Shown here: one piece after another, positions 1 through 64,000 of the stretch
Layout of the letters: each line of letters begins with the position of its first letter
How positions within the stretch are numbered: the stretch's first letter is position 1
Source: Streptomyces sp. PCS3-D2
Lineage (GTDB): Bacteria; Actinomycetota; Actinomycetes; Streptomycetales; Streptomycetaceae
NCBI RefSeq assembly: GCF_000612545.2
Contig: NZ_CP097800.1
Coordinates: 4,724,501 to 4,788,500 of the forward strand
Length of the DNA: 64,000 nucleotides
Direction: 5' to 3'
The notes under the pieces: generated by a model
Seen by the model: only the letters and a program-made list of their open reading frames with translations
What the model was told of the DNA's origin: nothing
The model's database searches: none
Made by a program: the position numbers and the translations under genes

Positions 1-47
1 GGGCCCTGTGTGTGAAGCGAACCAGGGACAGAAGAGGAAACACGGCC

Positions 48-1484
48 ATGGCAACGGCGCCCAGCGTCTCGTATTCGATGACGGTCCGGCTGGAAGTGCC
101 CGCGAGCGGAACCGCGGTCTCCCAGCTCACCACCGCCGTGGAGTCCTCCGGCGGTTCGGTCACCGGCCTCGACGTGACCGCCTCGGGCCACGAGAAGCTG
201 CGGATCGACGTCACCATCGCCGCCACCTCCACCGCGCATGCCGACGAGATCGTGGAGAAGTTGCGCGGCATCGAGGGCGTCAGCCTGGGCAAGGTCTCCG
301 ACCGTACGTTCCTGATGCACCTCGGCGGCAAGATCGAGATGTCGTCGAAGCACCCCATCCGTAACCGTGACGACCTCTCGATGGTCTACACCCCGGGTGT
401 CGCCCGCGTGTGCACCGCCATCGCCGAGAACCCCGAGGACGCGCGCCGCCTCACCATCAAGCGCAACTCCGTCGCAGTCGTGACGGACGGCTCCGCGGTG
501 CTGGGCCTGGGCAACATCGGCCCGATGGCCGCGCTGCCCGTCATGGAGGGCAAGGCCGCCCTCTTCAAGCGCTTCGCCGGCATCGACGCCTGGCCGATCT
601 GCCTCGACACCCAGGACACCGACAAGATCGTCGAGATCGTCCGCGCCATCGCCCCGGGCTTCGCCGGCATCAATCTGGAGGACATCTCCGCGCCGCGCTG
701 CTTCGAGATCGAGGCCCGGCTGCGCGAGGCCCTCGACATCCCCGTCTTCCACGACGACCAGCACGGCACCGCGATCGTCGTGCTCGCGGCCCTCACCAAC
801 GCGCTGCGCGTGGTGGGCAAGGCAGTTGAGGACGTCAAGGTCGTGATGTCGGGCGCTGGGGCGGCCGGCACCGCCATCCTCAAGCTGCTCCTCGCGGCGG
901 GCGTGAAGAACGCCGTCAGCGCCGACATCCACGGCGTCGTGCACGCGGGCCGTCCCGACCTCGTCGACGCCGCGGTGGACTCCCCGCTGCGCTGGATCGC
1001 GGACAACACCAACCCCGAGGGCTACACCGGCACCCTGAAGGAGGCCGTGGTCGGCGCCGACGTGTTCATCGGCGTCTCGGCTCCGAACGTGCTGTCCGGC
1101 GAGGACGTCGCCGCGATGGCGGAAGGCGCCATCGTGTTCGCGCTCGCGAACCCGGACCCCGAGGTGGACCCGGCCGTGGCCCGCCAGACGGCCGCCGTGG
1201 TCGCCACCGGCCGCTCCGACTTCCCGAACCAGATCAACAACGTCCTGGTCTTCCCGGGTGTCTTCCGCGGCCTGTTGGACGCCCAGTCCCGCACCGTGAA
1301 CACCAGCATGATGCTCGCCGCCGCGACCGCGCTGGCCGACGTCGTCGGCGAGGACGAGCTGAACGCCAACTACATCATCCCGTCGGTGTTCAACGACAAG
1401 GTCGCCGGAGCGGTCGCCGGCGCCGTCCGCAAGGCCGCCTCGGCCGCGCAGAACGGGTCTGTGACGGGCCTCACGGCTCCCTGA
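48..1484 (+). CDS. NAD(P)-dependent malic enzyme with N-terminal ACT domain
   Basis: Oxidative decarboxylation of malate to pyruvate in the cytosol, linking the TCA cycle to pyruvate and reducing power. The 478-residue product starts with an ACT-like regulatory domain (about residues 1-85). The malic enzyme core follows: MVYTPGVARVC holds the catalytic Tyr, and KRNSVAVVTDGSAVLGLGNI, INLEDISAPRCFEIE and HDDQHGTAIV follow in family order. A Rossmann NAD-binding segment contains GAGAAGTAILK. I chose the ATG at 48 because GAAGAGGAAA lies just upstream; an in-frame ATG at 12 would add 12 non-conserved residues. The ACT domain suggests allosteric control by a small ligand (inference). Cofactor preference cannot be read reliably. 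Confidence 0.93.
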   Translation: MATAPSVSYSMTVRLEVPASGTAVSQLTTAVESSGGSVTGLDVTASGHEKLRIDVTIAATSTAHADEIVEKLRGIEGVSLGKVSDRTFLMHLGGKIEMSSKHPIRNRDDLSMVYTPGVARVCTAIAENPEDARRLTIKRNSVAVVTDGSAVLGLGNIGPMAALPVMEGKAALFKRFAGIDAWPICLDTQDTDKIVEIVRAIAPGFAGINLEDISAPRCFEIEARLREALDIPVFHDDQHGTAIVVLAALTNALRVVGKAVEDVKVVMSGAGAAGTAILKLLLAAGVKNAVSADIHGVVHAGRPDLVDAAVDSPLRWIADNTNPEGYTGTLKEAVVGADVFIGVSAPNVLSGEDVAAMAEGAIVFALANPDPEVDPAVARQTAAVVATGRSDFPNQINNVLVFPGVFRGLLDAQSRTVNTSMMLAAATALADVVGEDELNANYIIPSVFNDKVAGAVAGAVRKAASAAQNGSVTGLTAP

Positions 1485-1784
1485 TCCCCGGCGCGTCGCG
1501 AGATGCGGGCCCGCTGGGCCGCCTCTAGGGTTGCGGGGATGCCAACGTGCTCCGCTGTTCGCATCCCTCGGGTGCGGACGGAGTGTCACCGGGGCGTGAC
1601 TGTGGCGCTTTTCGTGTGACCCCGGCGGGTGCCGGATTCGCTTTCCCGCCGCTGGTGGGGGCAGGATGCGTAACCGGGCGAGAGGGTCTGACGTTCAGAC
1701 CCGGGTCCGGGGACTGTCCTAGGGCCCTGGCAGCATCGGCTTCGATCTCACGCCTCTAAGGCAAGTTGAACACGGGAGTACAAC
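1485..1784 (+). promoter_or_regulatory. hup upstream region with a short dyad
   Basis: This 300-base gap holds no gene I can support. It must carry the promoter of the HU gene. A perfect hyphenated dyad, GTCTGA-CGT-TCAGAC, lies at 1686-1700, about 85 bases upstream of the HU start. It could be an operator or a small hairpin. No clear -10/-35 pair stands out. Confidence 0.3.
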
Positions 1785-2066
1785 ATGAACCGCAGTGAGC
1801 TGGTGGCCGCTCTGTCCGAGCGCGCCGAGGTGACCCGCAAGGACGCCGACGCCGTTCTGGCCGCGCTCGCCGAGACCGTCGGCGAGATCGTCGCCAAGGG
1901 CGACGAGAAGGTCACCATCCCCGGCTTCCTGACCTTCGAGCGCACCCACCGTGCCGCTCGCACCGCGCGCAACCCGCAGACCGGCGACCCCATCCAGATC
2001 CCGGCCGGCTACAGCGTGAAGGTCTCCGCGGGCTCCAAGCTCAAGGAAGCCGCCAAGGGCAAGTAG
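1785..2066 (+). CDS. hupA: DNA-binding protein HU
   Basis: Small nucleoid-associated protein that bends and compacts DNA. The 93-residue length and MNRSELVAALSERAEV start are typical of the short, vegetative HU of Streptomyces, not the longer HupS with a Lys-rich tail. The conserved GFLTFERTHRAARTARNPQT beta-arm region (about residues 45-65) is intact, and the protein ends in AAKGK. A GGGAG ribosome-binding site sits about 8 bases before the ATG. The gene is monocistronic and is followed by a strong hairpin. Position next to malic enzyme and murA matches the hupA (SCO2950) neighbourhood as I remember it. Confidence 0.96.
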   Translation: MNRSELVAALSERAEVTRKDADAVLAALAETVGEIVAKGDEKVTIPGFLTFERTHRAARTARNPQTGDPIQIPAGYSVKVSAGSKLKEAAKGK

Positions 2067-2143
2067 TCCTGCCCCGGCGCCGGGGGCCGCAGAGGCCTTC
2101 TGGACGCCGAGCACCGCAGGGACGCGGCAGTACGTGGAACGGC

Positions 2144-2180
2144 GAAGGGCGGCCACCCCCGGGCGGGGTGGCCGCCCTTC
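2144..2180 (+). terminator. hup terminator hairpin
   Basis: Perfect 16-bp stem (2144-2159 with 2165-2180, arm GAAGGGCGGCCACCCC) and a 5-base loop, 78 bases after the HU stop. No U-tract follows, as is usual for Streptomyces terminators. Confidence 0.75.
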
Positions 2181-2320
2181 CGCCTGTCCGTCCATCCGGG
2201 CGCTACCGGGGCGAGGCCTGTCAGCGCCCCGCAGCGCCCCGCAGGGCCCCCTAGGGCCCCTCGGGGCTGATCCGGGGCTGATCCGGCACCGGGGGCCGCC
2301 GACGGGCCGCGGACGGGCAT

Positions 2321-2362
2321 GCGAAAGCCCCCCGGCCCTTGTGGGGGCCGGGGGGCTTTCGC
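2321..2362 (-). terminator. Terminator hairpin after murA (possibly bidirectional)
   Basis: Perfect 18-bp stem (2321-2338 with 2345-2362, arm GCGAAAGCCCCCCGGCCC) and a 6-base loop, about 40 bases beyond the murA stop on the minus strand. It also lies downstream of the hup hairpin and may act on both strands. Short GC-rich direct repeats (GCGCCCCGCA, GGGCCCC, GGGGCTGATCC) lie just before it at 2224-2290. Confidence 0.75.
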
Positions 2363-2401
2363 CGTCCGTACGCGGAGTGCGGCGCGCGGGACCGGCGGGG
2401 G

Positions 2402-3745
2402 TTACACGAGGTCGCCGCCCGGAAGCTCGACCTTCGCGCCGAGCTCGACGAGCTTCTCCATGAAGTTCTCGTAACCGCGGTTGATCAGGTCGATGCCGTG
2501 GACCCGGGAGGTGCCCTCGGCGGCCAGCGCCGCGATCAGGTACGAGAAACCGCCGCGCAGGTCGGGGATGACCAGATCGGCGCCCTGCAGCTTGGTCGGG
2601 CCGGAGACGACCGCCGAGTGCAGGAAGTTGCGCTGGCCGAAGCGGCAGGCCGAGCCGCCCAGGCACTCGCGGTACAGCTGGATGTGAGCACCCATCTGGT
2701 TGAGCGCCGAGGTGAAGCCGAGCCGGGACTCGTAGACCGTCTCGTGGACGATCGAGAGGCCGGAGGCCTGCGTCAGGGCCACGACCAGCGGCTGCTGCCA
2801 GTCGGTCTGGAAGCCGGGGTGCACGTCCGTTTCGAGCGCGATGGCGTTGAGCGGGCCGCCGGGGTGCCAGAAGCGGATGCCGTCGTCGTCGATCTCGAAG
2901 GCGCCGCCGACCTTCCGGTACGTGTTCAGGAAGGTCATCATCGAACGCTGCTGGGCGCCGCGCACGTAGATGTTGCCGCCGGTGGCGAGGGCCGCGGAGG
3001 CCCAGGAGGCGGCCTCCAGGCGGTCCGGGAGCGCCTTGTGGTTGTAGCCGCCGAGCCGCTCCACACCGGTGATCCGGATGGTGCGGTCGGTGTCCATGGA
3101 GATGATGGCGCCCATCTTCTGCAGCACGCAGATGAGGTCCTCGATCTCCGGCTCCACGGCGGCGTTGCTGAGCTCGGTGACGCCCTCGGCCAGGACGGCC
3201 GTCAGCAGTACCTGCTCGGTCGAGCCGACGGAGGGGTAGGGCAGGCGGATCTTGCAGCCGCGCAGCCGCTGCGGGGCCTCCAGGTACTGGCCGCCCTCGC
3301 GCTTCTCGATCGTCGCGCCGAACTGGCGCAGCACGTCGAAGTGGAAGTCGATCGGCCGACCGCCGATGTCGCAGCCGCCGAGGCCGGGGATGAAGGCGTG
3401 GCCGAGGCGGTGCAGCAGGGGCCCGCAGAAGAGGATCGGGATGCGTGAAGAGCCCGCGTGGGCGTCGATGTCGGCGACGTTGGCGCTCTCGACGTGGGTG
3501 GGGTCGAGCACCAGCTCGCCCGGTTCCTCGCCGGGGCGGACCGTCACCCCGTGCAGCTGGAGCAGACCTCGCACGACACGCACGTCACGGATGTCGGGAA
3601 CGTTGCGCAGCCGGCTGGGTTCGCTGCCGAGCAGAGCGGCGACCATGGCCTTGGGCACGAGGTTCTTCGCACCGCGGACACGGATCTCGCCCTCGAGCGG
3701 GGTACCGCCGTGGACAAGCAGTACATCGTCACTGATGCCGGTCAT
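2402..3745 (-). CDS. murA: UDP-N-acetylglucosamine 1-carboxyvinyltransferase
   Basis: First committed step of peptidoglycan synthesis: transfer of enolpyruvate from PEP to UDP-GlcNAc in the cytosol. The 447-residue product has the two inverse alpha/beta domains of the EPSP synthase family. It retains the active-site Lys-Asn pair in RGAKNLVPKAM, the loop Cys (Cys125 in GGCDIGGRPID) and the PDLRGGFSYLIAALAAEG motif. Because Cys is present where mycobacteria carry Asp, this enzyme is not expected to be intrinsically fosfomycin-resistant. I chose the ATG at 3745 (MTGISDDVLLVHGG) because conservation begins there. An upstream in-frame ATG at 3805 would add 20 atypical residues. Confidence 0.95.
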   Translation of the reverse strand: MTGISDDVLLVHGGTPLEGEIRVRGAKNLVPKAMVAALLGSEPSRLRNVPDIRDVRVVRGLLQLHGVTVRPGEEPGELVLDPTHVESANVADIDAHAGSSRIPILFCGPLLHRLGHAFIPGLGGCDIGGRPIDFHFDVLRQFGATIEKREGGQYLEAPQRLRGCKIRLPYPSVGSTEQVLLTAVLAEGVTELSNAAVEPEIEDLICVLQKMGAIISMDTDRTIRITGVERLGGYNHKALPDRLEAASWASAALATGGNIYVRGAQQRSMMTFLNTYRKVGGAFEIDDDGIRFWHPGGPLNAIALETDVHPGFQTDWQQPLVVALTQASGLSIVHETVYESRLGFTSALNQMGAHIQLYRECLGGSACRFGQRNFLHSAVVSGPTKLQGADLVIPDLRGGFSYLIAALAAEGTSRVHGIDLINRGYENFMEKLVELGAKVELPGGDLV

Positions 3746-4008
3746 GAATCTCGCGTTCCGGAGAGGGTGGGCAGGGGGATCAGGGAAAAGGGTAAGGGCC
3801 ATCACCCCCTTGTTCGTAAGGGTGACGTGGCCGTAGGACTGTCATGAATTCGGTACAACACCCTCCGTATCCACCACATGGCGGAGTGTCGCGTTCCGGC
3901 TGCTCCGTCCGTGCGCGCTCCCCGCCGCCGCCGTGCGCCCTGAACTGCGGGCGGTCCGATCCGCCCGCCCGCTCCCCGCGAAGGGGTGATGTGGGGGATC
4001 ATGGCGGC

Positions 4009-4569
4009 ATGACCGAGGTGTCCTCCCTCACAGGGCGGCTGCTCGTGGCCACCCCCACCCTCGCGGACCCGAACTTCGACCGCGCGGTGGTCCTGCTGCT
4101 CGACCACGACGAGCAGGGCTCGCTCGGCGTTGTCCTCAACCGGCCGACCCCGGTGGGCGTCGGCGACGTACTGCAGCCCTGGGCGCCCCTGGCCGGTGCC
4201 CCCGGCGTGGTCTTCCAGGGCGGGCCGGTGGCGCTGGACTCGGCTCTCGGGCTCGCCGTCATCCCGGGCGAGGAGGGGCCGCTCGGCTGGCGCCGGGTGC
4301 ACGGGGCGATCGGGCTGGTCGACCTGGAGGCGCCGCCGGAGCTGCTGGCCCCGGCCCTCGGGGGCCTGCGCATCTTCGCCGGCTACTCCGGCTGGGGGCC
4401 GGGCCAGCTGGAGCGGGAGCTCGGCGAGGGCGCCTGGTACGTGGTGGAGTCGGAGCCCGGGGACGTGTCCTCACCCGACCCGGAGCGGCTGTGGCGGTCG
4501 GTGCTGCGCCGCCAGCGCAGCGAACTCGCGATGGTCGCCACCTATCCGGACGACCCGTCGCTCAACTGA
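4009..4569 (+). CDS. YqgE/AlgH family protein (DUF179)
   Basis: The 186-residue product matches the YqgE/AlgH family: TGRLLVATPTLADPNFDRAV at the N terminus, then LNRPTPVGVGDVL, VFQGGPV and the conserved IFAGYSGWGPGQLE segment near residue 125. The family is widespread but its biochemical role is unknown. The ATG at 4009 (MTEVSSLTG) is used because similarity begins there; the frame is open further upstream to 3844 but encodes unrelated Pro/Arg-rich sequence. It lies divergently from murA and 29 bases before the DUF3039 gene, so the two may be co-transcribed. No signal peptide is seen. Confidence 0.9.
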   Translation: MTEVSSLTGRLLVATPTLADPNFDRAVVLLLDHDEQGSLGVVLNRPTPVGVGDVLQPWAPLAGAPGVVFQGGPVALDSALGLAVIPGEEGPLGWRRVHGAIGLVDLEAPPELLAPALGGLRIFAGYSGWGPGQLERELGEGAWYVVESEPGDVSSPDPERLWRSVLRRQRSELAMVATYPDDPSLN

Positions 4570-4598
4570 CGGGCGCGGGGTTAAGTACCCTGGGTTCC

Positions 4599-4883
4599 AT
4601 GAGCACTCTTGAGCCCGAGCGCGGGACTGGCACGGGGACCCTCGTAGAGCCGACGCCGCAGGTGTCGCACGGTGACGGCGACCACGAGCGCTTCGCCCAC
4701 TACGTCCAGAAGGACAAGATCATGGCGAGCGCGCTCGACGGGACCCCCGTCGTCGCGCTCTGCGGCAAGGTCTGGGTACCGGGCCGGGACCCGAAGAAGT
4801 ACCCGGTCTGCCCCATGTGCAAGGAGATCTACGAGTCCATGGGTCCCGGCGGGGACAAGGACAAGGGCGGCAAGGACAAGTAG
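4599..4883 (+). CDS. DUF3039 domain protein
   Basis: Small 94-residue actinobacterial protein of unknown function. The core HERFAHYVQKDKIMASALDG is followed by a probable zinc-binding pair of cysteine clusters (ALCGKVW and YPVCPMCKEIY), as in DUF3039. The C terminus is a charged Gly/Asp/Lys tail. The ATG at 4599 fits; longer in-frame starts lie inside the preceding gene. Spacing from the yqgE stop is 29 bases. A hairpin with a T-run follows the stop. A nucleic-acid or protein-binding role is only a guess from the zinc ribbon. Confidence 0.85.
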   Translation: MSTLEPERGTGTGTLVEPTPQVSHGDGDHERFAHYVQKDKIMASALDGTPVVALCGKVWVPGRDPKKYPVCPMCKEIYESMGPGGDKDKGGKDK

Positions 4884-4916
4884 GTCCGACCCGTTCCTCC
4901 TCCCGTTCGCGGGACC

Positions 4917-4954
4917 GGGCCCTCGGCGCACCACGGTGCGGCCGGGGGCCTTTT
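4917..4954 (+). terminator. Terminator after DUF3039 gene
   Basis: Imperfect GC-rich hairpin (arms around 4918-4932 and 4935-4950) followed directly by TTTTCC, giving a classic intrinsic terminator shape. Confidence 0.65.
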
Positions 4955-5007
4955 CCGTGCTTTCGGGGCGCGTTAGGGTCGGCGCGACGAGCACCCGGCG
5001 GAACGTG

Positions 5008-5026
5008 TGTTGCGCAGGGCGCAACA
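5008..5026 (+). promoter_or_regulatory. Perfect dyad in the leader of the hexosaminidase gene
   Basis: TGTTGCGC-AGG-GCGCAACA, with perfect 8-bp arms, lies 22 bases before the GH20 start codon. A TAGGGT -10-like element sits at about 4974. The dyad could be a repressor site or a leader hairpin. It does not match the DasR box consensus. Confidence 0.35.
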
Positions 5027-5048
5027 GGCTGTCGCGAAGGGCTGACGC

Positions 5049-6707
5049 ATGGACCGGATCCGCACGGGCCTGATCCCCGCACCCCGGGTGCTGCTCCCCG
5101 ACGGGGACGGGCACCGCTTCGTCTTCGGACCCGAGCCCGTCCTCGACGCCGGGCCCGGCACCGGATCCGTCGCCCGCTGGATCCGGCGGGAGCTCGGAGC
5201 CGCCACCGGCTGGGCGCTGCCCGCCGCCGCCCCCGGGGCGGGGGATGCCGCGGAGCTGCGGCTGCGGATCGACTCGGACGCGGCGGGCGACCGCGGTCCG
5301 GAGGCGTACCGGATCGACATCTCGGAGGGCGGGGCGGAGCTGACCGGGGCCACGGCCGCCGGGCTGTTCTGGGGTGCCCAGACCCTGCGGCAGCTGCTCG
5401 GGCCCGACGCGTACCGCAAGGCCCCACTGCCCGGCCGGACGTGGAGCCTGCCGCACGCCCGCGTCGCGGACGGCCCGCGGTTCGGCTGGCGCGGGATGAT
5501 GCTCGACGTCGCCCGGCACTTCATGCCCAAGGACGGCGTGCTGCGCTACATCGACCTGCTCGCCGCCCACAAGCTCAACGTGCTCCACCTGCACCTGACC
5601 GACGACCAGGGCTGGCGGATCGAGATCGGGCGCCACCCCCGACTGACCGGGATCGGCGGCTGGCGGGCCCGCAGCCGCCGCGGCCACCGGGCCTCGCCGT
5701 TGTGGGACGAGACCCCGCACGGCGGCTTCTACACCCAGGACGACATCCGCGAGATCGTCGCGTACGCCGCCGAGCGGCACGTCCGGGTGGTTCCGGAGAT
5801 CGACCTGCCGGGGCACTCGCAGGCGGCGATCGCCGCGTACCCGGAACTGGGCAACACCGACGTGGTCGACACCGCGGCGCTCGGGGTCTGGGACGACTGG
5901 GGCGTCTGCGAGAACGTCCTCGCGCCGACCGAGGCCGTGCTGCGGTTCTACGAGGGGGTCTTCGAGGAGGTGCTGGAGCTGTTCCCGGCGGAGGTCTCGC
6001 CCTTCGTCCACGTGGGCGGCGACGAGTGCCCCAAGGCGCAGTGGAAGGCGTCCCCGGCCGCGCAGGAGCGGATCCGCGAGCTGGGCGTCGAGGGTGAGGA
6101 CGGGCTGCAGGCCTGGTTCATCCGGCACTTCGACACCTGGCTCGCCGAACGCGGGCGCCGCCTGATCGGATGGGACGAGATCCTGGAGGGCGGACTCGCG
6201 CCGGGCGCGGCCGTCTCCTCGTGGCGCGGCTACGCGGGCGGGATCGCCGCCGCCGAGGCCGGGCACGACGTGGTGATGTGCCCCGAGCAGCAGGTGTACC
6301 TGGATCACCGTCAGGCGGCGGGCGGGGACGAGCCGATGCCCATCGGATACGTCCGCTCGCTGGAGGACGTGTACCGCTTCGAGCCGGTGCCGCCGAAGCT
6401 GTCGCCGGAGGCCGCCGCCCGGGTGTTGGGCGCCCAGGCCAACCTGTGGACCGAGGTGACGGAGGACCAGGGTCGGGTCGACTACCAGGTGTTCCCGCGG
6501 CTGGCGGCCTTCGCGGAGGTGGTGTGGTCATGGCAGCCGGCGCCCGAGGAGCGCGACTTCGCGGACTTCGAGGCGCGCATGGACGCGCACTACGGGCGGT
6601 TGGACGCCCAAGGTGTCGGCTACCGGCCGCCGGGCGGCCCGTTGCCGTGGCAGCGGCGGCCCGGCGTGCTCGGGCGCCCCGTCGAGGGCCCGCCCCCGAA
6701 CGTGTGA
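5049..6707 (+). CDS. Beta-N-acetylhexosaminidase (GH20)
   Basis: Removes terminal GlcNAc/GalNAc from oligosaccharides such as chitobiose or peptidoglycan fragments. The 552-residue product has an N-terminal GH20b domain (about residues 1-150). The catalytic barrel begins near FGWRGMMLDVARHFMPKD and contains HLHLTDDQGWRIEI and the HVGGDEC motif with the catalytic Asp325-Glu326 pair. The substrate-binding WDEILEGG follows, and LWTEVT sits near the C terminus. No signal peptide is visible, so a cytosolic enzyme is likely. It may feed GlcNAc to the same catabolic route as the PTS genes at 48-52 kb (inference). AAGG precedes the ATG by 8 bases. Confidence 0.92.
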   Translation: MDRIRTGLIPAPRVLLPDGDGHRFVFGPEPVLDAGPGTGSVARWIRRELGAATGWALPAAAPGAGDAAELRLRIDSDAAGDRGPEAYRIDISEGGAELTGATAAGLFWGAQTLRQLLGPDAYRKAPLPGRTWSLPHARVADGPRFGWRGMMLDVARHFMPKDGVLRYIDLLAAHKLNVLHLHLTDDQGWRIEIGRHPRLTGIGGWRARSRRGHRASPLWDETPHGGFYTQDDIREIVAYAAERHVRVVPEIDLPGHSQAAIAAYPELGNTDVVDTAALGVWDDWGVCENVLAPTEAVLRFYEGVFEEVLELFPAEVSPFVHVGGDECPKAQWKASPAAQERIRELGVEGEDGLQAWFIRHFDTWLAERGRRLIGWDEILEGGLAPGAAVSSWRGYAGGIAAAEAGHDVVMCPEQQVYLDHRQAAGGDEPMPIGYVRSLEDVYRFEPVPPKLSPEAAARVLGAQANLWTEVTEDQGRVDYQVFPRLAAFAEVVWSWQPAPEERDFADFEARMDAHYGRLDAQGVGYRPPGGPLPWQRRPGVLGRPVEGPPPNV

Positions 6708-7000
6708 CACGGGGGCGGAGCGGCCTCCCTGAACGGCAGGGGGACGGGTCGGGAACTCTGCCTCGATTTCCCGCTATACGGGTAAAACCGGGCAATAGGG
6801 GAGGGTAGCTGTCGAAGGCGGTGCGACCGGGCCCTCCACCCCGTACGGGACACCGACCGTGACCGCGGGGCACGGGGAGGACCCTCGCGCCGGGCGGCCC
6901 GGAAGATGTGCCAGAGTTGCCACGTCCCGGCGGTGAGCACGTACCGTACGGCGGACAGGCGTGAGCGCCAGGACCGGGACATCGGGAAGGGGCAGCTGGG

Positions 7001-7918
7001 TTGACCACGCACGCACCGCACGCACCGCACGCACCTGATTCACCCCAGGGGGCTCAGGGCCGGCAGGCGGCGCAGTCCGTGACGCTGCCGGCCTCGCTCG
7101 ACGAGGCCGTCGCGGCGCTCACCGCCATGCCCGCCGCCGTTCCCGTCGCGGGCGGCACCGACCTCATGGCCGCGGTCAACGCCGGGCTCCTGCGGCCCGC
7201 CGCGCTCGTCGGCCTGGGCCGGATCAACGAGATCCGCGGCTGGCAGTACCAGGACGGCCACGCGCTGCTCGGCGCGGGCCTCACCCACGCCCGGATGGGA
7301 CGTCCGGACTTCGCCGCCCTGATCCCCGCGCTCGCGGCCGCCGCGCGCGCGGCCGGGCCCCCGCAGATCCGCAACGCCGGCACCCTCGGCGGGAACATCG
7401 CCACCGCGGCGCCCACTGGTGACGCGCTGCCCGTGCTGGCCGCGCTGGAGGCCGTACTGGTCATCGCCGGCCCGGACGGGCAGCGCGAGATCCCGGTCTC
7501 CCACCTGCTGGCCGGGCGCGAGATGCTGTGCCCCGGCGAGCTCATCGGCTTCGTCCGGGTGCCGCTGCTGCACGCCCCGCAGGTGTTCCTCAAGGCCACC
7601 GGGCGCACGGGCCCGGGGCGTGCGGTGGCGTCCGTCGGCCTGGTGCTGGACCCGGCCCGGCGCGGCGTTCGCTGTGCGATCGGCGCCGTGGCGCCCATGC
7701 CGCTGCGGCCGCTGGAGGCCGAGCAGTGGGTGGCCTCGCTGATCGACTGGGACGGCGGGCGGAACCTGGCCCCCGAGGCCCTGGAGGCCTTCGGCGAGTA
7801 CGTCGCGGCCGCCTGCGTCCCCGACCAGGGGGAGCCGGTGGCTCCCGGCGTACTGCACCTGCGGCGGACGGTGGCGGTACTGGCACGCAGGGCCCTCGGA
7901 AGGGCGCTGACCTCATGA
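7001..7918 (+). CDS. Xanthine dehydrogenase family FAD-binding (medium) subunit
   Basis: FAD-binding subunit of a molybdenum hydroxylase of the xanthine dehydrogenase/CO dehydrogenase family. The 305 residues contain the two FAD signatures: VAGGTDLMAAVNAGLL near residue 50 and RNAGTLGGNIATAAPTGDAL near 125-145. A CO_deh_flav_C-like tail follows. Start is TTG at 7001, with GGAAGGGG nicely spaced upstream; no in-frame ATG precedes the conserved region. It overlaps the next gene by ATGA, so the three subunits form one operon. The N terminus has a short His-Ala-Pro repeat. The 293-base upstream gap (6708-7000) holds no recognisable gene. Confidence 0.9.
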   Translation: MTTHAPHAPHAPDSPQGAQGRQAAQSVTLPASLDEAVAALTAMPAAVPVAGGTDLMAAVNAGLLRPAALVGLGRINEIRGWQYQDGHALLGAGLTHARMGRPDFAALIPALAAAARAAGPPQIRNAGTLGGNIATAAPTGDALPVLAALEAVLVIAGPDGQREIPVSHLLAGREMLCPGELIGFVRVPLLHAPQVFLKATGRTGPGRAVASVGLVLDPARRGVRCAIGAVAPMPLRPLEAEQWVASLIDWDGGRNLAPEALEAFGEYVAAACVPDQGEPVAPGVLHLRRTVAVLARRALGRALTS

Positions 7919-10194
7919 GCGAGAACGAGAACGAGAACGTGACCCAGGGGAACGGCACGGCGGGCTGGGGCTGGGAACCGGTCCCGCAGGGCGGCGAGTA
8001 CGACTCGGACGCCACGGCCTTCGTGAAGCTGCCGCAGGACATGCTGGACGCGCTCGGCACTGGCGAGCCGCTCGCGGCACCCGGGCACGGCTATGTACCG
8101 CCGCCGATGATCGTGCCGCTGGGCTCGGCCAGTACGGACCCGGCGGCCACGGGCACGTGGGCGGTCCCGGCGCAGTGGCCGGAGGCGGGCGGGGACCCGT
8201 CGGGGGCCGCCGCGGGCGCGGGTGCGGCTTCCGGGTCCGGTTCCGCTGCCGGTCCGGCGGGCGGGTCCGTCGGCGGGCCGATCCCCGCGACGATCCCCAT
8301 CCCGGCGTCGGTGGCCGCCGCGTTCGCCGAGTCCGAGCCCGACTCCGCGCCGGATCACAACCCGGATCACGACCCGGGCGCGACGGCGGAGTGGCGCTTC
8401 CCCGACGCGGTGCGCGAGCCCGCGGAGGCGCCCTCGGCGACCGGCCAGTGGGACGTTTCCGACCCCGCCCGGCAGCAGGGCGACTTCCGCACGGGCGGCA
8501 GCCTGGACGCGGACTGGAGCCAGGCCCCGGCGACCCTGCCCGGCGGTGCCCCGGCACCGTGGGCCTACCTGACGCAGCAGCAGCCGGTCGCCGGGCCGGA
8601 CCAGGGCCAGGCCCGGACGCAGGCCCAGGACGCCGGTGTCCTGCCGGGCACGGACGAGGCCGCCGCCGCTTCGGCCGCCGCAGCCGCCACGGCGCACGCC
8701 GCCGGACGCCTGCTCGGCGGGCCCGGTGTGGGCGTCGCGGGGCGCGGGCCGCGGGTGCTGGGCGGGCCCGGCGTGGGGACCGCGCTGCAGGAGGCCGAGC
8801 CCGCGCACCGGGCGCCGCACGACATCGAGGCCGCGCACGGACCCGCGGCGACGGCACACGCGGGGGAGCGGCCGCACCCGGGAGCCCCGGCGCAGGAGCC
8901 GTCCGCGGCGGCCGGCGGTGCGGACCCCTTCGGCGGGGCGCATGTCCAGGCCCCGGGCGCGGATGCCGCGCAGCCGGCCGAGCCGGAGCACTTCGCCCAG
9001 CCCGCTCACGGCGGGCACGCCGAACACGGCGGGCACGCCGAACACGGCGGGCACGCCGAACACGGCGGGCACGCCGCGTTCTTCGGGAGCGCCGAACACG
9101 GCGAACACGGCGGGCACTCCGACCCGGCCGCGTACCCCGAACACGCAGCGCACCTCGGACACACCGGGCACACCGGGCACACCGGACACCCTCCGCATCC
9201 CGCGGACACCGACGGGCACGGTTTCGCCGCCTTCGGGCAGGCGCCGGAGCGCGCCGAGCGCGAGCCCGAGCCCGCCCCGGCCGGCCACACCGCCGAGCCC
9301 GAGCCCGCCCCGGCGGACGGCCCCGGCCTCGCCGAAGCGGGCCGGGGGCCCGCACCGGACCACGCCGACGCCGAGGGCTCGGCGCCCGCCGGGGCCGCCC
9401 CTGCCCGCGGGGAGGTCCCGGTCGCGTCCACGCCGGTGGCGGACACCGCCGACAGCGCGGCGGAGCTCCCGCCGGAGGGAACCGGCGAAGGGGTCCCGGC
9501 CGAGGTGCCGGCGTACGCGGAAGAGCCCCGGCCCGCCGCCGACGTGCACCACGAGCACCCCCACGCCTCCTACGTGCTGCGCGTCAACGGCGCCGACCGC
9601 CCCGTCACCGGCGCCTGGATCGGGGAGTCCCTCCTCTACGTGCTGCGCGAGCGCCTCGGCCTCGCCGGCGCCAAGGACGGCTGTTCCCAGGGCGAGTGCG
9701 GCGCCTGCGCCGTGCAGGTCGACGGCCGGCTCGTCGCCTCCTGCCTGGTCCCGGCGGCCACGGCCGCCGGCAGTGAGGTCCGCACCGTCGAGGGCCTCGC
9801 GGCGGGCGGGGAACTCTCCGACGTGCAGCAGGCGTTGTGCAGGACGGGTGCGGTGCAGTGCGGATTCTGCGTACCCGGCATGGCCATGACCATCCACGAC
9901 CTGCTGGAAGGCAACCACGCCCCCAGCGAGCTGGAGACCCGCCAAGCGCTGTGCGGCAACCTCTGCCGTTGCTCCGGCTACGCGGGGGTCGTCGAGGCCG
10001 TGCGCGAGGTCGTGGCAGGGCGCGAGGCCGCGTCGGCAGCGTCCGCGGACGCTGCAGCGGCCGCGGCAGCGGCACAGGCCCCGGAACCGGGGCACGGGCA
10101 CGTTCAGGGCCAGGGCGAGGGCGCGCCGGAGCCGCGCATCCCGCACCAGGCAGCGCCCGGCGAGGGCGGCATCCACCACGGAGGCACGGTGTGA
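7915..10194 (+). CDS. [2Fe-2S] subunit of XDH family with giant low-complexity N-terminal extension
   Basis: Electron-transfer subunit of the operon. Only the C-terminal part (about residues 549-705) is the family domain. It carries both intact [2Fe-2S] clusters, GCSQGECGACAVQVDG with a later Cys and QCGFCVPGM with CGNLCRCSGY. Family members are usually about 160-200 residues; this one has 759. The first 548 residues are Ala/Gly/Pro/Glu-rich and predicted disordered. They include a His-rich block (residues 365-430) with HGGHAE tandem repeats and GHTGHTGHTGH. The start is the ATG overlapping the upstream stop (ATGA). The reading frame stays open with normal high third-position GC throughout, so the extension appears real and not a frame error. 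Confidence 0.85.
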   Translation: MSENENENVTQGNGTAGWGWEPVPQGGEYDSDATAFVKLPQDMLDALGTGEPLAAPGHGYVPPPMIVPLGSASTDPAATGTWAVPAQWPEAGGDPSGAAAGAGAASGSGSAAGPAGGSVGGPIPATIPIPASVAAAFAESEPDSAPDHNPDHDPGATAEWRFPDAVREPAEAPSATGQWDVSDPARQQGDFRTGGSLDADWSQAPATLPGGAPAPWAYLTQQQPVAGPDQGQARTQAQDAGVLPGTDEAAAASAAAAATAHAAGRLLGGPGVGVAGRGPRVLGGPGVGTALQEAEPAHRAPHDIEAAHGPAATAHAGERPHPGAPAQEPSAAAGGADPFGGAHVQAPGADAAQPAEPEHFAQPAHGGHAEHGGHAEHGGHAEHGGHAAFFGSAEHGEHGGHSDPAAYPEHAAHLGHTGHTGHTGHPPHPADTDGHGFAAFGQAPERAEREPEPAPAGHTAEPEPAPADGPGLAEAGRGPAPDHADAEGSAPAGAAPARGEVPVASTPVADTADSAAELPPEGTGEGVPAEVPAYAEEPRPAADVHHEHPHASYVLRVNGADRPVTGAWIGESLLYVLRERLGLAGAKDGCSQGECGACAVQVDGRLVASCLVPAATAAGSEVRTVEGLAAGGELSDVQQALCRTGAVQCGFCVPGMAMTIHDLLEGNHAPSELETRQALCGNLCRCSGYAGVVEAVREVVAGREAASAASADAAAAAAAAQAPEPGHGHVQGQGEGAPEPRIPHQAAPGEGGIHHGGTV
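9007..9078 (+). repeat. 18-bp in-frame tandem repeat encoding HGGHAE
   Basis: Four consecutive 18-base units (CACGGCGGGCACGCCGAA, the last diverging at its end) inside the Fe-S subunit gene. A second His-rich block with a 9-base GGGCACACC-type periodicity follows at about 9157-9189. Confidence 0.9.
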
Positions 10195-12545
10195 GCGGGC
10201 AGGACGCGGCGACGGCGACGGCGACGACCGCCGTGAACGCCACGGTGACGGCCATGGCGGCCCCGGGCGCGCCCGACGCCGCACAGCCGCAGGCACCGCG
10301 CGGCATCGGAGCCTCCGTCGAGGCCACCGACACCCGCGCCAAGACCGAGGGCACCTTCCCCTACGCCGCCGACCTGTGGGCCGAGGGACTGCTCTGGGCC
10401 GCCGTGCTGCGCTCCCCGCACGCCCACGCCCGGATCCTCTCCATCGACACCGAGGCCGCCGCGGAGATGCCCGGCGTGCGCGCCGTCGTCACCCACGCCG
10501 ACGTGCCGGGCGCCACCACCCACGGCCGCCGGATCGCCGACCGCCCGGTGTTCGCCCACGACGTCGTACGCCACCACGGCGAGCCCATCGCCGCCGTCGC
10601 CGCGGACCACCCCGACACCGCCCGCCTCGCCGCGGCAGCGATCGCCGTCGAGTACGAGCTCCTGGACCCGGTCACCGACCCCGAGCAGTCCTTCGGCGCC
10701 CCCGCCCTCCACCCCGACGGCAACCTGATCCGGCACATCCCGCTGCGCTACGGCGACCCGGAGGCCACCGGCGAAGTCGTCGTCGAGGGCCTGTACCGGA
10801 TCGGCCGCCAGGACCCCGCCCCGATCGGCGCCGAGGCCGGACTGGCCGTGCCCCGCCCCGACGGCGGCGTCGAGCTCTACACCGCCTCCACCGACCCGCA
10901 CACCGACCGCGACCTGGCCGCCGCCTGCTTCGGCCTGGAACCGGACCGCGTGCGCGTCGTCGTCACCGGCGTGCCGGGCGCGACGGCCGACCGCGAGGAC
11001 GCCGCCTTCCAGCTCCCGCTCGGCCTGCTCGCGCTGCGCACGGGCTGCCCGGTGAAACTGGCCGCCACCCGCGAGGAGTCCTTCCTCGGCCACACCCATC
11101 GCCACCCGACCCTGCTGCGCTACCGCCACCACGCGGACGCGGAGGGCCGCCTGGTCAAGGTCGAGGCGCAGATCCTGATGGACGCGGGTGCGTACGCCGA
11201 CGCCTCCGCGGAATCCCTGGCCGCGGCGGTGGCCTTCGCCTGCGGCCCGTACGTCGTCCCGCACGCCTTCGTCGAGGGCTGGGTCGTACGCACCAACAAC
11301 CCGCCGTCGGGCCACGTCCGCGGCGAGGGCGCCATGCAGGTGTGCGCCGCGTACGAGGGGCAGATGGACAAGCTCGCGGCCGCCCTCGGCATCGACGGCG
11401 CCGAACTGCGTCTGCGCAACGTCCTGGCGACCGGAGACCTCCTCCCGACGGGCCAGACGGTGACCTGCCCGGCCCCCGTGGCCGAACTGCTCCGCGCGGT
11501 GCGCGATTTCGAACTGCCCGCGCTGCCCAAGGACGCCCCCGAGGACGAGTGGCTGCTGCCCGGTGGCCCGGAGGGCGCGGGCGAGCCCGGTGCGGTGCGG
11601 CGCGGTGTCGGTTACGGGGTCGGCATGGTGCACATGCTCGGCGCCGAGGGCGCCGACGAGGTCTCCACCGCCACGGTGAAGGTCGTGGGCGGCGCGGCCA
11701 CGGTCATCTGCGCCGCGGTCGACACCGGCCAGGGCTTCGGCACGCTGGCGCGCCAGATCGTCCAGGAGGTCCTGGGCGTCGACGAAGTGGTGGTGGCCCC
11801 GGTGGACACCGACCAGCCGCCCGCCGGCCCGTCGGCGCACGGCCGGCACACGTGGGTGTCGGGCGGCGCGGTGGAGCGGGCCGCGAAGATGGTCCGCACC
11901 CAGCTGCTGCAGCCGATGGCCCACAAGCTGGGCATGTCCACCGAGCTCCTGCAGATCCAGGACGGCCGCATCACCTCGTACGACGGCGCGTTCTCGATGT
12001 CGGTCGCGGAGGCGATGGCGGGCAAGGAACTCTGGGCGACCGCCCAGTGCCGCCCCCACCCGACGGAGCCGCTGGACGCGGACGGCCAGGGCGACGCGTT
12101 CGTGGGCCTCGCCTTCTGCGCGATCCGCGCGGTGGTGGACGTGGACATCGAGCTGGGCTCGGTACGGGTGGTGGAGCTCGCGGTGGCCCAGGACGTCGGC
12201 CGCGTCCTGAACCCCCGCCGCCTGGAGGCCCGGATCGAAGCGGGCGTCACCCAGGGCCTGGGCGCGGCCCTGACGGAGAACCTCCGTACGGTCGCCGGCC
12301 TGGTCCGCCATCCCGACCTGACGGGCTATGCCCTGCCGACTGCGCTGGACGCCCCGAGGGTCCGCATCGTCAAGCTGGTGGAGGAGCGCGACGTGGTGGC
12401 CCCGTTCGGCGCGAAGGCGGCGAGCGCGGTCCCGGTGGTGACGACCCCGGCGGCGATCGCCTCGGCGGTCCGCGCAGCCACGGGCCGCCCGGTCAACAGG
12501 CTCCCGATCAGGCCGTCCGCGGCGGTGGGAGTGCCCAACTCGTGA
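10191..12545 (+). CDS. XDH family molybdopterin-binding (large) subunit, degenerate cofactor motifs
   Basis: Large subunit of the molybdenum hydroxylase. The 784 residues include the N-terminal Ald_Xan_dh domain (IGASVEATDTRAKTEGTFPY) and the Moco domain with VRGEGAMQ and VDTGQGFGTLARQIVQEVLG. Two family hallmarks look altered. Where GGGFGGKE is expected there is VPGATADRED (about residues 262-271). Where the catalytic Glu sits in GVGEPP-type loops near the C terminus there is FGAKAASAVPVV (about 738-749), with no Glu. Start is GTG overlapping the previous TGA, after GGAGG. Either the chemistry differs from classical xanthine dehydrogenase or the protein has lost hydroxylase activity (inference). 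Confidence 0.85.
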   Translation: MSGQDAATATATTAVNATVTAMAAPGAPDAAQPQAPRGIGASVEATDTRAKTEGTFPYAADLWAEGLLWAAVLRSPHAHARILSIDTEAAAEMPGVRAVVTHADVPGATTHGRRIADRPVFAHDVVRHHGEPIAAVAADHPDTARLAAAAIAVEYELLDPVTDPEQSFGAPALHPDGNLIRHIPLRYGDPEATGEVVVEGLYRIGRQDPAPIGAEAGLAVPRPDGGVELYTASTDPHTDRDLAAACFGLEPDRVRVVVTGVPGATADREDAAFQLPLGLLALRTGCPVKLAATREESFLGHTHRHPTLLRYRHHADAEGRLVKVEAQILMDAGAYADASAESLAAAVAFACGPYVVPHAFVEGWVVRTNNPPSGHVRGEGAMQVCAAYEGQMDKLAAALGIDGAELRLRNVLATGDLLPTGQTVTCPAPVAELLRAVRDFELPALPKDAPEDEWLLPGGPEGAGEPGAVRRGVGYGVGMVHMLGAEGADEVSTATVKVVGGAATVICAAVDTGQGFGTLARQIVQEVLGVDEVVVAPVDTDQPPAGPSAHGRHTWVSGGAVERAAKMVRTQLLQPMAHKLGMSTELLQIQDGRITSYDGAFSMSVAEAMAGKELWATAQCRPHPTEPLDADGQGDAFVGLAFCAIRAVVDVDIELGSVRVVELAVAQDVGRVLNPRRLEARIEAGVTQGLGAALTENLRTVAGLVRHPDLTGYALPTALDAPRVRIVKLVEERDVVAPFGAKAASAVPVVTTPAAIASAVRAATGRPVNRLPIRPSAAVGVPNS

Positions 12546-12559
12546 CCGTGTGAGTCGCA

Positions 12560-12571
12560 TTGCACGTGCAA
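12560..12571 (+). promoter_or_regulatory. Perfect palindrome before ESX-like island promoter
   Basis: TTGCACGTGCAA is a perfect 12-bp palindrome 8 bases upstream of the -35-like element, a natural place for an activator or repressor site. The regulator is unknown. Confidence 0.4.
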
Positions 12572-12579
12572 CCCCGGAC

Positions 12580-12608
12580 TTGGGGCTGTCGGTGCCGGTC
12601 GCTAGAGT
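12580..12608 (+). promoter_or_regulatory. Sigma-70-like promoter of ESX-like island
   Basis: TTGGGG (12580-12585), a 17-base spacer and TAGAGT (12603-12608) make a plausible housekeeping-type promoter about 105 bases before the first gene of the island. Confidence 0.5.
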
Positions 12609-12713
12609 GATCGACGAGAGTGCGCGCGCACACGTGCGAACGGGTGCGAACGGGGACGGGGAGCGGCGCCGCGCGCCGCGACCGCGGGGAGACGGGGAGT
12701 CGGGGAGGCCATC

Positions 12714-13211
12714 GTGGCAGAGGACACAGTCGGGGTTCTGGCGCTAGACCTGTCGGGGGACATGGCGGCGTCGATCCGAGCCCAGGCGGACGCACAGGCG
12801 AAGGCGGCGGCCCTCCAGGTCCAGTACGAGGACCTGCAGAGCTACAAGAGCCTGGTGGACGGCCTCCTGACGAAGCTTCAGGAATCCCCGGCGCACCACA
12901 ACAAACTGGCCGACGGCACCCTGCCGACGGGTGCCCTGGGGCAGGGCTTTCCCGAGGCGGACAAGCTGTATGGGGCGTACAAGACCGTCCATTCGGAGCT
13001 GCAGACGCTGTCGAAGGGTCTGGCGGAGCTGATCGAGGCCCTGGGCATCGCGGTCCTGTCCGCAGGCGGCGGCTACGCCGAGGTGGACGAGGAGCAGAAG
13101 CGGCGCATGGTCGTCATCGCCAAGCAGGCCGAAGACGAGTACGGCCGGGATCGTGGCCCCGACGCGGAGAAGAAGAGCGACAGCCCGAAGCCGAAGGGTG
13201 GTGTCATCTGA
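12714..13211 (+). CDS. ESX-associated helical protein, unknown function
   Basis: First gene of a tightly packed six-gene island. The 165-residue product is mostly alpha-helical and Ala/Lys/Glu-rich, without a signal peptide or membrane segment. It carries an YxxxD-type motif (YAEVD, about residues 121-125) in a C-terminal helix, similar to type VII secretion signals. The C terminus is charged and Lys/Pro-rich. Start is GTG at 12714 with GGGGAGG upstream. It overlaps the next gene by one base (TGATG). I do not recognise a named family. Context suggests a secreted partner or chaperone of the following WXG protein (inference). Confidence 0.7.
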   Translation: MAEDTVGVLALDLSGDMAASIRAQADAQAKAAALQVQYEDLQSYKSLVDGLLTKLQESPAHHNKLADGTLPTGALGQGFPEADKLYGAYKTVHSELQTLSKGLAELIEALGIAVLSAGGGYAEVDEEQKRRMVVIAKQAEDEYGRDRGPDAEKKSDSPKPKGGVI

Positions 13212-14674
13212 TGACGGACTTCGAGGGATACACGCACGCACAGCTGCACGCGATGATCGAGTCGCTCGATCCGACGAAGGTCGCGGCGCTGGGCACGAAG
13301 CTCACCGAGGCCGCCACGACGATCGAGCAAATCGGCACCAAGCTCAAGGACCACAAGGTCAAGGACTGGGAGGGCGAAGCTGCCACGGCGTTCCAGGACT
13401 GGGTGAGCCGCGCGGGCAGCGCCACGCTGGAACTGGCCAAATACAGCAAGGTCGGCGGCAAGTACATGGCCGAAGCGGCGCAGGTCATGCGCGAGGTCAA
13501 GCCGTCCAAGGACGGCGCGGGGAACTTCCCCCCGTACGACGCTGCTGCGGACGCGAAGCTCAGGGAGAACCTGGCGACGTCCCGCGAATACCACAACGAC
13601 CCGGATGCGGTGCAGCTCGGCCAGGAGGCCTGGTCGAAGCTGAGCGGCGACCACGCGCGAGCCGTGGACGCGATGAACAAGCTCGCTGGGGCGTACGACC
13701 AGTCCGCGGCGCAGATGGGCAAGACGGAAGCCCCGAGGCTTCCGCCGCCGCCGCAGGTACTGGTGCCGTCGGATTACGGCACCGATGTGGAAAGGAGTCG
13801 CTCCGGGGGTGGTCCCGGAACGCCGAGTTCTTCAGGAATCGTGTCGTACGCGGCTTCGACATCAGGCGATTTCGGCCCTACGGGCGAGTCAGCTGGGGCG
13901 TCTGGGAGCCAGGCGAAGGCGGGCACCGCGGCCCCCTCTGTCTCCGTGCCGGCCACCCCGGATCAAGAAGTGGGCGTGGACCTCGACACTGTCGCCACGC
14001 TTCCGCCTCCGACCACGCCACCGGTGACGACCACCCCCGGTCTCCCGCTGGCCACGGGCCCCGTCGGACCCACCCCCGGCCCCTTCGTCCCGCCTGTGGC
14101 CATCCCGCCCGTCGGCGGCCTGAAGGGACCCGGCCCGTTCGGTACCGGCCCCGGAATCGGTCCGTACCCCGGATTGGGTGGTCCTGGCCTTCCTCCTAGC
14201 GGCAAGGTCATCGGTACGCCCGGCCTGCCCCCGCGTGACGCCGGTATCACAGGCGGACGTCCGGTGACGTCCACCGGCCCGGCCTCCGGCATCCCGCGCG
14301 GCATGGTCGTCGGCGAAGGTACTCAGGCCGGTCGTCCCATGGGTAGCGGTATGGGCCACGGCACCGGGGGCCACTACGGCGGCACCCAGGCCGGTCTTCC
14401 GGCGGGCCGCCGACTGGCCACGGAGCCGGGTGGCGTCATGGGTGGGCGTCAGGCCGGTGCGGTCGGTCGTCCGATTGCGGCGGGTCAGCCGTTCACCCAG
14501 GGCGGTTCTGGCCTTGTGCGCAACGGTGCCGGTCCCGTGGGTCATGCGGGTGCAGGTATGCAGACTCCGGGCGGGGGCCGGGACAGCCAGGGGGGCAAGC
14601 GCCCCGATTACCTGACCGAGGACGAAGAGACCTGGCAGGGCAACCGTCGTGTTGCCCCGCCCGTGATCGACTGA
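13211..14674 (+). CDS. WXG-type, PPE-like protein with Pro/Gly-rich tail
   Basis: The first 170 residues form a helical hairpin-like domain with a WEG turn (Trp53-Gly55) typical of WXG100-type type VII secretion substrates. The remainder to residue 487 is Pro/Gly/Thr-rich and probably disordered. The last segment RPDYLTEDEETW with APPVID at the end contains YLTED, an YxxxD motif of the kind used as a type VII secretion signal. The two-part layout resembles mycobacterial PPE proteins. It is translationally linked to the upstream gene (stop and start share one base). Secretion is inferred; no cognate EccC is in the window. Confidence 0.78.
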   Translation: MTDFEGYTHAQLHAMIESLDPTKVAALGTKLTEAATTIEQIGTKLKDHKVKDWEGEAATAFQDWVSRAGSATLELAKYSKVGGKYMAEAAQVMREVKPSKDGAGNFPPYDAAADAKLRENLATSREYHNDPDAVQLGQEAWSKLSGDHARAVDAMNKLAGAYDQSAAQMGKTEAPRLPPPPQVLVPSDYGTDVERSRSGGGPGTPSSSGIVSYAASTSGDFGPTGESAGASGSQAKAGTAAPSVSVPATPDQEVGVDLDTVATLPPPTTPPVTTTPGLPLATGPVGPTPGPFVPPVAIPPVGGLKGPGPFGTGPGIGPYPGLGGPGLPPSGKVIGTPGLPPRDAGITGGRPVTSTGPASGIPRGMVVGEGTQAGRPMGSGMGHGTGGHYGGTQAGLPAGRRLATEPGGVMGGRQAGAVGRPIAAGQPFTQGGSGLVRNGAGPVGHAGAGMQTPGGGRDSQGGKRPDYLTEDEETWQGNRRVAPPVID

Positions 14675-14695
14675 GCAGAACGGACGTTGTACGGG

Positions 14696-15859
14696 ATGCA
14701 CATGCGCAAGGCGACCTCGGCCCTGGTGGGTCTCCTGCTGGCCGGGGTCGCCGCGACCCCAGCTCACGCGGAGACCATCAGATCGCAGCAGTGGCATCTC
14801 GACGCCATGAAGGCCGACGAGATCTGGAAGATCAGCAAGGGTAAGGGCATCACCGTTGCAGTCATTGATGACGGGGTCCGGGAAATTCCCGAACTGGCAG
14901 GCCAGCTCGTCCCGGGGAAGCGGTTCACCGTTGCAGGCGGTGACGGTCCTACCGACCAAGGCAGCCACGGAACCACCATGGCCGCCGTGATTGCCGGAAC
15001 GGGAAGACATCCGAGTGGTGACGGTGCCTATGGCCTGGCACCCGCCGTGAAGATTCTGCCCATTCTTGTGGATAATAATGAGAAGGCGACGCCGACCTGG
15101 GTCGCGGCAATTCGGTACGCGGCAGATTCGGATGCAAAGATCATCAACATGTCTCTGGGGATTCCCGGGGAGCCCGAGGATGATGTGGCGAGAGCTGAAG
15201 CCGTCAAGTATGCGTTGTCCAAAGGAAAGCTAATCTTCGCGGCTGTGGGTAATTATGGCGATTCGGCCAACGAGCTTGCCTACCCCGCTGGAACCCCCGG
15301 AGTGGTCGGCGTCGGGGCTGTGGATTCCTCAGGCGAACCGACCAAGGAGTCTCAGCACGGCCCGCAGGTGGATCTGGCTGCTCCTGGCATGGAGATCGTG
15401 ACGGCATGCACAGGGAAGTCTGGTCTTTGCACCAGCCACGGAACCAGCGACGCCTCCGCTCTCGCCTCCGCCTCCGCCGCGCTGCTCTGGTCCGCTCACC
15501 CCGACTGGACCAACAACCAGGTCCTGCGCGTGCTCCTGAACACCGCCGGGAAGCCCGTTGACGGGTCTCAGCGCAATGACTACGTCGGCTATGGCGTGGT
15601 CCGGCCCCGGATCGCGTTGCAGACGCCCGGGGATCCCGGCCCGGCCGATGTCTACCCGCTGCCCGATCTGGCCGCGGCGGCCAGTGGCGGAAAGCCTTCC
15701 GCGTCCGCCCCCACCGACGCCACGCCGTCCGCTCCCACCTCCCAGGCTGCCGCCGAGGAGAAGGGCGGCAACTCCCTGCTCTGGGTCGGGCTGGGACTCG
15801 GGGCGTGTGTGCTCATCGGCGGGGCCGTGACCGCGGTGATCGTACGCCGCAACCGTTGA
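14696..15859 (+). CDS. Mycosin-like S8 serine protease (type VII secretion-associated)
   Basis: Membrane-anchored subtilisin-family protease like MycP of ESX systems. From the ATG at 14696 the product is 387 residues: a signal peptide (about 1-25), a catalytic domain with Asp58 (AVIDDG), His91 (GSHGTT), oxyanion Asn186 and Ser251 (HGTSDAS), a Ser/Ala/Pro-rich linker, one C-terminal membrane helix (about 360-382) and an Arg-rich cytosolic end. The triad is intact. A TTG at 14687 and an ATG at 14702 are alternative starts. The stretch around 15040-15260 uses many A/T-ending codons (for example GAT AAT AAT, AAT TAT), unlike its neighbours, which suggests acquisition by transfer. Confidence 0.88.
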   Translation: MHMRKATSALVGLLLAGVAATPAHAETIRSQQWHLDAMKADEIWKISKGKGITVAVIDDGVREIPELAGQLVPGKRFTVAGGDGPTDQGSHGTTMAAVIAGTGRHPSGDGAYGLAPAVKILPILVDNNEKATPTWVAAIRYAADSDAKIINMSLGIPGEPEDDVARAEAVKYALSKGKLIFAAVGNYGDSANELAYPAGTPGVVGVGAVDSSGEPTKESQHGPQVDLAAPGMEIVTACTGKSGLCTSHGTSDASALASASAALLWSAHPDWTNNQVLRVLLNTAGKPVDGSQRNDYVGYGVVRPRIALQTPGDPGPADVYPLPDLAAAASGGKPSASAPTDATPSAPTSQAAAEEKGGNSLLWVGLGLGACVLIGGAVTAVIVRRNR

Positions 15860-15901
15860 CCCACACCTGATCCCACCGGTCCCAACTCGGAGGTTCGCGC
15901 G

Positions 15902-16321
15902 ATGTCGTTCGACGAGGAATGGTCGGCGGCTCGCGCCACGGCCACCGCCAGTGTCTCCATGCGGCTCAACCAGGCCCCCGCCCCCACCCCCGGAGGCGGC
16001 GCTGATCTCGCGCTCAACCAGGACCAGATCGGAGCGATCGGCTCCGAGGCGTACAAGCTGCACACCCGACTGCAGACCGACGGCAAGCACGCCGCCACCG
16101 CGACCGCCGAGGCTGCCGGGGCGCTCACCCGGGAGGGATTCGCGAGCGGGGCTGCCCTGCTCAAAGCCAACACCCTCTGGGAGAGCCAGGTGAAGACCCT
16201 GGTGGCCGCCTGCGCCAACATCTCCAACGGCCTCAACTACTCGCTCTCCTCCCACGCCAAGGACGAGCAGCAGCTCCACGCGGACTTCACGGCGTCCGCC
16301 ATCGACAAGTACCTGAAGTAG
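15902..16321 (+). CDS. Small helical ESX-island protein, unknown function
   Basis: 139-residue, Ala-rich helical protein starting MSFDEEWSAARATAT, with GGAGG upstream of the ATG. It has no signal peptide. Its size and helical character resemble WXG100-like or EspC-like substrates, and LWESQ occupies the region where a WXG turn might be, but a true WxG is absent. It sits 42 bases after the mycosin gene and 13 bases before the next gene, so it belongs to the same operon. A role as partner of the following large protein is inferred from this spacing only. Confidence 0.65.
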   Translation: MSFDEEWSAARATATASVSMRLNQAPAPTPGGGADLALNQDQIGAIGSEAYKLHTRLQTDGKHAATATAEAAGALTREGFASGAALLKANTLWESQVKTLVAACANISNGLNYSLSSHAKDEQQLHADFTASAIDKYLK

Positions 16322-16334
16322 GCGAGGCGTCCGC

Positions 16335-18620
16335 ATGCTGACGTACGAGAACGTGATGAACGCGCCCCTGGACAAGCTCCAGACCGCGGTCACCGACTGG
16401 ACGGCCATGGCCGGTAAGTTGGACGAGATGGCCGAGGCCGCCCGCAACGGCATGAAGGCGAAGTCCGACAAGGCCGAGTGGAGCGGGATCACCGCCGGAG
16501 TGGCACGCGGGTTCGTCGACAAGACGGCGAAGGAGTTCGAGGACGCGGCCAAGGCGGCCAAGGGCATGCACCTGGTCCTCGCCGACGCGCACGCCACCTT
16601 CAAGGCCGCCCAGGACGAGCTGAAGAGGCTCGCGGCGGAAGCCCCCGCAGCCGGTTTCCGGATCGACGCCACCGGGCGGGTCAGCGTCACCCCCCGGCCC
16701 ACCGAGGCCGAGCGGAACGCGGCCCGCCACGACCCCGACTACCAGCAGACCCTCAACGCGAACCGCAACGCCTGGCAGTCCCAGGTCAACCGGGCCGTCG
16801 AGAACGCTCAGGACGCCGATGACTCCCTAGTCCGCGTGCTCCAGGCGAACACGACGGACGAACACGACTTCAGCGGACCGAAGTTCACCACCCTCGACGC
16901 CGAACAGGTCTCCCGCGCAGCCGACCTGATGAAGAAGGTCACCGGCCCGGGCGGCACGGCCCGCAACGTCGAGGCGCTGCGCGAGCTGGAGGAAGTGCTC
17001 GACGACAACCGCGACGACCCCGAGTTCTCGACGGGCCTGTTCCGGACCATCGGTGCCGAAGGCACCCTGCAGATGTACTCCGCGATGTCCCTGGACGCGA
17101 CAAGTTTGGGTACCGCCGGCAAGGACCGGGCGCTCATGGTCTCGAACATCCAGAGCGACCTGGGCGCGATGCTCGGCCTCGCCACGCACAAGGACGTGCC
17201 GGGCCACCTCGACGCGGCCTGGACGACCCAGCTGATGAAGGCCGGGCGCAAGGAGATGGACGTCTTCGGCGGCGTCCGGCAGATCTACGGCTACCAGGCC
17301 CTCGGCGCGCTGCTGCGCGAGGGGAAGTACGACACGGAGTTCCTGACTTCTGTGGGCCGCGACATGATCGCCATGGACCGTGAGGACCCGCAGGCCTGGG
17401 AGTTCCACACGCCGATCGGCCTGGAGACCGTACTCAATCAGGGGCTGGAGGGCGGCCGCGGCTTCTACCCGCTGACCGGACTCATGGAGGCACTCGGCAA
17501 CAACCCGGACGCGGCGACGGCCTTCTTCAACGAGCCGGTCCGCGAGGACAGCAACAAGGACGGCATCGTCACGAAGGACGACAAGCCGGTCGGCGGCCAG
17601 CACGGCAAGGACCGGGGCATGGTCGACTACATGCTCGACAAGAAGCCGTACATGGACGGCTTCGACATCGTCCCGACCGGCGACCTCCGCCCGGCCCAGC
17701 AGGCCCTCGGTGACGCGCTGATGGCGGCCGTCTCCCACCGGGGCCCCGGCGACGAGGACGCGCCGCCGGTCGCGCACACCAAGGAGATGGCGGCGGTCAT
17801 GGAACGGATCGTCGAGAAGATCGGCGACGAGCCGGATCTGGTCGACGCCGACCCGGGTGACCCGGAGGGTCCGCTGAACGGGCTGTCCGGGCACTTCGGC
17901 CAGATGGCGGCGGAGTACATGCCGGACATCCAGGCGGCGGCGGACAACACGAGCCGAATGATCAAGGTCAACGGGGTGATGGCCGAGTTCAACAAGGCCG
18001 ACATGGCGGCCTTCATCGGCGCGGTGGCGCAGGACCCGGACGCCTACGGAGCCATCACCAACGCCCAGCGGGCGTTCACCACGACACTCGTCAACGACGT
18101 CATCGCCCACCGTGCCGAGTACGAGGAAATCGACGCGGCGATCACGGTCGCCGTCCACCCGGGTGGCCAGATCGCGGGCATCCTTTCCGAGGCCCGGGCC
18201 GAGGGGACGTTTGCCGAGAACGGTTACCAGGCTGAGGAGTACGTCAAGGGCGTGGAGGACAACGCCAAGTGGGTCAACCGCGTCATCGGCGCTGCCGGTG
18301 GGAAGTACCTGGAGATGGTGCCGTTCGCAGGCGATGTCGTGGAGTGGCTCCAAGAGGACATCTCTGAGAGCGTGGTCGAACGAGCGAAGAAGGACCAGGC
18401 GGATAAGACGGGCGAGGTCGACCACAAGGCCGTGCTCGACTACACGCAGGCCCAGGTCGAGGCCGGCGAGTCCGCGGCGCAGTCGGTCCGCAAGGCTGCG
18501 GAGGGGACGGGTATGAACCAGCGGAGCATTGACGCCCTCGCCGGCACGGCCTCGGCGCAGACGGCCAACGCGCACGCTGTCGGCCGTGGTCAGGTCGCCA
18601 CGTCTAATGGCGGCGGCTGA
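16335..18620 (+). CDS. Large helical ESX-island protein, possible secreted effector or scaffold
   Basis: 761-residue protein. About the first 125 residues form a helical, coiled-coil-prone domain (PLDKLQTAVTDWTAMAGKLD), reminiscent of LXG/WXG N-termini of type VII substrates. Several hundred residues of mixed helical sequence follow, with no catalytic motif I can name. The segment with DSNKDGIVTKDD resembles a Ca-binding EF-hand-like loop (D-x-N-x-D-G-x-x). The C terminus is helical with an Asn/Gly end. Several polymorphic-toxin-like proteins share this layout, but no toxin domain or immunity gene is evident. It overlaps the next gene by ATGA-type coupling. Confidence 0.65.
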   Translation: MLTYENVMNAPLDKLQTAVTDWTAMAGKLDEMAEAARNGMKAKSDKAEWSGITAGVARGFVDKTAKEFEDAAKAAKGMHLVLADAHATFKAAQDELKRLAAEAPAAGFRIDATGRVSVTPRPTEAERNAARHDPDYQQTLNANRNAWQSQVNRAVENAQDADDSLVRVLQANTTDEHDFSGPKFTTLDAEQVSRAADLMKKVTGPGGTARNVEALRELEEVLDDNRDDPEFSTGLFRTIGAEGTLQMYSAMSLDATSLGTAGKDRALMVSNIQSDLGAMLGLATHKDVPGHLDAAWTTQLMKAGRKEMDVFGGVRQIYGYQALGALLREGKYDTEFLTSVGRDMIAMDREDPQAWEFHTPIGLETVLNQGLEGGRGFYPLTGLMEALGNNPDAATAFFNEPVREDSNKDGIVTKDDKPVGGQHGKDRGMVDYMLDKKPYMDGFDIVPTGDLRPAQQALGDALMAAVSHRGPGDEDAPPVAHTKEMAAVMERIVEKIGDEPDLVDADPGDPEGPLNGLSGHFGQMAAEYMPDIQAAADNTSRMIKVNGVMAEFNKADMAAFIGAVAQDPDAYGAITNAQRAFTTTLVNDVIAHRAEYEEIDAAITVAVHPGGQIAGILSEARAEGTFAENGYQAEEYVKGVEDNAKWVNRVIGAAGGKYLEMVPFAGDVVEWLQEDISESVVERAKKDQADKTGEVDHKAVLDYTQAQVEAGESAAQSVRKAAEGTGMNQRSIDALAGTASAQTANAHAVGRGQVATSNGGG

Positions 18621-19177
18621 TGGTCCGAGCCTCCCGCGCCCGGACCATACCCCTGCTCGCCGGAACCCTGGCCGCGGCGGCCGTGTTGACGGGGTGCGCA
18701 GAGGAGAAGAAGGCGGCTGCCCCGAAGCTCCCCGAGCGCAGCTGCTTCGGCGTCTTCACCCGCTCCGATCTGGAGCCGCTGGTGGGCTACGGGGAGACGG
18801 TGAAGGTGTCCGGACCCGCCGACGCCCGGCTGACCGCAGAGCATCGCGCTGCCACGTGCAGTGTCGATGTGGATGGCAGGGGCCGTGTCCTCGTCGCAGC
18901 CACCCGCCAGCCTCTGGGGCAGAGCTTCTTCTGGCCGTCCACTGTCCAGAACCAGTCGGCGCCCGATCCGCTCCCCCTCGGCGACAAGGGGATCGTGTGG
19001 AACACGGGTGCTCGCGTTGCCCTCACCTGCAAAGGGGCCAAAGACTCCTTTGAGCTGGAACTGGCACTCAGCGGCTCCGTGGAGCACGTGAAGCCGGGCA
19101 CGTCCCGTGCGCTCTTCACCGCACTCATGACCAAGTACCTCGCTTCCGCTAAGCAGCAGACCCAGTGCGGGGTGTGA
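18620..19177 (+). CDS. Lipoprotein, last gene of ESX-like island
   Basis: 185-residue predicted lipoprotein: a basic N terminus, a hydrophobic stretch and the lipobox LTGC (Cys26), then a globular extracellular domain with four further Cys residues that could form disulfides. It starts at the ATG overlapping the upstream TGA. The function is unknown. Its translational coupling to the large helical protein suggests a surface partner or, less likely, an immunity-type protein (inference). A 166-base gap with no recognisable feature separates it from the next gene. Confidence 0.75.
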   Translation: MVRASRARTIPLLAGTLAAAAVLTGCAEEKKAAAPKLPERSCFGVFTRSDLEPLVGYGETVKVSGPADARLTAEHRAATCSVDVDGRGRVLVAATRQPLGQSFFWPSTVQNQSAPDPLPLGDKGIVWNTGARVALTCKGAKDSFELELALSGSVEHVKPGTSRALFTALMTKYLASAKQQTQCGV

Positions 19178-19343
19178 AGCGGCCTGCGAAGACCGAAGCC
19201 GCACAAGGGCTGCGCCTGCCCCTGGCAGGCTCCCCCCGGACCGCAGTCACCCTCGGCGCGCGTGGTCCTAGGACCCGGGGCCGAGGGCGGGATCGGCCTA
19301 ACGGACAGGGTCGAAAAGGGGCTGTGCACCTTACTCTGGGGCG

Positions 19344-20798
19344 ATGAGCGCCCTCGAGCCCCGCGTGCCCCAGAGAACCGCAGACCTTCCGACCCCGTCG
19401 CAGGGCGGGGTCATGGGGTCCGCGTACCGGACGCTCAGCATCGGGATCATCTCGGTCGTCTTCCTCATCGCCTTCGAGGCGACAGCCGTCGGCACGGCCA
19501 TGCCCGTCGCCGCCCGTGAGCTCGACGGGATCGGGCTGTACGCCTTCGCCTTCTCCGCCTACTTCACCACCAGCCTCTTCGGCATGGTCCTGTCCGGGCA
19601 GTGGGCCGACCGGCAGGGGCCGCTGAAGCCGCTGACGGTCGGCATCGCCGCGTTCGCCCTCGGGCTCGTGGTCTCCGGGACCGCCGGCGCCATGTGGGTG
19701 TTCGTCCTCGGCCGCGCCGTGCAGGGCTTCGGCGGTGGGCTGGTGATCGTCGCGCTGTACGTCGTCGTCAGTCGGGCCTACGAGGAGCGGCTGCGGCCCG
19801 CGATCATGGCTGCCTTCGCCGCCAGCTGGGTCGTCCCCTCCATCGTCGGGCCGCTGGCCTCCGGGACGGTCACCGAGCATCTCGGCTGGCGGTGGGTGTT
19901 CCTCGGCATACCCGTGCTCGTCGTCGTCCCCCTCGTCGTCGCGCTGCCCGCCATCCGCCGGACCGCCTCCGGTCCCGTGGGCGGCGAGCCCGCGGCGTTC
20001 GACCGGCGGCGGATCCGGCTGGCGCTCGGGATCTCCGTCGGGGCGGGTCTGCTCCAGTACGCCGCCCAGGACCTGCGGTGGCTCTCGCTCGTTCCGGGCG
20101 TCGCCGGCGCGGCCCTGCTGGTGCCGGCCGTGCTGGGGTTGCTGCCGCGCGGGACGTACCTGGCCCGGCGCGGGCTGCCGTCCGTGGTGCTGCTGCGCGG
20201 GGTCGCGGCGGGGGCGTTCATCGCCGCCGAGAGCTTCGTACCGCTCATGCTCGTCACCCAGCGGGGGCTGAGCCCGACGATGGCCGGCTTTTCCCTCGCG
20301 CTCGGCGGGGTGACCTGGGCGGGCGGCTCTTGGGTGCAGTCGCGGGGGCGGACGGCGCCCTACCGGCAGCGGCTGATGGTGATCGGCATGGTCCTGGTGG
20401 CGCTGGCCATCGCGGCCGCACCCGCCGTGCTCATCGAGTCGGTGCCCGTGTGGACGCTGGCCCCGGCCTGGGCCGTGGGGTGTCTCGGGATGGGGCTGGT
20501 GATCGGTTCCACGAGCGTGCTGCTGCTGAAGCTGTCCGCACCGGAGGAGGTCGGTGCCAACTCCGCCGCCCTGCAGATCTCCGACGCGCTCGCGAACGTC
20601 GTCCTGCTGGCCGCCGGCGGAGCCGCCTTCGCCGCACTCGGCGGCGGAGCGGTCGGGGCCGCGCACGCGGTGACCGCCGGCGGGGCGGGAGCCTCGCACC
20701 CCGCCGCCTTCGCGGTCGTGTTCCTGCCGATGGCCTGCGTGGCACTGGTGGGGGCGTGGGTCGCGACCCGGTTGGAGCCGGCTCCCGAATCCGCGTGA
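19344..20798 (+). CDS. MFS transporter (DHA-type drug efflux family)
   Basis: 484-residue inner-membrane protein with about 14 hydrophobic segments. It has the MFS motif A-like loop GQWADRQGPLKPL between helices 2 and 3 and a motif C-like Gly-rich segment SWVVPSIVGPLASG. Family knowledge points to proton-coupled efflux of a drug-like molecule; the substrate cannot be read. Start is ATG at 19344. The stop codon (20796-20798) lies inside the first repeat of the toxin-antitoxin operator, so the two loci are packed without a terminator. Confidence 0.87.
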   Translation: MSALEPRVPQRTADLPTPSQGGVMGSAYRTLSIGIISVVFLIAFEATAVGTAMPVAARELDGIGLYAFAFSAYFTTSLFGMVLSGQWADRQGPLKPLTVGIAAFALGLVVSGTAGAMWVFVLGRAVQGFGGGLVIVALYVVVSRAYEERLRPAIMAAFAASWVVPSIVGPLASGTVTEHLGWRWVFLGIPVLVVVPLVVALPAIRRTASGPVGGEPAAFDRRRIRLALGISVGAGLLQYAAQDLRWLSLVPGVAGAALLVPAVLGLLPRGTYLARRGLPSVVLLRGVAAGAFIAAESFVPLMLVTQRGLSPTMAGFSLALGGVTWAGGSWVQSRGRTAPYRQRLMVIGMVLVALAIAAAPAVLIESVPVWTLAPAWAVGCLGMGLVIGSTSVLLLKLSAPEEVGANSAALQISDALANVVLLAAGGAAFAALGGGAVGAAHAVTAGGAGASHPAAFAVVFLPMACVALVGAWVATRLEPAPESA

Positions 20799-20832
20799 CA
20801 CCGCGTGACACCGCGTGGTACCGCGCGGTACC
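20791..20832 (+). promoter_or_regulatory. Phased repeat operator of toxin-antitoxin operon
   Basis: Four consecutive 10-base units in exact register: CCGCGTGACA twice, CCGCGTGGTA, CCGCGCGGTA. The last two form a perfect 16-bp palindrome, GGTACCGCGCGGTACC (20817-20832). One unit per helical turn is how ribbon-helix-helix antitoxins typically stack. The array ends 8 bases before the antitoxin ATG, leaving no room for a Shine-Dalgarno site, so the transcript may be leaderless. Confidence 0.7.
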
Positions 20833-20840
20833 GTCATTCC

Positions 20841-21038
20841 ATGGCTGGTCTCAACGTCAGATTCACCGAAGAAGAGCTGGACGCCCTGCGTGAGCGCGCC
20901 GAGGCGGAGGGCCGGAGCATGCAGTCCTTCGCGCACGACGCGGTCATCAAGGCCATAAACGAACACTCCCGACTGTTCAACGAGGCGGCGGAGCATGTGC
21001 TGAAGGCGAGCGCAGAGCTCAACCGGAGGCTTGCCTGA
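20841..21038 (+). CDS. Ribbon-helix-helix antitoxin
   Basis: 65-residue protein: MAGLNVRFTEEELDALRERA gives the beta strand and first helix of an RHH (MetJ/Arc/CopG) DNA-binding fold, and a helical C-terminal half would wrap the toxin. The last base of its stop is the first base of the Doc start (TGATG), the usual translational coupling of antitoxin and toxin. It is expected to neutralise the Doc-like toxin and to repress its own operon through the repeats just upstream (inference from family and site). An upstream in-frame ATG at 20805 lies within the repeats and is rejected. Confidence 0.85.
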   Translation: MAGLNVRFTEEELDALRERAEAEGRSMQSFAHDAVIKAINEHSRLFNEAAEHVLKASAELNRRLA

Positions 21039-21406
21039 TGCACTACCTCACGCTTCCCGAGCTACTCAACCTCGCGGAGCGTCTCGGAGCGGACGAAGTG
21101 CGCGACTACGGTCTCCTCGACTCGGCACTGGCGCGCCCGCAAGCGAGTGTGTTCGGCCAGGACGCCTACCCGGACATCTGGCAGAAGGCAGCGGCTCTGA
21201 TGGAATCGCTGGCTCGCAACCACGGGCTGGTAGACGGGAACAAGCGCATTGCCTGGTACGCGACCTGGGTCTTCCTCCACATGAACGGGCATCCGCTCGA
21301 CCCCGAGTTCGACGTGGACGAAGCCGAGCAGTTCGTGCTGGACGTGTGCCAGGGGGCTCTCGACGTACCCAAGATCGCTGCGCAGCTGCCGAGGTTCGCG
21401 CGCTGA
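21038..21406 (+). CDS. doc: Doc-like (Fic superfamily) toxin
   Basis: 122-residue member of the death-on-curing family, close to the 126 residues of phage P1 Doc. The active-site motif HGLVDGNKR (His62-Arg70) matches HxFx(D/N)xNKR with Leu in place of Phe. Doc kinases phosphorylate EF-Tu and stall translation; that activity is known for P1 Doc and is only inferred here. The start codon overlaps the antitoxin stop. The region from 21407 to 21537 holds no further gene. Confidence 0.88.
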   Translation: MHYLTLPELLNLAERLGADEVRDYGLLDSALARPQASVFGQDAYPDIWQKAAALMESLARNHGLVDGNKRIAWYATWVFLHMNGHPLDPEFDVDEAEQFVLDVCQGALDVPKIAAQLPRFAR

Positions 21407-21537
21407 GGCAGGCGATGTGACGCTCGCCGCACCGCCCGAGGTCACGGGCCTGTCCCTCCGCGGGGGGCGGGCCCGCCCCGGTAAGGTGGCCCGGTTGTCC
21501 TACGTACGACCGCCGCCGAGAGCACGAACCGGAGACC

Positions 21538-23322
21538 GTGACTACTACCGCCTCCCACCATCTCTCACCCGCCTTCCCCGGCCGTGCCCCGTGGGGCACC
21601 GCCAGCAAGCTGCGTGCCTGGCAGCAGGGAGCGCTGGATCGCTATATCCAGAACCAGCCCCGGGATTTCCTCGCCGTCGCCACCCCCGGCGCAGGCAAGA
21701 CCACCTTCGCCCTCACCCTCGCCTCCTGGCTGCTGCACCACCACGTGGTGCAGCAGGTGACCGTCGTCGCGCCCACCGAGCACCTGAAGAAGCAGTGGGC
21801 GGAGGCCGCCGCCCGGATAGGAATCCGGCTGGACCCCGAGTACTCGGCCGGTCCGCTCAGCAAGGACTACCACGGCGTCGCCGTCACCTACGCCGGCGTC
21901 GGCGTGCGCCCGATGCTCCACCGCAACCGCTGCGAGCAGCGCAAGACCCTGGTGATCCTCGACGAGATCCACCACGCCGGAGACTCGAAGTCCTGGGGAG
22001 AGGCCTGCCTGGAGGCCTTCGACCCGGCGACCCGCCGGCTCGCGCTGACCGGTACGCCCTTCCGCTCCGACACCAATCCCATCCCGTTCGTGACCTACGA
22101 AGAGGGCAACGACGGGATCCGGCGGTCCTCCGCCGACTACACCTACGGCTACGGCAACGCCCTCGGTGACGGCGTCGTCCGGCCGGTCATCTTCCTCTCC
22201 TACAGCGGCAACATGCGCTGGCGGACCAAGGCCGGCGACGAGATCGCCGCGCGGCTGGGCGAGCCGATGACGAAGGACGCCATCTCGCAGGCCTGGCGTA
22301 CGGCCCTGGACCCGCGCGGCGACTGGATGCCCAACGTGCTGCGCGCCGCCGACCAGCGGCTCACCGAGGTCCGCAAGGGCATCCCCGACGCGGGCGGCCT
22401 CGTCATCGCCTCCGATCAGGACTCGGCGCGCGCGTACGCCAAGCTGATCCGGGAGATCACCGGGACGAGGCCGACCCTGGTGCTCTCCGACGACACGGGG
22501 GCGTCGAAGAACATCGACACCTTCAGCGCGAACGACGACCGCTGGATGGTTGCGGTCCGCATGGTGTCCGAGGGCGTCGACGTACCGCGCCTCGCGGTCG
22601 GCGTGTACGCGACCACGATCTCCACCCCGCTGTTCTTCGCCCAGGCCGTCGGACGCTTCGTGCGCTCGCGCAGACGGGGCGAGACGGCGTCCGTCTTCCT
22701 TCCGACGATCCCCTACCTGCTCGGCTTCGCCAACGAGATGGAGGTCGAGCGCGACCACGTGCTCGACCGGCCGAAGAAGCAGGGCGAGGAGGACCCGTAT
22801 GCCGAGTCCGAGAAGGAGATGGACGAGGCGAACCGGCAGGAGGACGAGGACACCGGCGAGGACGAGCAGATGTCCTTCGAGGCACTGGAGTCCGACGCCG
22901 TTTTCGACCGGGTCCTCTACGACGGGGCCGAGTTCGGCATGCAGGCGCACCCGGGCAGCGAGGAGGAGCAGGACTACCTCGGCATCCCCGGGCTGCTGGA
23001 GCCGGACCAGGTGCAGATGCTGCTGCAGAAGCGGCAGTCCCGGCAGATCGCGCACAGCCGGCGCAAGCCCGACTCCGAAGCGGACCTCCTGGAACTGCCG
23101 GCCGATCGCAGGCCCGTGGTTTCCCACAAGGAGCTGCTGGAGCTGCGGAAGTCGCTCAACACGATGGTGGGCGCCTACGTCCACCAGAGCGGGAAGCCGC
23201 ACGGGGTGATCCACACGGAGCTGCGCCGTGTGTGCGGCGGGCCGCCGAGTGCGGAGGCCACGGCGGGGCAGATCCGCGAGCGCATCAAGAAGGTGCAGGA
23301 GTGGGCCACCCGCATGCGGTAG
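21538..23322 (+). CDS. DEAD/DEAH-box (SF2) helicase
   Basis: 594-residue superfamily 2 helicase-like ATPase. Walker A is TPGAGKTT (residues 49-56) and Walker B is DEIHH (142-146). Motif III-like TGTPFRSD and a C-terminal RecA domain with SEGVDVPR and QAVGRFVRSRR (motif VI) follow. A strongly acidic linker (residues about 415-445) separates the ATPase core from a helical tail. The architecture recalls Ssl2/XPB-like or DNA-repair helicases; the exact role is unknown. Start is GTG at 21538 after GGAGACC. It is monocistronic and ends before a strong hairpin. Confidence 0.88.
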   Translation: MTTTASHHLSPAFPGRAPWGTASKLRAWQQGALDRYIQNQPRDFLAVATPGAGKTTFALTLASWLLHHHVVQQVTVVAPTEHLKKQWAEAAARIGIRLDPEYSAGPLSKDYHGVAVTYAGVGVRPMLHRNRCEQRKTLVILDEIHHAGDSKSWGEACLEAFDPATRRLALTGTPFRSDTNPIPFVTYEEGNDGIRRSSADYTYGYGNALGDGVVRPVIFLSYSGNMRWRTKAGDEIAARLGEPMTKDAISQAWRTALDPRGDWMPNVLRAADQRLTEVRKGIPDAGGLVIASDQDSARAYAKLIREITGTRPTLVLSDDTGASKNIDTFSANDDRWMVAVRMVSEGVDVPRLAVGVYATTISTPLFFAQAVGRFVRSRRRGETASVFLPTIPYLLGFANEMEVERDHVLDRPKKQGEEDPYAESEKEMDEANRQEDEDTGEDEQMSFEALESDAVFDRVLYDGAEFGMQAHPGSEEEQDYLGIPGLLEPDQVQMLLQKRQSRQIAHSRRKPDSEADLLELPADRRPVVSHKELLELRKSLNTMVGAYVHQSGKPHGVIHTELRRVCGGPPSAEATAGQIRERIKKVQEWATRMR

Positions 23323-23403
23323 GCGCGCTTGCTCCGCTTACTGCACTTATTGCGGCATGTGCGGTGACCGCGGTGACTGCGGTGAGTTCGCCCAGAACGT
23401 GTG

Positions 23404-23437
23404 ACGGGGTCCGTGCGGAGGTTCGCACGGACCCCGT
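23404..23437 (+). terminator. Helicase gene terminator and surrounding gap
   Basis: Perfect 14-bp stem (23404-23417 with 23424-23437, arm ACGGGGTCCGTGCG), 82 bases after the helicase stop. The remaining gap to the IclR gene at 23726 holds a short GCGGTGACC-type repeat at 23350-23380 and presumably the IclR promoter, but no gene. Confidence 0.75.
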
Positions 23438-23725
23438 CCGCGTGCCGCCGTCTCCGCGTCTGTGCGATTCGTTGTCACGAAACGACACTTGAGGCGATCA
23501 GGAAATAGCACAAACGGGTAGCTCGCGCCCGGATTCTGGACGAGCCCTTCCGCTGAGCGGACCTGCTCGCTACATTCCCCGCATCGAACGCACCGTGGCA
23601 GCGCCGCCGCGGGAGCGCAGCCGGTGCAATGGCCGCTACCGGCGGCCTCTCCTGTGCGCCGCCGTGGGACCGGCGGCGCGCCATTCCGAGAGTCACCGCC
23701 GCTCACCGAAAGAGGGAGAGGCGTC

Positions 23726-24367
23726 GTGACCGCGGAAACCTCCCAGACTCTCGACAGAGGGCTCAGGGTCCTCAAACTGCTCGCCGACACCGACCACGGT
23801 CTGACCGTCACCGAGCTCTCCAACCGCCTCGGCGTCAACCGCACGGTCGTCTACCGGCTCCTGGCCACCCTCGAACAGCACGCCCTGGTCCGCCGCGACC
23901 TCGGTGGCCGGGCCAGGGTCGGGCTCGGGGTGCTGCGACTGGGCCGGCAGGTGCACCCGCTCGTGCGTGAGGCCGCGCTGCCCGCGCTGCGGTCCCTCGC
24001 CGAGGACATAGGTGCCACCGCACACCTGACCCTCGTCGACGGCACCGAGGCCCTCGCCGTCGCCGTCGTGGAGCCGACGTGGACGGACTACCACGTGGCC
24101 TACCGGGCCGGCTTCCGCCACCCCCTGGACCGGGGCGCCGCCGGGCGGGCGATCCTGGCCGCCCGTCAGGGCTCCCTCATCGAGCCGGGGTACACGCTGA
24201 CCCACGGCGAGCTCGAAGCGGGTGCCAGTGGGGCCGCGGCACCGCTGGTGGGCATCAGCGGGCTGGAGGGCAGCGTCGGCGTCGTCATGCTGGCCGACGC
24301 CGTGCCGGAGCGGGTCGGACCACGGGTCGTCGACGCGGCGCGCGAGGTCGCCGACGCCCTCCGCTAG
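23726..24367 (+). CDS. IclR family transcriptional regulator
   Basis: 213-residue regulator. The N-terminal winged helix (QTLDRGLRVLKLLADTDHGL then TVTELSNRLGVNRTVVYRLL) is typical of IclR. The effector-binding C-terminal domain follows (GATAHLTLVDGTEALAVAVV, HPLDRGAAGRAILAA), somewhat shorter than the usual 240-260 residues. Start is GTG at 23726 after GAAAGAGGGAG. It stands alone with no catabolic operon beside it, so its targets cannot be inferred. A longer frame upstream to 23624 encodes unrelated sequence. Confidence 0.9.
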   Translation: MTAETSQTLDRGLRVLKLLADTDHGLTVTELSNRLGVNRTVVYRLLATLEQHALVRRDLGGRARVGLGVLRLGRQVHPLVREAALPALRSLAEDIGATAHLTLVDGTEALAVAVVEPTWTDYHVAYRAGFRHPLDRGAAGRAILAARQGSLIEPGYTLTHGELEAGASGAAAPLVGISGLEGSVGVVMLADAVPERVGPRVVDAAREVADALR

Positions 24368-24573
24368 GGCGGGTCGCGGACGTCCCGCCTGCCCCGCGGC
24401 ACCCGGCACCCGGCACGCACGTCCGCCGCGTGGTCGGGACCGTCCGAGCGGGCCCGGTGCGAGGACGGCCCTCCGCCGTGCGATCGCAGGCACCGGGCGG
24501 TGCGGCCGGGGCCGGAGCGCGCGGCGGGGGCCGAGGGCGTCTGCGGGGCCGGCGGGGCGGATAGATTGGGCGG

Positions 24574-25371
24574 GTGCTCTCTCGTCTCACACGTCTGCCG
24601 CGTCCCGCCGCCCTGGCCGTCTGCGCCGTACCCGTGGTCGGGCTGTTCGCCGCCGCGGCCTTCGCGCCGCTGCCCTTCGTGGTCGCCGTGCCCGGGCCGA
24701 CGGCCGACGTGCTGGGGTCCGACCGGGGCAAGCCCGTCATCACCGTGTCCGGCGCGCCGGTCCGGGACACCGAGGGCCAGTTGCGGATGACCACCATCCG
24801 GGCCACCGGGCCGTCCTCGACGGTGACGCTGCCCGAGCTCGTCGGCCACTGGTTCGCGACGGACCATGCGGTCCTGCCCCGGGAGGCCGTCTACTCCACC
24901 GGCGGAAGCGACGAGCAGATCGAGCAGCACAATCTGGAGGAAATGGCCAAGTCGCAGTCGGCGGCCACCGACGCCGCCCTCGGCTTCCTCGACAAGAATC
25001 CGCAGGACGTGAAGGTCGAGCTCAACCTCGCCGACGTCGGCGGTCCGAGCGCCGGGCTGCTGTTCTCCCTCGGCATCGTCGACAAGCTCGACGGCGACGG
25101 CAGCGGCGGCGACCTCACCGGCGGCCGCACCATCGCCGGTACCGGCACCATCACCGCCGACGGCACCGTCGGCGCCGTCGGCGGAGTGGCCCTGAAGACC
25201 CAGGCCGCGCGGCGGGACGGGGCCACCGTGTTCCTCGTCCCGAAGGACGAGTGCGCGGACGCGCAGTCGGAGCTGCCCGAGGGGCTGCGGCTGGTGCCGG
25301 TCAGTTCACTGACGGGTGCGGTGAACGCTCTTCGCGCACTGAATCGGGGGCAGCCGGCCCCGTCCTGCTGA
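24574..25371 (+). CDS. Secreted or membrane-anchored Lon-like S16 protease
   Basis: 265-residue protein with an N-terminal hydrophobic segment (about 11-32) that would export or anchor it. The C-terminal S16 (Lon-type) proteolytic domain has a Ser-Lys dyad: Ser159 in GGPSAGL and Lys208 in GGVALKTQ. Actinobacterial relatives (YlbL type) usually carry a PDZ domain between anchor and protease; here the spacing is too short for a full PDZ. Start is GTG at 24574. The last 71 bases overlap the 3' end of the convergent MFS gene. Confidence 0.87.
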   Translation: MLSRLTRLPRPAALAVCAVPVVGLFAAAAFAPLPFVVAVPGPTADVLGSDRGKPVITVSGAPVRDTEGQLRMTTIRATGPSSTVTLPELVGHWFATDHAVLPREAVYSTGGSDEQIEQHNLEEMAKSQSAATDAALGFLDKNPQDVKVELNLADVGGPSAGLLFSLGIVDKLDGDGSGGDLTGGRTIAGTGTITADGTVGAVGGVALKTQAARRDGATVFLVPKDECADAQSELPEGLRLVPVSSLTGAVNALRALNRGQPAPSC

Positions 25372-26638
25372 CGTCCGCCCCGCGCTCCATCCCGCGCCAG
25401 GCCGGGAAGACCAGCGGGGCGAGCGTCGTGAGCAGGTACGTGCCGCCGAAGAGCAGCAGTGCCGTGCGCACTCCGAAGCGGCCGACGAGCAGTCCGGCCG
25501 CCAGTCCGCCCACCGGCATGGTGAGCTCACAGCCCGCCGTGGTGACCCCGGCGACCCGGCTGCGCAGGTCCTCCGGGACCCGCTCGTAGACGAGCGTGGA
25601 CAGGATCGGGTTCAGCATGCCCGCGCCGAGGCCGGCCAGTGCCATCGTCACCGCGAGCGGCAGCGTGGTGTCGGTGAGCGCGGCGACGACGTAGCGGGTC
25701 GCGCCGGACACCAGGAAGGCGGCCGCGAACACCGCCCGGCGCGGGAACCGCTCGCCCCACGCTCCGTAGAGCAGGGCGCCCAGCAGGGCGAAGCCGCCGA
25801 AGAGGGAGATCATCAGGCCGATGGTGGTGGCGCCGCCCAGGACGTCCCGGCCGTGCACGGGCAGCAGCACCGAGGACCAGCCCTGGTCCAGGCCGTTGGT
25901 CATCATGACCATCACGGTGATGCCCAGCAGCAGCCGGGAGCGGGCCAGGAAGGCCCATCCCTCGGCGAGTTCCGTGCGGTAGGCGGCGAACGAGACGGTG
26001 CCCGCGGCCCGTTGCGGTTCGGCGGCCGGGACCCCGCGTAGGAAGGCGGACACGAGCAGCGCCGACACCCCGAAGGTGGCCGCGTCCAGCAGCAGCACCG
26101 CCTCGGCGCCGAACGCTGCGATCAGCAGGCCCGCCACCGCGGCCCCGAGCATCCGGGCGCCGCGCGAGACCGCGTCGTAGAGGCTGGCGGCCCGGGAGAG
26201 GGTGGTGCCGGCGTGTTCGGCGAGGTCGGGCAGGAGCACCCCCCGGGCGGTCAGCCCCGGGGTGTGCACCAGGCCGCCGACGGCCATCAGCGCGCACAGC
26301 ATCCAGAACTCCAGCACGCCCAGGTGGTGCAGCAGGGGGATCGCGCCGACGGACAGGCCGCAGATCAGGTCGGAGGCGGCGGAGACCCGTCGGCGGCCGA
26401 TCCGGTCGATGATCGGTCCGCCGACCAGGGCGGCCACGATGACGGGCAGGGTGGCGCAGAAGGCGACGACCCCGGCCCGGCCGGGGCTGCCGGTGGTCTG
26501 GAGGACGAACCACGGGACGCCGATGAGGGTGAGGGAACTGCCCGCGATGGATACGGTGTTGGCGGCCAGTACGGCGGCCAGCGGGCGCCGGCTCGTGGAG
26601 CGTAAGGCCCGGCTGCGGGCAGGGACGGCGGCGGGCAC
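25301..26638 (-). CDS. MFS transporter, likely controlled by adjacent ArsR regulator
   Basis: 445-residue protein with 10-12 hydrophobic segments. It has an MFS loop GGPIIDRIGRRRVSA after helix 2 and a second-half loop with YGAWGERFPRRAV. It resembles the enterobactin exporter or macrolide efflux type MFS_3 group. It lies 97 bases downstream of the ArsR-type regulator on the same strand, a common regulator-pump arrangement. Its 3' end overlaps the convergent S16 protease gene by 71 bases. Substrate unknown. Confidence 0.87.
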   Translation of the reverse strand: MPAAVPARSRALRSTSRRPLAAVLAANTVSIAGSSLTLIGVPWFVLQTTGSPGRAGVVAFCATLPVIVAALVGGPIIDRIGRRRVSAASDLICGLSVGAIPLLHHLGVLEFWMLCALMAVGGLVHTPGLTARGVLLPDLAEHAGTTLSRAASLYDAVSRGARMLGAAVAGLLIAAFGAEAVLLLDAATFGVSALLVSAFLRGVPAAEPQRAAGTVSFAAYRTELAEGWAFLARSRLLLGITVMVMMTNGLDQGWSSVLLPVHGRDVLGGATTIGLMISLFGGFALLGALLYGAWGERFPRRAVFAAAFLVSGATRYVVAALTDTTLPLAVTMALAGLGAGMLNPILSTLVYERVPEDLRSRVAGVTTAGCELTMPVGGLAAGLLVGRFGVRTALLLFGGTYLLTTLAPLVFPAWRGMERGADVSRTGPAAPDSVREERSPHPSVN

Positions 26639-26670
26639 GGCAGGACTCCTTCGGTGCGGCGGTGGTGGCG

Positions 26671-26710
26671 CGGCGGACCGGTACGCGGTGCGGCGGACCG
26701 GTACGCGGTG
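26671..26710 (-). repeat. Two perfect 20-bp direct repeats between regulator and pump
   Basis: CGGCGGACCGGTACGCGGTG occurs twice back to back, followed by a partial third copy. It fills the 97-base space between the ArsR stop and the MFS start and contains ACCGGT, so it may be a regulatory site or simply a slippage product. Confidence 0.6.
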
Positions 26711-26735
26711 CGGCGGGCGGCCGCCGGTGGGGCGG

Positions 26736-27362
26736 CTACTCGGAAGCCGAACGCGGCAGGACGTGCGTGTGGACGCGGACGGTGCGGGTGTCCTCCGTCT
26801 CGGGCAGGTCCCGGTAGGTGTTGATCACGTCGTGCAGCCGGCCGATCAGTTCCTCGCTCTGCCCGGGCGACAGCCGCAGGGTGAAGTCGCTGAGGTCGGC
26901 GCCGGATTCCCACCGGCCCAGCCGGGCCGAGGCCTCGGCGACCCAGGCCGAGACCTCCTGGGTGTGGTTGGCGGCGACGGTCTGCAGGAAGAGCGCGGCC
27001 GCGCTGCTCGTGGCCGGGTCGGTGTCGTGGATCAGCGATCCGTCGAAGCCGGTGCCCTCGTGCACGGCCTGCCACCAGCGTTCCCGCCCCTTACCGTGGC
27101 CGACGGCGTCCTCGACGAAGCCGTGTGCGGCCAGCTGGCGCAGGTGGTAGCTGGTGGATCCGCTGGACTCCCCGAGGCGTTCGGCCAGCCGGGAGGCGGT
27201 GGCGGGGCCCTCCCGGCGTAGCTCGGCCAGCAGCAGCATCCGCAGGGGGTGGGCGAGGCCGCGCAGGGCGCGGGCGTCGAGCATGCGCAGGCTGGGCGTC
27301 ACGGGCTCGCGGCCCGCGGAGGGTGCGCTTTCGGGACGGCTTTGGGGTCGGCTCTCGGGCAT
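26736..27362 (-). CDS. ArsR-type (HTH_20) transcriptional regulator
   Basis: 208-residue regulator. After a short Pro/Ser N terminus, residues about 27-95 form a winged helix (LDARALRGLAHPLRMLLLAE, SRLAERLGESSGSTSYHLRQ, LAAHGFVEDAVG). The C-terminal half is helical and may bind a ligand. The metal-binding ELCVCDL motif of classical ArsR sensors is absent, so a metal sensor is unlikely. It precedes the MFS pump gene and has a perfect inverted-repeat site immediately upstream, pointing to autoregulation and control of the pump (inference). Confidence 0.88.
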   Translation of the reverse strand: MPESRPQSRPESAPSAGREPVTPSLRMLDARALRGLAHPLRMLLLAELRREGPATASRLAERLGESSGSTSYHLRQLAAHGFVEDAVGHGKGRERWWQAVHEGTGFDGSLIHDTDPATSSAAALFLQTVAANHTQEVSAWVAEASARLGRWESGADLSDFTLRLSPGQSEELIGRLHDVINTYRDLPETEDTRTVRVHTHVLPRSASE

Positions 27363-27377
27363 GCCCCGACCCTAGAG

Positions 27378-27423
27378 ATGCAAAGGATTCTCTGCAACGG
27401 TTTTTGCAGAGAATCCTTTGCAT
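27378..27423 (-). promoter_or_regulatory. Operator with perfect 20-bp inverted repeat
   Basis: Arm ATGCAAAGGATTCTCTGCAA (27378-27397), a 6-base spacer and its exact complement (27404-27423), ending 15 bases before the regulator start. Each arm is itself an imperfect dyad (TGCA at both ends), so it can be read as two facing dimer sites. It is notably AT-rich against the surroundings. A TAGGGT -10-like element lies between it and the ATG. Confidence 0.75.
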
Positions 27424-27448
27424 AGAACTCTGTGCGTCACGCCCCGCG

Positions 27449-27931
27449 TCACCGGGTCCGGGCGTCGTCCCCGGCCGCCTGCTCCACCAGCGGGATGATC
27501 CGGAAGGGCACCGGGTTCTCCATCACGATCGCCGTCGAGGCCCGGACGATCCCGTCGAAGCCGACGACGCGGTCGATCACCCGCTGGAGATCGGCGTTGG
27601 AGCGGGCCACCAGCCGGCACAGCATGTCCCCGTGCCCGGTGGTGGTGTGCAGCTCCAGCACCTCCGGGACCCCGTCCAGGTGCGCCCGAACGTCGGCTCC
27701 CTGGCCCTGCTTGATCTCCAGCGTGGCGAAGGCGGTCACCGGGTACCCCAGGGCCGTCGGGTCGACCTGTGGCCCGAATCCGCGGATGACCCCGCCGGAC
27801 TGGAGCCGGTCCAGGCGTGCCTGGACCGTCCCGCGGGCCACGCCCAGCCGGCGCGAGGCCTCCAGCACCCCGATCCGGGGCTCGCGCGCCAGCAGGACGA
27901 TGAGCCGGCCGTCGAGATCGTCGATGCCCAT
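27449..27931 (-). CDS. Lrp/AsnC family transcriptional regulator
   Basis: 160-residue feast/famine regulator. The helix-turn-helix lies at about residues 3-60 (MGIDDLDGRLIVLL, EASRRLGVARGTVQARLDRL). The RAM ligand-binding domain follows (VTAFATLEIKQG, LELHTTTGHGDMLCRLVA). It is divergent from hppD, so it most likely senses an aromatic amino acid or related compound and controls tyrosine catabolism (inference). The ATG at 27931 is used; a longer frame from 27961 adds ten non-conserved residues. Confidence 0.9.
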   Translation of the reverse strand: MGIDDLDGRLIVLLAREPRIGVLEASRRLGVARGTVQARLDRLQSGGVIRGFGPQVDPTALGYPVTAFATLEIKQGQGADVRAHLDGVPEVLELHTTTGHGDMLCRLVARSNADLQRVIDRVVGFDGIVRASTAIVMENPVPFRIIPLVEQAAGDDARTR

Positions 27932-27973
27932 GGATGCCTCCGGGTGCCCACGCGTACGCACGGGTGGTCATAG

Positions 27974-29227
<1,254 letters not shown>

Positions 29228-29239
29228 GCCGCACACGTG

Positions 29240-29275
29240 CCCTCAGGCCCCCGGCAGCCGCCGGGGGCCTGAGGG
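29240..29275 (+). terminator. hppD terminator
   Basis: Perfect 16-bp stem (29240-29255 with 29260-29275, arm CCCTCAGGCCCCCGGC) and a 4-base loop, 13 bases after the hppD stop. The rest of the gap to 29447 holds nothing recognisable. Confidence 0.85.
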
Positions 29276-29447
29276 CTGCCGTCGGTCCCGGTGCGAGGGC
29301 CGGACCCGCGCCGCGTGGTGCCCTCCGGAGGGGAGTGGGCCGGAACGCGGCGCCCGTGCCGCCCGCGCACCGGACCGCACGGCCGCGCCGCGCGGCGCCG
29401 CCCCGGCGTGCCGTCTCCCGGCGGCCGGGGCGGCGGCGTCCGGCCCC

Positions 29448-30995
29448 TCAGCGGGTGGCGCTCGGCGACGGCTCCGGTGAGGGCTTCGCCGACGGTGAAG
29501 CCTTCGGCTTCGGGTCGGCCTTCGGGTCGGCCTTCGGCTTCGTGTTGGGCTTCGGGAGCTCCGGCTCGACCCACGGGGTGACCGGCTGCAGGTGCTCCGG
29601 ACCGCCCGCCGGCGGCTGCCCGATCGCCGCCAGCGCCTCCTTGGCCAGCGGCCCGCGCACCGGGGAGAAGTACGGATTCGTCCGCAGGGCCTCCTCCAGG
29701 TGCCTGCGCGCCCCCGCCTCGTCGCCGAGGGCCCGCTCGATCATCGCCCGGTGGTAGGCGAAGTCGGCGCTGCGCAGCCCCGGTTCCGTCGCCTTCTTCG
29801 CGTACTCCAGCGCCGCCGTGTGATCACCCGCCCGGTACAGCGCCCACCCGAGCGCGTCCGCGGCCTGCATGCTCTTGTGTCGTTCCCACTCCTCCGACAG
29901 GCGCCGCACCGCCGCCGCCGGATCTCCGTGGTCCGCCTCGTACAGGCCCAGGACCACGTCGTCGTCCACCCCGTTGGCGCCGTCCCGGGCCGCCATCGTC
30001 CGCAGCGCCTCGTACTGCTCGCGCGCCTCCTGCTCCCGGCCCAGCGACTCCAGCAGCTCGCCCAGTTCCCGGGCCAGCCGCGGCACCGGGGTCCGCCCCA
30101 GCGCCATCCGGTAGTCCCGCACCGCCTCCCCGCCGCGCCCCAGTGCCGCCAGCGCCCGCGCCCGGCCGGCCAGCGCCTCCGACCGCGCCGGATCCGTCCG
30201 CAACGCACCCTCGTACTGCCGCAGCGCCTCCGCCGGCTCGCCCCGCTCCCAGGACAGTTCGCCGAGCCGGAAGAGCGCGTACGCCTTCTCCGCCGGGGCC
30301 TTCGCCGAGGCTGCCGCCGACTCCATCGACACCACCGCGTCCTCGCGCCAGCCGCGGTCCCGGTACACCTGCGAGGCCCGGACGTGTGCCGCCAGCCCCG
30401 GCCGCAGCTCCAGCAGCAGCTCCATCGCCTTCTGCGCGCCCTTGTAGTCGCCGAGCCCGGTGTAGGCGTCCACCAGCACCGGGTACGCCGTCCACCGCCG
30501 CGGCGCCTGCGCCCGTACCAGCTCGCCCCACTTCTTGCCGGTCCCGAAGTCCCGCCGGGCGTTGGCCAGCGAGCCCATGGCCGTCATCGCGTCGAAGTTG
30601 CCCTTCTCCGCGGGGCGCACCTCCAGCGACCGCTTCAGCGCCTTCTCCGCCTTCGGGTACCAGGCCGAGTCCGCCGTCCGCCGTGCCTGTTCGAGATAGG
30701 CGGAGCCGAGGACCGCCCATGAGGCGTCGTCGTCGGCGTGCGCCGCCACCCACTTCTCCCGGTCCGCCATCAGCGCCACCACGTCCGCCGCCGAGGCGGG
30801 CGCCCCCATACCCACCGCGGTGGCGGCGCGCTCGCTCGGTCCCGGCGGGCGCGCGTCGTCACCGGTCCGGGCCGGGCGGATCAACAGGGCCCCGGCGATC
30901 AGGACCACCGCCACCCCGGCGGCCACAAGCGTCTTGCGGCCGGTGAAGGTCACGGGCGGCGCCGGTGTCTGCGCATCGTCGTCGAAACGGTCCAT
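29448..30995 (-). CDS. Membrane-anchored TPR protein
   Basis: 515-residue protein with one N-terminal membrane helix (about 23-40) and a cytosolic start. A long extracellular or periplasm-facing set of tetratricopeptide repeats follows (for example GRWREDAV-like, ALFRLGELSWERGEPAEALR and ALGWALYRAGDHTAALEYAK). The C-terminal 60 residues are a Pro/Lys/Ser tail (KPKADPKADPKPK). TPR solenoids mediate protein-protein contacts; no enzyme domain is present. Start is ATG at 30995. It is divergent from the FAD oxidase gene, with a 96-base shared promoter region. Confidence 0.87.
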   Translation of the reverse strand: MDRFDDDAQTPAPPVTFTGRKTLVAAGVAVVLIAGALLIRPARTGDDARPPGPSERAATAVGMGAPASAADVVALMADREKWVAAHADDDASWAVLGSAYLEQARRTADSAWYPKAEKALKRSLEVRPAEKGNFDAMTAMGSLANARRDFGTGKKWGELVRAQAPRRWTAYPVLVDAYTGLGDYKGAQKAMELLLELRPGLAAHVRASQVYRDRGWREDAVVSMESAAASAKAPAEKAYALFRLGELSWERGEPAEALRQYEGALRTDPARSEALAGRARALAALGRGGEAVRDYRMALGRTPVPRLARELGELLESLGREQEAREQYEALRTMAARDGANGVDDDVVLGLYEADHGDPAAAVRRLSEEWERHKSMQAADALGWALYRAGDHTAALEYAKKATEPGLRSADFAYHRAMIERALGDEAGARRHLEEALRTNPYFSPVRGPLAKEALAAIGQPPAGGPEHLQPVTPWVEPELPKPNTKPKADPKADPKPKASPSAKPSPEPSPSATR

Positions 30996-31091
30996 GGGGT
31001 CACTGTGCGTCAATATGAAGAGCGCGCCGAGGTGTCCGCAGACGGGCGCGGGCGTGTTCACACCGATGGCCCCGGCTGTCACGCTGAACCC

Positions 31092-32474
31092 ATGGACGAC
31101 GACCTCTCCGCACGTCTGCGCGCGAGCCTCCTCGACGGGCTCCCCGCCGAAGCCCTGCTCACCGACCCCCAGGTGACCGCCTCCTACTCCACCGACATGG
31201 CCAGCTTCTGCGCCGCCGGCACCCCGGCGGTCGTCGTGCTGCCCCGGACCGTCGAACAGGTGCAGCACGTCATGCGCACCGCCACCGCCCTGCGGATCCC
31301 GGTGGTCCCGCAGGGTGCCCGGACGGGCCTGTCGGGCGGCGCCAACGCCTCCGACGGCTGCATCGTGCTGTCCCTGGTGAAGATGGACCGGATCATCGAG
31401 ATCAGCGCCGTGGACCGGATCGCCGTCGTCGAGCCGGGCGTGGTCAACGCCGCCCTGTCACGGGCCGTCGCCGAGCAGGGGCTCTCCTACCCGCCCGACC
31501 CCTCCAGCTGGGAGCAGTGCACCATCGGCGGCAACATCGGCACCGCCTCGGGTGGCCTGTGCTGCGTCAAGTACGGGGTCACCGCCGAGTACGTGCTCGG
31601 CCTCGACGTCGTCCTGGCGGACGGGCGGCTGCTGCGCACCGGCCGGCGCACCGCCAAGGGCGTCGCCGGATACGACCTCACGCGGCTCTTCGTCGGCTCC
31701 GAGGGCAGCCTCGGGATCGTCGTACGGGCCGTCCTCGCGCTCAGGCCGGCGCCGCCCCGGCAGCTGGCCCTGGCGGCCGAGTTCCCCTCCGTGGCCGCCG
31801 CCTGCGCGGCGGTCTGCGCCGTCATGGAGGCCGGACTGACCCCCTCCCTGCTCGAACTGATGGACCGTACGACCGTCCACGCCGTCAACGCCCTCGGCAA
31901 GATGGGACTGCCCGAGGCCACCGAGGCGCTGCTGCTCGCCGCCTTCGACACCCCGCACGCCCCCGAGGACCTCGCCGCGGTGGGGAAGCTCTGCACCGCC
32001 GCCGGGGCGACCGCCGTCGTACCCGCCGAGGACCAGGCGGAGTCGGAACTGCTGCTCCAGGCCCGCCGGATGGCCTTTCCCGCCCTGGAGGCCCTGCGGC
32101 CCGCCACGATGATCGACGACGTGTGCGTGCCCCGCTCGCGGCTCGGCGAGATGCTCGACGGGACCGCCGCCATCGCCCGCGCCCAGAACCTCCTCATCGG
32201 CGTCTGCGCCCACGCCGGCGACGGCAACACCCATCCGATCGTCTGCTTCGACCCGGCCGACGAGGACGAGACGCGGCGGGCCCGCGAGTCCTTCGGAGAG
32301 ATCATGGGGCTCGGCCTCTCCCTCGGCGGGACCATCACCGGCGAACACGGCGTCGGCGTCCTGAAGAAGGAATGGCTGGCCCGTGAACTCGGCCCGGTCG
32401 GAGTGGAGATGCAGCGGGCCGTCAAGCAGGCCTTCGATCCACTCGGGATCCTCAACCCGGGCAAGCTCTTCTGA
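31092..32474 (+). CDS. FAD-binding oxidase, GlcD/D-lactate dehydrogenase-like
   Basis: 460-residue flavoprotein of the VAO/GlcD family that oxidises 2-hydroxyacids such as glycolate or D-lactate. The PP-loop FAD domain includes VVVLPRTVEQVQHVMR, VVPQGARTGLSGGANAS and IGGNIGTASGGLCCVKYG. GVAGYDLTRLFVGSEGSLGI and the C-terminal HAGDGNTHPIV, GTITGEHGVGVLKK and FDPLGILNPGKLF are all intact. Substrate choice cannot be settled. Just past the stop, the sequence CCGGGCGAGCTCTTC repeats the last codons imperfectly twice. It is convergent with ssgG. Confidence 0.92.
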   Translation: MDDDLSARLRASLLDGLPAEALLTDPQVTASYSTDMASFCAAGTPAVVVLPRTVEQVQHVMRTATALRIPVVPQGARTGLSGGANASDGCIVLSLVKMDRIIEISAVDRIAVVEPGVVNAALSRAVAEQGLSYPPDPSSWEQCTIGGNIGTASGGLCCVKYGVTAEYVLGLDVVLADGRLLRTGRRTAKGVAGYDLTRLFVGSEGSLGIVVRAVLALRPAPPRQLALAAEFPSVAAACAAVCAVMEAGLTPSLLELMDRTTVHAVNALGKMGLPEATEALLLAAFDTPHAPEDLAAVGKLCTAAGATAVVPAEDQAESELLLQARRMAFPALEALRPATMIDDVCVPRSRLGEMLDGTAAIARAQNLLIGVCAHAGDGNTHPIVCFDPADEDETRRARESFGEIMGLGLSLGGTITGEHGVGVLKKEWLARELGPVGVEMQRAVKQAFDPLGILNPGKLF

Positions 32475-32635
32475 GATCCGGGCGAGCTCTTCGGCGACCC
32501 GGGCGAGGTCGCCGGGCAGCCGGGACTCCGGGACCTGTGCGCGTTCTTCGGACCGTATGAGGCGCAGGTGGCCGCCCTGCCTGCGGCGGCCGCCCGGTCT
32601 GCGGCGCCCGCCCGGGGTCCGGGGGCCGTGCGTCA

Positions 32636-33115
32636 TCACAGCTCACCGTCCGCCGACTCGTCCGACGGCCACGGGTCGCGCAGCCACAGGTCGTCGGCCG
32701 GGGTCGGGGTGAGCAGCTCCGCCAGCGCCGCGTCCAGGCCGAGCCGCTCCGGCTCGCTGCCGGGCGGGACGACCCGCAGGGTCCGCTCCAGCCACGCCGA
32801 CACGGCGAGGGACGGGGCCTCCAGGAGGGCGTCGCCGTCGGGGGAGCTGAGCGCCATGCAGAGCACGGCCTCGTTGTCGACCTTGGTGGGCCAGATCCGG
32901 ACGTCGCCGTGTCCGCAGGGACGGAACACCCCCTCGACGAGCAACTCGCGGGCGAAGGTCCAGTGGACCGGGGCGCTGGAGCCGGTGTGGAAGGTGATGT
33001 GCACGGCGTACGGGTCTTCCGTGAGGTAGAGCAGGCGCGCCGGGACGGGGATGCTGCGCTCTGGTGAAAGGACCAGCTTCAGTTCCAGCTCGCGCTCGAT
33101 GGCGGGGTGGTGCAT
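32636..33115 (-). CDS. ssgG: SsgA-like sporulation/cell-division protein SsgG
   Basis: 159-residue member of the SsgA-like proteins, found only in sporulating actinomycetes. The N terminus (MHHPAIERELELKLVLSPER) and the core SIPVPARLLYLTEDPYAVHI then VHWTFARELLVEGV are typical. SALPs help place and build sporulation septa; SsgG affects septum positioning in S. coelicolor. The symbol rests on sequence feel plus position downstream of hppD and the FAD oxidase, matching the SCO2924 neighbourhood as remembered. The ATG at 33115 is preferred over one at 33160. Confidence 0.85.
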   Translation of the reverse strand: MHHPAIERELELKLVLSPERSIPVPARLLYLTEDPYAVHITFHTGSSAPVHWTFARELLVEGVFRPCGHGDVRIWPTKVDNEAVLCMALSSPDGDALLEAPSLAVSAWLERTLRVVPPGSEPERLGLDAALAELLTPTPADDLWLRDPWPSDESADGEL

Positions 33116-33372
33116 GACTGCCTCACTTCGGTCGGTGCGTGGGGCCGGATGGCACCCCACACCCGCTGAGAGCTCCGATGCACCCGGGTATGACGCGACT
33201 TTCGACGCCGAGCACGAAATTGGCCGAATCTTGTCGGCTGACCAAAAGCGGCCATGGGGAGTGACGTTCGCTCAATGGCTTGGATTCTCCCGTTACCGGA
33301 CCTGTCGGGCCTCTGTTCTTGGCTATGGTCCTCCCCTTGCACAAGCCTCAAGCCACGATCGGAGTTGGGGAC

Positions 33373-34908
33373 ATGACGGCCTCCCCTGGTGACGGTGAGC
33401 ACGCGGCCCGCGAGGGCTTCTACCCGGATCCGTCCATCCCGGGGTACATCAGGTACTGGAACGGCGCGGCCTGGGTCCCGGGCACGAGCCGCCCCGCCCC
33501 GGCGGCGCCCGAGCCCGCCCCGGCGCCCGTCCCCGTCCCCGTTCCCGCTCCGGTCCGTCCGTTCCCCGCCCGGGCTCCCGTCGCCGCTCCCGCCGTCCGC
33601 GCCGACGAGACGGGGCCGGTGTTCCTGGACGAGACCTCCGCGACCGAGGCGCTGGCGGAATCCGCGGCGGAGCCGGAGCCGGCCCCGGATACCCCGGCCG
33701 CGCAGACGCAGGCGCCGGCCCCCGTGTGGCAGGCGGACCCCGTGCACCAGGCCGGCTTCGGTGGGCCGCGTGACCGCCGAGTGTCCTGGGGCAGCCCGCA
33801 GGAGCCCGATTCCGCGTCCGCGCCCGCACCCAACCCGGTGCCGGCGCCGGCACCGGCGGACGATCCGGGGCAGGCGTCGGCCCGGCCCGCAGGGATCTCC
33901 CTGACCCGTCCGCCGTCGGAGCCCCCGGCGCCCACGAGACGGCCCGCGCAGTCCTCCGCGGGCATCCTGTCCGCACGTTCCCCGGCCGCGCAGGCTCCCG
34001 TGGCCCCGGCGGCCCCGGCGTGGCCCGACGCCCCCGGAACGGGCGGCCCCGGTCCCACCGGGGTCACCTCCTCCTGGCCCGAGGCGGCCCCCGCCGCCGC
34101 TCCCGCCCGCACTCCGGGGCCCGCCCGCACCCCCGCGCCCGCCCCGGCTCGTACCCCCGCGCCCGCCCCGGCTCGTACCCCCGCGCCCGCTCCGGCTCCC
34201 GCAGCCGCGCCCGCTCCGGCTCCCGCAGCCGAGCGGGCGCCTGCTCCCGCCCGCCCCGAGGTGTGGGAGCCCCGGCCCGCAGGCGTGCGCCCGAAGCTCG
34301 TGCAGCCCGCCGCGGACGCGGCCCCCTCGCAGCCGCAGGCCGGGGGCTGGGAGCCGCGTGGATCGGCACAGGACCGTGCGGGCACCGGTACCGGCCGCCC
34401 CGCCACGCCCCGGGCCGTGTTCGAGCGGATGGCCGAACGGGCCGTGCGTCCCGCCGGGCTGGCCCGCCGAGTCCTCGCCCGGATCCTGGACTCCCTCGTG
34501 CTCGGCGCGGTGGCCGCCGCCGCGGCCCGGCCCCTTCTGCCCGGTGCCGCCGCCCACGTCCAGGCCAAGGTGGACGCCGCCCGGGCGAGCGGCCGCACCA
34601 CCACCGTCTGGCTGCTCGACCCGACCATCGCCGGCAGCCTGGGCCTGGTCTTCGGGGCCGTCCTGCTCTTCGGTGTCCTGTACGAGGCGTTGCCCACCGC
34701 CCGCTGGGGCCGCACCCCGGGCAAGAAGCTGCTGGGCGTCCGGGTCCTGTCCACCGCCACGCTGCGCCCGCCGTCCTTCGGCGCGGCTCTGGGCCGCTGG
34801 CTCGTGTACGCCTTCCTGGGCCTGCCCGGCAGCCTGTGGTGCCTCGTCAACCGCCCCCGCCGACAGGCTTGGCACGACAAGGCGGCCGGGACGTACGTGG
34901 CCCGGTAG
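33373..34908 (+). CDS. DUF2510 and RDD domain membrane protein with long Pro/Ala linker
   Basis: 511-residue protein: an N-terminal DUF2510 motif (GFYPDPSIPGYIRYWNGAAW, residues 16-35), a roughly 310-residue Pro/Ala-rich disordered linker with PAPAPARTPAP repeats, and a C-terminal RDD domain (about 370-511). The RDD domain has membrane helices, RRVLARILDSLVLGA, and the WGRTPGKKLLGVRV and AWHDKAAGTYVA signatures. The function is unknown; RDD proteins have been linked to transport or envelope maintenance. The ATG at 33373 follows GGAGTTGGGG. A second RDD gene follows 91 bases later, probably in the same transcript. Confidence 0.87.
   Translation: MTASPGDGEHAAREGFYPDPSIPGYIRYWNGAAWVPGTSRPAPAAPEPAPAPVPVPVPAPVRPFPARAPVAAPAVRADETGPVFLDETSATEALAESAAEPEPAPDTPAAQTQAPAPVWQADPVHQAGFGGPRDRRVSWGSPQEPDSASAPAPNPVPAPAPADDPGQASARPAGISLTRPPSEPPAPTRRPAQSSAGILSARSPAAQAPVAPAAPAWPDAPGTGGPGPTGVTSSWPEAAPAAAPARTPGPARTPAPAPARTPAPAPARTPAPAPAPAAAPAPAPAAERAPAPARPEVWEPRPAGVRPKLVQPAADAAPSQPQAGGWEPRGSAQDRAGTGTGRPATPRAVFERMAERAVRPAGLARRVLARILDSLVLGAVAAAAARPLLPGAAAHVQAKVDAARASGRTTTVWLLDPTIAGSLGLVFGAVLLFGVLYEALPTARWGRTPGKKLLGVRVLSTATLRPPSFGAALGRWLVYAFLGLPGSLWCLVNRPRRQAWHDKAAGTYVAR
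34120..34230 (+). repeat. 24-bp tandem repeats encoding Pro/Ala linker
   Basis: In-frame 24-base units, first the GCCCCGGCTCGTACCCCCGC type and then the GCGCCCGCTCCGGCTCCCGC type, two near-perfect copies each, in the linker of the DUF2510-RDD protein. Copy number is likely to vary between strains. Confidence 0.75.
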
Positions 34909-34999
34909 GGCCGGTCCGGCGGGCCGGGGCCCGGCCCGTGCCGCCCCGAATGGACGCGGTCCCGTTGCGGGGGCGGCGGACCCGGGTTCGACTCGGGCC

Positions 35000-35725
35000 A
35001 TGAGTACCGACCAGCCGCCGCCGGGGCAGCCGCCCGAGGAAGACCCGTTCCGCAAGAAGCCCCAGGAACCGACGCCTCCGTCGGGCGGTTCGCCCTACGG
35101 ACCGCCGCCGCCCGGAAGCGGCGGACCGCCGCCCCCGGGCGGCCCGGGGGCCGGCGGCGGGGGATACCCGCCCCCGCCGCCCCCGTACGGAGGCGGCGAC
35201 CCGTACGGCGGTGGCGGGGGCTACGGCATGCCCGACCCGCTGGCCGGCATGCCCCCGCTCGCCGACTTCGGCAAGCGGCTCGCTGCCCGCGTCATCGACG
35301 TGCTGATCGTCGCCGTCCCGCTGTTCCTCATCCAGTTGGCCTTCGGCACGAACCGCTACACGGTCGAGACCGACCGGGGCGAGGACGTCAGCGAGGTCTT
35401 CACCAGGTCCTACAGCGGCAGCGGTCTGGTCATGACCCTGATCTCGATCGTCGCGTACCTCGGCTACGACTGGTTCTTCACCAAGAAGGACGGCCGGACG
35501 GTCGGCAAGAGGGCGATGGGCCTGCGCGTCGCCATGCTCAACGACGGCAGCGTGCCGGACTCCGGCACGTCCCTGACCCGGGCCGCCGTGCTCTGGCTGC
35601 CGACACTGATCTGCTGCTTCTGCCTGTGGCCGATCGCGTTGATCGTCTCGATCCTCGCCGACAAGCCGTACAAACAGGGCCTGCACGACAAGGCCGCCAA
35701 GACCGTGGTGGTCCAGGCGACCTGA
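35000..35725 (+). CDS. RDD family membrane protein with Pro/Gly-rich N terminus
   Basis: 241-residue protein. Residues 1-85 are Pro/Gly/Tyr-rich (cytosolic, disordered). The RDD domain follows with three to four membrane helices, the signature LAARVIDVLIVAVPLFLIQL, KKDGRTVGKRAMGLRV and a C-terminal QGLHDKAAKTVVV. A Cys-rich helix (LICCFCLW) is notable. Start is ATG at 35000. It forms a pair with the preceding RDD gene. The specific role is unknown. Confidence 0.88.
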   Translation: MSTDQPPPGQPPEEDPFRKKPQEPTPPSGGSPYGPPPPGSGGPPPPGGPGAGGGGYPPPPPPYGGGDPYGGGGGYGMPDPLAGMPPLADFGKRLAARVIDVLIVAVPLFLIQLAFGTNRYTVETDRGEDVSEVFTRSYSGSGLVMTLISIVAYLGYDWFFTKKDGRTVGKRAMGLRVAMLNDGSVPDSGTSLTRAAVLWLPTLICCFCLWPIALIVSILADKPYKQGLHDKAAKTVVVQAT

Positions 35726-35769
35726 CGGACGTCGCACACCCGCACGCACCCGTACGCGCGGCCGCGGGG

Positions 35770-35800
35770 CGGGCGGCCTCCCCCCGGTGGAGGCCGCCCG
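35770..35800 (+). terminator. Bidirectional terminator
   Basis: 12-bp perfect stem (35770-35781 with 35789-35800, arm CGGGCGGCCTCC) between the convergent RDD gene and the small membrane protein gene. Confidence 0.7.
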
Positions 35801-35832
35801 TCCCGCGCCGTGCCCGGGTCGCGTGCGGAGCC

Positions 35833-36129
35833 TCAGTGGTGAACGGGATGTTCGGCCGAGGCCGTCCGCGACTCGGGCGCCCGGGCGCCGGGCGTCGCCT
35901 CCGCGGTGGGCGCGGTCGGCGCGCCGGCCCCCGTACGCGCCGCGTGGCGGCCGCGGCGCTTCGGAACGGGCACGGTGAGGGCGACGAGCAGACCCAGGGC
36001 GAGCGCGGCGGCGGAGATGACCGCGACGCCGAGCCCGGTGCTCGTCTGCGAGAGCAGCAGCATGGCGATCGTCGACACGATGACCGTGGCGGACCCGTAT
36101 GCGAGCTGTGCGGCAGTCGGACGCGGCAT
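35833..36129 (-). CDS. Small two-helix membrane protein, unknown function
   Basis: 98-residue protein with two predicted membrane helices (about 10-28 and 32-53), a basic loop (VPKRRGRHAART) and an Ala/Pro/Glu-rich C-terminal tail ending HPVHH. No domain is recognised. It is divergent from the M6 protease gene and convergent with the RDD pair. The ATG at 36129 is the only good start. Confidence 0.7.
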   Translation of the reverse strand: MPRPTAAQLAYGSATVIVSTIAMLLLSQTSTGLGVAVISAAALALGLLVALTVPVPKRRGRHAARTGAGAPTAPTAEATPGARAPESRTASAEHPVHH

Positions 36130-36546
36130 GGCGATATCCGTCCTCGGTGAGGGGGAGGGGGAGTCGGCTCAACCAACGTCGCGCGTCAAGTGACTCCATG
36201 ACGGGATGCCCGGGGCGAGCCCCCGGTAAGCGTGACCTAACACACGGTGCCGGAGCACAGGGGGCGCACGGGATCATTTTTTCGCGCCCCGCAGGGGGAG
36301 AAAGGGGACGCTACGGACCTGTCGGAGCGTCGGGAAGGGTCCTTCGCCCCGTATGGCTGCGGAACGTCCGGATAGCGGAACTCCCTGACCGCATAGTGCA
36401 GTTGTAAGGTTCAAGTCAAGGTCTGTCTTTTCTCGCGTCTCTCCGGTCAAATGTCGTCACTTGAGACGCGCGCCGCGCGGAACCCCCCGCTCCTATGGAG
36501 AAGTTCCGAACTCAGACGTTGCGGCCGCGGGAGGGGAACACATCAA
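36130..36546 (+). promoter_or_regulatory. Protease upstream region with dyad
   Basis: This 417-base gap has no gene. It holds an inverted repeat, CGCGTCTC (36434-36441) and GAGACGCG (36463-36470), about 80 bases before the protease start. It is less GC-rich than neighbouring DNA at 36395-36460. The regulator is unknown. Confidence 0.4.
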
Positions 36547-38955
36547 GTGACCAGCAATTCCGCCAGACGGCGTGCGATTCGCGCTGCCGCCGTCACCGTG
36601 ACCATGGCCGCGTGTGCGACCAGTGCGACCTTCTTCACCATCACCGCGGCCCAGGCCGAGGGCAGGCCGTCGGCCGCCCCGGTGGCCGACCGGCAGGACC
36701 CGACCAGCCCTGCCAAGGTCGTCGAGCACGACCTCAAGGGTCCGTTCAGCGAGCAGCAGGCCGAGCAGCGCAAGGCCGCTCTGGACCAGGTCCTCCAGGG
36801 CAAGAAGGGCGTCGAGCAGCGCGGCGCCTCCAAGGTCGTCAAGCTCGACGACAAGAAGTACGTCGAGCTCGGCCGCGAGAAGACCGACAAGATCTTCACG
36901 ATCCTCGTCGAGTTCGGCGACCAGGTCGACAACACCACCATGTACGACCCGGACGGCCCCGGTCCCAAGCCGGCCGTCCCGAAGTACGGCGGCACCCCCG
37001 GTCCGCTGCACAACACCATCGCGCAGCCCGACCGCGCGAAGGACAACAGCACGGCCTGGCGCGAGGACTTCAGCCGTCAGCACTTCCAGGACCTGTACTT
37101 CGCCACCGGCGAGGGCAAGCACTCCCTGAAGACGTACTACGAGAAGACCTCCTCGGGTCGCTACTCGGTCGACGGCGAGGTCGCCGACTGGGTCAAGGTC
37201 CCGTACAACGAGGCCCGTTACGGCTCCAACTACTGCGGCCAGAGCAACTGCGCCAACGTCTGGGACACCGTCAAGGACGGCGTCACCGCGTGGGTGGACG
37301 CGCAGAAGAAGGCCGGCAAGACCGACGCCCAGATCAAGGCGAAGCTGGCCGAGTACGACCAGTGGGACCGCTACGACTTCGACGGCGACGGCAACTTCAA
37401 CGAGCCCGACGGCTACATCGACCACTTCCAGATCGTCCACGCGGGCGAGGACGAGTCGGCCGGCGGCGGCGTGCAGGGCCCCGACGCCCTGTGGGCGCAC
37501 CGCTGGTACGCCTACGGCACCTCTGCGGGCAAGACCGGCCCGGACAACAACAAGGCCGGCGGCACCCAGATCGGCGACTCCGGCATCTGGGTCGGCGACT
37601 ACACGATGCAGCCCGAGAACGGCGGCCTCGGCGTCTTCGCCCACGAGTACGGCCACGACCTGGGTCTGCCCGACCTCTACGACACCTCCGGTGGCGGCGA
37701 GAACAGCGTCGGCTTCTGGTCCCTGATGTCGGCCGGCTCCTGGCTCGGCACCGGCAAGGAGTCGATCGGCGACATGCCGGGCGACATGACCGCCTGGGAC
37801 AAGCTCCAGCTGGGCTGGCTGAACTACGACACGGCCAAGGCCGCGACGCAGTCCACCCACAAGCTGGGCGTGTCGGCGTTCAACACCAAGGACAAGCAGG
37901 CCCTGGTCGTCGAGCTGCCGAAGAAGAAGGTGCAGACGGACGTCGTCGCTCCCGCCGAGGGTTCCACCCAGTGGTGGAGCAACATGGGTGACGACCTCAA
38001 GAACACCCTCACCCGCTCCGTCGACCTGACGGGCAAGACGTCCGCCGCCCTGTCCCTCAAGGGCTGGTGGGACATCGAGGCCGACTACGACTACCTCTAC
38101 ACCGAGGTGTCCACGGACGGCGGCGCCAACTGGACCGCCCTCGCCGGCACCGCCGACGGCACGGCCATCCCGGTCGACGCCGCCGGTAGCCCGTCGCTCA
38201 CCGGTGTCTCGGGTGCCTGGAAGAACCTGAACTTCCCGCTCGACGCCTACGCGGGCAAGAAGTTCGACCTCCGCTTCCGCTACCAGACGGACGGCGGCGC
38301 GGGCGGCAAGGGCTTCACGGCCGACGCCCTCTCCATCACCGCGGACGGCTCCGTGCTGTTCACCGACGGCGCCGAGAACGGCGACAACGGCTGGACCGGC
38401 AAGGGCTTCTCCCGCATCGGCGCGGGCTTCACCAAGGACTACGCGCAGTACTACCTGGCCGAGAACCGCCGCTACGTGTCGTACGACTCCACCCTCAAGG
38501 TGGGCCCGTACAACTTCGGCTTCGGCAACACCCGTCCGGACTGGGTCGAGCACTACCCGTACCAGGACGGCCTGCTGATCTGGCAGTGGGACACCTCCCA
38601 GAAGGACAACAACACCAGCCAGCACCCGGGCCAGGGTCTGATCCTCCCGATCGACGCCAACGCCAAGCCGATGAAGTGGGCGGACGGCACCCTGCTCCGC
38701 AACAAGATCCAGCCGTACGACGCCACCTTCAGCGCGTACTCGACGGACGCCTTCACGCTGCACAAGAACGGCGAGGAGCTGTTCCTGAAGCCGAAGCGCG
38801 CGAACCTGGTCTTCGACGACCACAAGGGCAAGTACTACTACGACGAGAACCCGACCGGATCGGTGAAGGTCACTGACACCAACACCAAGATCAAGATCCT
38901 GAAGGAGACCTACGACGGTGAGGTCATGACCGTCCAGGTCGGCCCCTCGAAGTAG
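36547..38955 (+). CDS. Secreted M6 metalloprotease (immune inhibitor A-like)
   Basis: 802-residue exported zinc protease. An N-terminal signal peptide (RRRAIRAAAV then a hydrophobic run ending AQA) and a propeptide are followed by the M6 catalytic domain with HEYGHDLGLPD (His366, Glu367, His370) and the downstream SLMSAGSW Met-turn. The C-terminal half has beta-sandwich domains typical of InhA, including a MAM/jelly-roll-like segment. Start is GTG at 36547 with GGGAGGGG upstream; the frame is open from 36451 but that region looks non-coding. Likely a growth-phase extracellular protease. Confidence 0.93.
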   Translation: MTSNSARRRAIRAAAVTVTMAACATSATFFTITAAQAEGRPSAAPVADRQDPTSPAKVVEHDLKGPFSEQQAEQRKAALDQVLQGKKGVEQRGASKVVKLDDKKYVELGREKTDKIFTILVEFGDQVDNTTMYDPDGPGPKPAVPKYGGTPGPLHNTIAQPDRAKDNSTAWREDFSRQHFQDLYFATGEGKHSLKTYYEKTSSGRYSVDGEVADWVKVPYNEARYGSNYCGQSNCANVWDTVKDGVTAWVDAQKKAGKTDAQIKAKLAEYDQWDRYDFDGDGNFNEPDGYIDHFQIVHAGEDESAGGGVQGPDALWAHRWYAYGTSAGKTGPDNNKAGGTQIGDSGIWVGDYTMQPENGGLGVFAHEYGHDLGLPDLYDTSGGGENSVGFWSLMSAGSWLGTGKESIGDMPGDMTAWDKLQLGWLNYDTAKAATQSTHKLGVSAFNTKDKQALVVELPKKKVQTDVVAPAEGSTQWWSNMGDDLKNTLTRSVDLTGKTSAALSLKGWWDIEADYDYLYTEVSTDGGANWTALAGTADGTAIPVDAAGSPSLTGVSGAWKNLNFPLDAYAGKKFDLRFRYQTDGGAGGKGFTADALSITADGSVLFTDGAENGDNGWTGKGFSRIGAGFTKDYAQYYLAENRRYVSYDSTLKVGPYNFGFGNTRPDWVEHYPYQDGLLIWQWDTSQKDNNTSQHPGQGLILPIDANAKPMKWADGTLLRNKIQPYDATFSAYSTDAFTLHKNGEELFLKPKRANLVFDDHKGKYYYDENPTGSVKVTDTNTKIKILKETYDGEVMTVQVGPSK

Positions 38956-38984
38956 TATTTCGGTAAAATCGCAGGTCAAAGCAT

Positions 38985-39020
38985 GATCGGCCGTCGCCCT
39001 CTAGCGGGCGGCGGCCGATC
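38985..39020 (+). terminator. Protease gene terminator
   Basis: 15-bp stem with one G-U pair (38985-38999 with 39006-39020) starting 30 bases after the stop and followed by GCGTTT. Confidence 0.75.
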
Positions 39021-39071
39021 GCGTTTAGATGCCCCGGTACGAGGTTCTTATTGACGGGGGAGATGACCGAC

Positions 39072-39374
39072 ATGCCCGGTGGAGGTTTCGTCAGATTGCC
39101 AGGCGGCAGCGTGGTCGTTGCGCTCACGCTGCCGAGGCCGTCCGGTGAGGGCGGAAATGTCCGCGTGCTGGTGCACGCCGCGAACCGGGCCCGCGCCCTG
39201 ACCAGGCTGCGGAACCTCGGGATGCGGGCGGTGTACCTGCGGGGCAACGCACAGCCGCCCACACCCGACGAGGTCACGGCCGTCCTGCACCACCCGGACG
39301 GCCTGCTCTGGCGGGGCGCACCCGATCGCGCCCAGGAGCTCTGGCATCCGATCAGGGCCCTGCTGGGCACCTGA
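39072..39374 (+). CDS. Conserved hypothetical small protein
   Basis: 100-residue basic protein (MPGGGFVRLPGGSVVVALTL, RVLVHAANRARALTRLRNLG). It has no membrane segment and no recognised domain. Three in-frame starts exist: TTG 39051, ATG 39063 and ATG 39072. The last is best spaced (9 bases) from GGGGGAG; the ATG at 39063 abuts that site. It lies between the protease terminator and the convergent nicotinamidase gene. Function not inferred. Confidence 0.65.
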   Translation: MPGGGFVRLPGGSVVVALTLPRPSGEGGNVRVLVHAANRARALTRLRNLGMRAVYLRGNAQPPTPDEVTAVLHHPDGLLWRGAPDRAQELWHPIRALLGT

Positions 39375-39457
39375 GGACGCGGCGGGGCCCCGGGCCGGGA
39401 CGCCAGGGCCTTCCGGGGCGTCCAGGGCCTCCGGGGCGTCCAGGGCCTCCGGGGCGT

Positions 39458-40057
39458 CTAGGACCGGGGCCCCGTCGCGCCCACGAGGGTCACACCGGCG
39501 GCGCGGAGCTCCTCCAGGGCCCGCTCGGTGGTGTGCGGGGCCACGGCCGCCGTCAGGTCCAGCAGGACGCGCGTGGTGAAGCCGGCGCGGGCCGCGTCGA
39601 GTGCGGTGGCCTTCACACAGTGGTCGGTGGCGATGCCGACGACGTCGACCTCGGCGACGTTGCGCTCCCGCAGCCAGGCGGCCAGGCCCTCGCCGTTCTC
39701 GTCGGTGCCCTCGAAGCCGCTGTACGCGGCCTCGTGGGCGCCCTTGTCGAAGACCGCGGCGACCGCGCCCGAGGCCACGGCGGGCGCGAAGTTCGGGTGG
39801 AACCCGACCCCCTCGGTCCCGGCCACGCAGTGGACCGGCCAGGAGGACTCGTAGTCCGGCTCGGCCGGCGGGTGCGCGAAGTGCGCGCCCGGGTCGATGT
39901 GGTGGTCGCGGGTGGCGACCACGTGCCGGTATCCGGCGGTGGCCTGCCCGATCAGCTCGGTGATGGCGGCGGCGACGTCGGCTCCGCCGGTGACCGCGAG
40001 GCTGCCGCCCTCGCAGAAGTCGTTCTGTACGTCGACGACGATCAGTGCGCGGTGCAT
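39458..40057 (-). CDS. pncA: Nicotinamidase (isochorismatase family)
   Basis: Hydrolyses nicotinamide to nicotinate for NAD salvage. The 199-residue product keeps the Asp9-Lys105-Cys147 triad (VVDVQNDF, FDKGAH, TDHCVKA) and the metal site DHHIDPGAHF (Asp51, His53). GAAGGA precedes the ATG at 40057. The next gene upstream on the same strand is nicotinate phosphoribosyltransferase, the following step, although 325 bases separate them. A 33-base region after the stop shows imperfect GGGGCGTCCAGG repeats. Confidence 0.92.
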   Translation of the reverse strand: MHRALIVVDVQNDFCEGGSLAVTGGADVAAAITELIGQATAGYRHVVATRDHHIDPGAHFAHPPAEPDYESSWPVHCVAGTEGVGFHPNFAPAVASGAVAAVFDKGAHEAAYSGFEGTDENGEGLAAWLRERNVAEVDVVGIATDHCVKATALDAARAGFTTRVLLDLTAAVAPHTTERALEELRAAGVTLVGATGPRS

Positions 40058-40382
40058 GACGTGTCCTTCGGTTCGTTGTCGTGGTGCGGCGGCGGGCCGT
40101 ACGGGGGCTCTTCCCCGCCCCTTCCCGCGGTGCCGCACGGCGGCTGCGCCGCGTGGGGGCTCTGCCCCCGGATCCCCGCGCCTCAAACGCCGGAGCCCCT
40201 TCGGCGGGTCCGTGCGACACGCCCTGTGCTGTGGCCGGACGGGTTCACCGCCCCACGGCCTCCGGCACGGCGCCTCGCAGCGGTGTCGGATCGCGCGAGT
40301 TCGCCGAGTGCGAGCTGCGGCCCTCCGCCGTGCCATGCACCGCACCGGACGGTACGAGCCGGCACACCGTGCGGCCACAGCC
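40058..40382. repeat. Gap with Streptomyces-type interspersed repeat
   Basis: No gene seen. Positions 40153-40200 carry the GGGGGCTCTGCCCCCGGATC and CGCCTCAAACGCCGG string that, from memory, recurs between genes in many Streptomyces genomes. It may have been inserted between pncB and pncA and split a former operon. Confidence 0.55.
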
Positions 40383-41711
40383 CTAAACGTACTCGGTCGG
40401 GATCACCGCCTCGCCCCGCGAGAGCTGGGTCGCCGACAGCGGCAGACCCGCGCGCGCCGCGCGGTGGCGGTCGCGGGCCGTCTCCAGCGGCTCGCGGGCG
40501 ACCACCTCGCCGGCCTTGACCAGGTGCGTCAGCAGCTGCTGGTCGGCCAGGGCCGAGGGAACCGGTCCCACGCCGATCACCTCCGCCGCCGCGACCCCGT
40601 CGGCGTCCCGGCGGCGGGCCGCCCACTTGCGGCCGCCGATCGAGGTCTTGCCCCCGGTGGACTTCTTCGCCACCGGGGCCAGCGCCGCCTTCGGGTCCGC
40701 CGAGGTGGCGCGCGCCACCAGCTTGTAGACCATCGAGCACGTCGGGTGCCCGCTGCCCGTCACCAGCTGCGTGCCCACGCCGTACGCGTCCACCGGGGCC
40801 GCCGCCAGCGAGGCGATGGCGTACTCGTCCAGGTCCGAGGTGACCACGATCTTCGTCGCGGTCGCCCCCAGCTCGTCCAGCTGCTGGCGCACCCGGTGGG
40901 CCACCAGCAGCAGGTCCCCCGAGTCGATCCGTACGGCGCCCAGGTCGGTGCCCGCCACCTCGACGGCGGTGCGCACCGCCTCGGCCACGTCGTAGGTGTC
41001 CACCAGGAGGGTGGTGCCGCGCCCCAGCGAGGCCACCTGCGCGGTGAAGGCGTCCCGCTCGCTGTCGTGGACCAGGGTGAAGGCGTGCGCGCTGGTGCCG
41101 ACGGTCGGGATGCCGTACCGGAAGCCTGCCGCCAGGTCGGAGGTGGAGGCGAAGCCGCCCACGTACGCGGCCCGCGCCGAGGCGACGGCCGCCAGCTCGT
41201 GCGTGCGCCGGGCCCCCATCTCGATCAGCGGGCGGTCGCCGGCCGCGGAGGACATCCGTGAGGCGGCCGCCGCGATGGCCGAGTCGTGGTTGAGGATCGA
41301 GAGGATCACCGTCTCCAGCAGTACGCACTCGGCGAAGCTGCCCTCCACCCGCAGGACCGGCGAGCCGGGGAAGTAGACCTCGCCCTCCGGATAGCCCCAG
41401 ATGTCGCCGGAGAAGCGGTACGAGGCCAGCCAGTCCAGCGTCCGCATGTCGACGACGGCCCGCTCGCGCAGGAACTCCAGCACCGCGCCGTCGAAGCGGA
41501 AGTTCTCCACCGCGTCCAGCACCCGCCCGGTCCCCGCGACCACACCGTAGCGGCGCCCCTCGGGGAGCCGCCGGGTGAACACCTCGAAGACCGAGCGGCG
41601 GTCGGCCGTGCCGTTGGCCAGGGCGGCCTGCAGCATCGTGAGCTCGTAATGGTCCGTGAAGAGCGCTGTCGACGGCACGTCCACCGGCAGGCCCAGGTCC
41701 GCAGGGTTCAT
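40383..41711 (-). CDS. pncB: Nicotinate phosphoribosyltransferase
   Basis: Makes nicotinate mononucleotide from nicotinate and PRPP in the Preiss-Handler pathway. The 442-residue product shows TALFTDHYELTMLQAALANG at the start, FEVFTRRLPEGRRYGVVAGT, the GTSAHAFTLVHDSE active-site His segment and VRIDSGDLLLVAHRVRQQL. The ATG at 41711 (MNPADLG) is used. It is divergent from clpS, and a 27-base near-perfect dyad sits 16 bases upstream of its start, suggesting dedicated NAD-linked control (inference). Confidence 0.94.
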   Translation of the reverse strand: MNPADLGLPVDVPSTALFTDHYELTMLQAALANGTADRRSVFEVFTRRLPEGRRYGVVAGTGRVLDAVENFRFDGAVLEFLRERAVVDMRTLDWLASYRFSGDIWGYPEGEVYFPGSPVLRVEGSFAECVLLETVILSILNHDSAIAAAASRMSSAAGDRPLIEMGARRTHELAAVASARAAYVGGFASTSDLAAGFRYGIPTVGTSAHAFTLVHDSERDAFTAQVASLGRGTTLLVDTYDVAEAVRTAVEVAGTDLGAVRIDSGDLLLVAHRVRQQLDELGATATKIVVTSDLDEYAIASLAAAPVDAYGVGTQLVTGSGHPTCSMVYKLVARATSADPKAALAPVAKKSTGGKTSIGGRKWAARRRDADGVAAAEVIGVGPVPSALADQQLLTHLVKAGEVVAREPLETARDRHRAARAGLPLSATQLSRGEAVIPTEYV

Positions 41712-41727
41712 GGCGGCGATGCTAGCG

Positions 41728-41754
41728 CACATTTCGTCAAAGTGACGAGATGTG
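41728..41754 (-). promoter_or_regulatory. pncB/clpS intergenic operator candidate
   Basis: Dyad CACATTTCGTCA-AAG-TGACGAGATGTG: 12-bp arms with a single mismatch, located 16 bases before the pncB start and 37 before clpS. The position suits a repressor of pncB. The regulator is not identified. Confidence 0.6.
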
Positions 41755-41791
41755 GGTCCCGTTTGTGCAACCGCCCCGTCACGATGGCAGC

Positions 41792-42106
41792 ATGGGACGA
41801 GTGAGTGTTGCTCCCATTGAGATCGAACGCACCGAATCGGCCGAAGAGACCTTCGCGGTCCCGGAACCTGACGTTCCCTGGGTGACCCTGGTGCACAACG
41901 ACCCGGTCAACCTCATGAGCTACGTGGCGTACGTGTTCCAGGCCTACTTCGGCTACTCCAAGGACGTGGCGCACAAGCTGATGCTGGACGTCCATCACAA
42001 GGGGCGGGCGGTCGTGTCCAGCGGCACCCGCGAGGAAATGGAGCGCGACGTGCAGGCCATGCACGGCTACGGCCTGTGGGCGACCCTCTCCCAGGACCGC
42101 AACTGA
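41792..42106 (+). CDS. clpS: ATP-dependent Clp protease adaptor ClpS
   Basis: Delivers N-end-rule substrates to ClpAP/ClpCP proteases. The 104-residue product has the ClpS core: [40 protein letters not shown] and the final [10 protein letters not shown]. The substrate-binding Asn-Asp and Met residues are in place. Start is ATG at 41792. It overlaps the DUF2017 gene by TGATG, a pairing conserved in actinobacteria. Confidence 0.95.
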
Positions 42107-42717
42107 TGGGCCGGAACACCGGGATGTTCGAGTCCCTGAAGGGCGGCGGCGCCGCCATCGCGCTGGACGAGATCGAGATCTCCATCCTGCGCTCCCTGGC
42201 CGTCCAGATGCTGGAGCTGATCGGCCCCGGCGACCCCGAGCCGGCCGAGGACGCCGACCCCCTCGCCGCGCTGTTCGCCGAGGGCCCCAGCGAGCCGCCG
42301 TCCGATCCGGCGCTGGCCCGGCTCTTCCCCGACGCCTACGGCTCCCCGGACGGCACCGGCGACGAGGGTGTGGACCCGGTGGAGCTGAAGGCCCGCGCCG
42401 CGGAGTTCCGCCGGTACACCGAGAACGACCTGCGCGCCCGCAAGCGCGATGATGCGCTGGCCCTCGTCCGCAGCCTGGACGGGCTCACCCCGGCCGGTGA
42501 CGGGGCGGCCGTGCTGGAGCTCACCGGCGAGCTGCCGTTGCGCTGGCTCGGCGGGCTGAACGACCTGCGCCTGACCCTCGCCGCCCGGCTCGACATCACC
42601 GAGGACGACGAGAGCGCCGCGCTCTTCCGGCTGCCGGACGAGGACCCGCGCAAGCCGATGGTGATGGCGTACCTGTGGCTCGGCGGACTCCAGGAATCCT
42701 TGATCGAAACCCTCTGA
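42106..42717 (+). CDS. DUF2017 domain protein
   Basis: 203-residue actinobacterial protein always found next to clpS, function unknown. GGGAAIALDEIEISILRSLA near the start and FRRYTENDLRARKRDDALAL in the middle match the family. Translation is coupled to clpS (shared A of TGATG). A link to proteolysis regulation is inferred from this conserved pairing only. Confidence 0.9.
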   Translation: MGRNTGMFESLKGGGAAIALDEIEISILRSLAVQMLELIGPGDPEPAEDADPLAALFAEGPSEPPSDPALARLFPDAYGSPDGTGDEGVDPVELKARAAEFRRYTENDLRARKRDDALALVRSLDGLTPAGDGAAVLELTGELPLRWLGGLNDLRLTLAARLDITEDDESAALFRLPDEDPRKPMVMAYLWLGGLQESLIETL

Positions 42718-43037
42718 GGATCTTCAAAAGCACGGCATTGTTCGCTCAGCGGACGCTCAAATCCGGATAACGATCAGATCACCGCCATGCGGTGATCTGT
42801 CATGATCGTTGATGTTTGTCCGGAAAATTTGATGTGGTGCGCCACTTTTCTCCCCCTCGGGCGGCCGTGGGTACGTGATAGATCTTCACGACCGCCGGAG
42901 AGACGCCACCCATGTCTCCCGGCCTGCTTGGACCGGCAGACCGCCGGCGTGCAACTCCATCCGTATCCGGGGGGATCGAGGACCCGATCCGCAGCCAGCG
43001 AAGGCGCGGGTCGGCAGTGGAGAAAGGCGCACCAGAC
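42718..43037 (+). promoter_or_regulatory. Permease upstream region with nested dyad
   Basis: No gene. It contains an AT-richer nested inverted repeat at 42769-42810: inner stem CAGATCACCGC/GCGGTGATCTG (42775-42785, 42789-42799) inside outer arms AACGATC/GATCGTT. It could terminate the clpS operon or act as an operator for the permease. The rest shows nothing clear. Confidence 0.5.
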
Positions 43038-44477
43038 ATGACCTCAGTGCAGGTCGAGCAGCACGGCAACACGCCCGGCGAGGGCACCCGGGACGACGGT
43101 GGCGAGGGGTACCACCGGACGCTCGGCGCCCGCCAGATCCAGATGATCGCGATCGGCGGAGCCATCGGCACCGGCCTCTTCCTGGGCGCCGGCAAGGCGA
43201 TCTCCAAGGCCGGCCCCAGCCTGATCCTGGCGTACGCGATCGCGGGCCTGGTCATCTTCGTCATCATGCGGGCCCTGGGCGAGCTGCTCATGTACCGCCC
43301 GGTCTCGGGCTCGTTCTCGGACTACGCCCGCGAGTTCCTCGGCCCGTTCTGGGGCTATGTGACGGGCTGGACGTACTGGCTGTTCTGGGTGGTCACCGGC
43401 ATCACCGAGGTCACCGCCGCCGCGCAGTACATGTCGTACTGGACCCACGACAGCGTCCCGCAGTGGGCCTACGCGCTGATCTTCACGATCGTCCTGTACG
43501 GCGCCAACCTGATCTCCGTGAAGCTCTTCGGCGAGCTGGAGTTCTGGTTCTCCATGGTCAAGGTCACCGCCATCGTCGGCATGATCCTGATCTGCGCCGG
43601 CATCCTCACCATCGGTTTCTCCGACGCCGCCGAGACCGCCTCCGTCGCCAACCTGTGGAACGACGGCGGTTTCTTCCCCAAGGGCATCGGCGGCACGCTG
43701 ATGACCCTGCAGATCGTGATGTTCGCCTTCCTCGCGGTCGAGCTGGTCGGCGTCACCGCCGGTGAGTCCAAGGACCCCGAGAAGACCCTGCCCAAGGCCA
43801 TCAACACCGTGCCGTGGCGCATCGCCGTCTTCTACGTCGGCGCGCTCATCATGATCCTCTCGGTCGTCCCGTGGACCCACTTCCAGCCGGGCGTCTCGCC
43901 CTTCGTCGCCGCCTTCGAGCGCATGGGGCTGGGCATCGGCGCCGCGATCGTCAACTTCGTCGTCCTCACCGCCGCCCTGTCCTCCTGCAACTCGGGCATG
44001 TACTCCACCGGCCGCATGCTGCGCGACCTCGCGCTCAACGGCCAGGGCCCGAAGGTCTTCACCAAGCTCACCCGGAGCGGCACCCCGCTCGTCGGCACCA
44101 CCTTCTCCGCCGCGCTGATGCTCGTGGGCGTCTGGATCAACTACGTCGCCCCCGGCAAGGCCTTCGACTACGTGGTCTCCTTCGCCACGATCTCCGGCAT
44201 GTGGGCCTGGATCATGATCCTGGTCTGCCAGATCCGCTACCGGGCCAAGGCCGACCGCGGCGAGCTGCCCGGGTCGAGGTTCCGGGCCCCGGGAGCGCCG
44301 TACACCAGCTGGTTCGCGCTCGCCTTCATCGCGATGGTCATCGTGATGATGGGCGCCGACAAGGACGCGCGCGTCTCGCTCTACTGCGCCCCCCTGTGGG
44401 GCGCCGTCCTGGGCGTCTCCTACCTGGTCATGAAGAACCGCGATCCCCGCGGAGCCGCCTTCACCAAGGCGTCGTGA
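43038..44477 (+). CDS. Amino-acid permease (APC superfamily, AAT family)
   Basis: 479-residue inner-membrane transporter with 12 predicted helices. The consensus first helix signature is present (LGARQIQMIAIGGAIGTGLF), along with ISKAGPSLILAYAIAGLVIF and the conserved VAVELVG/GVTAGESKDPEKTLP loop. It is similar to the GabP/AnsP/ProY group, so it probably imports a neutral amino acid with protons. Start is ATG at 43038 after GAGAAAGG. A set of hairpins follows the stop. Confidence 0.9.
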   Translation: MTSVQVEQHGNTPGEGTRDDGGEGYHRTLGARQIQMIAIGGAIGTGLFLGAGKAISKAGPSLILAYAIAGLVIFVIMRALGELLMYRPVSGSFSDYAREFLGPFWGYVTGWTYWLFWVVTGITEVTAAAQYMSYWTHDSVPQWAYALIFTIVLYGANLISVKLFGELEFWFSMVKVTAIVGMILICAGILTIGFSDAAETASVANLWNDGGFFPKGIGGTLMTLQIVMFAFLAVELVGVTAGESKDPEKTLPKAINTVPWRIAVFYVGALIMILSVVPWTHFQPGVSPFVAAFERMGLGIGAAIVNFVVLTAALSSCNSGMYSTGRMLRDLALNGQGPKVFTKLTRSGTPLVGTTFSAALMLVGVWINYVAPGKAFDYVVSFATISGMWAWIMILVCQIRYRAKADRGELPGSRFRAPGAPYTSWFALAFIAMVIVMMGADKDARVSLYCAPLWGAVLGVSYLVMKNRDPRGAAFTKAS

Positions 44478-44482
44478 CGGCG

Positions 44483-44580
44483 GCTCCCGGCCGCCTGTCA
44501 CGGCCGGGAGCCCTGCTCCCGTGGACATCCTGTCCACCATGCGGGCCCTGTCGTACCACCCCTCGGTACGGCAGGGCCCG
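44483..44580 (+). terminator. Series of hairpins after permease gene
   Basis: Three stems in a row: 44483-44493 with 44503-44513 (11 bp), 44521-44527 with 44531-44537 (7 bp) and 44542-44557 with 44565-44580 (16 bp, one G-U). The last ends 20 bases before the mec start and could also act in its leader. Confidence 0.7.
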
Positions 44581-44599
44581 TCTGTCTATCCTGTCGCTC

Positions 44600-45022
44600 A
44601 TGCTGACCCTCACCCAGGCCCTGTACGACCGGATCGTCGAGCACGCCCGCCAGGACCACCCCGACGAGGCGTGCGGTGTGGTGGCAGGCCCGGCGGGCAC
44701 CGGCCGCCCCGAGCGGTTCATCCCGATGCTCAACGCGGCCCGCTCGCCCACGTTCTACGAGTTCGACTCCAAGGACCTCCTCACGCTCTACCGCGAGATG
44801 GACGACCGCGACGAGGAGCCGGTGATCGTCTACCACTCGCACACCGCGACCGAGGCCTACCCCTCGCGCACGGACGTCACCTACGCGAACGAGCCCGGCG
44901 CGCACTACGTGCTGGTCTCCACCGCGGACAAGGACGGGCTCGGAGAGTTCCAGTTCCGCTCGTACCGGATCGTCGACGGCGTGATCACCGAGGAAGAAGT
45001 GCAGGTCGTCGAGACCTACTGA
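44600..45022 (+). CDS. mec: JAMM/MPN+ metalloprotease, CysO-cysteine peptidase (Mec-like)
   Basis: Zn-dependent isopeptidase that in Mycobacterium releases cysteine from the CysO-Cys conjugate. The 140-residue product has the JAMM motif YHSHTATEAYPSRTDV with His79, His81, Ser89 and Asp92, and the upstream Glu (DEACG). Start is ATG at 44600. It lies 5' of cysO and cysM, the same trio as in mycobacteria. It may also trim the extra C-terminal residues of CysO (inference). A cysteine leader peptide and hairpin separate it from cysO. Confidence 0.92.
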   Translation: MLTLTQALYDRIVEHARQDHPDEACGVVAGPAGTGRPERFIPMLNAARSPTFYEFDSKDLLTLYREMDDRDEEPVIVYHSHTATEAYPSRTDVTYANEPGAHYVLVSTADKDGLGEFQFRSYRIVDGVITEEEVQVVETY

Positions 45023-45099
45023 CCATCATGTGAGCGGACGGCGTCCACGATGCGGGATCACACTCCAAACCGGGGACCGGGAATCGTTAACATGACCGC

Positions 45100-45207
45100 A
45101 TGGTTTCCCACGACGTGAGCATCGAGACGCCCGGCAGGCTGCTGCTCGTGGCGCGGCTGCACGTCGACCTGTGCCGCCTCGCCAGCGCCATCTGTCCTGC
45201 CGCCTGA
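45100..45207 (+). CDS. Cysteine-type leader peptide (uORF)
   Basis: 35-codon ORF: MVSHDVSIETPGRLLL, then ARLHVDLCRLASAICPAA and TGA. The HVDLCRLASAIC ending is the hallmark of actinobacterial putative leader peptides found before sulfur and cysteine genes, which are thought to sense cysteine by ribosome stalling. Two Cys codons lie close to the end. It lies 96 bases before the cysO start, with an 18-base palindrome between. An out-of-frame mini-ORF starts at 45092 and overlaps its start. Confidence 0.85.
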   Translation: MVSHDVSIETPGRLLLVARLHVDLCRLASAICPAA

Positions 45208-45215
45208 GCACCGGA

Positions 45216-45233
45216 GCCCCCGCATGCGGGGGC
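45216..45233 (+). promoter_or_regulatory. Attenuator hairpin after leader peptide
   Basis: Perfect 18-base palindrome GCCCCCGCATGCGGGGGC starting 8 bases after the leader stop and 70 bases before cysO. A ribosome stalled at the Cys codons would sit beside it, fitting an attenuation switch. Confidence 0.7.
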
Positions 45234-45287
45234 CCGCACGAACGCGCGCCCGCTTTCCCCCGCACACCTGCCACGCCCACGCCCTGA

Positions 45288-46541
<1,254 letters not shown>

Positions 46542-46563
46542 GGCCTGCTCGGCGGATCATGCT

Positions 46564-46605
46564 CCGGGTTCCGGGTTCCGGGTTCCGGGTTCCGGGTTCC
46601 GGGTT
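46564..46605. repeat. Six-unit 7-bp microsatellite
   Basis: CCGGGTT repeated six times without error, 22 bases after the cysM stop, followed by an imperfect unit. The unit length is not a multiple of 3 and the array is intergenic, so copy number can vary freely. Confidence 0.92.
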
Positions 46606-46706
46606 CTGGGCTCTCGGCCCCGAGGACTCGGGGCGTGACCGGCGGCGGCCCCCGGGCCCGGCCCGCCGGCGGGGCCCGGCAACAGCCCTGCGCGGCGGCC
46701 GGGCCG

Positions 46707-47087
46707 TCAGGCCGAAAGGTGTTCCGCGAGGACGGCGGCGTGACTGGAGCCCGGATCCCTGACCGCGGTCAACAGCGTCACCGGCCCGGTCCCGGCCAGG
46801 CCCCGCAGGCGGGCCAGCTCCGCCACCGCCTCCGGTTCCGCCAGCTCCGCCTCGTACCGCCGGCGGAACTCGTCGGCCGAGCCCCCGTCGTGGAACCACT
46901 TGCGCAGTTCCGTCGACGGGGTGACCGCCTTCGGCCACTCTCCCCCAGCTACCGCTGGGAGGTGCCCCCGGACGCCCGCCGCCGCCTTCGCCAGGCCTCT
47001 CGGCCAGAGCCGGTCCACGAGCACCCGCAGCCCGTCCGCTCCCGGCTCCGGGGGGTCGTACACCCGCCGCAAGCGGATCTCCGGCAT
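46707..47087 (-). CDS. DUF488 family protein carrying an in-frame repeat insertion
   Basis: 126-residue DUF488 protein (function unknown). The N terminus is canonical (RLRRVYDPPEPGADGLRVLV, DRLWPRGLAK), as is TPSTELRKWFHDGG downstream. Between them, residues about 42-50 (GHLPAVAGG) are encoded by an interspersed repeat at 46940-46969. Typical members go from GLxK to WxKxxxPSTELRKW in far fewer residues. The frame is preserved. Its start overlaps the stop of the upstream gene (ATGA). Confidence 0.85.
   Translation of the reverse strand: MPEIRLRRVYDPPEPGADGLRVLVDRLWPRGLAKAAAGVRGHLPAVAGGEWPKAVTPSTELRKWFHDGGSADEFRRRYEAELAEPEAVAELARLRGLAGTGPVTLLTAVRDPGSSHAAVLAEHLSA
46940..46969 (-). repeat. Interspersed palindromic repeat inside DUF488 gene
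   Basis: 30-base element CTCCCCCAGCTACCGCTGGG plus AGGTGCCCCC with a CCCAGC/GCTGGG stem. From memory, this string is a frequent dispersed repeat in Streptomyces genomes. Its length is a multiple of 3 and its minus-strand reading is open. Confidence 0.7.
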
Positions 47088-47506
47088 CACCGACCGCCTC
47101 CCAGTCCCTTGACCTCGTCCCACACTGCCGGGTCCAGCATCCCCAGCCGGGCCCGGAACTCCCACAACGACACCTCCTCCGGCCGGTCCGCCTCCAGGAA
47201 GGCCGCGCGGCCCTGCGCCCCCACCGTCCCCGGGGGCAGTGGGATGACCCCGGCCCGCCGGTCGTCGTACTTCGCGGTGATCCACGCGACCCGCGCCCGG
47301 TGCTCCCGTGCCGGTCCCACGCCCAGGACGAGGCAGGTCCGGCCGTCCGCCAGGGTCCACAGTTCACCCGCCCGCGGGTGTGGCGGCCGACCGGGACCGT
47401 GCGCGGGCGGGGTCCGGCGCGGGACCCCCAGCCGCCCCCCGGCGATCAGCATCACCAATGCCAGGGCCACGACGGCGGCCACCGCGGGCCACCAGGACGT
47501 GTCCAT
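47087..47506 (-). CDS. Membrane-anchored hypothetical protein
   Basis: 139-residue protein with one N-terminal membrane helix (MDTSWWPAVAAVVALALVML) and a soluble domain with ELWTLADGRTCLVLGVG and RVAWITAKYDD, which may fold as a small beta-barrel. The C terminus mentions a Trp-rich helix (LWEFRARLGM). No domain is recognised. It is translationally coupled to the downstream DUF488 gene. The start at 47506 is preferred over the open frame reaching 47599. Confidence 0.72.
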   Translation of the reverse strand: MDTSWWPAVAAVVALALVMLIAGGRLGVPRRTPPAHGPGRPPHPRAGELWTLADGRTCLVLGVGPAREHRARVAWITAKYDDRRAGVIPLPPGTVGAQGRAAFLEADRPEEVSLWEFRARLGMLDPAVWDEVKGLGGGR

Positions 47507-47701
47507 GTTCCGACCGTAGCCGCGCGGGCCGACCGCGGCACGGCAACCTTCGTGCCCGCCGTCGCTCCCCCGGGTGACAGCGCAGGTGATTCCCCCCACA
47601 ACGGCCTGCCGCGGAGGAGCGACCGGACGTTTCGCGCCTTACGCTCGACCCACGCACGGCCCGCATTCCGTCCACGGACCGTCCACGGAGGTTCACGCTC
47701 C

Positions 47702-48454
47702 ATGAAGCTCACCGTCGTCGGCTGTTCGGGGTCGTTCCCGTCCGCGGAATCGGCCTGTTCGAGCTACCTCGTCGAGGCCGACGGCTTCCGGCTGCTGCTC
47801 GACATGGGCAACGGTGCCCTCGGCGATCTCCAGCGCCACTGCGGTCTCTACGACCTCGACGCGATCTTCCTGAGCCATCTGCACGCCGATCACTGCATCG
47901 ACATGTGCGCGTACTTCGTCGCCCGCTTCTACCGCCACGAGGGCGGCCGCTGCGGCACCATCCCCGTCTTCGGGCCCGAGGGCACCGAGAAGCGCCTGAC
48001 CACGGCCTACGACGACGTCCCCGACGAGCGCTCGATGAGCGAGGTCTTCGACTTCCGCACCCTGAAGTCCGGAGCCTTCGAGATCGGCCCCTTCCAGGTG
48101 CGCACGGAGCGGGTCGCGCACCCCGTCGAGTCGTACGCCATCCGCATCGAGCACGGCGGACGCTCGCTGGCGTACTCCGGGGACACCGGTGCCTGCCCCG
48201 AGTTGGGCCGGCTCGCCGAGGGCGTCGACCTCTTCCTCTGCGAGGCCTCCTTCACGCACGGCAAGGAGGACATCCCGGACCTCCACCTCAACGGTCGCGA
48301 GGCCGGCGCGTACGCGCACGGCGGCAACGTGGGGCGGCTGGTCCTCACCCACATCCCGCCGTGGACGGATCCCGCGCAGAACCTGGCCGACGCCCGCGCG
48401 GTCTACGACGGCCCGGTGGACCTGGCGTACGCGGGCGCGGTCTACGAGGTCTGA
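47702..48454 (+). CDS. MBL-fold metallo-hydrolase (RNase Z-like)
   Basis: 250-residue metallo-beta-lactamase fold enzyme. The metal motif is HLHADHC (His59, His61, Asp63, His64), with later His in FTHGKED and VLTHIPPW. YSGDTGACPELGRLAEGVDL is typical of the RNase Z/ElaC-like cyclic phosphodiesterase group. No insert for tRNA exosite binding is obvious, so the substrate is uncertain. Start is ATG at 47702. It is convergent with nagE2. Confidence 0.9.
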   Translation: MKLTVVGCSGSFPSAESACSSYLVEADGFRLLLDMGNGALGDLQRHCGLYDLDAIFLSHLHADHCIDMCAYFVARFYRHEGGRCGTIPVFGPEGTEKRLTTAYDDVPDERSMSEVFDFRTLKSGAFEIGPFQVRTERVAHPVESYAIRIEHGGRSLAYSGDTGACPELGRLAEGVDLFLCEASFTHGKEDIPDLHLNGREAGAYAHGGNVGRLVLTHIPPWTDPAQNLADARAVYDGPVDLAYAGAVYEV

Positions 48455-48509
48455 GCGCCACCGGGTCCCCGGCGACGCCCGCTCGTTCCCTCGCTCCCTC
48501 GCCCGCACG

Positions 48510-48553
48510 CCGAAGCCCCCGCCCTCCCGGAGAGGGGAGAGCGGGGGCTTCGG
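48510..48553 (-). terminator. Shared terminator of MBL gene and nagE2
   Basis: 13-bp outer stem (48510-48522 with 48541-48553, arm CCGAAGCCCCCGC) with further pairing inside, between two convergent genes. Confidence 0.75.
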
Positions 48554-48576
48554 CGGGTACGGGGCGTCCGGCCTGC

Positions 48577-49851
<1,275 letters not shown>

Positions 49852-49945
49852 AACTTCCTCCAGTGGGCAAGGCGACGCCGACAGGGAAAGACGGGGGGCG
49901 GCGACGTCTCAGAAATGGGGGTACGCGGGCTCGAACAGGTCCGCG

Positions 49946-49973
49946 TGGTCTACACCAATCGTGGTGTAGACCA
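49946..49973 (-). promoter_or_regulatory. Two DasR-like boxes upstream of nagE2
   Basis: TGGTCTACACCA (49946-49957) and TGGTGTAGACCA (49962-49973) are close to the DasR element consensus TGGTCTAGACCA and lie head to head, 95-122 bases before the nagE2 start. Confidence 0.85.
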
Positions 49974-50017
49974 GTTGTAGCACGGTGGGGGATAGATAAG
50001 GAACCTTCGTTTTCCTG

Positions 50018-50029
50018 TGGTCTACGCCA
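50018..50029 (-). promoter_or_regulatory. Third DasR-like box upstream of nagE2
   Basis: TGGTCTACGCCA, two mismatches from the consensus, 45 bases beyond the pair at 49946-49973. It lies between the nagE1 terminator and nagE2. Confidence 0.6.
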
Positions 50030-50081
50030 CACGGAGCCGGGGTGTTCGGGGCCTCCTCGACGCCCGGACTCGCGGAGCGGG

Positions 50082-50116
50082 CGAAGGCCCTCGGATCCGT
50101 GATCCGAGGGCCTTCG
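50082..50116 (-). terminator. nagE1 terminator
   Basis: Perfect 16-bp stem (50082-50097 with 50101-50116, arm CGAAGGCCCTCGGATC) and a 3-base loop, 36 bases after the nagE1 stop on the minus strand. It separates nagE1 and nagE2 into different transcripts. Confidence 0.85.
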
Positions 50117-50151
50117 GTGGCCGCGCCGAACGGCCTTGTCCGCCAAGCCGG

Positions 50152-51447
50152 TTAGGCCTTGGTGTTCTCCGCCCGCATCGCCTCGATCTCCTCGTCCGAC
50201 TCCCGGCCGGGCGTCGGGATGTCGAATCTCGTGATCGCGAAGCGGAAGACGACGTAGTAGACGACCGCGAAACCGAGCCCGATCGGGATGATCAGCCAGG
50301 GCTTCGTCGCCAGCCCCCAGTTGATGACGTAGTCGATCAGGCCCGCCGAGAAGCTGAAGCCGTCGTGGACGCCGAACGCCCAGGTCACCGCCATCGACAC
50401 GCCCGTCAGTACTGCGTGGACCGCGTACAGTGCGGGCGCGACGAAGAGGAAGGAGTACTCCAGCGGTTCGGTGATCCCGGTGACGAACGAGGTCAGGGCC
50501 ACCGACAGCATCAGACCGCCGACCTCCTTGCGCCGCTGCGGCTTCGCGCAGTGCGTGATCGCCAGCGCCGCCGCCGGTAGGGCGAACATCATGATCGGGA
50601 AGAAGCCGGTCAGGAACAGGCCCGCGTCCGGGTCGCCGCTGAGGAACATGTTGATGTCGCCGTGGACCACCTCGCCGTTCGGCTTGGTGTAGCTGCCGAA
50701 CTGGAACCACACCGGCACGTTCAGGAACTGGTGCAGGCCGATCACCAGCAGTGCGCGGTTGGCGACGCCGAAGATGCCCGCACCCCAGTAGTCCAGCCCC
50801 ACCAGCCAGTCGGAGAAGCTTTCCAGCGCCTCGCCGATCGGCGGCCAGACCCACAGGCAGAGCGCGGCGAACGCGATCGCCACGAAGGCCATGATGATCG
50901 GGACGAGCCGGCGGCCGTTGAAGAAGCCGAGCCAGTCGACGAGCTTGACCCGGTGGTAGCGCTGCCAGAACCAGGCGGCCAGCAGGCCCATGACGATGCC
51001 GCCGAAGACCCCGGGATTCTGGAACGTGTACTGCGCGAAGGTGTCGTCCTGTCCCAGGCAGCCGCCCCCGACGTCCTTCGTCCCCTCGGGGCAGGGCACG
51101 GGGAAGGCGCGCAGGACGCTGCGGTAGACGAGGAAGCCGGCCACCGCCGCCAGCGCCGTCGAGCCGTCGGCCTTCTTCGCCATCCCGATCGCGACGCCGA
51201 CGCAGAAGAGGAGGGGTAGCCCCAGGTCGGCGTTCAGCAGGGCGCCGCCCGCCGCGGCCATCACCTTGGCGATCTGCGACCAGACGCCGGTGCCCTCGGC
51301 GTCGATCAGTCCCAGCCGGTTCAGGATGCCGGCCGCGGGCAGCACCGCGATCGGCAACTGCAGGCTCCGGCCCATCTTCTGCAGTCCCTGATACAGGGTG
51401 TTGCGCCGGGACGGTCCTGGTACTGCGGCGGCGCTGCTCGCACTCAT
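50152..51447 (-). CDS. nagE1: PTS N-acetylglucosamine/glucose-family EIIC
   Basis: 431-residue EIIC paralogue of nagE2. It shows LYQGLQKMGRSLQLPIAVLP, KKADGSTALAAVAGFLVY, GITEPLEYSFLFVAPALYAV and the same ending (RFDIPTPGRESDEEI). A 35-residue insert near residue 115-145 contains two Cys (PCPEGTKDVGGGCLG) and may form an extracellular loop with a disulfide. The ATG at 51447 is used. It is divergent from nagF with a DasR-like box between them. Confidence 0.92.
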   Translation of the reverse strand: MSASSAAAVPGPSRRNTLYQGLQKMGRSLQLPIAVLPAAGILNRLGLIDAEGTGVWSQIAKVMAAAGGALLNADLGLPLLFCVGVAIGMAKKADGSTALAAVAGFLVYRSVLRAFPVPCPEGTKDVGGGCLGQDDTFAQYTFQNPGVFGGIVMGLLAAWFWQRYHRVKLVDWLGFFNGRRLVPIIMAFVAIAFAALCLWVWPPIGEALESFSDWLVGLDYWGAGIFGVANRALLVIGLHQFLNVPVWFQFGSYTKPNGEVVHGDINMFLSGDPDAGLFLTGFFPIMMFALPAAALAITHCAKPQRRKEVGGLMLSVALTSFVTGITEPLEYSFLFVAPALYAVHAVLTGVSMAVTWAFGVHDGFSFSAGLIDYVINWGLATKPWLIIPIGLGFAVVYYVVFRFAITRFDIPTPGRESDEEIEAMRAENTKA

Positions 51448-51500
51448 CGGCGTCTCCCTGACCGGGCCGGGTTTTTGGCTGCGGCAGCAGTAGCGTGCAC

Positions 51501-51516
51501 ACTGGTGTAGACCAGT
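51501..51516. promoter_or_regulatory. DasR-like box shared by nagE1 and nagF
   Basis: ACTGGTGTAGACCAGT is one base from the symmetrical DasR consensus. It lies in the divergent nagE1-nagF region, so GlcNAc-6-P release of DasR should induce both. Confidence 0.9.
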
Positions 51517-51677
51517 TGTGGGTAGGTTGCTGCTGATCGTCATCATTCGGCAGGGACCGGACACGCGCTCGCGTAGATGGGCCAACCGTGCGTTACCGTG
51601 ACAACGCGGGCCGTGCGGGTGGGCATCCATGTTCCGGCCGCTGAGACTCGTTCTTCGCATCACTCAGGGAGAAACAC

Positions 51678-51911
51678 ATGGCCACCAAGGCTGAGAAGAT
51701 CGTCGCCGGGCTCGGCGGCATCGAGAACATCGAAGAGGTCGAGGGCTGCATCACCCGCCTGCGCACCGAGGTCGTCAACCCCGACCTGGTCGACGAGGCC
51801 GCCCTCAAGGCCGCCGGCGCGCACGGCGTCGTCCGGATGGGCACCGCGGTCCAGGTCGTCATCGGCACCGACGCCGACCCGATCGCCGCCGACATCGAAG
51901 ACATGATGTGA
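51678..51911 (+). CDS. nagF: PTS N-acetylglucosamine EIIB
   Basis: 77-residue EIIB protein: phosphoryl carrier between the general EIIA and the EIIC transporters. The phosphorylated Cys24 sits in VEGCITRLRTEV. The fold and length match the stand-alone IIB of the glucose family. GGGAGA precedes the ATG. EI, HPr and EIIA are not in this window. A terminator-like hairpin follows. Confidence 0.93.
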   Translation: MATKAEKIVAGLGGIENIEEVEGCITRLRTEVVNPDLVDEAALKAAGAHGVVRMGTAVQVVIGTDADPIAADIEDMM

Positions 51912-51955
51912 TCCGGACTCCCTGAGTCCGGGCCGCTCGGCCCGAAGCCACGACG

Positions 51956-51985
51956 GACCCCGTCCCGGAACCCCCGGACGGGGTC
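51956..51985 (+). terminator. nagF terminator
   Basis: 10-bp perfect stem (51956-51965 with 51976-51985, arm GACCCCGTCC), 45 bases after the nagF stop. Confidence 0.65.
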
Positions 51986-52156
51986 TTCGCGTAGCGGGGT
52001 GCCGGCGGTCCGCCTGTCGCCCGGGCCGGGGCCGGCGGGCCCCGGCGCCGCGCCGCGTCCCCGGCACCGCTGTCCGGCACCGCGGCACCGGTACCCGCTC
52101 CTGCCGGTTCGGCCCGACCCGCGAGGCACCGCCTGCCACCCACTAGGCTCGGACCC

Positions 52157-52882
<726 letters not shown>

Positions 52883-52981
52883 TCGGCAACCGGCGGACGC
52901 CCTCCGGCGTCCTACGGACCACGGGCGCACGGTGTCACAGCCGTGCGCCCGTCCACGTACACGTCCTCTCGGGAGAACCGC

Positions 52982-53362
52982 ATGAAGCTCCGCATAGCGG
53001 CAGTAGCCGTGGCCGCCGTCCTGACCATCCCGGCCCTTTCCGCCTGCGACGCCATCTCCACGGCGATGGACTGCGCGAACACGGCGGTCGCCATCACGGA
53101 CGGCGCGAACGACCTCCAGCAGGCCGTCTCCCAGGCGGGCGACAGCCCCCAGAACGCCATGAACGCACTCGACCAGATCGAGACGAACCTCAAGAAGATC
53201 GGCGACCAGACGGACAACGCCGACCTGGGCAAGGCCATCGACTCGATGAACTCGGCCGTCAAGAACGTCCGCACGGCCATCGAGAGCGGCAACCCCACCC
53301 CGGACATCACCCCGGTCGCCGACGCCGCGAGCGAGATCTCCAAGGTCTGCACCCCGGGATAA
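52982..53362 (+). CDS. Small lipoprotein
   Basis: 126-residue protein with a signal peptide and lipobox LSAC (Cys21 region of MKLRIAAVAVAAVLTIPALS). A helical domain with two further Cys and many Asn/Asp follows (AMDCANTAVAITDGANDLQQ). It is likely attached to the outer face of the membrane. Function unknown. It is inserted between rph and rdgB and ends 7 bases before rdgB. The ATG at 52982 is chosen; the frame upstream to 52943 lacks a signal peptide start. Confidence 0.8.
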   Translation: MKLRIAAVAVAAVLTIPALSACDAISTAMDCANTAVAITDGANDLQQAVSQAGDSPQNAMNALDQIETNLKKIGDQTDNADLGKAIDSMNSAVKNVRTAIESGNPTPDITPVADAASEISKVCTPG

Positions 53363-53369
53363 TGAGGGC

Positions 53370-53984
53370 ATGACCTCGACGCCCAGCAGCCTGATCCTCG
53401 CGACCCGCAACGCGGGCAAAGTCTCCGAACTGCGCGGCATCCTCGCCGACGCCGGCCTGCCCCACGGGCTGGTCGGCGCGGACGCGTACCCGGAGATCCC
53501 CGACGTCAAGGAGACCGGCGTCACCTTCGCCGAGAACGCCCTCCTCAAGGCCCACGCCCTGGCCCGGGCCACCGGGCTGCCGGCGGTCGCCGACGACTCG
53601 GGCCTGTGCGTGGACGTCCTGCACGGCGCCCCCGGGATCTTCTCCGCGCGCTGGGCCGGCCGGCACGGCGACGACCGGGCCAACCTCGACCTGCTCCTGG
53701 CCCAGCTCGGAGACATCGCCGACGAGAACCGCGGCGCCCACTTCTTCTGCGCGGCGGCCCTCGCCCTGCCGGACGGGACCGAACGCGTGGTGGAGGGCCG
53801 CCTCCTGGGCACCCTGCGCCACACCCCCTCGGGCACGGGCGGCTTCGGTTACGACCCGATCCTCCAGCCCCTCGGCGAGACCCGCACCTGCGCGGAACTG
53901 ACCCCGGCCGAGAAGAACGCCATCTCCCACCGGGGCCAGGCCTTCCGCGCCCTGGTCCCGTTCATCCGGGCCCTGCTGCCCTGA
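53370..53984 (+). CDS. rdgB: RdgB/HAM1 family non-canonical purine NTP pyrophosphatase
   Basis: Hydrolyses dITP, XTP and ITP to keep them out of DNA and RNA. The 204-residue product has the family start SLILATRNAGKVSELRGIL, FAENALLKAHALARATGLPA, DDSGLCVDVLHGAPGIFSAR and the end AELTPAEKNAISHRGQAFRA. Start is ATG at 53370. The operon with rph is common. A strong hairpin follows and separates it from the convergent tRNA. Confidence 0.95.
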   Translation: MTSTPSSLILATRNAGKVSELRGILADAGLPHGLVGADAYPEIPDVKETGVTFAENALLKAHALARATGLPAVADDSGLCVDVLHGAPGIFSARWAGRHGDDRANLDLLLAQLGDIADENRGAHFFCAAALALPDGTERVVEGRLLGTLRHTPSGTGGFGYDPILQPLGETRTCAELTPAEKNAISHRGQAFRALVPFIRALLP

Positions 53985-53999
53985 CGGGCGGACACGTCG

Positions 54000-54035
54000 A
54001 AGGGCGGTGCCCCTCGTGAGAGGGGCACCGCCCTT
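54000..54035 (+). terminator. rdgB terminator hairpin
   Basis: Perfect 15-bp stem (54000-54014 with 54021-54035, arm AAGGGCGGTGCCCCT) followed by T-C. It lies between rdgB and the convergent tRNA and may serve both. Confidence 0.8.
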
Positions 54036-54041
54036 TCGCTG

Positions 54042-54116
54042 TGGGCCCGGTGGGACTCGAACCCACGACACACCGGACCTAAACCGGCGCCCTCTGGCCA
54101 GCTGGGGTACGGACCC
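54042..54116 (-). tRNA. tRNA-Leu (UAG anticodon), short variable arm
   Basis: 75-base cloverleaf on the minus strand. The acceptor GGGTCCG pairs with CGGGCCC (one G-U), A73 is the discriminator, and CCA is not encoded. Anticodon stem-loop GCCGG-TTTAGGT-CCGGT has anticodon TAG, reading CUA leucine codons. The T-arm GTGGG-TTCGAGT-CCCAC is perfect. The variable region is only GTGTC, whereas bacterial tRNA-Leu normally has a long variable arm (class II, 82-90 bases). The D-arm is weak (CCC/GGG). Confidence 0.8.
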
Positions 54117-54328
54117 GTGCGACCACCTTACTGGTCGTCGGCGGCAGTCCGTTGCGAAGGGACGTCCTTCCGCGGCCGCTCGGCGAGGGGCGGAGTCCGG
54201 CTGTGGCGCGACGGGCCCAACTGCCGAAGCTTCGGCGGGCGGTTGTCCGGCCTTCCGCCGCCGACGTGGTCGACCTCGTCACGCGGTGGGGTGCCGTTCC
54301 CCTGCGGCCCGCTCCGGGAGGACGGGGC

Positions 54329-54796
54329 TCAGATGCCCAGGTCCTTGATGATCTTGGCTACGTGGCCCGTCGCCTTCACGTTGTAGAAGGCGTGCTCGAC
54401 CTTGCCCTCCTCGTCCACGATCACCGTGGAGCGGATGACGCCCGTGACCGTCTTGCCGTACAGCTTCTTCTCGCCGAACGCCCCGTACGCCGCCAGCGTC
54501 TCCTTCTCCGGGTCGCCGACCAGGGTGACCTTCAGGTGCTCCTTCTCGCGGAACTTCGCCAGCTTCTCCGGCTTGTCCGGGGAGACGCCGATGACGTCGT
54601 AGCCGGCCGAGGCCAGGACGTCCAGGTTGTCCGTGAAGTCGCACGCCTGCTTCGTGCAGCCCGGCGTCAGGGCCGCCGGGTAGAAGTACACGATGACCTT
54701 GCGGCCCTTGTGGTCGGCGAGCGAGACCTCGTTGCCGTCCGCGTCGGGCAGGGTGAAGGCGGGGGCGGTGTCGCCCGGCTGGAGTCGCTCGCTCAT
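54329..54796 (-). CDS. bcp: Thiol peroxidase Bcp (peroxiredoxin)
   Basis: Thioredoxin-dependent peroxidase that detoxifies hydroperoxides. The 155-residue product has the Prx core with peroxidatic Cys47 in PAALTPGCTKQACDF and a resolving Cys52 (CxxxxC as in BCP). VIVYFYP precedes it. The ATG at 54796 is used. It is divergent from the DUF3618 gene; the 110-base space between them has a GTCTC/GAGAC inverted repeat but no clear operator. Confidence 0.94.
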   Translation of the reverse strand: MSERLQPGDTAPAFTLPDADGNEVSLADHKGRKVIVYFYPAALTPGCTKQACDFTDNLDVLASAGYDVIGVSPDKPEKLAKFREKEHLKVTLVGDPEKETLAAYGAFGEKKLYGKTVTGVIRSTVIVDEEGKVEHAFYNVKATGHVAKIIKDLGI

Positions 54797-54906
54797 CTCA
54801 CAGTCTCCTCGGAAGGGGAACGGTACGTCACGAGACTAAGCTGACAGACTGTTCACGGCGGACCACGCCCCCACACGATGACGACCACGACGACGGAGGC
54901 AGCGCG

Positions 54907-55227
54907 GTGTCGGAAGCCAGGACCCCCGCACAGATCGAGGCGGATATCGTCCGCCGCCGCGAGCAGCTCGCCGAGACGCTCGACGAGATCGGCGTGCGCG
55001 TACACCCGAAGACGATCATCGGGGACGCGCGGGCCCGGGCGGCCTCGACCGTCGACCAGACCGCGGGCCGTGCCGTCGCCGCGGTGAACCGCCTCGTGAC
55101 GGACCTGCGCGAAGGTCTGCGCCACGAGGACGGCAGCCCGCGCATCGAGCGCGTCGTGCCCGTCGCGCTGCTCGCGGTCGGCGTGGTCGGCCTGCTCGTG
55201 GTCTCGGCGCGCCGCAAGCGCGGATGA
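54907..55227 (+). CDS. DUF3618 membrane protein
   Basis: 106-residue protein: a helical N-terminal DUF3618 domain (TPAQIEADIVRRREQLAETL, DEIGVRVHPKTI) and a C-terminal membrane helix (VVPVALLAVGVVGLLVV) followed by a basic end. Function unknown; widespread in actinobacteria. Start is GTG at 54907. It is 43 bases before the groES-like gene, probably in one transcript. Confidence 0.88.
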   Translation: MSEARTPAQIEADIVRRREQLAETLDEIGVRVHPKTIIGDARARAASTVDQTAGRAVAAVNRLVTDLREGLRHEDGSPRIERVVPVALLAVGVVGLLVVSARRKRG

Positions 55228-55270
55228 CCCTGGACGGTACGGGACCGGTGAGGACAGGTAGGTTCGGGGC

Positions 55271-55612
55271 GTGAGCGACAACACCACCCACGACAAACTG
55301 CCCATCCGCATGCTCCACGACCGCGTGCTCGTGAAGTCCGACCTGCCCGAGGGCGAGCGGCGTTCCGGCGGCGGCATCCTGATCCCGGCGACGGCCGCCG
55401 TGGGCAAGCGGCTGGCCTGGGCCGAGGTCGTCGCGGTCGGGCAGAACGTACGGACCGTCGAGCCCGGGGACCGGGTGCTCTACGACCCCGAGGACCGGGC
55501 CGAGGTCGAGGTGCGCGGGGCGACGTACGTGCTGATGCGCGAGCGGGACCTGCACGCCGTGGCCGCGGAGCGGCTGGAGGGGTCGGAGGACTCCACCGGG
55601 CTGTACCTCTGA
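55271..55612 (+). CDS. GroES-like co-chaperonin paralogue
   Basis: 113-residue GroES-fold protein. It shows PIRMLHDRVLVKSDLPEGER, the mobile-loop-like RRSGGGILIPATA and GDRVLYDPEDRAEVEV, with a C-terminal extension (LEGSEDSTGLYL). It is more divergent than classical GroES and is not beside groEL, so it may be a paralogue with specialised clients (inference). Start is GTG at 55271. A strong terminator follows. Confidence 0.85.
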   Translation: MSDNTTHDKLPIRMLHDRVLVKSDLPEGERRSGGGILIPATAAVGKRLAWAEVVAVGQNVRTVEPGDRVLYDPEDRAEVEVRGATYVLMRERDLHAVAAERLEGSEDSTGLYL

Positions 55613-55621
55613 TCCGACGCA

Positions 55622-55669
55622 CGGCGGAAGGGCCGGTGGCCGAGGCCACCGGCCCTTCCGCCGTCTTTT
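55622..55669 (+). terminator. Strong terminator with U-tract
   Basis: Perfect 20-bp stem (55622-55641 with 55644-55663; arm GGAAGGGCCGGTGGCC plus CGGC at its base) followed by TCTTTT, one of the best intrinsic terminators of the window. It isolates the riboswitch gene behind it. Confidence 0.92.
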
Positions 55670-55685
55670 GCTACGGTGGGGGAGA

Positions 55686-55728
55686 ACCCGACGAGACGCG
55701 CCGTACCGGGTAGGAAAAGACGACGCAC
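55686..55728 (+). ncRNA. Guanidine-III riboswitch (ykkC-III)
   Basis: The leader contains CCCGACGAG, GCGCCGTACC, GGGTAGGA and AAAGACGACGC in order. This is nearly the same as the pseudoknotted guanidine-III aptamer (ACGAG ... GCGCCGTACCCGGT ... AAGACGGCGC in the Thermobifida example, as I recall it). It lies 32 bases before an SMR-family exporter, its usual target. The expression platform probably sequesters the ribosome-binding site GGAGG at 55749-55754. Confidence 0.88.
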
Positions 55729-55760
55729 CCCGTACCGCTCGACGTCTCGGAGGTGCCGTC

Positions 55761-56081
55761 ATGGCCTGGGTTCTTCTTCTTGTCGCCGGTCTGCTCGAAG
55801 TCGGCTGGTCGATCGGCATGAAGTTCACCGAGGGCTTCACCCGGTTGTGGCCCAGCGTGTTCACGGGCGCCGGGATCGTGGCCAGCATGGTGCTGCTGTC
55901 GTACGCCGCGAAGACCCTGCCCATCGGCACGGCGTACGGGGTGTGGGTGGGCATCGGGGCCGCCGGTGCGGCCGTGCTCGGTATGGCGGTGCTGGGTGAG
56001 CCCGTCACCGCCGCCCGGATCTTCTTCATCTGTCTGCTGCTGGTCGCCGTGGTGGGGCTGAAGGCGACCTCGGGCCACTGA
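55761..56081 (+). CDS. gdx: SMR-family guanidinium exporter (SugE/Gdx)
   Basis: 106-residue four-helix small multidrug resistance protein. The Gdx subtype signature is present (LEVGWSIGMKFTEGFTRLWP), with the essential Glu in helix 1. Gdx exchangers export guanidinium for protons. The riboswitch upstream fits this substrate. Start is ATG at 55761 after GGAGG. It is monocistronic and convergent with the PBP gene. Confidence 0.95.
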   Translation: MAWVLLLVAGLLEVGWSIGMKFTEGFTRLWPSVFTGAGIVASMVLLSYAAKTLPIGTAYGVWVGIGAAGAAVLGMAVLGEPVTAARIFFICLLLVAVVGLKATSGH

Positions 56082-56126
56082 CCCCGGCCGCCCAGGTCAC
56101 TCCCCGGTCCTGCGGTCACTCCTCGG

Positions 56127-58595
56127 TCACTCCAGGAACGCGGACGGCGGGCGGGGGCCTCCGATCGTCCCGCCGCCGTCCCAGCCGCCCCCGCTTGCGC
56201 CGGTGCCCGTTCCGCCCCGGGGGCCGGAGGTGGTGGCGCCCTCGTCGTCCCGGCCGGTGCCGCCGCCGTCCTGGCCGCCCTGGGTGCGGCCTCCGGTGTC
56301 CCGGCCCCCCTGGGCCTGGCCGCCGTTGTCGCGGCCCCCGCCGTCCTGGCCGCCGTTGTCCCGGCCGCCCTGGGTGCGGCCCCCGTCGCCCTGGCCGCCG
56401 TTGTCCTGGCCGCCGGACGGCGGGGTGGGCTGCTGGGACGGGGACGGGGTGTCCTCGCCGGGCGTCTCCCGCGGGGACTCCGGCTGCCAGGAGGGCGGCG
56501 GGGGCTGCGCGGCGCCCGGCTGGAGGTCGAGTTCGAAGTCGACGGGGTCGGTGCCCTCCAGCGCGCTCTTGGTGTACGCGGCCCAGATGCGGGCCGGGTA
56601 GCCGCCACCGCCGATGCGGGGCTCGCCGAGGGCCCCGTAGAGCGACTCCAGACTGCCGGTGTCCGGGTCCTGGCCCATCATCGCGACCACGGTGACCAGG
56701 TTCGGGGTGTAGGCCGCGAACCAGGCCGAGCGGTCCAGCTCGGCCGTGCCGGTCTTGCCCGCGGCCGGGTGTCCGGCGGCGAGGGCTGCCGTACCGGTGC
56801 CGTTGTCCACAACGCTGACCAGCATGGACGTGGTGGTGTCGGCGGCTTCGCGGCTGATGGCCTGAACGGGGGTGCGCTCCGGCAGGGGGACCGTGTCGTC
56901 GCCCTTGGCGATCTCCTCCAGGAAGGTGTAGGGGGTGCGCCGGCCGTGGTCGGCGAGGGTGGCGTACGCCTGGGTCATGTCGAGGACGCTGGCCTGGAGG
57001 GTGCCCAGTGCCATGGCCGGGCCGACCACGAAGTTCGGCGTGTCCTCGGGGATGCCGAGGTCGATGGCCGTCTTCTTGACCCTGGCGGTGCCGACGTCGA
57101 CGGCCATCTGGGCGTACACGGCGTTCACCGAGAGGTCGGTGGCGGTGCTGACCGTGATGTTGCCGTAGGAGATCTGGCCCTCGTTCTCCGGCGCGAAGCG
57201 GATCCGGCCGCCGACGACGGGGCGCTTGTTGTCGCCGTTGTAGACGGTGTGGGGGGTGATCCTGCGGCCGTCCTGGGTGCGGGAGTCGTTCTCCACCGCG
57301 GCCGCGAAGACGAACGGCTTGAAGGTGGAGGCGACCTGGTAGTCGTGCCGGGTCGCGTTGTTCACGTACTGCCTGGTGTAGTCGAGCCCGCCGTACAGGG
57401 CGACGACCTTGCCGGTGGCCGGGTCGATGGAGACCCCGCCGGCCCGCACCACCCGGTCCGCCGGGTGCGCCTCGGGATCGAGCTTGCCGAGCATCCGGTC
57501 CTCCACGGCCTCGACGAAGTCGGCTTGGAGGCGCCGGTCGATCGTGGTGGTGATCCGGTAGCCGCCCTCGGCGAGGGTCTTGTCGTCGAGGATCTCGCGG
57601 TTGAGGATGAACTCCTTGACCGCTTCGACGAGATAGCCGCGCTGGCCGGACAGTCCCGCGGCGGCCCGGACCTTGCCGGGCTCGGGGAACTGCGTGGTCG
57701 CGCGTTCGGCACTGCTGAGCCAGCCCTTGGTGACCATGCCGTCGAGGACGTAGTTCCAGCGGGCGAGGGCGCGGGCACGGCTCTGCGGGTGGGAGACGAC
57801 GTCGAAGGCGCTGGGGGAGTTGAGCAGGGTCGCGAGGTAGGCGCCTTCGGCGGTGGTGAGGCGGCCGACCTCCTTGCCGTAGTACGCCTGGGAGGCGGCC
57901 TGGATGCCGTAGGCGTTGCGGCCGAAGTAGCTGGTGTTCAGGTAGCCCTCGAGGATGTAGGCCTTGGACTTCTCGCGACCGAGTTTGATCGCGATGAAGA
58001 ACTCCTTGGCCTTGCGTTTGATCGTCTGCTCCTGGCCCAAGTAGTAGTTCTTGACGTACTGCTGGGTGATCGTCGACCCGGACTGGGTGCCCTTGCCGGT
58101 GGCCGTGTTCCAGGCGGCCCGGACCATCGCCTTGGGGTCCACGGCCCGCTCGGAGTAGAAGTCCCGGTCCTCCGCGGCCAGTACGGCCTCCTGGACGGTT
58201 CGCGGGATCTGTGAGAGGGCCACGTTGACCCGGTTGACCTCGCCGTCGCGGGCGAGCTGGGAGCCGTCGGAGTAGAGGTAGACGTTCGACTGCGCGGTCG
58301 CGGCGGCATTGGCCGGAGGGATGTCGACCAGTAGGTAACCGGCCACGAGTCCGCCGCCGATCAGGAGGGCGAGGAGCAGTACCGCGCCGAGGACCATGCG
58401 CCAGGTGGGCAGCAGGCGGCGCCATCCGGTCCGCCCGCGGCGGGCTTTCCCGCCCGGTCCGCCGCCCGGCCCGGGAGGCCGCGTCCCGGGCCGCGTCCGC
58501 CCGCGGGCCGACTGCCGGGCCCGCGGGTCGAGGGCGCCGGGCGGGGTGTCCGGGTCTCGAGGGGTCCAGCCCGCGGGTGGTGACTGGTCGCTCAT
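56127..58595 (-). CDS. Class A penicillin-binding protein (transglycosylase-transpeptidase)
   Basis: Bifunctional peptidoglycan synthase, 822 residues. It has a cytosolic Pro/Arg-rich tail, one membrane helix (about 67-90) and a GT51 domain with catalytic Glu142 (AAEDRDFYSE), TITQQYVKNYYL and KRKAKEFFIAIKLGREKSKA. The transpeptidase domain has STFKP (about residue 424), SVNAVYAQ and KTGTAE (about 613). The last 130 residues are a Gly/Gln/Asp/Arg repeat tail (GGQDNGGQ, GGRDNGGQ, GGRTQGG units). The ATG at 58595 is used; it is preceded by GGAG. Confidence 0.94.
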   Translation of the reverse strand: MSDQSPPAGWTPRDPDTPPGALDPRARQSARGRTRPGTRPPGPGGGPGGKARRGRTGWRRLLPTWRMVLGAVLLLALLIGGGLVAGYLLVDIPPANAAATAQSNVYLYSDGSQLARDGEVNRVNVALSQIPRTVQEAVLAAEDRDFYSERAVDPKAMVRAAWNTATGKGTQSGSTITQQYVKNYYLGQEQTIKRKAKEFFIAIKLGREKSKAYILEGYLNTSYFGRNAYGIQAASQAYYGKEVGRLTTAEGAYLATLLNSPSAFDVVSHPQSRARALARWNYVLDGMVTKGWLSSAERATTQFPEPGKVRAAAGLSGQRGYLVEAVKEFILNREILDDKTLAEGGYRITTTIDRRLQADFVEAVEDRMLGKLDPEAHPADRVVRAGGVSIDPATGKVVALYGGLDYTRQYVNNATRHDYQVASTFKPFVFAAAVENDSRTQDGRRITPHTVYNGDNKRPVVGGRIRFAPENEGQISYGNITVSTATDLSVNAVYAQMAVDVGTARVKKTAIDLGIPEDTPNFVVGPAMALGTLQASVLDMTQAYATLADHGRRTPYTFLEEIAKGDDTVPLPERTPVQAISREAADTTTSMLVSVVDNGTGTAALAAGHPAAGKTGTAELDRSAWFAAYTPNLVTVVAMMGQDPDTGSLESLYGALGEPRIGGGGYPARIWAAYTKSALEGTDPVDFELDLQPGAAQPPPPSWQPESPRETPGEDTPSPSQQPTPPSGGQDNGGQGDGGRTQGGRDNGGQDGGGRDNGGQAQGGRDTGGRTQGGQDGGGTGRDDEGATTSGPRGGTGTGASGGGWDGGGTIGGPRPPSAFLE

Positions 58596-58731
58596 CTCCA
58601 GGACTCCTCGACGCTGTACGAAATATCCACTTCTGTACCTCATGGTGTCTACCCGATGGCCGGTGACCACCGCCCCGGACGGGGGTAAATCGGTCGCGTG
58701 GCTCGCCCCTCCGCACTAAGCTCACGCGCTT

Positions 58732-58758
58732 TGGCCGACCTGGCCGACCTGGCCGACG
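58732..58758 (+). repeat. Three 9-bp direct repeats
   Basis: TGGCCGACC three times (last base differs in the third) about 30 bases before the ABC permease start. Possible regulatory site or slippage product. Confidence 0.6.
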
Positions 58759-58789
58759 TAGGAACGACGCGGAAAACGGAGGGGATACG

Positions 58790-59605
58790 GTGCGCCAGAG
58801 AGTGCGCCTCTACGCGGCGGTCGCGGCCGGCGGTTTCCGCCGCTACGCCACCTACGGGACGGCGACCGCCGCGGGCGTGTTCACCAACACCGTGTTCGGG
58901 TTCATCGTCGCGTTCACGTACATCGCCCTGTGGGACCAGCGCCCGGGGCTGGGCGGCTACGACCAGGCGCAGGCCCTGGCCTTCGTCTGGGTGAGCCAAT
59001 CGCTGCTGGCCGCGGGAGCCCTGATCGGCGGCGGCTTTCAGGAGGAGCTCCAGGAGCGGGTCCGCACGGGCGACATCGCCGTCGACCTCTACCGGCCCGC
59101 GGACCTCCAGATGTGGTGGCTCGCGGCCGACCTGGGCCGTGCCGCCTTCCAACTGCTGGGGCGCGGGCTGGTGCCGCTCGCGGCGGGGGCGCTGGCCTTC
59201 CGGCTGGCGCTGCCCCCGGATCCGTGGCGCTGGCTGCTGTTCCTGGCCTCCGTCGGGCTCGGGCTGGTGGTGAGCTTCGCGGTGCGCTACCTGATGGGGC
59301 TGCTGGCGTTCTGGCTGCTGGACGGTTCCGGGATCAACCTGATGATGACCGTCGTCTCGATCTTCTGCTCGGGGATGCTGCTGCCGCTGACCGTCCTGCC
59401 CGGGGCCTTCGGTGCGTTCGTGCGCATGCTGCCCTGGTCGGCGATGCTCCAGGTCCCGATGGACGTGCTGCTGGGGGTGAACTCGGGGGCCGGGTACGCG
59501 GCCGGCGCGCTGGGCTTCCAGATCTGCTGGGTCCTCGTACTGCTGGGCGCCGGGCGGCTGTTGCAGGCGGCGGCGACGCGGAAGGTGGTGGTCCAGGGTG
59601 GCTGA
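58790..59605 (+). CDS. ABC-2 type exporter permease (first)
   Basis: 271-residue membrane protein with about six helices, of the DUF990/ABC-2 group. It shows YGTATAAGVFTNTVFGFIVA, RTGDIAVDLYRPADLQMWWL and SGMLLPLTVLPGAFGAFVRM. It forms a heterodimeric pore with the next permease, powered by the ATPase after it. Start is GTG at 58790. It overlaps the next gene by 8 bases. The substrate is unknown. Confidence 0.88.
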   Translation: MRQRVRLYAAVAAGGFRRYATYGTATAAGVFTNTVFGFIVAFTYIALWDQRPGLGGYDQAQALAFVWVSQSLLAAGALIGGGFQEELQERVRTGDIAVDLYRPADLQMWWLAADLGRAAFQLLGRGLVPLAAGALAFRLALPPDPWRWLLFLASVGLGLVVSFAVRYLMGLLAFWLLDGSGINLMMTVVSIFCSGMLLPLTVLPGAFGAFVRMLPWSAMLQVPMDVLLGVNSGAGYAAGALGFQICWVLVLLGAGRLLQAAATRKVVVQGG

Positions 59606-60527
59606 GGTCACGGGTGCTGCGGGGCCTGCGGGGCCTGCCGGGGCTGCCGGGGCTGCCGGGGCTGCGGGGGCGGTACGGGAGCGGGAGCACGCGGACCTGG
59701 TGGCGCCCCGGGTGCGCGGCCGGGTCCGGGAGGGGCTGCGCGGCTACGGCCTGATCGTCGCCATGTGGATGCGGGCGACCATGACGTACCGGATGTCCTT
59801 CGTCCTGTCGACGCTGGGCAATGCGGCGATCACGATGCTGGACTTCGCGGCGATCTCCATCATGTTCTCGCACGTGGACGTCCTCGGCGGCTTCACCCTG
59901 CCCGAGATCGCCCTGCTGTACGGGTCCTGCTCGGCGTCCCTGGGGCTCGCCGACCTGCTGCTGGGCAGCACCGACCGGATCGGCGCCCGGATTCGCGACG
60001 GTTCGCTCGACACCATGCTGGTGCGGCCCGTCCCGCTGCTCGCGCAGGTCGCGGCCGATCGTTTCGCGCTGCGCCGACTGGGTCGGATCGCGCAGGGGCT
60101 GGGGGTGCTGGGCTGGGCGCTGTCGTCGCTGGACGTGGACTGGACGGTCGGGAAGGTGCTGCTGATGCCGGTGATGCTGCTGGCGGGCGCGGCGATCTTC
60201 GCTGCGGTGATGGTGGCCGGAGCCGCCTTCCAGTTCATCGCCGGGGACGCGGCGGAGGTCCAGAACTCCTTCACCTACGGCGGCTGCACGATGCTGCAGT
60301 ACCCGCCGACGGTCTTCGCGACGGAGCTGCTGCGCGGGGTGACCTTCGTCGTCCCGCTGGCCTTCGTCAACTGGCTGCCCGCGCTGTACGTGCTGGGGCG
60401 GCCCGATCCGCTGGGGCTGCCGGAGTGGGCCGCGTTCCTGAGCCCACTGGTGGCCGTGGCGGTGTTCGTGCCCGCGTCGCTGGCCTGGCGCGCGGGAGTT
60501 CGTTCGTACCGGAGCACGGGGAGCTGA
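59598..60527 (+). CDS. ABC-2 type exporter permease (second)
   Basis: 309-residue permease partner. A repeat-rich Gly/Pro/Ala start (GPAGPAGAAGAAGAAGA) precedes the helices. YRMSFVLSTLGNAAITMLDF and RDGSLDTMLVRPVPLLAQVA match the ABC-2 group with the RDGSLD amphipathic loop. Start is GTG at 59598, overlapping the previous gene. The ATPase follows after 3 bases. Confidence 0.88.
   Translation: MAEVTGAAGPAGPAGAAGAAGAAGAVREREHADLVAPRVRGRVREGLRGYGLIVAMWMRATMTYRMSFVLSTLGNAAITMLDFAAISIMFSHVDVLGGFTLPEIALLYGSCSASLGLADLLLGSTDRIGARIRDGSLDTMLVRPVPLLAQVAADRFALRRLGRIAQGLGVLGWALSSLDVDWTVGKVLLMPVMLLAGAAIFAAVMVAGAAFQFIAGDAAEVQNSFTYGGCTMLQYPPTVFATELLRGVTFVVPLAFVNWLPALYVLGRPDPLGLPEWAAFLSPLVAVAVFVPASLAWRAGVRSYRSTGS
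59617..59670 (+). repeat. 9-bp repeats encoding Gly-Ala/Pro run
   Basis: GGGGCTGCC-type units (GGGGCCTGC, GGGGCCTGC, then three GGGGCTGCC) at the start of the second permease gene. Expansions keep the frame. Confidence 0.75.
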
Positions 60528-60530
60528 GCC

Positions 60531-61511
60531 GTGGGTGACGATGCGCTGATCTCGCTGGACGGGGTCGAGAAGGTCTTCGACGTACGGCGCCGGGTGGGTC
60601 TGCTGCGCCGGGAGAAACGCCGGGTCAGGGCGGTGGACGGCATCAGTTTCGCGGTCGCGCGGGGCGAGATGGTCGGCTACATCGGGCCCAACGGGGCCGG
60701 GAAGTCCACCACGATCAAGATGCTGACCGGGATCCTCACGCCGAGCGGCGGACGGCTGCGGGTCGCGGGCATCGACCCGGCGCGGGAGCGGGTCCGACTC
60801 GCACAGCGGATCGGGGTGGTGTTCGGGCAGCGCACCACGCTGTGGTGGGACCTGCCGCTGAAGGACTCGTACCGGCTGATGCGGCGGATGTACCGGGTGC
60901 CGAGGGCGCGGTTCGAGGAGAACCTGGACCGGTGCGTGGACCGCCTCGACCTGGCGGAGCTGCTGGACGTCCCGGTACGCCAGCTGTCGCTCGGGCAGCG
61001 CATGCGCGGGGACATCGCCGCGGCGCTGCTGCACGATCCGGACGTGCTGTACCTGGACGAGCCGACGATCGGGCTCGACGTGGTGAGCAAGGCCAAGGTG
61101 CGGGGCTTCCTGCGGCAGTTGAACGCGGAGCGCGGCACCACCGTGCTGCTGACCACGCACGACCTGCAGGACATCGAGCAGCTCTGCGAGCGGGTGATGG
61201 TGATCGACCACGGGCGGCTGATGTACGACGGGGCCCTGGACGGCCTGCACGCGGCGGGTTCGGCGGGTTCGGCGGGGGAGAGCGAGCGGATGCTGGTGGT
61301 GGACCTGGAGCGGGAGCTGGCGCCGATCAGTGTGCCGGGGGCGCGGGTGGTGAAGGTGGAGGGTCCCCGGCAGTGGCTGGCGTTCCCGGCGGGCACGTCG
61401 GCCGCGCCGCTGGTGTCGGCGGTGGCGGCCCGGTACCCGATGGTGGACCTGTCGGTGCGGGAGCCGGACATCGAGGACGTGATCGCGAAGATGTACGCCG
61501 GGCGGGGCTGA
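60531..61511 (+). CDS. ABC exporter ATP-binding protein
   Basis: 326-residue ATPase with Walker A GPNGAGKST, signature LSLGQRMRGD, Walker B VLYLDEPTIGLD and H-loop TTHDLQD. A C-terminal extension (about 250-326) is typical of the natA/COG4586 group. Start is GTG at 60531. The three-gene operon 58790-61511 is complete. A hydrophobic or polymer substrate is possible but not indicated. Confidence 0.93.
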   Translation: MGDDALISLDGVEKVFDVRRRVGLLRREKRRVRAVDGISFAVARGEMVGYIGPNGAGKSTTIKMLTGILTPSGGRLRVAGIDPARERVRLAQRIGVVFGQRTTLWWDLPLKDSYRLMRRMYRVPRARFEENLDRCVDRLDLAELLDVPVRQLSLGQRMRGDIAAALLHDPDVLYLDEPTIGLDVVSKAKVRGFLRQLNAERGTTVLLTTHDLQDIEQLCERVMVIDHGRLMYDGALDGLHAAGSAGSAGESERMLVVDLERELAPISVPGARVVKVEGPRQWLAFPAGTSAAPLVSAVAARYPMVDLSVREPDIEDVIAKMYAGRG

Positions 61512-61620
61512 CCGGGGCGCAGGTCGGGGGCGGGTCAGGGATGGTTCAGGGGAGAGTCGGGGGCGGCCTCAGGGCCCCGGGCCATACAACTCCCGCGCGC
61601 CGGTGCATAGTCTGGTGCAC

Positions 61621-62289
61621 ATGAGTGACGAGCGGCCGGAGAAGCCGTTGCCGGAGTTGAGGGCGTCGGATGCCGACCGGGACCGGGTGGTGGAGCGCCT
61701 TCGGGACGCCGTCGCCGAGGGTCGGCTCGACATGGAGGAGTTCGAGGAGCGGCTGGAGGCGGCGTACAAGTCCCGTACGTACGCGGAGCTGGAACCGCTG
61801 ACGGCGGATCTGCCGGCGGTCGCGGGGCAGGCCGCGCCGGCCCCGGTCCCGTCCGCATCGGCGCCGGCGGCCGGCGCGCCCTGGCCGGGCCGGATCGGCG
61901 GTACGGGCTCGTCGGCGCTGGCGGTCGCGGTGATGTCGGGCTTCCAGCGCAAGGGCCGCTGGACGGTCCCGCCCCGCTTCGATGCGGTGGCCTTCTGGGG
62001 CGGCGGCGAACTGGACCTGCGCGAGGCGGACTTCGCGCAGCGCGAGGTGGTGATCAACTGCGTCGCGGTCATGGGCGGCATCGAGATCACGGTGCCGCCG
62101 GGGGTGGACGTGGACGTCCGGGGCTTCGGCTTCATGGGCGCCTTCGACCAGCGCGACAGCCCGGGCCCGACCCACCCGGGCGCTCCGCGGGTGGTGGTGA
62201 CGGGCTTCGCGTTCTGGGGCGGTGTCGAAGTCAAGATCAAGAAGCCCAAGCGTCCCTTGGGCGGCCCGTCCCTCCGCAAGGAGCTCTGA
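61621..62289 (+). CDS. DUF1707 protein with LiaF-like C-terminal domain
   Basis: 222-residue protein. The N-terminal DUF1707 domain (ELRASDADRDRVVERLRDAV, EGRLDMEEFEERLEAAYKSR) is followed by an Ala/Pro linker and a beta-helical cell-wall-active-antibiotics-response (LiaF-like) domain (FDAVAFWGGGELDLREADFA, VINCVAVMGGIEITVPPGVD). The C terminus is basic. Membrane-stress sensing is known for LiaF but is inferred here. The start at 61621 is preferred over 61603. Confidence 0.87.
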   Translation: MSDERPEKPLPELRASDADRDRVVERLRDAVAEGRLDMEEFEERLEAAYKSRTYAELEPLTADLPAVAGQAAPAPVPSASAPAAGAPWPGRIGGTGSSALAVAVMSGFQRKGRWTVPPRFDAVAFWGGGELDLREADFAQREVVINCVAVMGGIEITVPPGVDVDVRGFGFMGAFDQRDSPGPTHPGAPRVVVTGFAFWGGVEVKIKKPKRPLGGPSLRKEL

Positions 62290-62830
62290 GCTTCCGGGGA
62301 GGCCGTCCCCGCGGTCGGTGGTTCGGCCGGAGCGTCCGCCCGCGCGGCACGCCGCGGGGGCGGGAGGGGCGCGCCCGCAGGGCGAGCGAGCATCGCCCCG
62401 TACGGGCCGTTCCGGCCGTAGGTGCGAGCCGAGGAGGCACCCCGCGCGGGGCGCCACCGCGCGCCGGATCCTGTGCGGGCCGCTGCTTCCACCCGGCTCC
62501 CGCCGCGTCCCCGGCAGGGGCGGGCACGAGAGGCCGGGCGGACCGGGACCGTCTCCCCCGCGGGGGCGGTACGGCGGGTCGGGCCCACTCGGGCCCGCTC
62601 CCGCAGGAGCGGACGGGCGGTCCGGTCCGGACGGGGACCGTCAGCCCCGCGGGGGCGGCCCGGCGCGTCCGGACCGGGACCGTCACCCTCGCGGGGCGGA
62701 GAGCCGGGCCCGGGCCGCCCGGACCGCTGCCCCCGCGGGAGCGGAAGGGCGTGGCGGGAACTCCGCCGCCCTCTCAGGAGTCGGATGCTATGCAGACAAA
62801 CCGGCACGCCCCCGGGGAAGGCAGGAGCAC
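62290..62830. repeat. 540-base gap with imperfect 40-bp repeats
   Basis: Very GC-rich spacer with no supportable gene. Around 62539, 62629 and 62671 the sequence GGACCGGGACCGTC, followed by CCCCGCGGGGGCGG-type palindromes, recurs three times imperfectly. Third-position composition does not support coding. The end of the gap must hold the DUF445 promoter. Confidence 0.5.
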
Positions 62831-64000
62831 GTGGACAACCGCAGCACAACCGGCGACGGCGCCGGCGGCGCAGCCGCCGGTACGGCCGGCGGCACCGCCC
62901 CGCCACCACCACTGCCGCCCTCGTCCCCCGCCCGCGGAGCATTCGTGTTCAACGCCGCCGACGAGGAGCGCCGCCGCGGCGTCCGCCGGATGAAGGCCAC
63001 CGCGACCGGCCTCCTGCTCCTGGTCGCGCTGGTGTACGTACTGGCCACGTACGCCCAGCACGCCTGGGGCGCCGGTGGCTGGGCCGGCTACGTCGCCGCG
63101 GCTGCGGAAGCCGGCATGGTCGGCGCGCTCGCGGACTGGTTCGCCGTCACCGCCCTCTTCAAGCGGCCGCTCGGCCTACCCATCCCGCACACCGCGATCA
63201 TCCCGACCAAGAAGGACCAGCTCGGCGTCACCCTGGGCGAGTTCGTCGGCGAGAACTTCCTCTCCGCCGACGTGGTCCGGGCCCGCCTCCACGCCCTCGG
63301 CATCGGCGGCCGCCTCGGTGCCTGGCTGGCCGAGCCCGCGCACGCCGACCGGGTCACGGCCGAACTGGCCACGGCCCTGCGCGGCGCACTGACCGTCCTG
63401 CGGGACTCCGACGTGCAGGCAGTGGTCGGCGAGGCCATCACCCGGCGGGCCGAGTCCGCCGAGATCGCGCCGGGCATCGGCAAGACCCTGCAGAAGATCG
63501 TCTCGGACGGCGGTCACCGCCGCGCCGTCGACCTCGTCTGCGCCAAGGCGCACGACTGGCTGATCACCCACGGAGACTCGATCACGGACGCCGTCCAGGG
63601 CGGAGCCCCCGGCTGGACCCCCCGGTTCGTCGACCGCAAGGTCGGCGAGCGCGTCTACAAGGAGCTGCTCCGCTTCGTCACGGAGATGCGGGACATGCCC
63701 GAGCATCCGGCGCGCGCGGCGGTCGACCGCTTCCTGCGTGATTTCGCGGCCGACCTGCAGTCGGACACGGCGACGCGCGCCAAGGTGGAACGCCTCAAGT
63801 CCGAGATCCTGGCCCGCGACGAGGTCCAGGACGTCATCGCCTCCGCCTGGTCCGCGATCCGCTCGATGATCATCTCGGCGGCGGAGGACGAGCAGAGCGA
63901 GCTGCGTCTGAGGGTCCGCGCCTCGCTGATCTCCCTGGGCGCGCGCCTGGCCACCGACGGTCGCCTCCAGGCGAAGGTGGAGGGCTGGATCGAGGGTGCG
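62831..64000 (+). CDS. DUF445 domain membrane protein (3' end outside window)
   Basis: Open from a GTG at 62831 to the window edge, 390 codons with no stop. A Gly/Ala/Pro N terminus is followed by VFNAADEERRRGVRRMKATA, a membrane helix (GLLLLVALVYVLATYA) and the DUF445 core (GMVGALADWFAVTALFKRPL then GLPIPHTAIIPTKKDQLG). Long helical segments follow. DUF445 proteins are of unknown function and often have an envelope location. An overlapping +1 frame open from 62422 to 63741 is rejected because this frame carries the conserved family sequence. GCAGGAG precedes the GTG. Confidence 0.9.
   Translation, partial: MDNRSTTGDGAGGAAAGTAGGTAPPPPLPPSSPARGAFVFNAADEERRRGVRRMKATATGLLLLVALVYVLATYAQHAWGAGGWAGYVAAAAEAGMVGALADWFAVTALFKRPLGLPIPHTAIIPTKKDQLGVTLGEFVGENFLSADVVRARLHALGIGGRLGAWLAEPAHADRVTAELATALRGALTVLRDSDVQAVVGEAITRRAESAEIAPGIGKTLQKIVSDGGHRRAVDLVCAKAHDWLITHGDSITDAVQGGAPGWTPRFVDRKVGERVYKELLRFVTEMRDMPEHPARAAVDRFLRDFAADLQSDTATRAKVERLKSEILARDEVQDVIASAWSAIRSMIISAAEDEQSELRLRVRASLISLGARLATDGRLQAKVEGWIEGA

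Follow-up and report, generated by a model that had tools for sequence, protein, structure and literature searches.

Introduction

Among described systems, the PucABCDE-type xanthine dehydrogenase shares with the operon analysed here both the make-up of M, S and L subunits and the order of their domains. Over nearly the whole of L, sequence matches are also found to 4-HBCR, to nicotinate dehydrogenase (in two chains), to D. gigas AOR and to KdhLMS. NuoG of complex I, a relative of the molybdopterin oxidoreductases, is a redox subunit that works without Moco.

Mota et al. (PMC6487702) list as pterin-stabilising residues of hAOX1 Gln113 and, in the Mo domain, Gln776, Phe807, Arg921 and Gln1203. 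They also show that in the G1269R variant an Arg in the pocket gives a Moco-free enzyme with a preserved fold. In Kdh, F269 and R383 stabilise the cofactor and E748 is the general base (PMC8305194).

The window, a stretch of 64,000 nucleotides from Streptomyces sp. PCS3-D2, contains an operon of this make-up, and no published study of the trio complex was found in the literature searched. Judging from its map position, SCO2940 is the presumed counterpart of the window's gene. SCO2940 has been tabled as a "putative oxidoreductase", with the TIGR name "xanthine dehydrogenase, putative" (PMC3770449), and sco2939 appears in a table of sigma-E targets (PMC6767563). A study of conserved orphan clusters in 929 Streptomyces genomes mentions genes with a xanthine dehydrogenase annotation in some of the clusters, possibly those of the window's operon (PMC13118837).

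Results

The trio occupies positions 7001 to 12545, just where the original prediction had placed it, and its genes overlap, the ATG of S with the stop of M and the GTG of L with the stop of S:

7001-7918, + strand: M subunit, FAD type; TTG start; FAD_binding_5 domain; AGGTD and TLGGN present, C-terminal PF03450 undetected
7915-10194, + strand: S subunit, 2x[2Fe-2S]; low-complexity N-terminal extension of ~550 residues, then Fer2 and Fer2_2 with all eight Cys
10191-12545, + strand: L subunit, Mo type; GTG start; Ald_Xan_dh_C, MoCoBD_1 and MoCoBD_2; PucD-derived; catalytic pocket replaced

The xanthine oxidase family domains of L (Ald_Xan_dh_C, MoCoBD_1 and MoCoBD_2) and of its partners (FAD_binding_5 and Fer2/Fer2_2) all scored above their curated cut-offs, and the operon belongs to this family by descent. 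L descends from PucD-type xanthine dehydrogenases and matches TIGR03196 (PucD) with 638.1 bits; its identity to the canonical actinobacterial relatives seen is 42-55%. This clear ancestry would suit a normal xanthine dehydrogenase of merely unusual appearance. However, the score lies under the curated equivalog cut-off of 783.65, a PucD-type paralogue with canonical motifs (L003/L094) is also encoded in the same genome, and the catalytic Glu is missing in all 147 distinct orthologues of L, which makes an ordinary xanthine dehydrogenase very improbable.

Unlike the PucABCDE type, the trio has the catalytic Glu, the pocket Gln/Phe and the flavin-side loop replaced, and its S subunit carries a long N-terminal extension. 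L was aligned to solved structures, with residue positions counted by hand, and the hAOX1 residues were mapped onto L by motif, an assignment of our own. The pocket of L reads as follows:

10890-10892, + strand: T233 for a conserved Gln (assigned to hAOX1 Q776)
10971-11000, + strand: VPGATADRED for GVGGAFG[GA]RED, with T264 at the pterin-stacking Phe
11319-11330, + strand: RGEG for RGFG, with E378 invariant in the aligned orthologues
11841-11849, + strand: GRH for SRQ of the SASRQT loop
12231-12233, + strand: R680 for a conserved Gln (assigned to hAOX1 Q1203)
12417-12428, + strand: AASA for GxGE, with A745 at the catalytic Glu

Both motifs singled out by the original prediction, VPGATADRED at the first Moco loop and FGAKAASAVP (beginning at 12405) in place of the catalytic Glu loop, were confirmed. 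At the first loop the closest relatives read GVGGAFG[GA]RED, so that the loop Glu is retained in L as E268 (bovine E802); T264 and A265 align with F269 and G270 of KdhL. The degenerate pattern of the first 29 bases of VPGATADRED (10971-10999) has a single match in the window and was absent from all 100 shuffles. At the second loop A745 (P0003) aligns with E869 of D. gigas AOR, E726 of 4-HBCR and E748 of KdhL, so that L has Ala where these three keep the catalytic Glu. Among canonical-invariant columns, changes were more frequent within Moco-loop windows (16 of 52) than elsewhere (20 of 166; p 0.002), the windows having been drawn after the motifs were seen. L gave no sign of a different metal.

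A full-strength match was found in 194 of 199 genomes of the genus, and the question raised earlier of whether Streptomyces orthologues share the substitutions can be answered in the affirmative for 147 distinct orthologues. At the catalytic Glu these have Ala (146) or Ser (1), so the Glu of the C-terminal GxGE loop expected of a molybdenum hydroxylase and present in 34/34 canonical relatives is absent. Positions 233, 264 and 680, which in the same 34 relatives are Gln (34), Phe or Leu (32 and 2) and Gln (34), are Thr without exception, anything other than Phe in 146/147 (mostly T/M), and Arg without exception. Of the pterin-holding set Gln776, Phe807, Arg921 and Gln1203, for which L has T, mostly T/M, R and R, one residue in four is therefore kept, the Arg at the Arg921 position being present in 145/147.

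The main alternative is a molybdoenzyme still holding Moco in an altered pocket, in which E378 of the RGEG loop has taken over as general base and a different reaction is catalysed. E378 is invariant (147/147) in a loop ~4 Å from Mo according to PMC8305194, and R376 (145/147), Q513 (128/147), E268 (146/147) and the Gln before CGFC in S (157/157) are all retained. Against this, the pterin-holding residues have been replaced (Q233T, F264 to T/M and Q680R) and the Gly that the family strictly conserves at position 265 has given way to Ala or Ser in 77 orthologues, although it is kept in 70. In addition, R376 has also been lost in G447, and E378 is absent from the sister lineage (P5/A1/S1). We consider retention of Moco unlikely.

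The sister lineage at the same locus has Asp for the catalytic Glu, and degenerate and intermediate sequences fall together on one side of a branch with an SH-aLRT of 98. A search for M across 246 genomes of the class gave, as its best matches outside the family, G278, G230, G247 and G263 with 203-214 bits; L is canonical in three of these (L232-L234) and truncated in G278. A type VII-like cluster downstream was considered as part of the system and rejected, since 80 named loci, some of them incomplete, contained d1 in 39 cases and mycP in 37, while yqgE/DUF3039 precede the trio in the sister lineage too.

The orthologues are under purifying selection. The dN/dS of ten orthologue pairs was 0.07-0.22 versus 0.24-0.40 for six canonical pairs, and in the sole genome pair common to both sets (G000/G088) it was 0.218 versus 0.243. 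Speaking against the proposal made below, a comparison across genera showed weaker conservation of the degenerate than of the canonical L for 18 of 21 genome pairs. L is thus a conserved family member under selection that has lost the conserved catalytic motifs, as expected of a pseudoenzyme, its inactivity being predicted. A decaying pseudogene or sequencing artefact might be suspected from the L matches of G119 and G171, which lie in two frames overlapping in the linker, and from the single stop within the matched stretch in 6 of 93 family orthologues. This reading is already contradicted by the orthologue survey: among the matches listed for the genus every orthologue is free of stops, in the two stop-bearing sequences that were fetched (L081 and L087) the matched L lies within open frames, and dN/dS is low.

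The original prediction had also stated that M and S keep all their cofactor motifs. This is true of S, in which all eight Fe-S Cys are present, as expected for the two [2Fe-2S] sites of the xanthine oxidase family electron chain. Seven of these columns are Cys in 155-157 of 157 sequences, the remainder being gaps, and all 149 distinct S cores have the eighth Cys. For M it is only partly true, for although AGGTD and GGN are retained almost without exception, PF03450 was undetected in the window's M (canonical M, ~46 bits) and the conserved flavin-side K.GTRNAM loop has been replaced.

The N-terminal extension of S contains a further conserved element:

7966-8034, + strand: conserved box WGWEPVPQGGEYDSDATAFVKLP near the S N terminus, with a Thr codon at 8014-8016

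The box was found in 77 of 88 distinct S N-terminal stretches. A search of its own genome gave no second match of comparable strength, the next scoring 19.2 bits (E 0.0145). Its Thr is a possible Ser/Thr-kinase site. Together with the altered flavin-side loop of M, the long tail and its box would fit a redox-inert scaffold or ligand sensor, a complex kept for binding with a phospho-regulated S tail as its output. The near-invariant Fe-S ligands and AGGTD/GGN motifs would however be superfluous for a scaffold, and several orthologues of other genera (L081, L082, L087 and L090) have short tails without the box; we regard an inert complex as quite improbable.

Losses of Moco genes were uninformative in either direction. 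None of the 199 genomes was found to carry an orthologue while convincingly lacking Moco synthesis: MoaA was missing in three, but two of these genomes (G050 and G079) are incomplete and the other (G002) encodes MoaC as well as further MoCoBD_2 proteins. In favour of the Moco-free reading, the degenerate L was the sole MoCoBD_2 protein in 4 of 11 genomes checked (G043, G113, G135 and G472). PF00174 (sulfite-oxidase-type molybdoenzymes) and PF00384, which also covers NuoG, were matched in 6/6 genomes, including these four, and since PF00174 was present in all six, the test of Moco-independence by gene loss is neutral.

Discussion

In this operon catalytic and cofactor-holding residues of L have been replaced, while the [2Fe-2S] ligands and FAD-binding motifs are intact and the whole is retained almost universally. 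We propose, with a probability of roughly 60%, that this core complex of the bacterial family is a conserved pseudo-molybdoenzyme, a Moco-free FAD/Fe-S redox complex of PucD-type descent whose Mo-cofactor site has been lost. L would no longer bind Moco, and the vacated pocket may now hold a fixed group of residues, R680 and E378, or R680 and D745 in the sister lineage. The flavin of M, whose facing loop has changed as well, would be the point of entry or exit for electrons, which would pass through both Fe-S clusters and either be exchanged with a putative partner at L or be stored as a redox signal. Recruitment or regulation of the complex is probably the role of the S tail and its conserved Thr box.

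The earlier suggestion of an intact Fe-S wire beside an altered catalytic site is borne out, as is its doubt about purine oxidation in the ordinary form. Of the three options it had offered, a different reaction, a different metal or a redox relay, the relay fits best, since the residues that hold the cofactor have been replaced and not the catalytic base alone, whereas L shows no feature that suggests another metal. NuoG is similar in having lost Moco and retained electron-carrying Fe-S clusters, but it belongs to a different molybdoenzyme superfamily, and the trio stands alone. The proposed state also resembles that of hAOX1 G1269R, in which, according to PMC6487702, the fold is stable without Moco and the cofactor is kept out by a basic side chain in the pocket. 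That, however, is a single natural human variant, whereas here it would be the fixed state of a conserved protein, and the Arg is at another position.

More tentatively, the complex might be a core redox switch of the whole bacterial family. This would be a Moco-free branch in which a fixed Arg/acid pair forms the centre of a remade pocket for docking or ligand binding, the flavin end is adapted, and the phospho-Thr box of a disordered S tail links the complex to Ser/Thr-kinase signalling; we hold this extension to be possible but doubtful.

If the proposal of a Moco-free redox complex is right, "xanthine dehydrogenase" is the wrong name for a near-universal operon of Streptomyces and its relatives, and the xanthine oxidase family would have a parallel, in idea, to NuoG of complex I. 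With the Asp-for-Glu sister lineage there would be a series from the canonical enzyme to the altered complex, so that the loss of the metal from a molybdenum enzyme whose electron path stays in place would become directly testable in tractable bacteria.

Results

The three genes of the xanthine-dehydrogenase-like trio are co-directional and their ends overlap:

7001-7918, + strand, M, FAD-type subunit (Pfam FAD_binding_5)
7915-10194, + strand, S, 2x[2Fe-2S] subunit (Fer2, Fer2_2)
10191-12545, + strand, L, Mo-type subunit (Ald_Xan_dh_C, MoCoBD_1, MoCoBD_2)

PucD is the top NCBIfam model for L at 638.1 bits, below the cut-off of 783.65, and MoCoBD_2 occurs at five places in the 7.6 Mb genome. 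Directly 3' of the trio (12714-18620) lie type VII secretion-like genes (WXG100-type proteins and a mycosin-like protease, named by eye), which are variable among relatives. Among 80 named loci from a contig scan reaching close relatives only (79 titled Streptomyces, one 'Actinobacteria bacterium'), d1 was present in 39 and mycP in 37.

The original prediction held that L lacks the expected cofactor and catalytic Glu loops, and alignment to solved structures bears this out (positions hand-counted from the alignment rows; residue numbers follow the window's L, P0003, start Met not included). A745 aligns with the catalytic residue (D. gigas AOR E869, 4-HBCR E726, KdhL E748), and T264/A265 replace cofactor-site residues, their KdhL counterparts being F269/G270. 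In the part of the KdhL account drawn on here, F269 stacks on the pterin, G270 is strictly conserved and 3.9 Å from Mo, R383 serves cofactor stabilisation and E748 is the general base (PMC8305194). In the material used from Mota et al. (PMC6487702), the pterin is held by Gln113, Gln776, Phe807, Arg921 and Gln1203; by our own motif-based assignment, 776, 807, 921 and 1203 correspond to L positions 233, 264, 376 and 680, the counterpart of 113 being the Gln that precedes CGFC in S.

The question raised with that prediction, whether orthologues share the substitutions, is answered in the affirmative. From translated loci with L matches of >600 residues, near-identical copies removed, 188 of 202 sequences were aligned: 147 degenerate (replaced pocket; score >900 bits), 34 canonical (PucD-type, with the catalytic Glu) and seven intermediate (a sister lineage). 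The replaced-pocket pattern is fixed across a family, with 233, 378 and 680 invariant in degenerate L.

Residues at pocket positions of L
Position 233: degenerate T 147/147; canonical Q 34/34
Position 264: degenerate T121, M17, S3, L3, F1, A1, V1; canonical F34
Position 265: degenerate A74, G70, S3; canonical G34
Position 378: degenerate E147; canonical F32/L2
Position 552: degenerate H142/Q5; canonical Q34
Position 680: degenerate R147; canonical Q34
Position 745: degenerate A146/S1; canonical E34

Degenerate L retains R145 at 376, E146 at 268 and Q128 at 513 (n = 147). Of the 218 columns that are invariant in canonical L, 147 hold the same residue in ≥97% of degenerate rows, and in 36 a different residue is fixed. 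Intermediate L (n = 7) has R7 at 680, D7 at 745, P5/A1/S1 at 378 and P4/Q3 at 233. One strongly eroded orthologue (L226, genome G447) has His at the pocket Arg of RGEG and a long Ala/Pro insertion in the linker.

The S ligand columns hold Cys in 157/157 sequences at five positions and in 155/157 (two gaps) at two more, the Gln preceding CGFC is present in 157/157, and the eighth Cys in 149/149 distinct S cores. The eight-Cys spacing fits 159 of 160 loci (duplicates included), the sole miss, L082, having all eight Cys and a longer spacer. In M, AGGTD occurs in 86 of 96 loci; nine of the other ten are truncated, frame-damaged or masked, and L090 reads AGATD. A domain search of the window's M (P0001) did not detect the C-terminal domain PF03450, which scores 46 bits in the organism's own canonical M, 46.9 in one M of another family, f9, and 23.5, below cut-off, in one intermediate M. 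The canonical M loop FLKVGTRNAMVIS becomes FLKATGRTGPGRAVAS here, and we take it to be the equivalent of the KdhM Y193 loop. In the part of the KdhM description cited, Y193 shields the isoalloxazine (PMC8305194). Judged from its residues, the predicted electron chain has both ends rebuilt and its Fe-S middle unchanged.

A median of 431 residues separates the M stop from the first Fe-S Cys (range 51-971, 96 loci). Among 88 distinct S N-terminal stretches, a GEYD.DATAFV.LP-type box was found in 77 and an APGHGYVPP-like box in 78; the 11 box misses include short-tailed orthologues of other genera, frame-damaged L132, and L088, L092 and L188, which by eye carry a variant outside the regex. With acidic residues ahead of Thr and hydrophobics at +3/+5, the S box presumably resembles a Ser/Thr-kinase site. 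The tail also has DPxATGxW-like motifs (e.g. 8135-8470; at least one in 73/88 stretches) and a tandem repeat at 9007-9103 (18 bp unit, 3.9 copies, 100% matches at 9007-9076) encoding a His-rich HAEHGG stretch that could bind metal.

Of 199 genus genomes, counting the window's own, 194 gave a best match of E = 0 in the L search (part of the 194 viewed row by row), a level not reached by the canonical paralogue, whose E-values in the rows for the genus are ~1e-165 to 1e-176. The other five were searched a second time: G119 and G171 have L in two frames overlapping in the linker, in G178 the match covers part of L (residues 461-782), and canonical-type or weaker matches were all that came from G008 and G050 (82% complete). 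The pieces in G171 (L242/L247) and G119 (L243/L248) meet in the MoCoBD_1-MoCoBD_2 linker, by gene split or sequence error. Across 101 genomes of the family, L matches of at least 67% identity occur in 93 (incomplete in G464 and G495, and containing a single stop in six) and intermediate-type L (51-52%) in seven; G447 shows only canonical-level matches among those listed, and its degenerate copy adjoins yqgE, DUF3039 and hex. In the class survey (246 genomes), matches outside the family are at canonical level, and the outside-family L whose motif columns were read are all canonical (L055-L062, L108-L113, L232-L234, L236, L237, L239, L240); L238 is without its C-terminal part. Degenerate L is the only MoCoBD_2 protein found in four of 11 genomes chosen for test (G043, G113, G135, G472).

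Degenerate and intermediate L share one side of a branch (SH-aLRT 98) in a quick 68-row IQ-TREE tree with SH-aLRT support only, f9 rows not included and long outgroup branches flagged; support is 99 for degenerate, 100 for intermediate and 49 for the canonical rows as a single group. Wherever the contig extends far enough, both lineages have yqgE and DUF3039 genes ahead of the trio, which makes the intermediates positional orthologues. Q680R would predate the split or have arisen twice, and the catalytic Glu would have given way to Asp on the intermediate side and to Ala on the degenerate side. The canonical L232-L234 (f9) share 54-55% identity with P0003 over about residues 33-571, more than other outside canonical matches covering most of L, among the matches listed.

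By NG86, dN/dS is 0.07-0.22 for L (window vs ten orthologues) and 0.24-0.40 for canonical L (six pairs within the genus); the sets differ in divergence, and the sole genome pair in both (G000/G088) gives 0.218 vs 0.243. Among 21 pairs from the same seven genomes, degenerate L is less identical than canonical in 18 and more in three, which speaks against a simple 'more conserved' claim. Degenerate L is under firm purifying selection, yet does not evolve more slowly than its canonical paralogue across genera.

Discussion

Canonical hydroxylase chemistry has very likely been lost, and Moco is probably absent from the complex. In the account cited, hAOX1 G1269R keeps its fold without Moco, Arg filling the pocket (PMC6487702); by analogy, the fold of L would survive likewise. 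R680 would stand in place of the cofactor-holding Gln; the degenerate lineage has an acid at 378, the intermediate one at 745, and this suggests that the Mo pocket is filled by these residues.

Pseudoenzymes within known families are an already familiar kind. In the open-licence PMC literature we found neither a study of this M-S-L complex nor a fixed, family-wide xanthine-oxidase-type complex with a dismantled Mo site. To the explanation as a whole, a Moco-free FAD/Fe-S redox complex of PucD descent, we give a probability of roughly 0.6. Since the Fe-S pair and FAD remain, the economical reading is that M-S-L is a redox relay or redox sensor.
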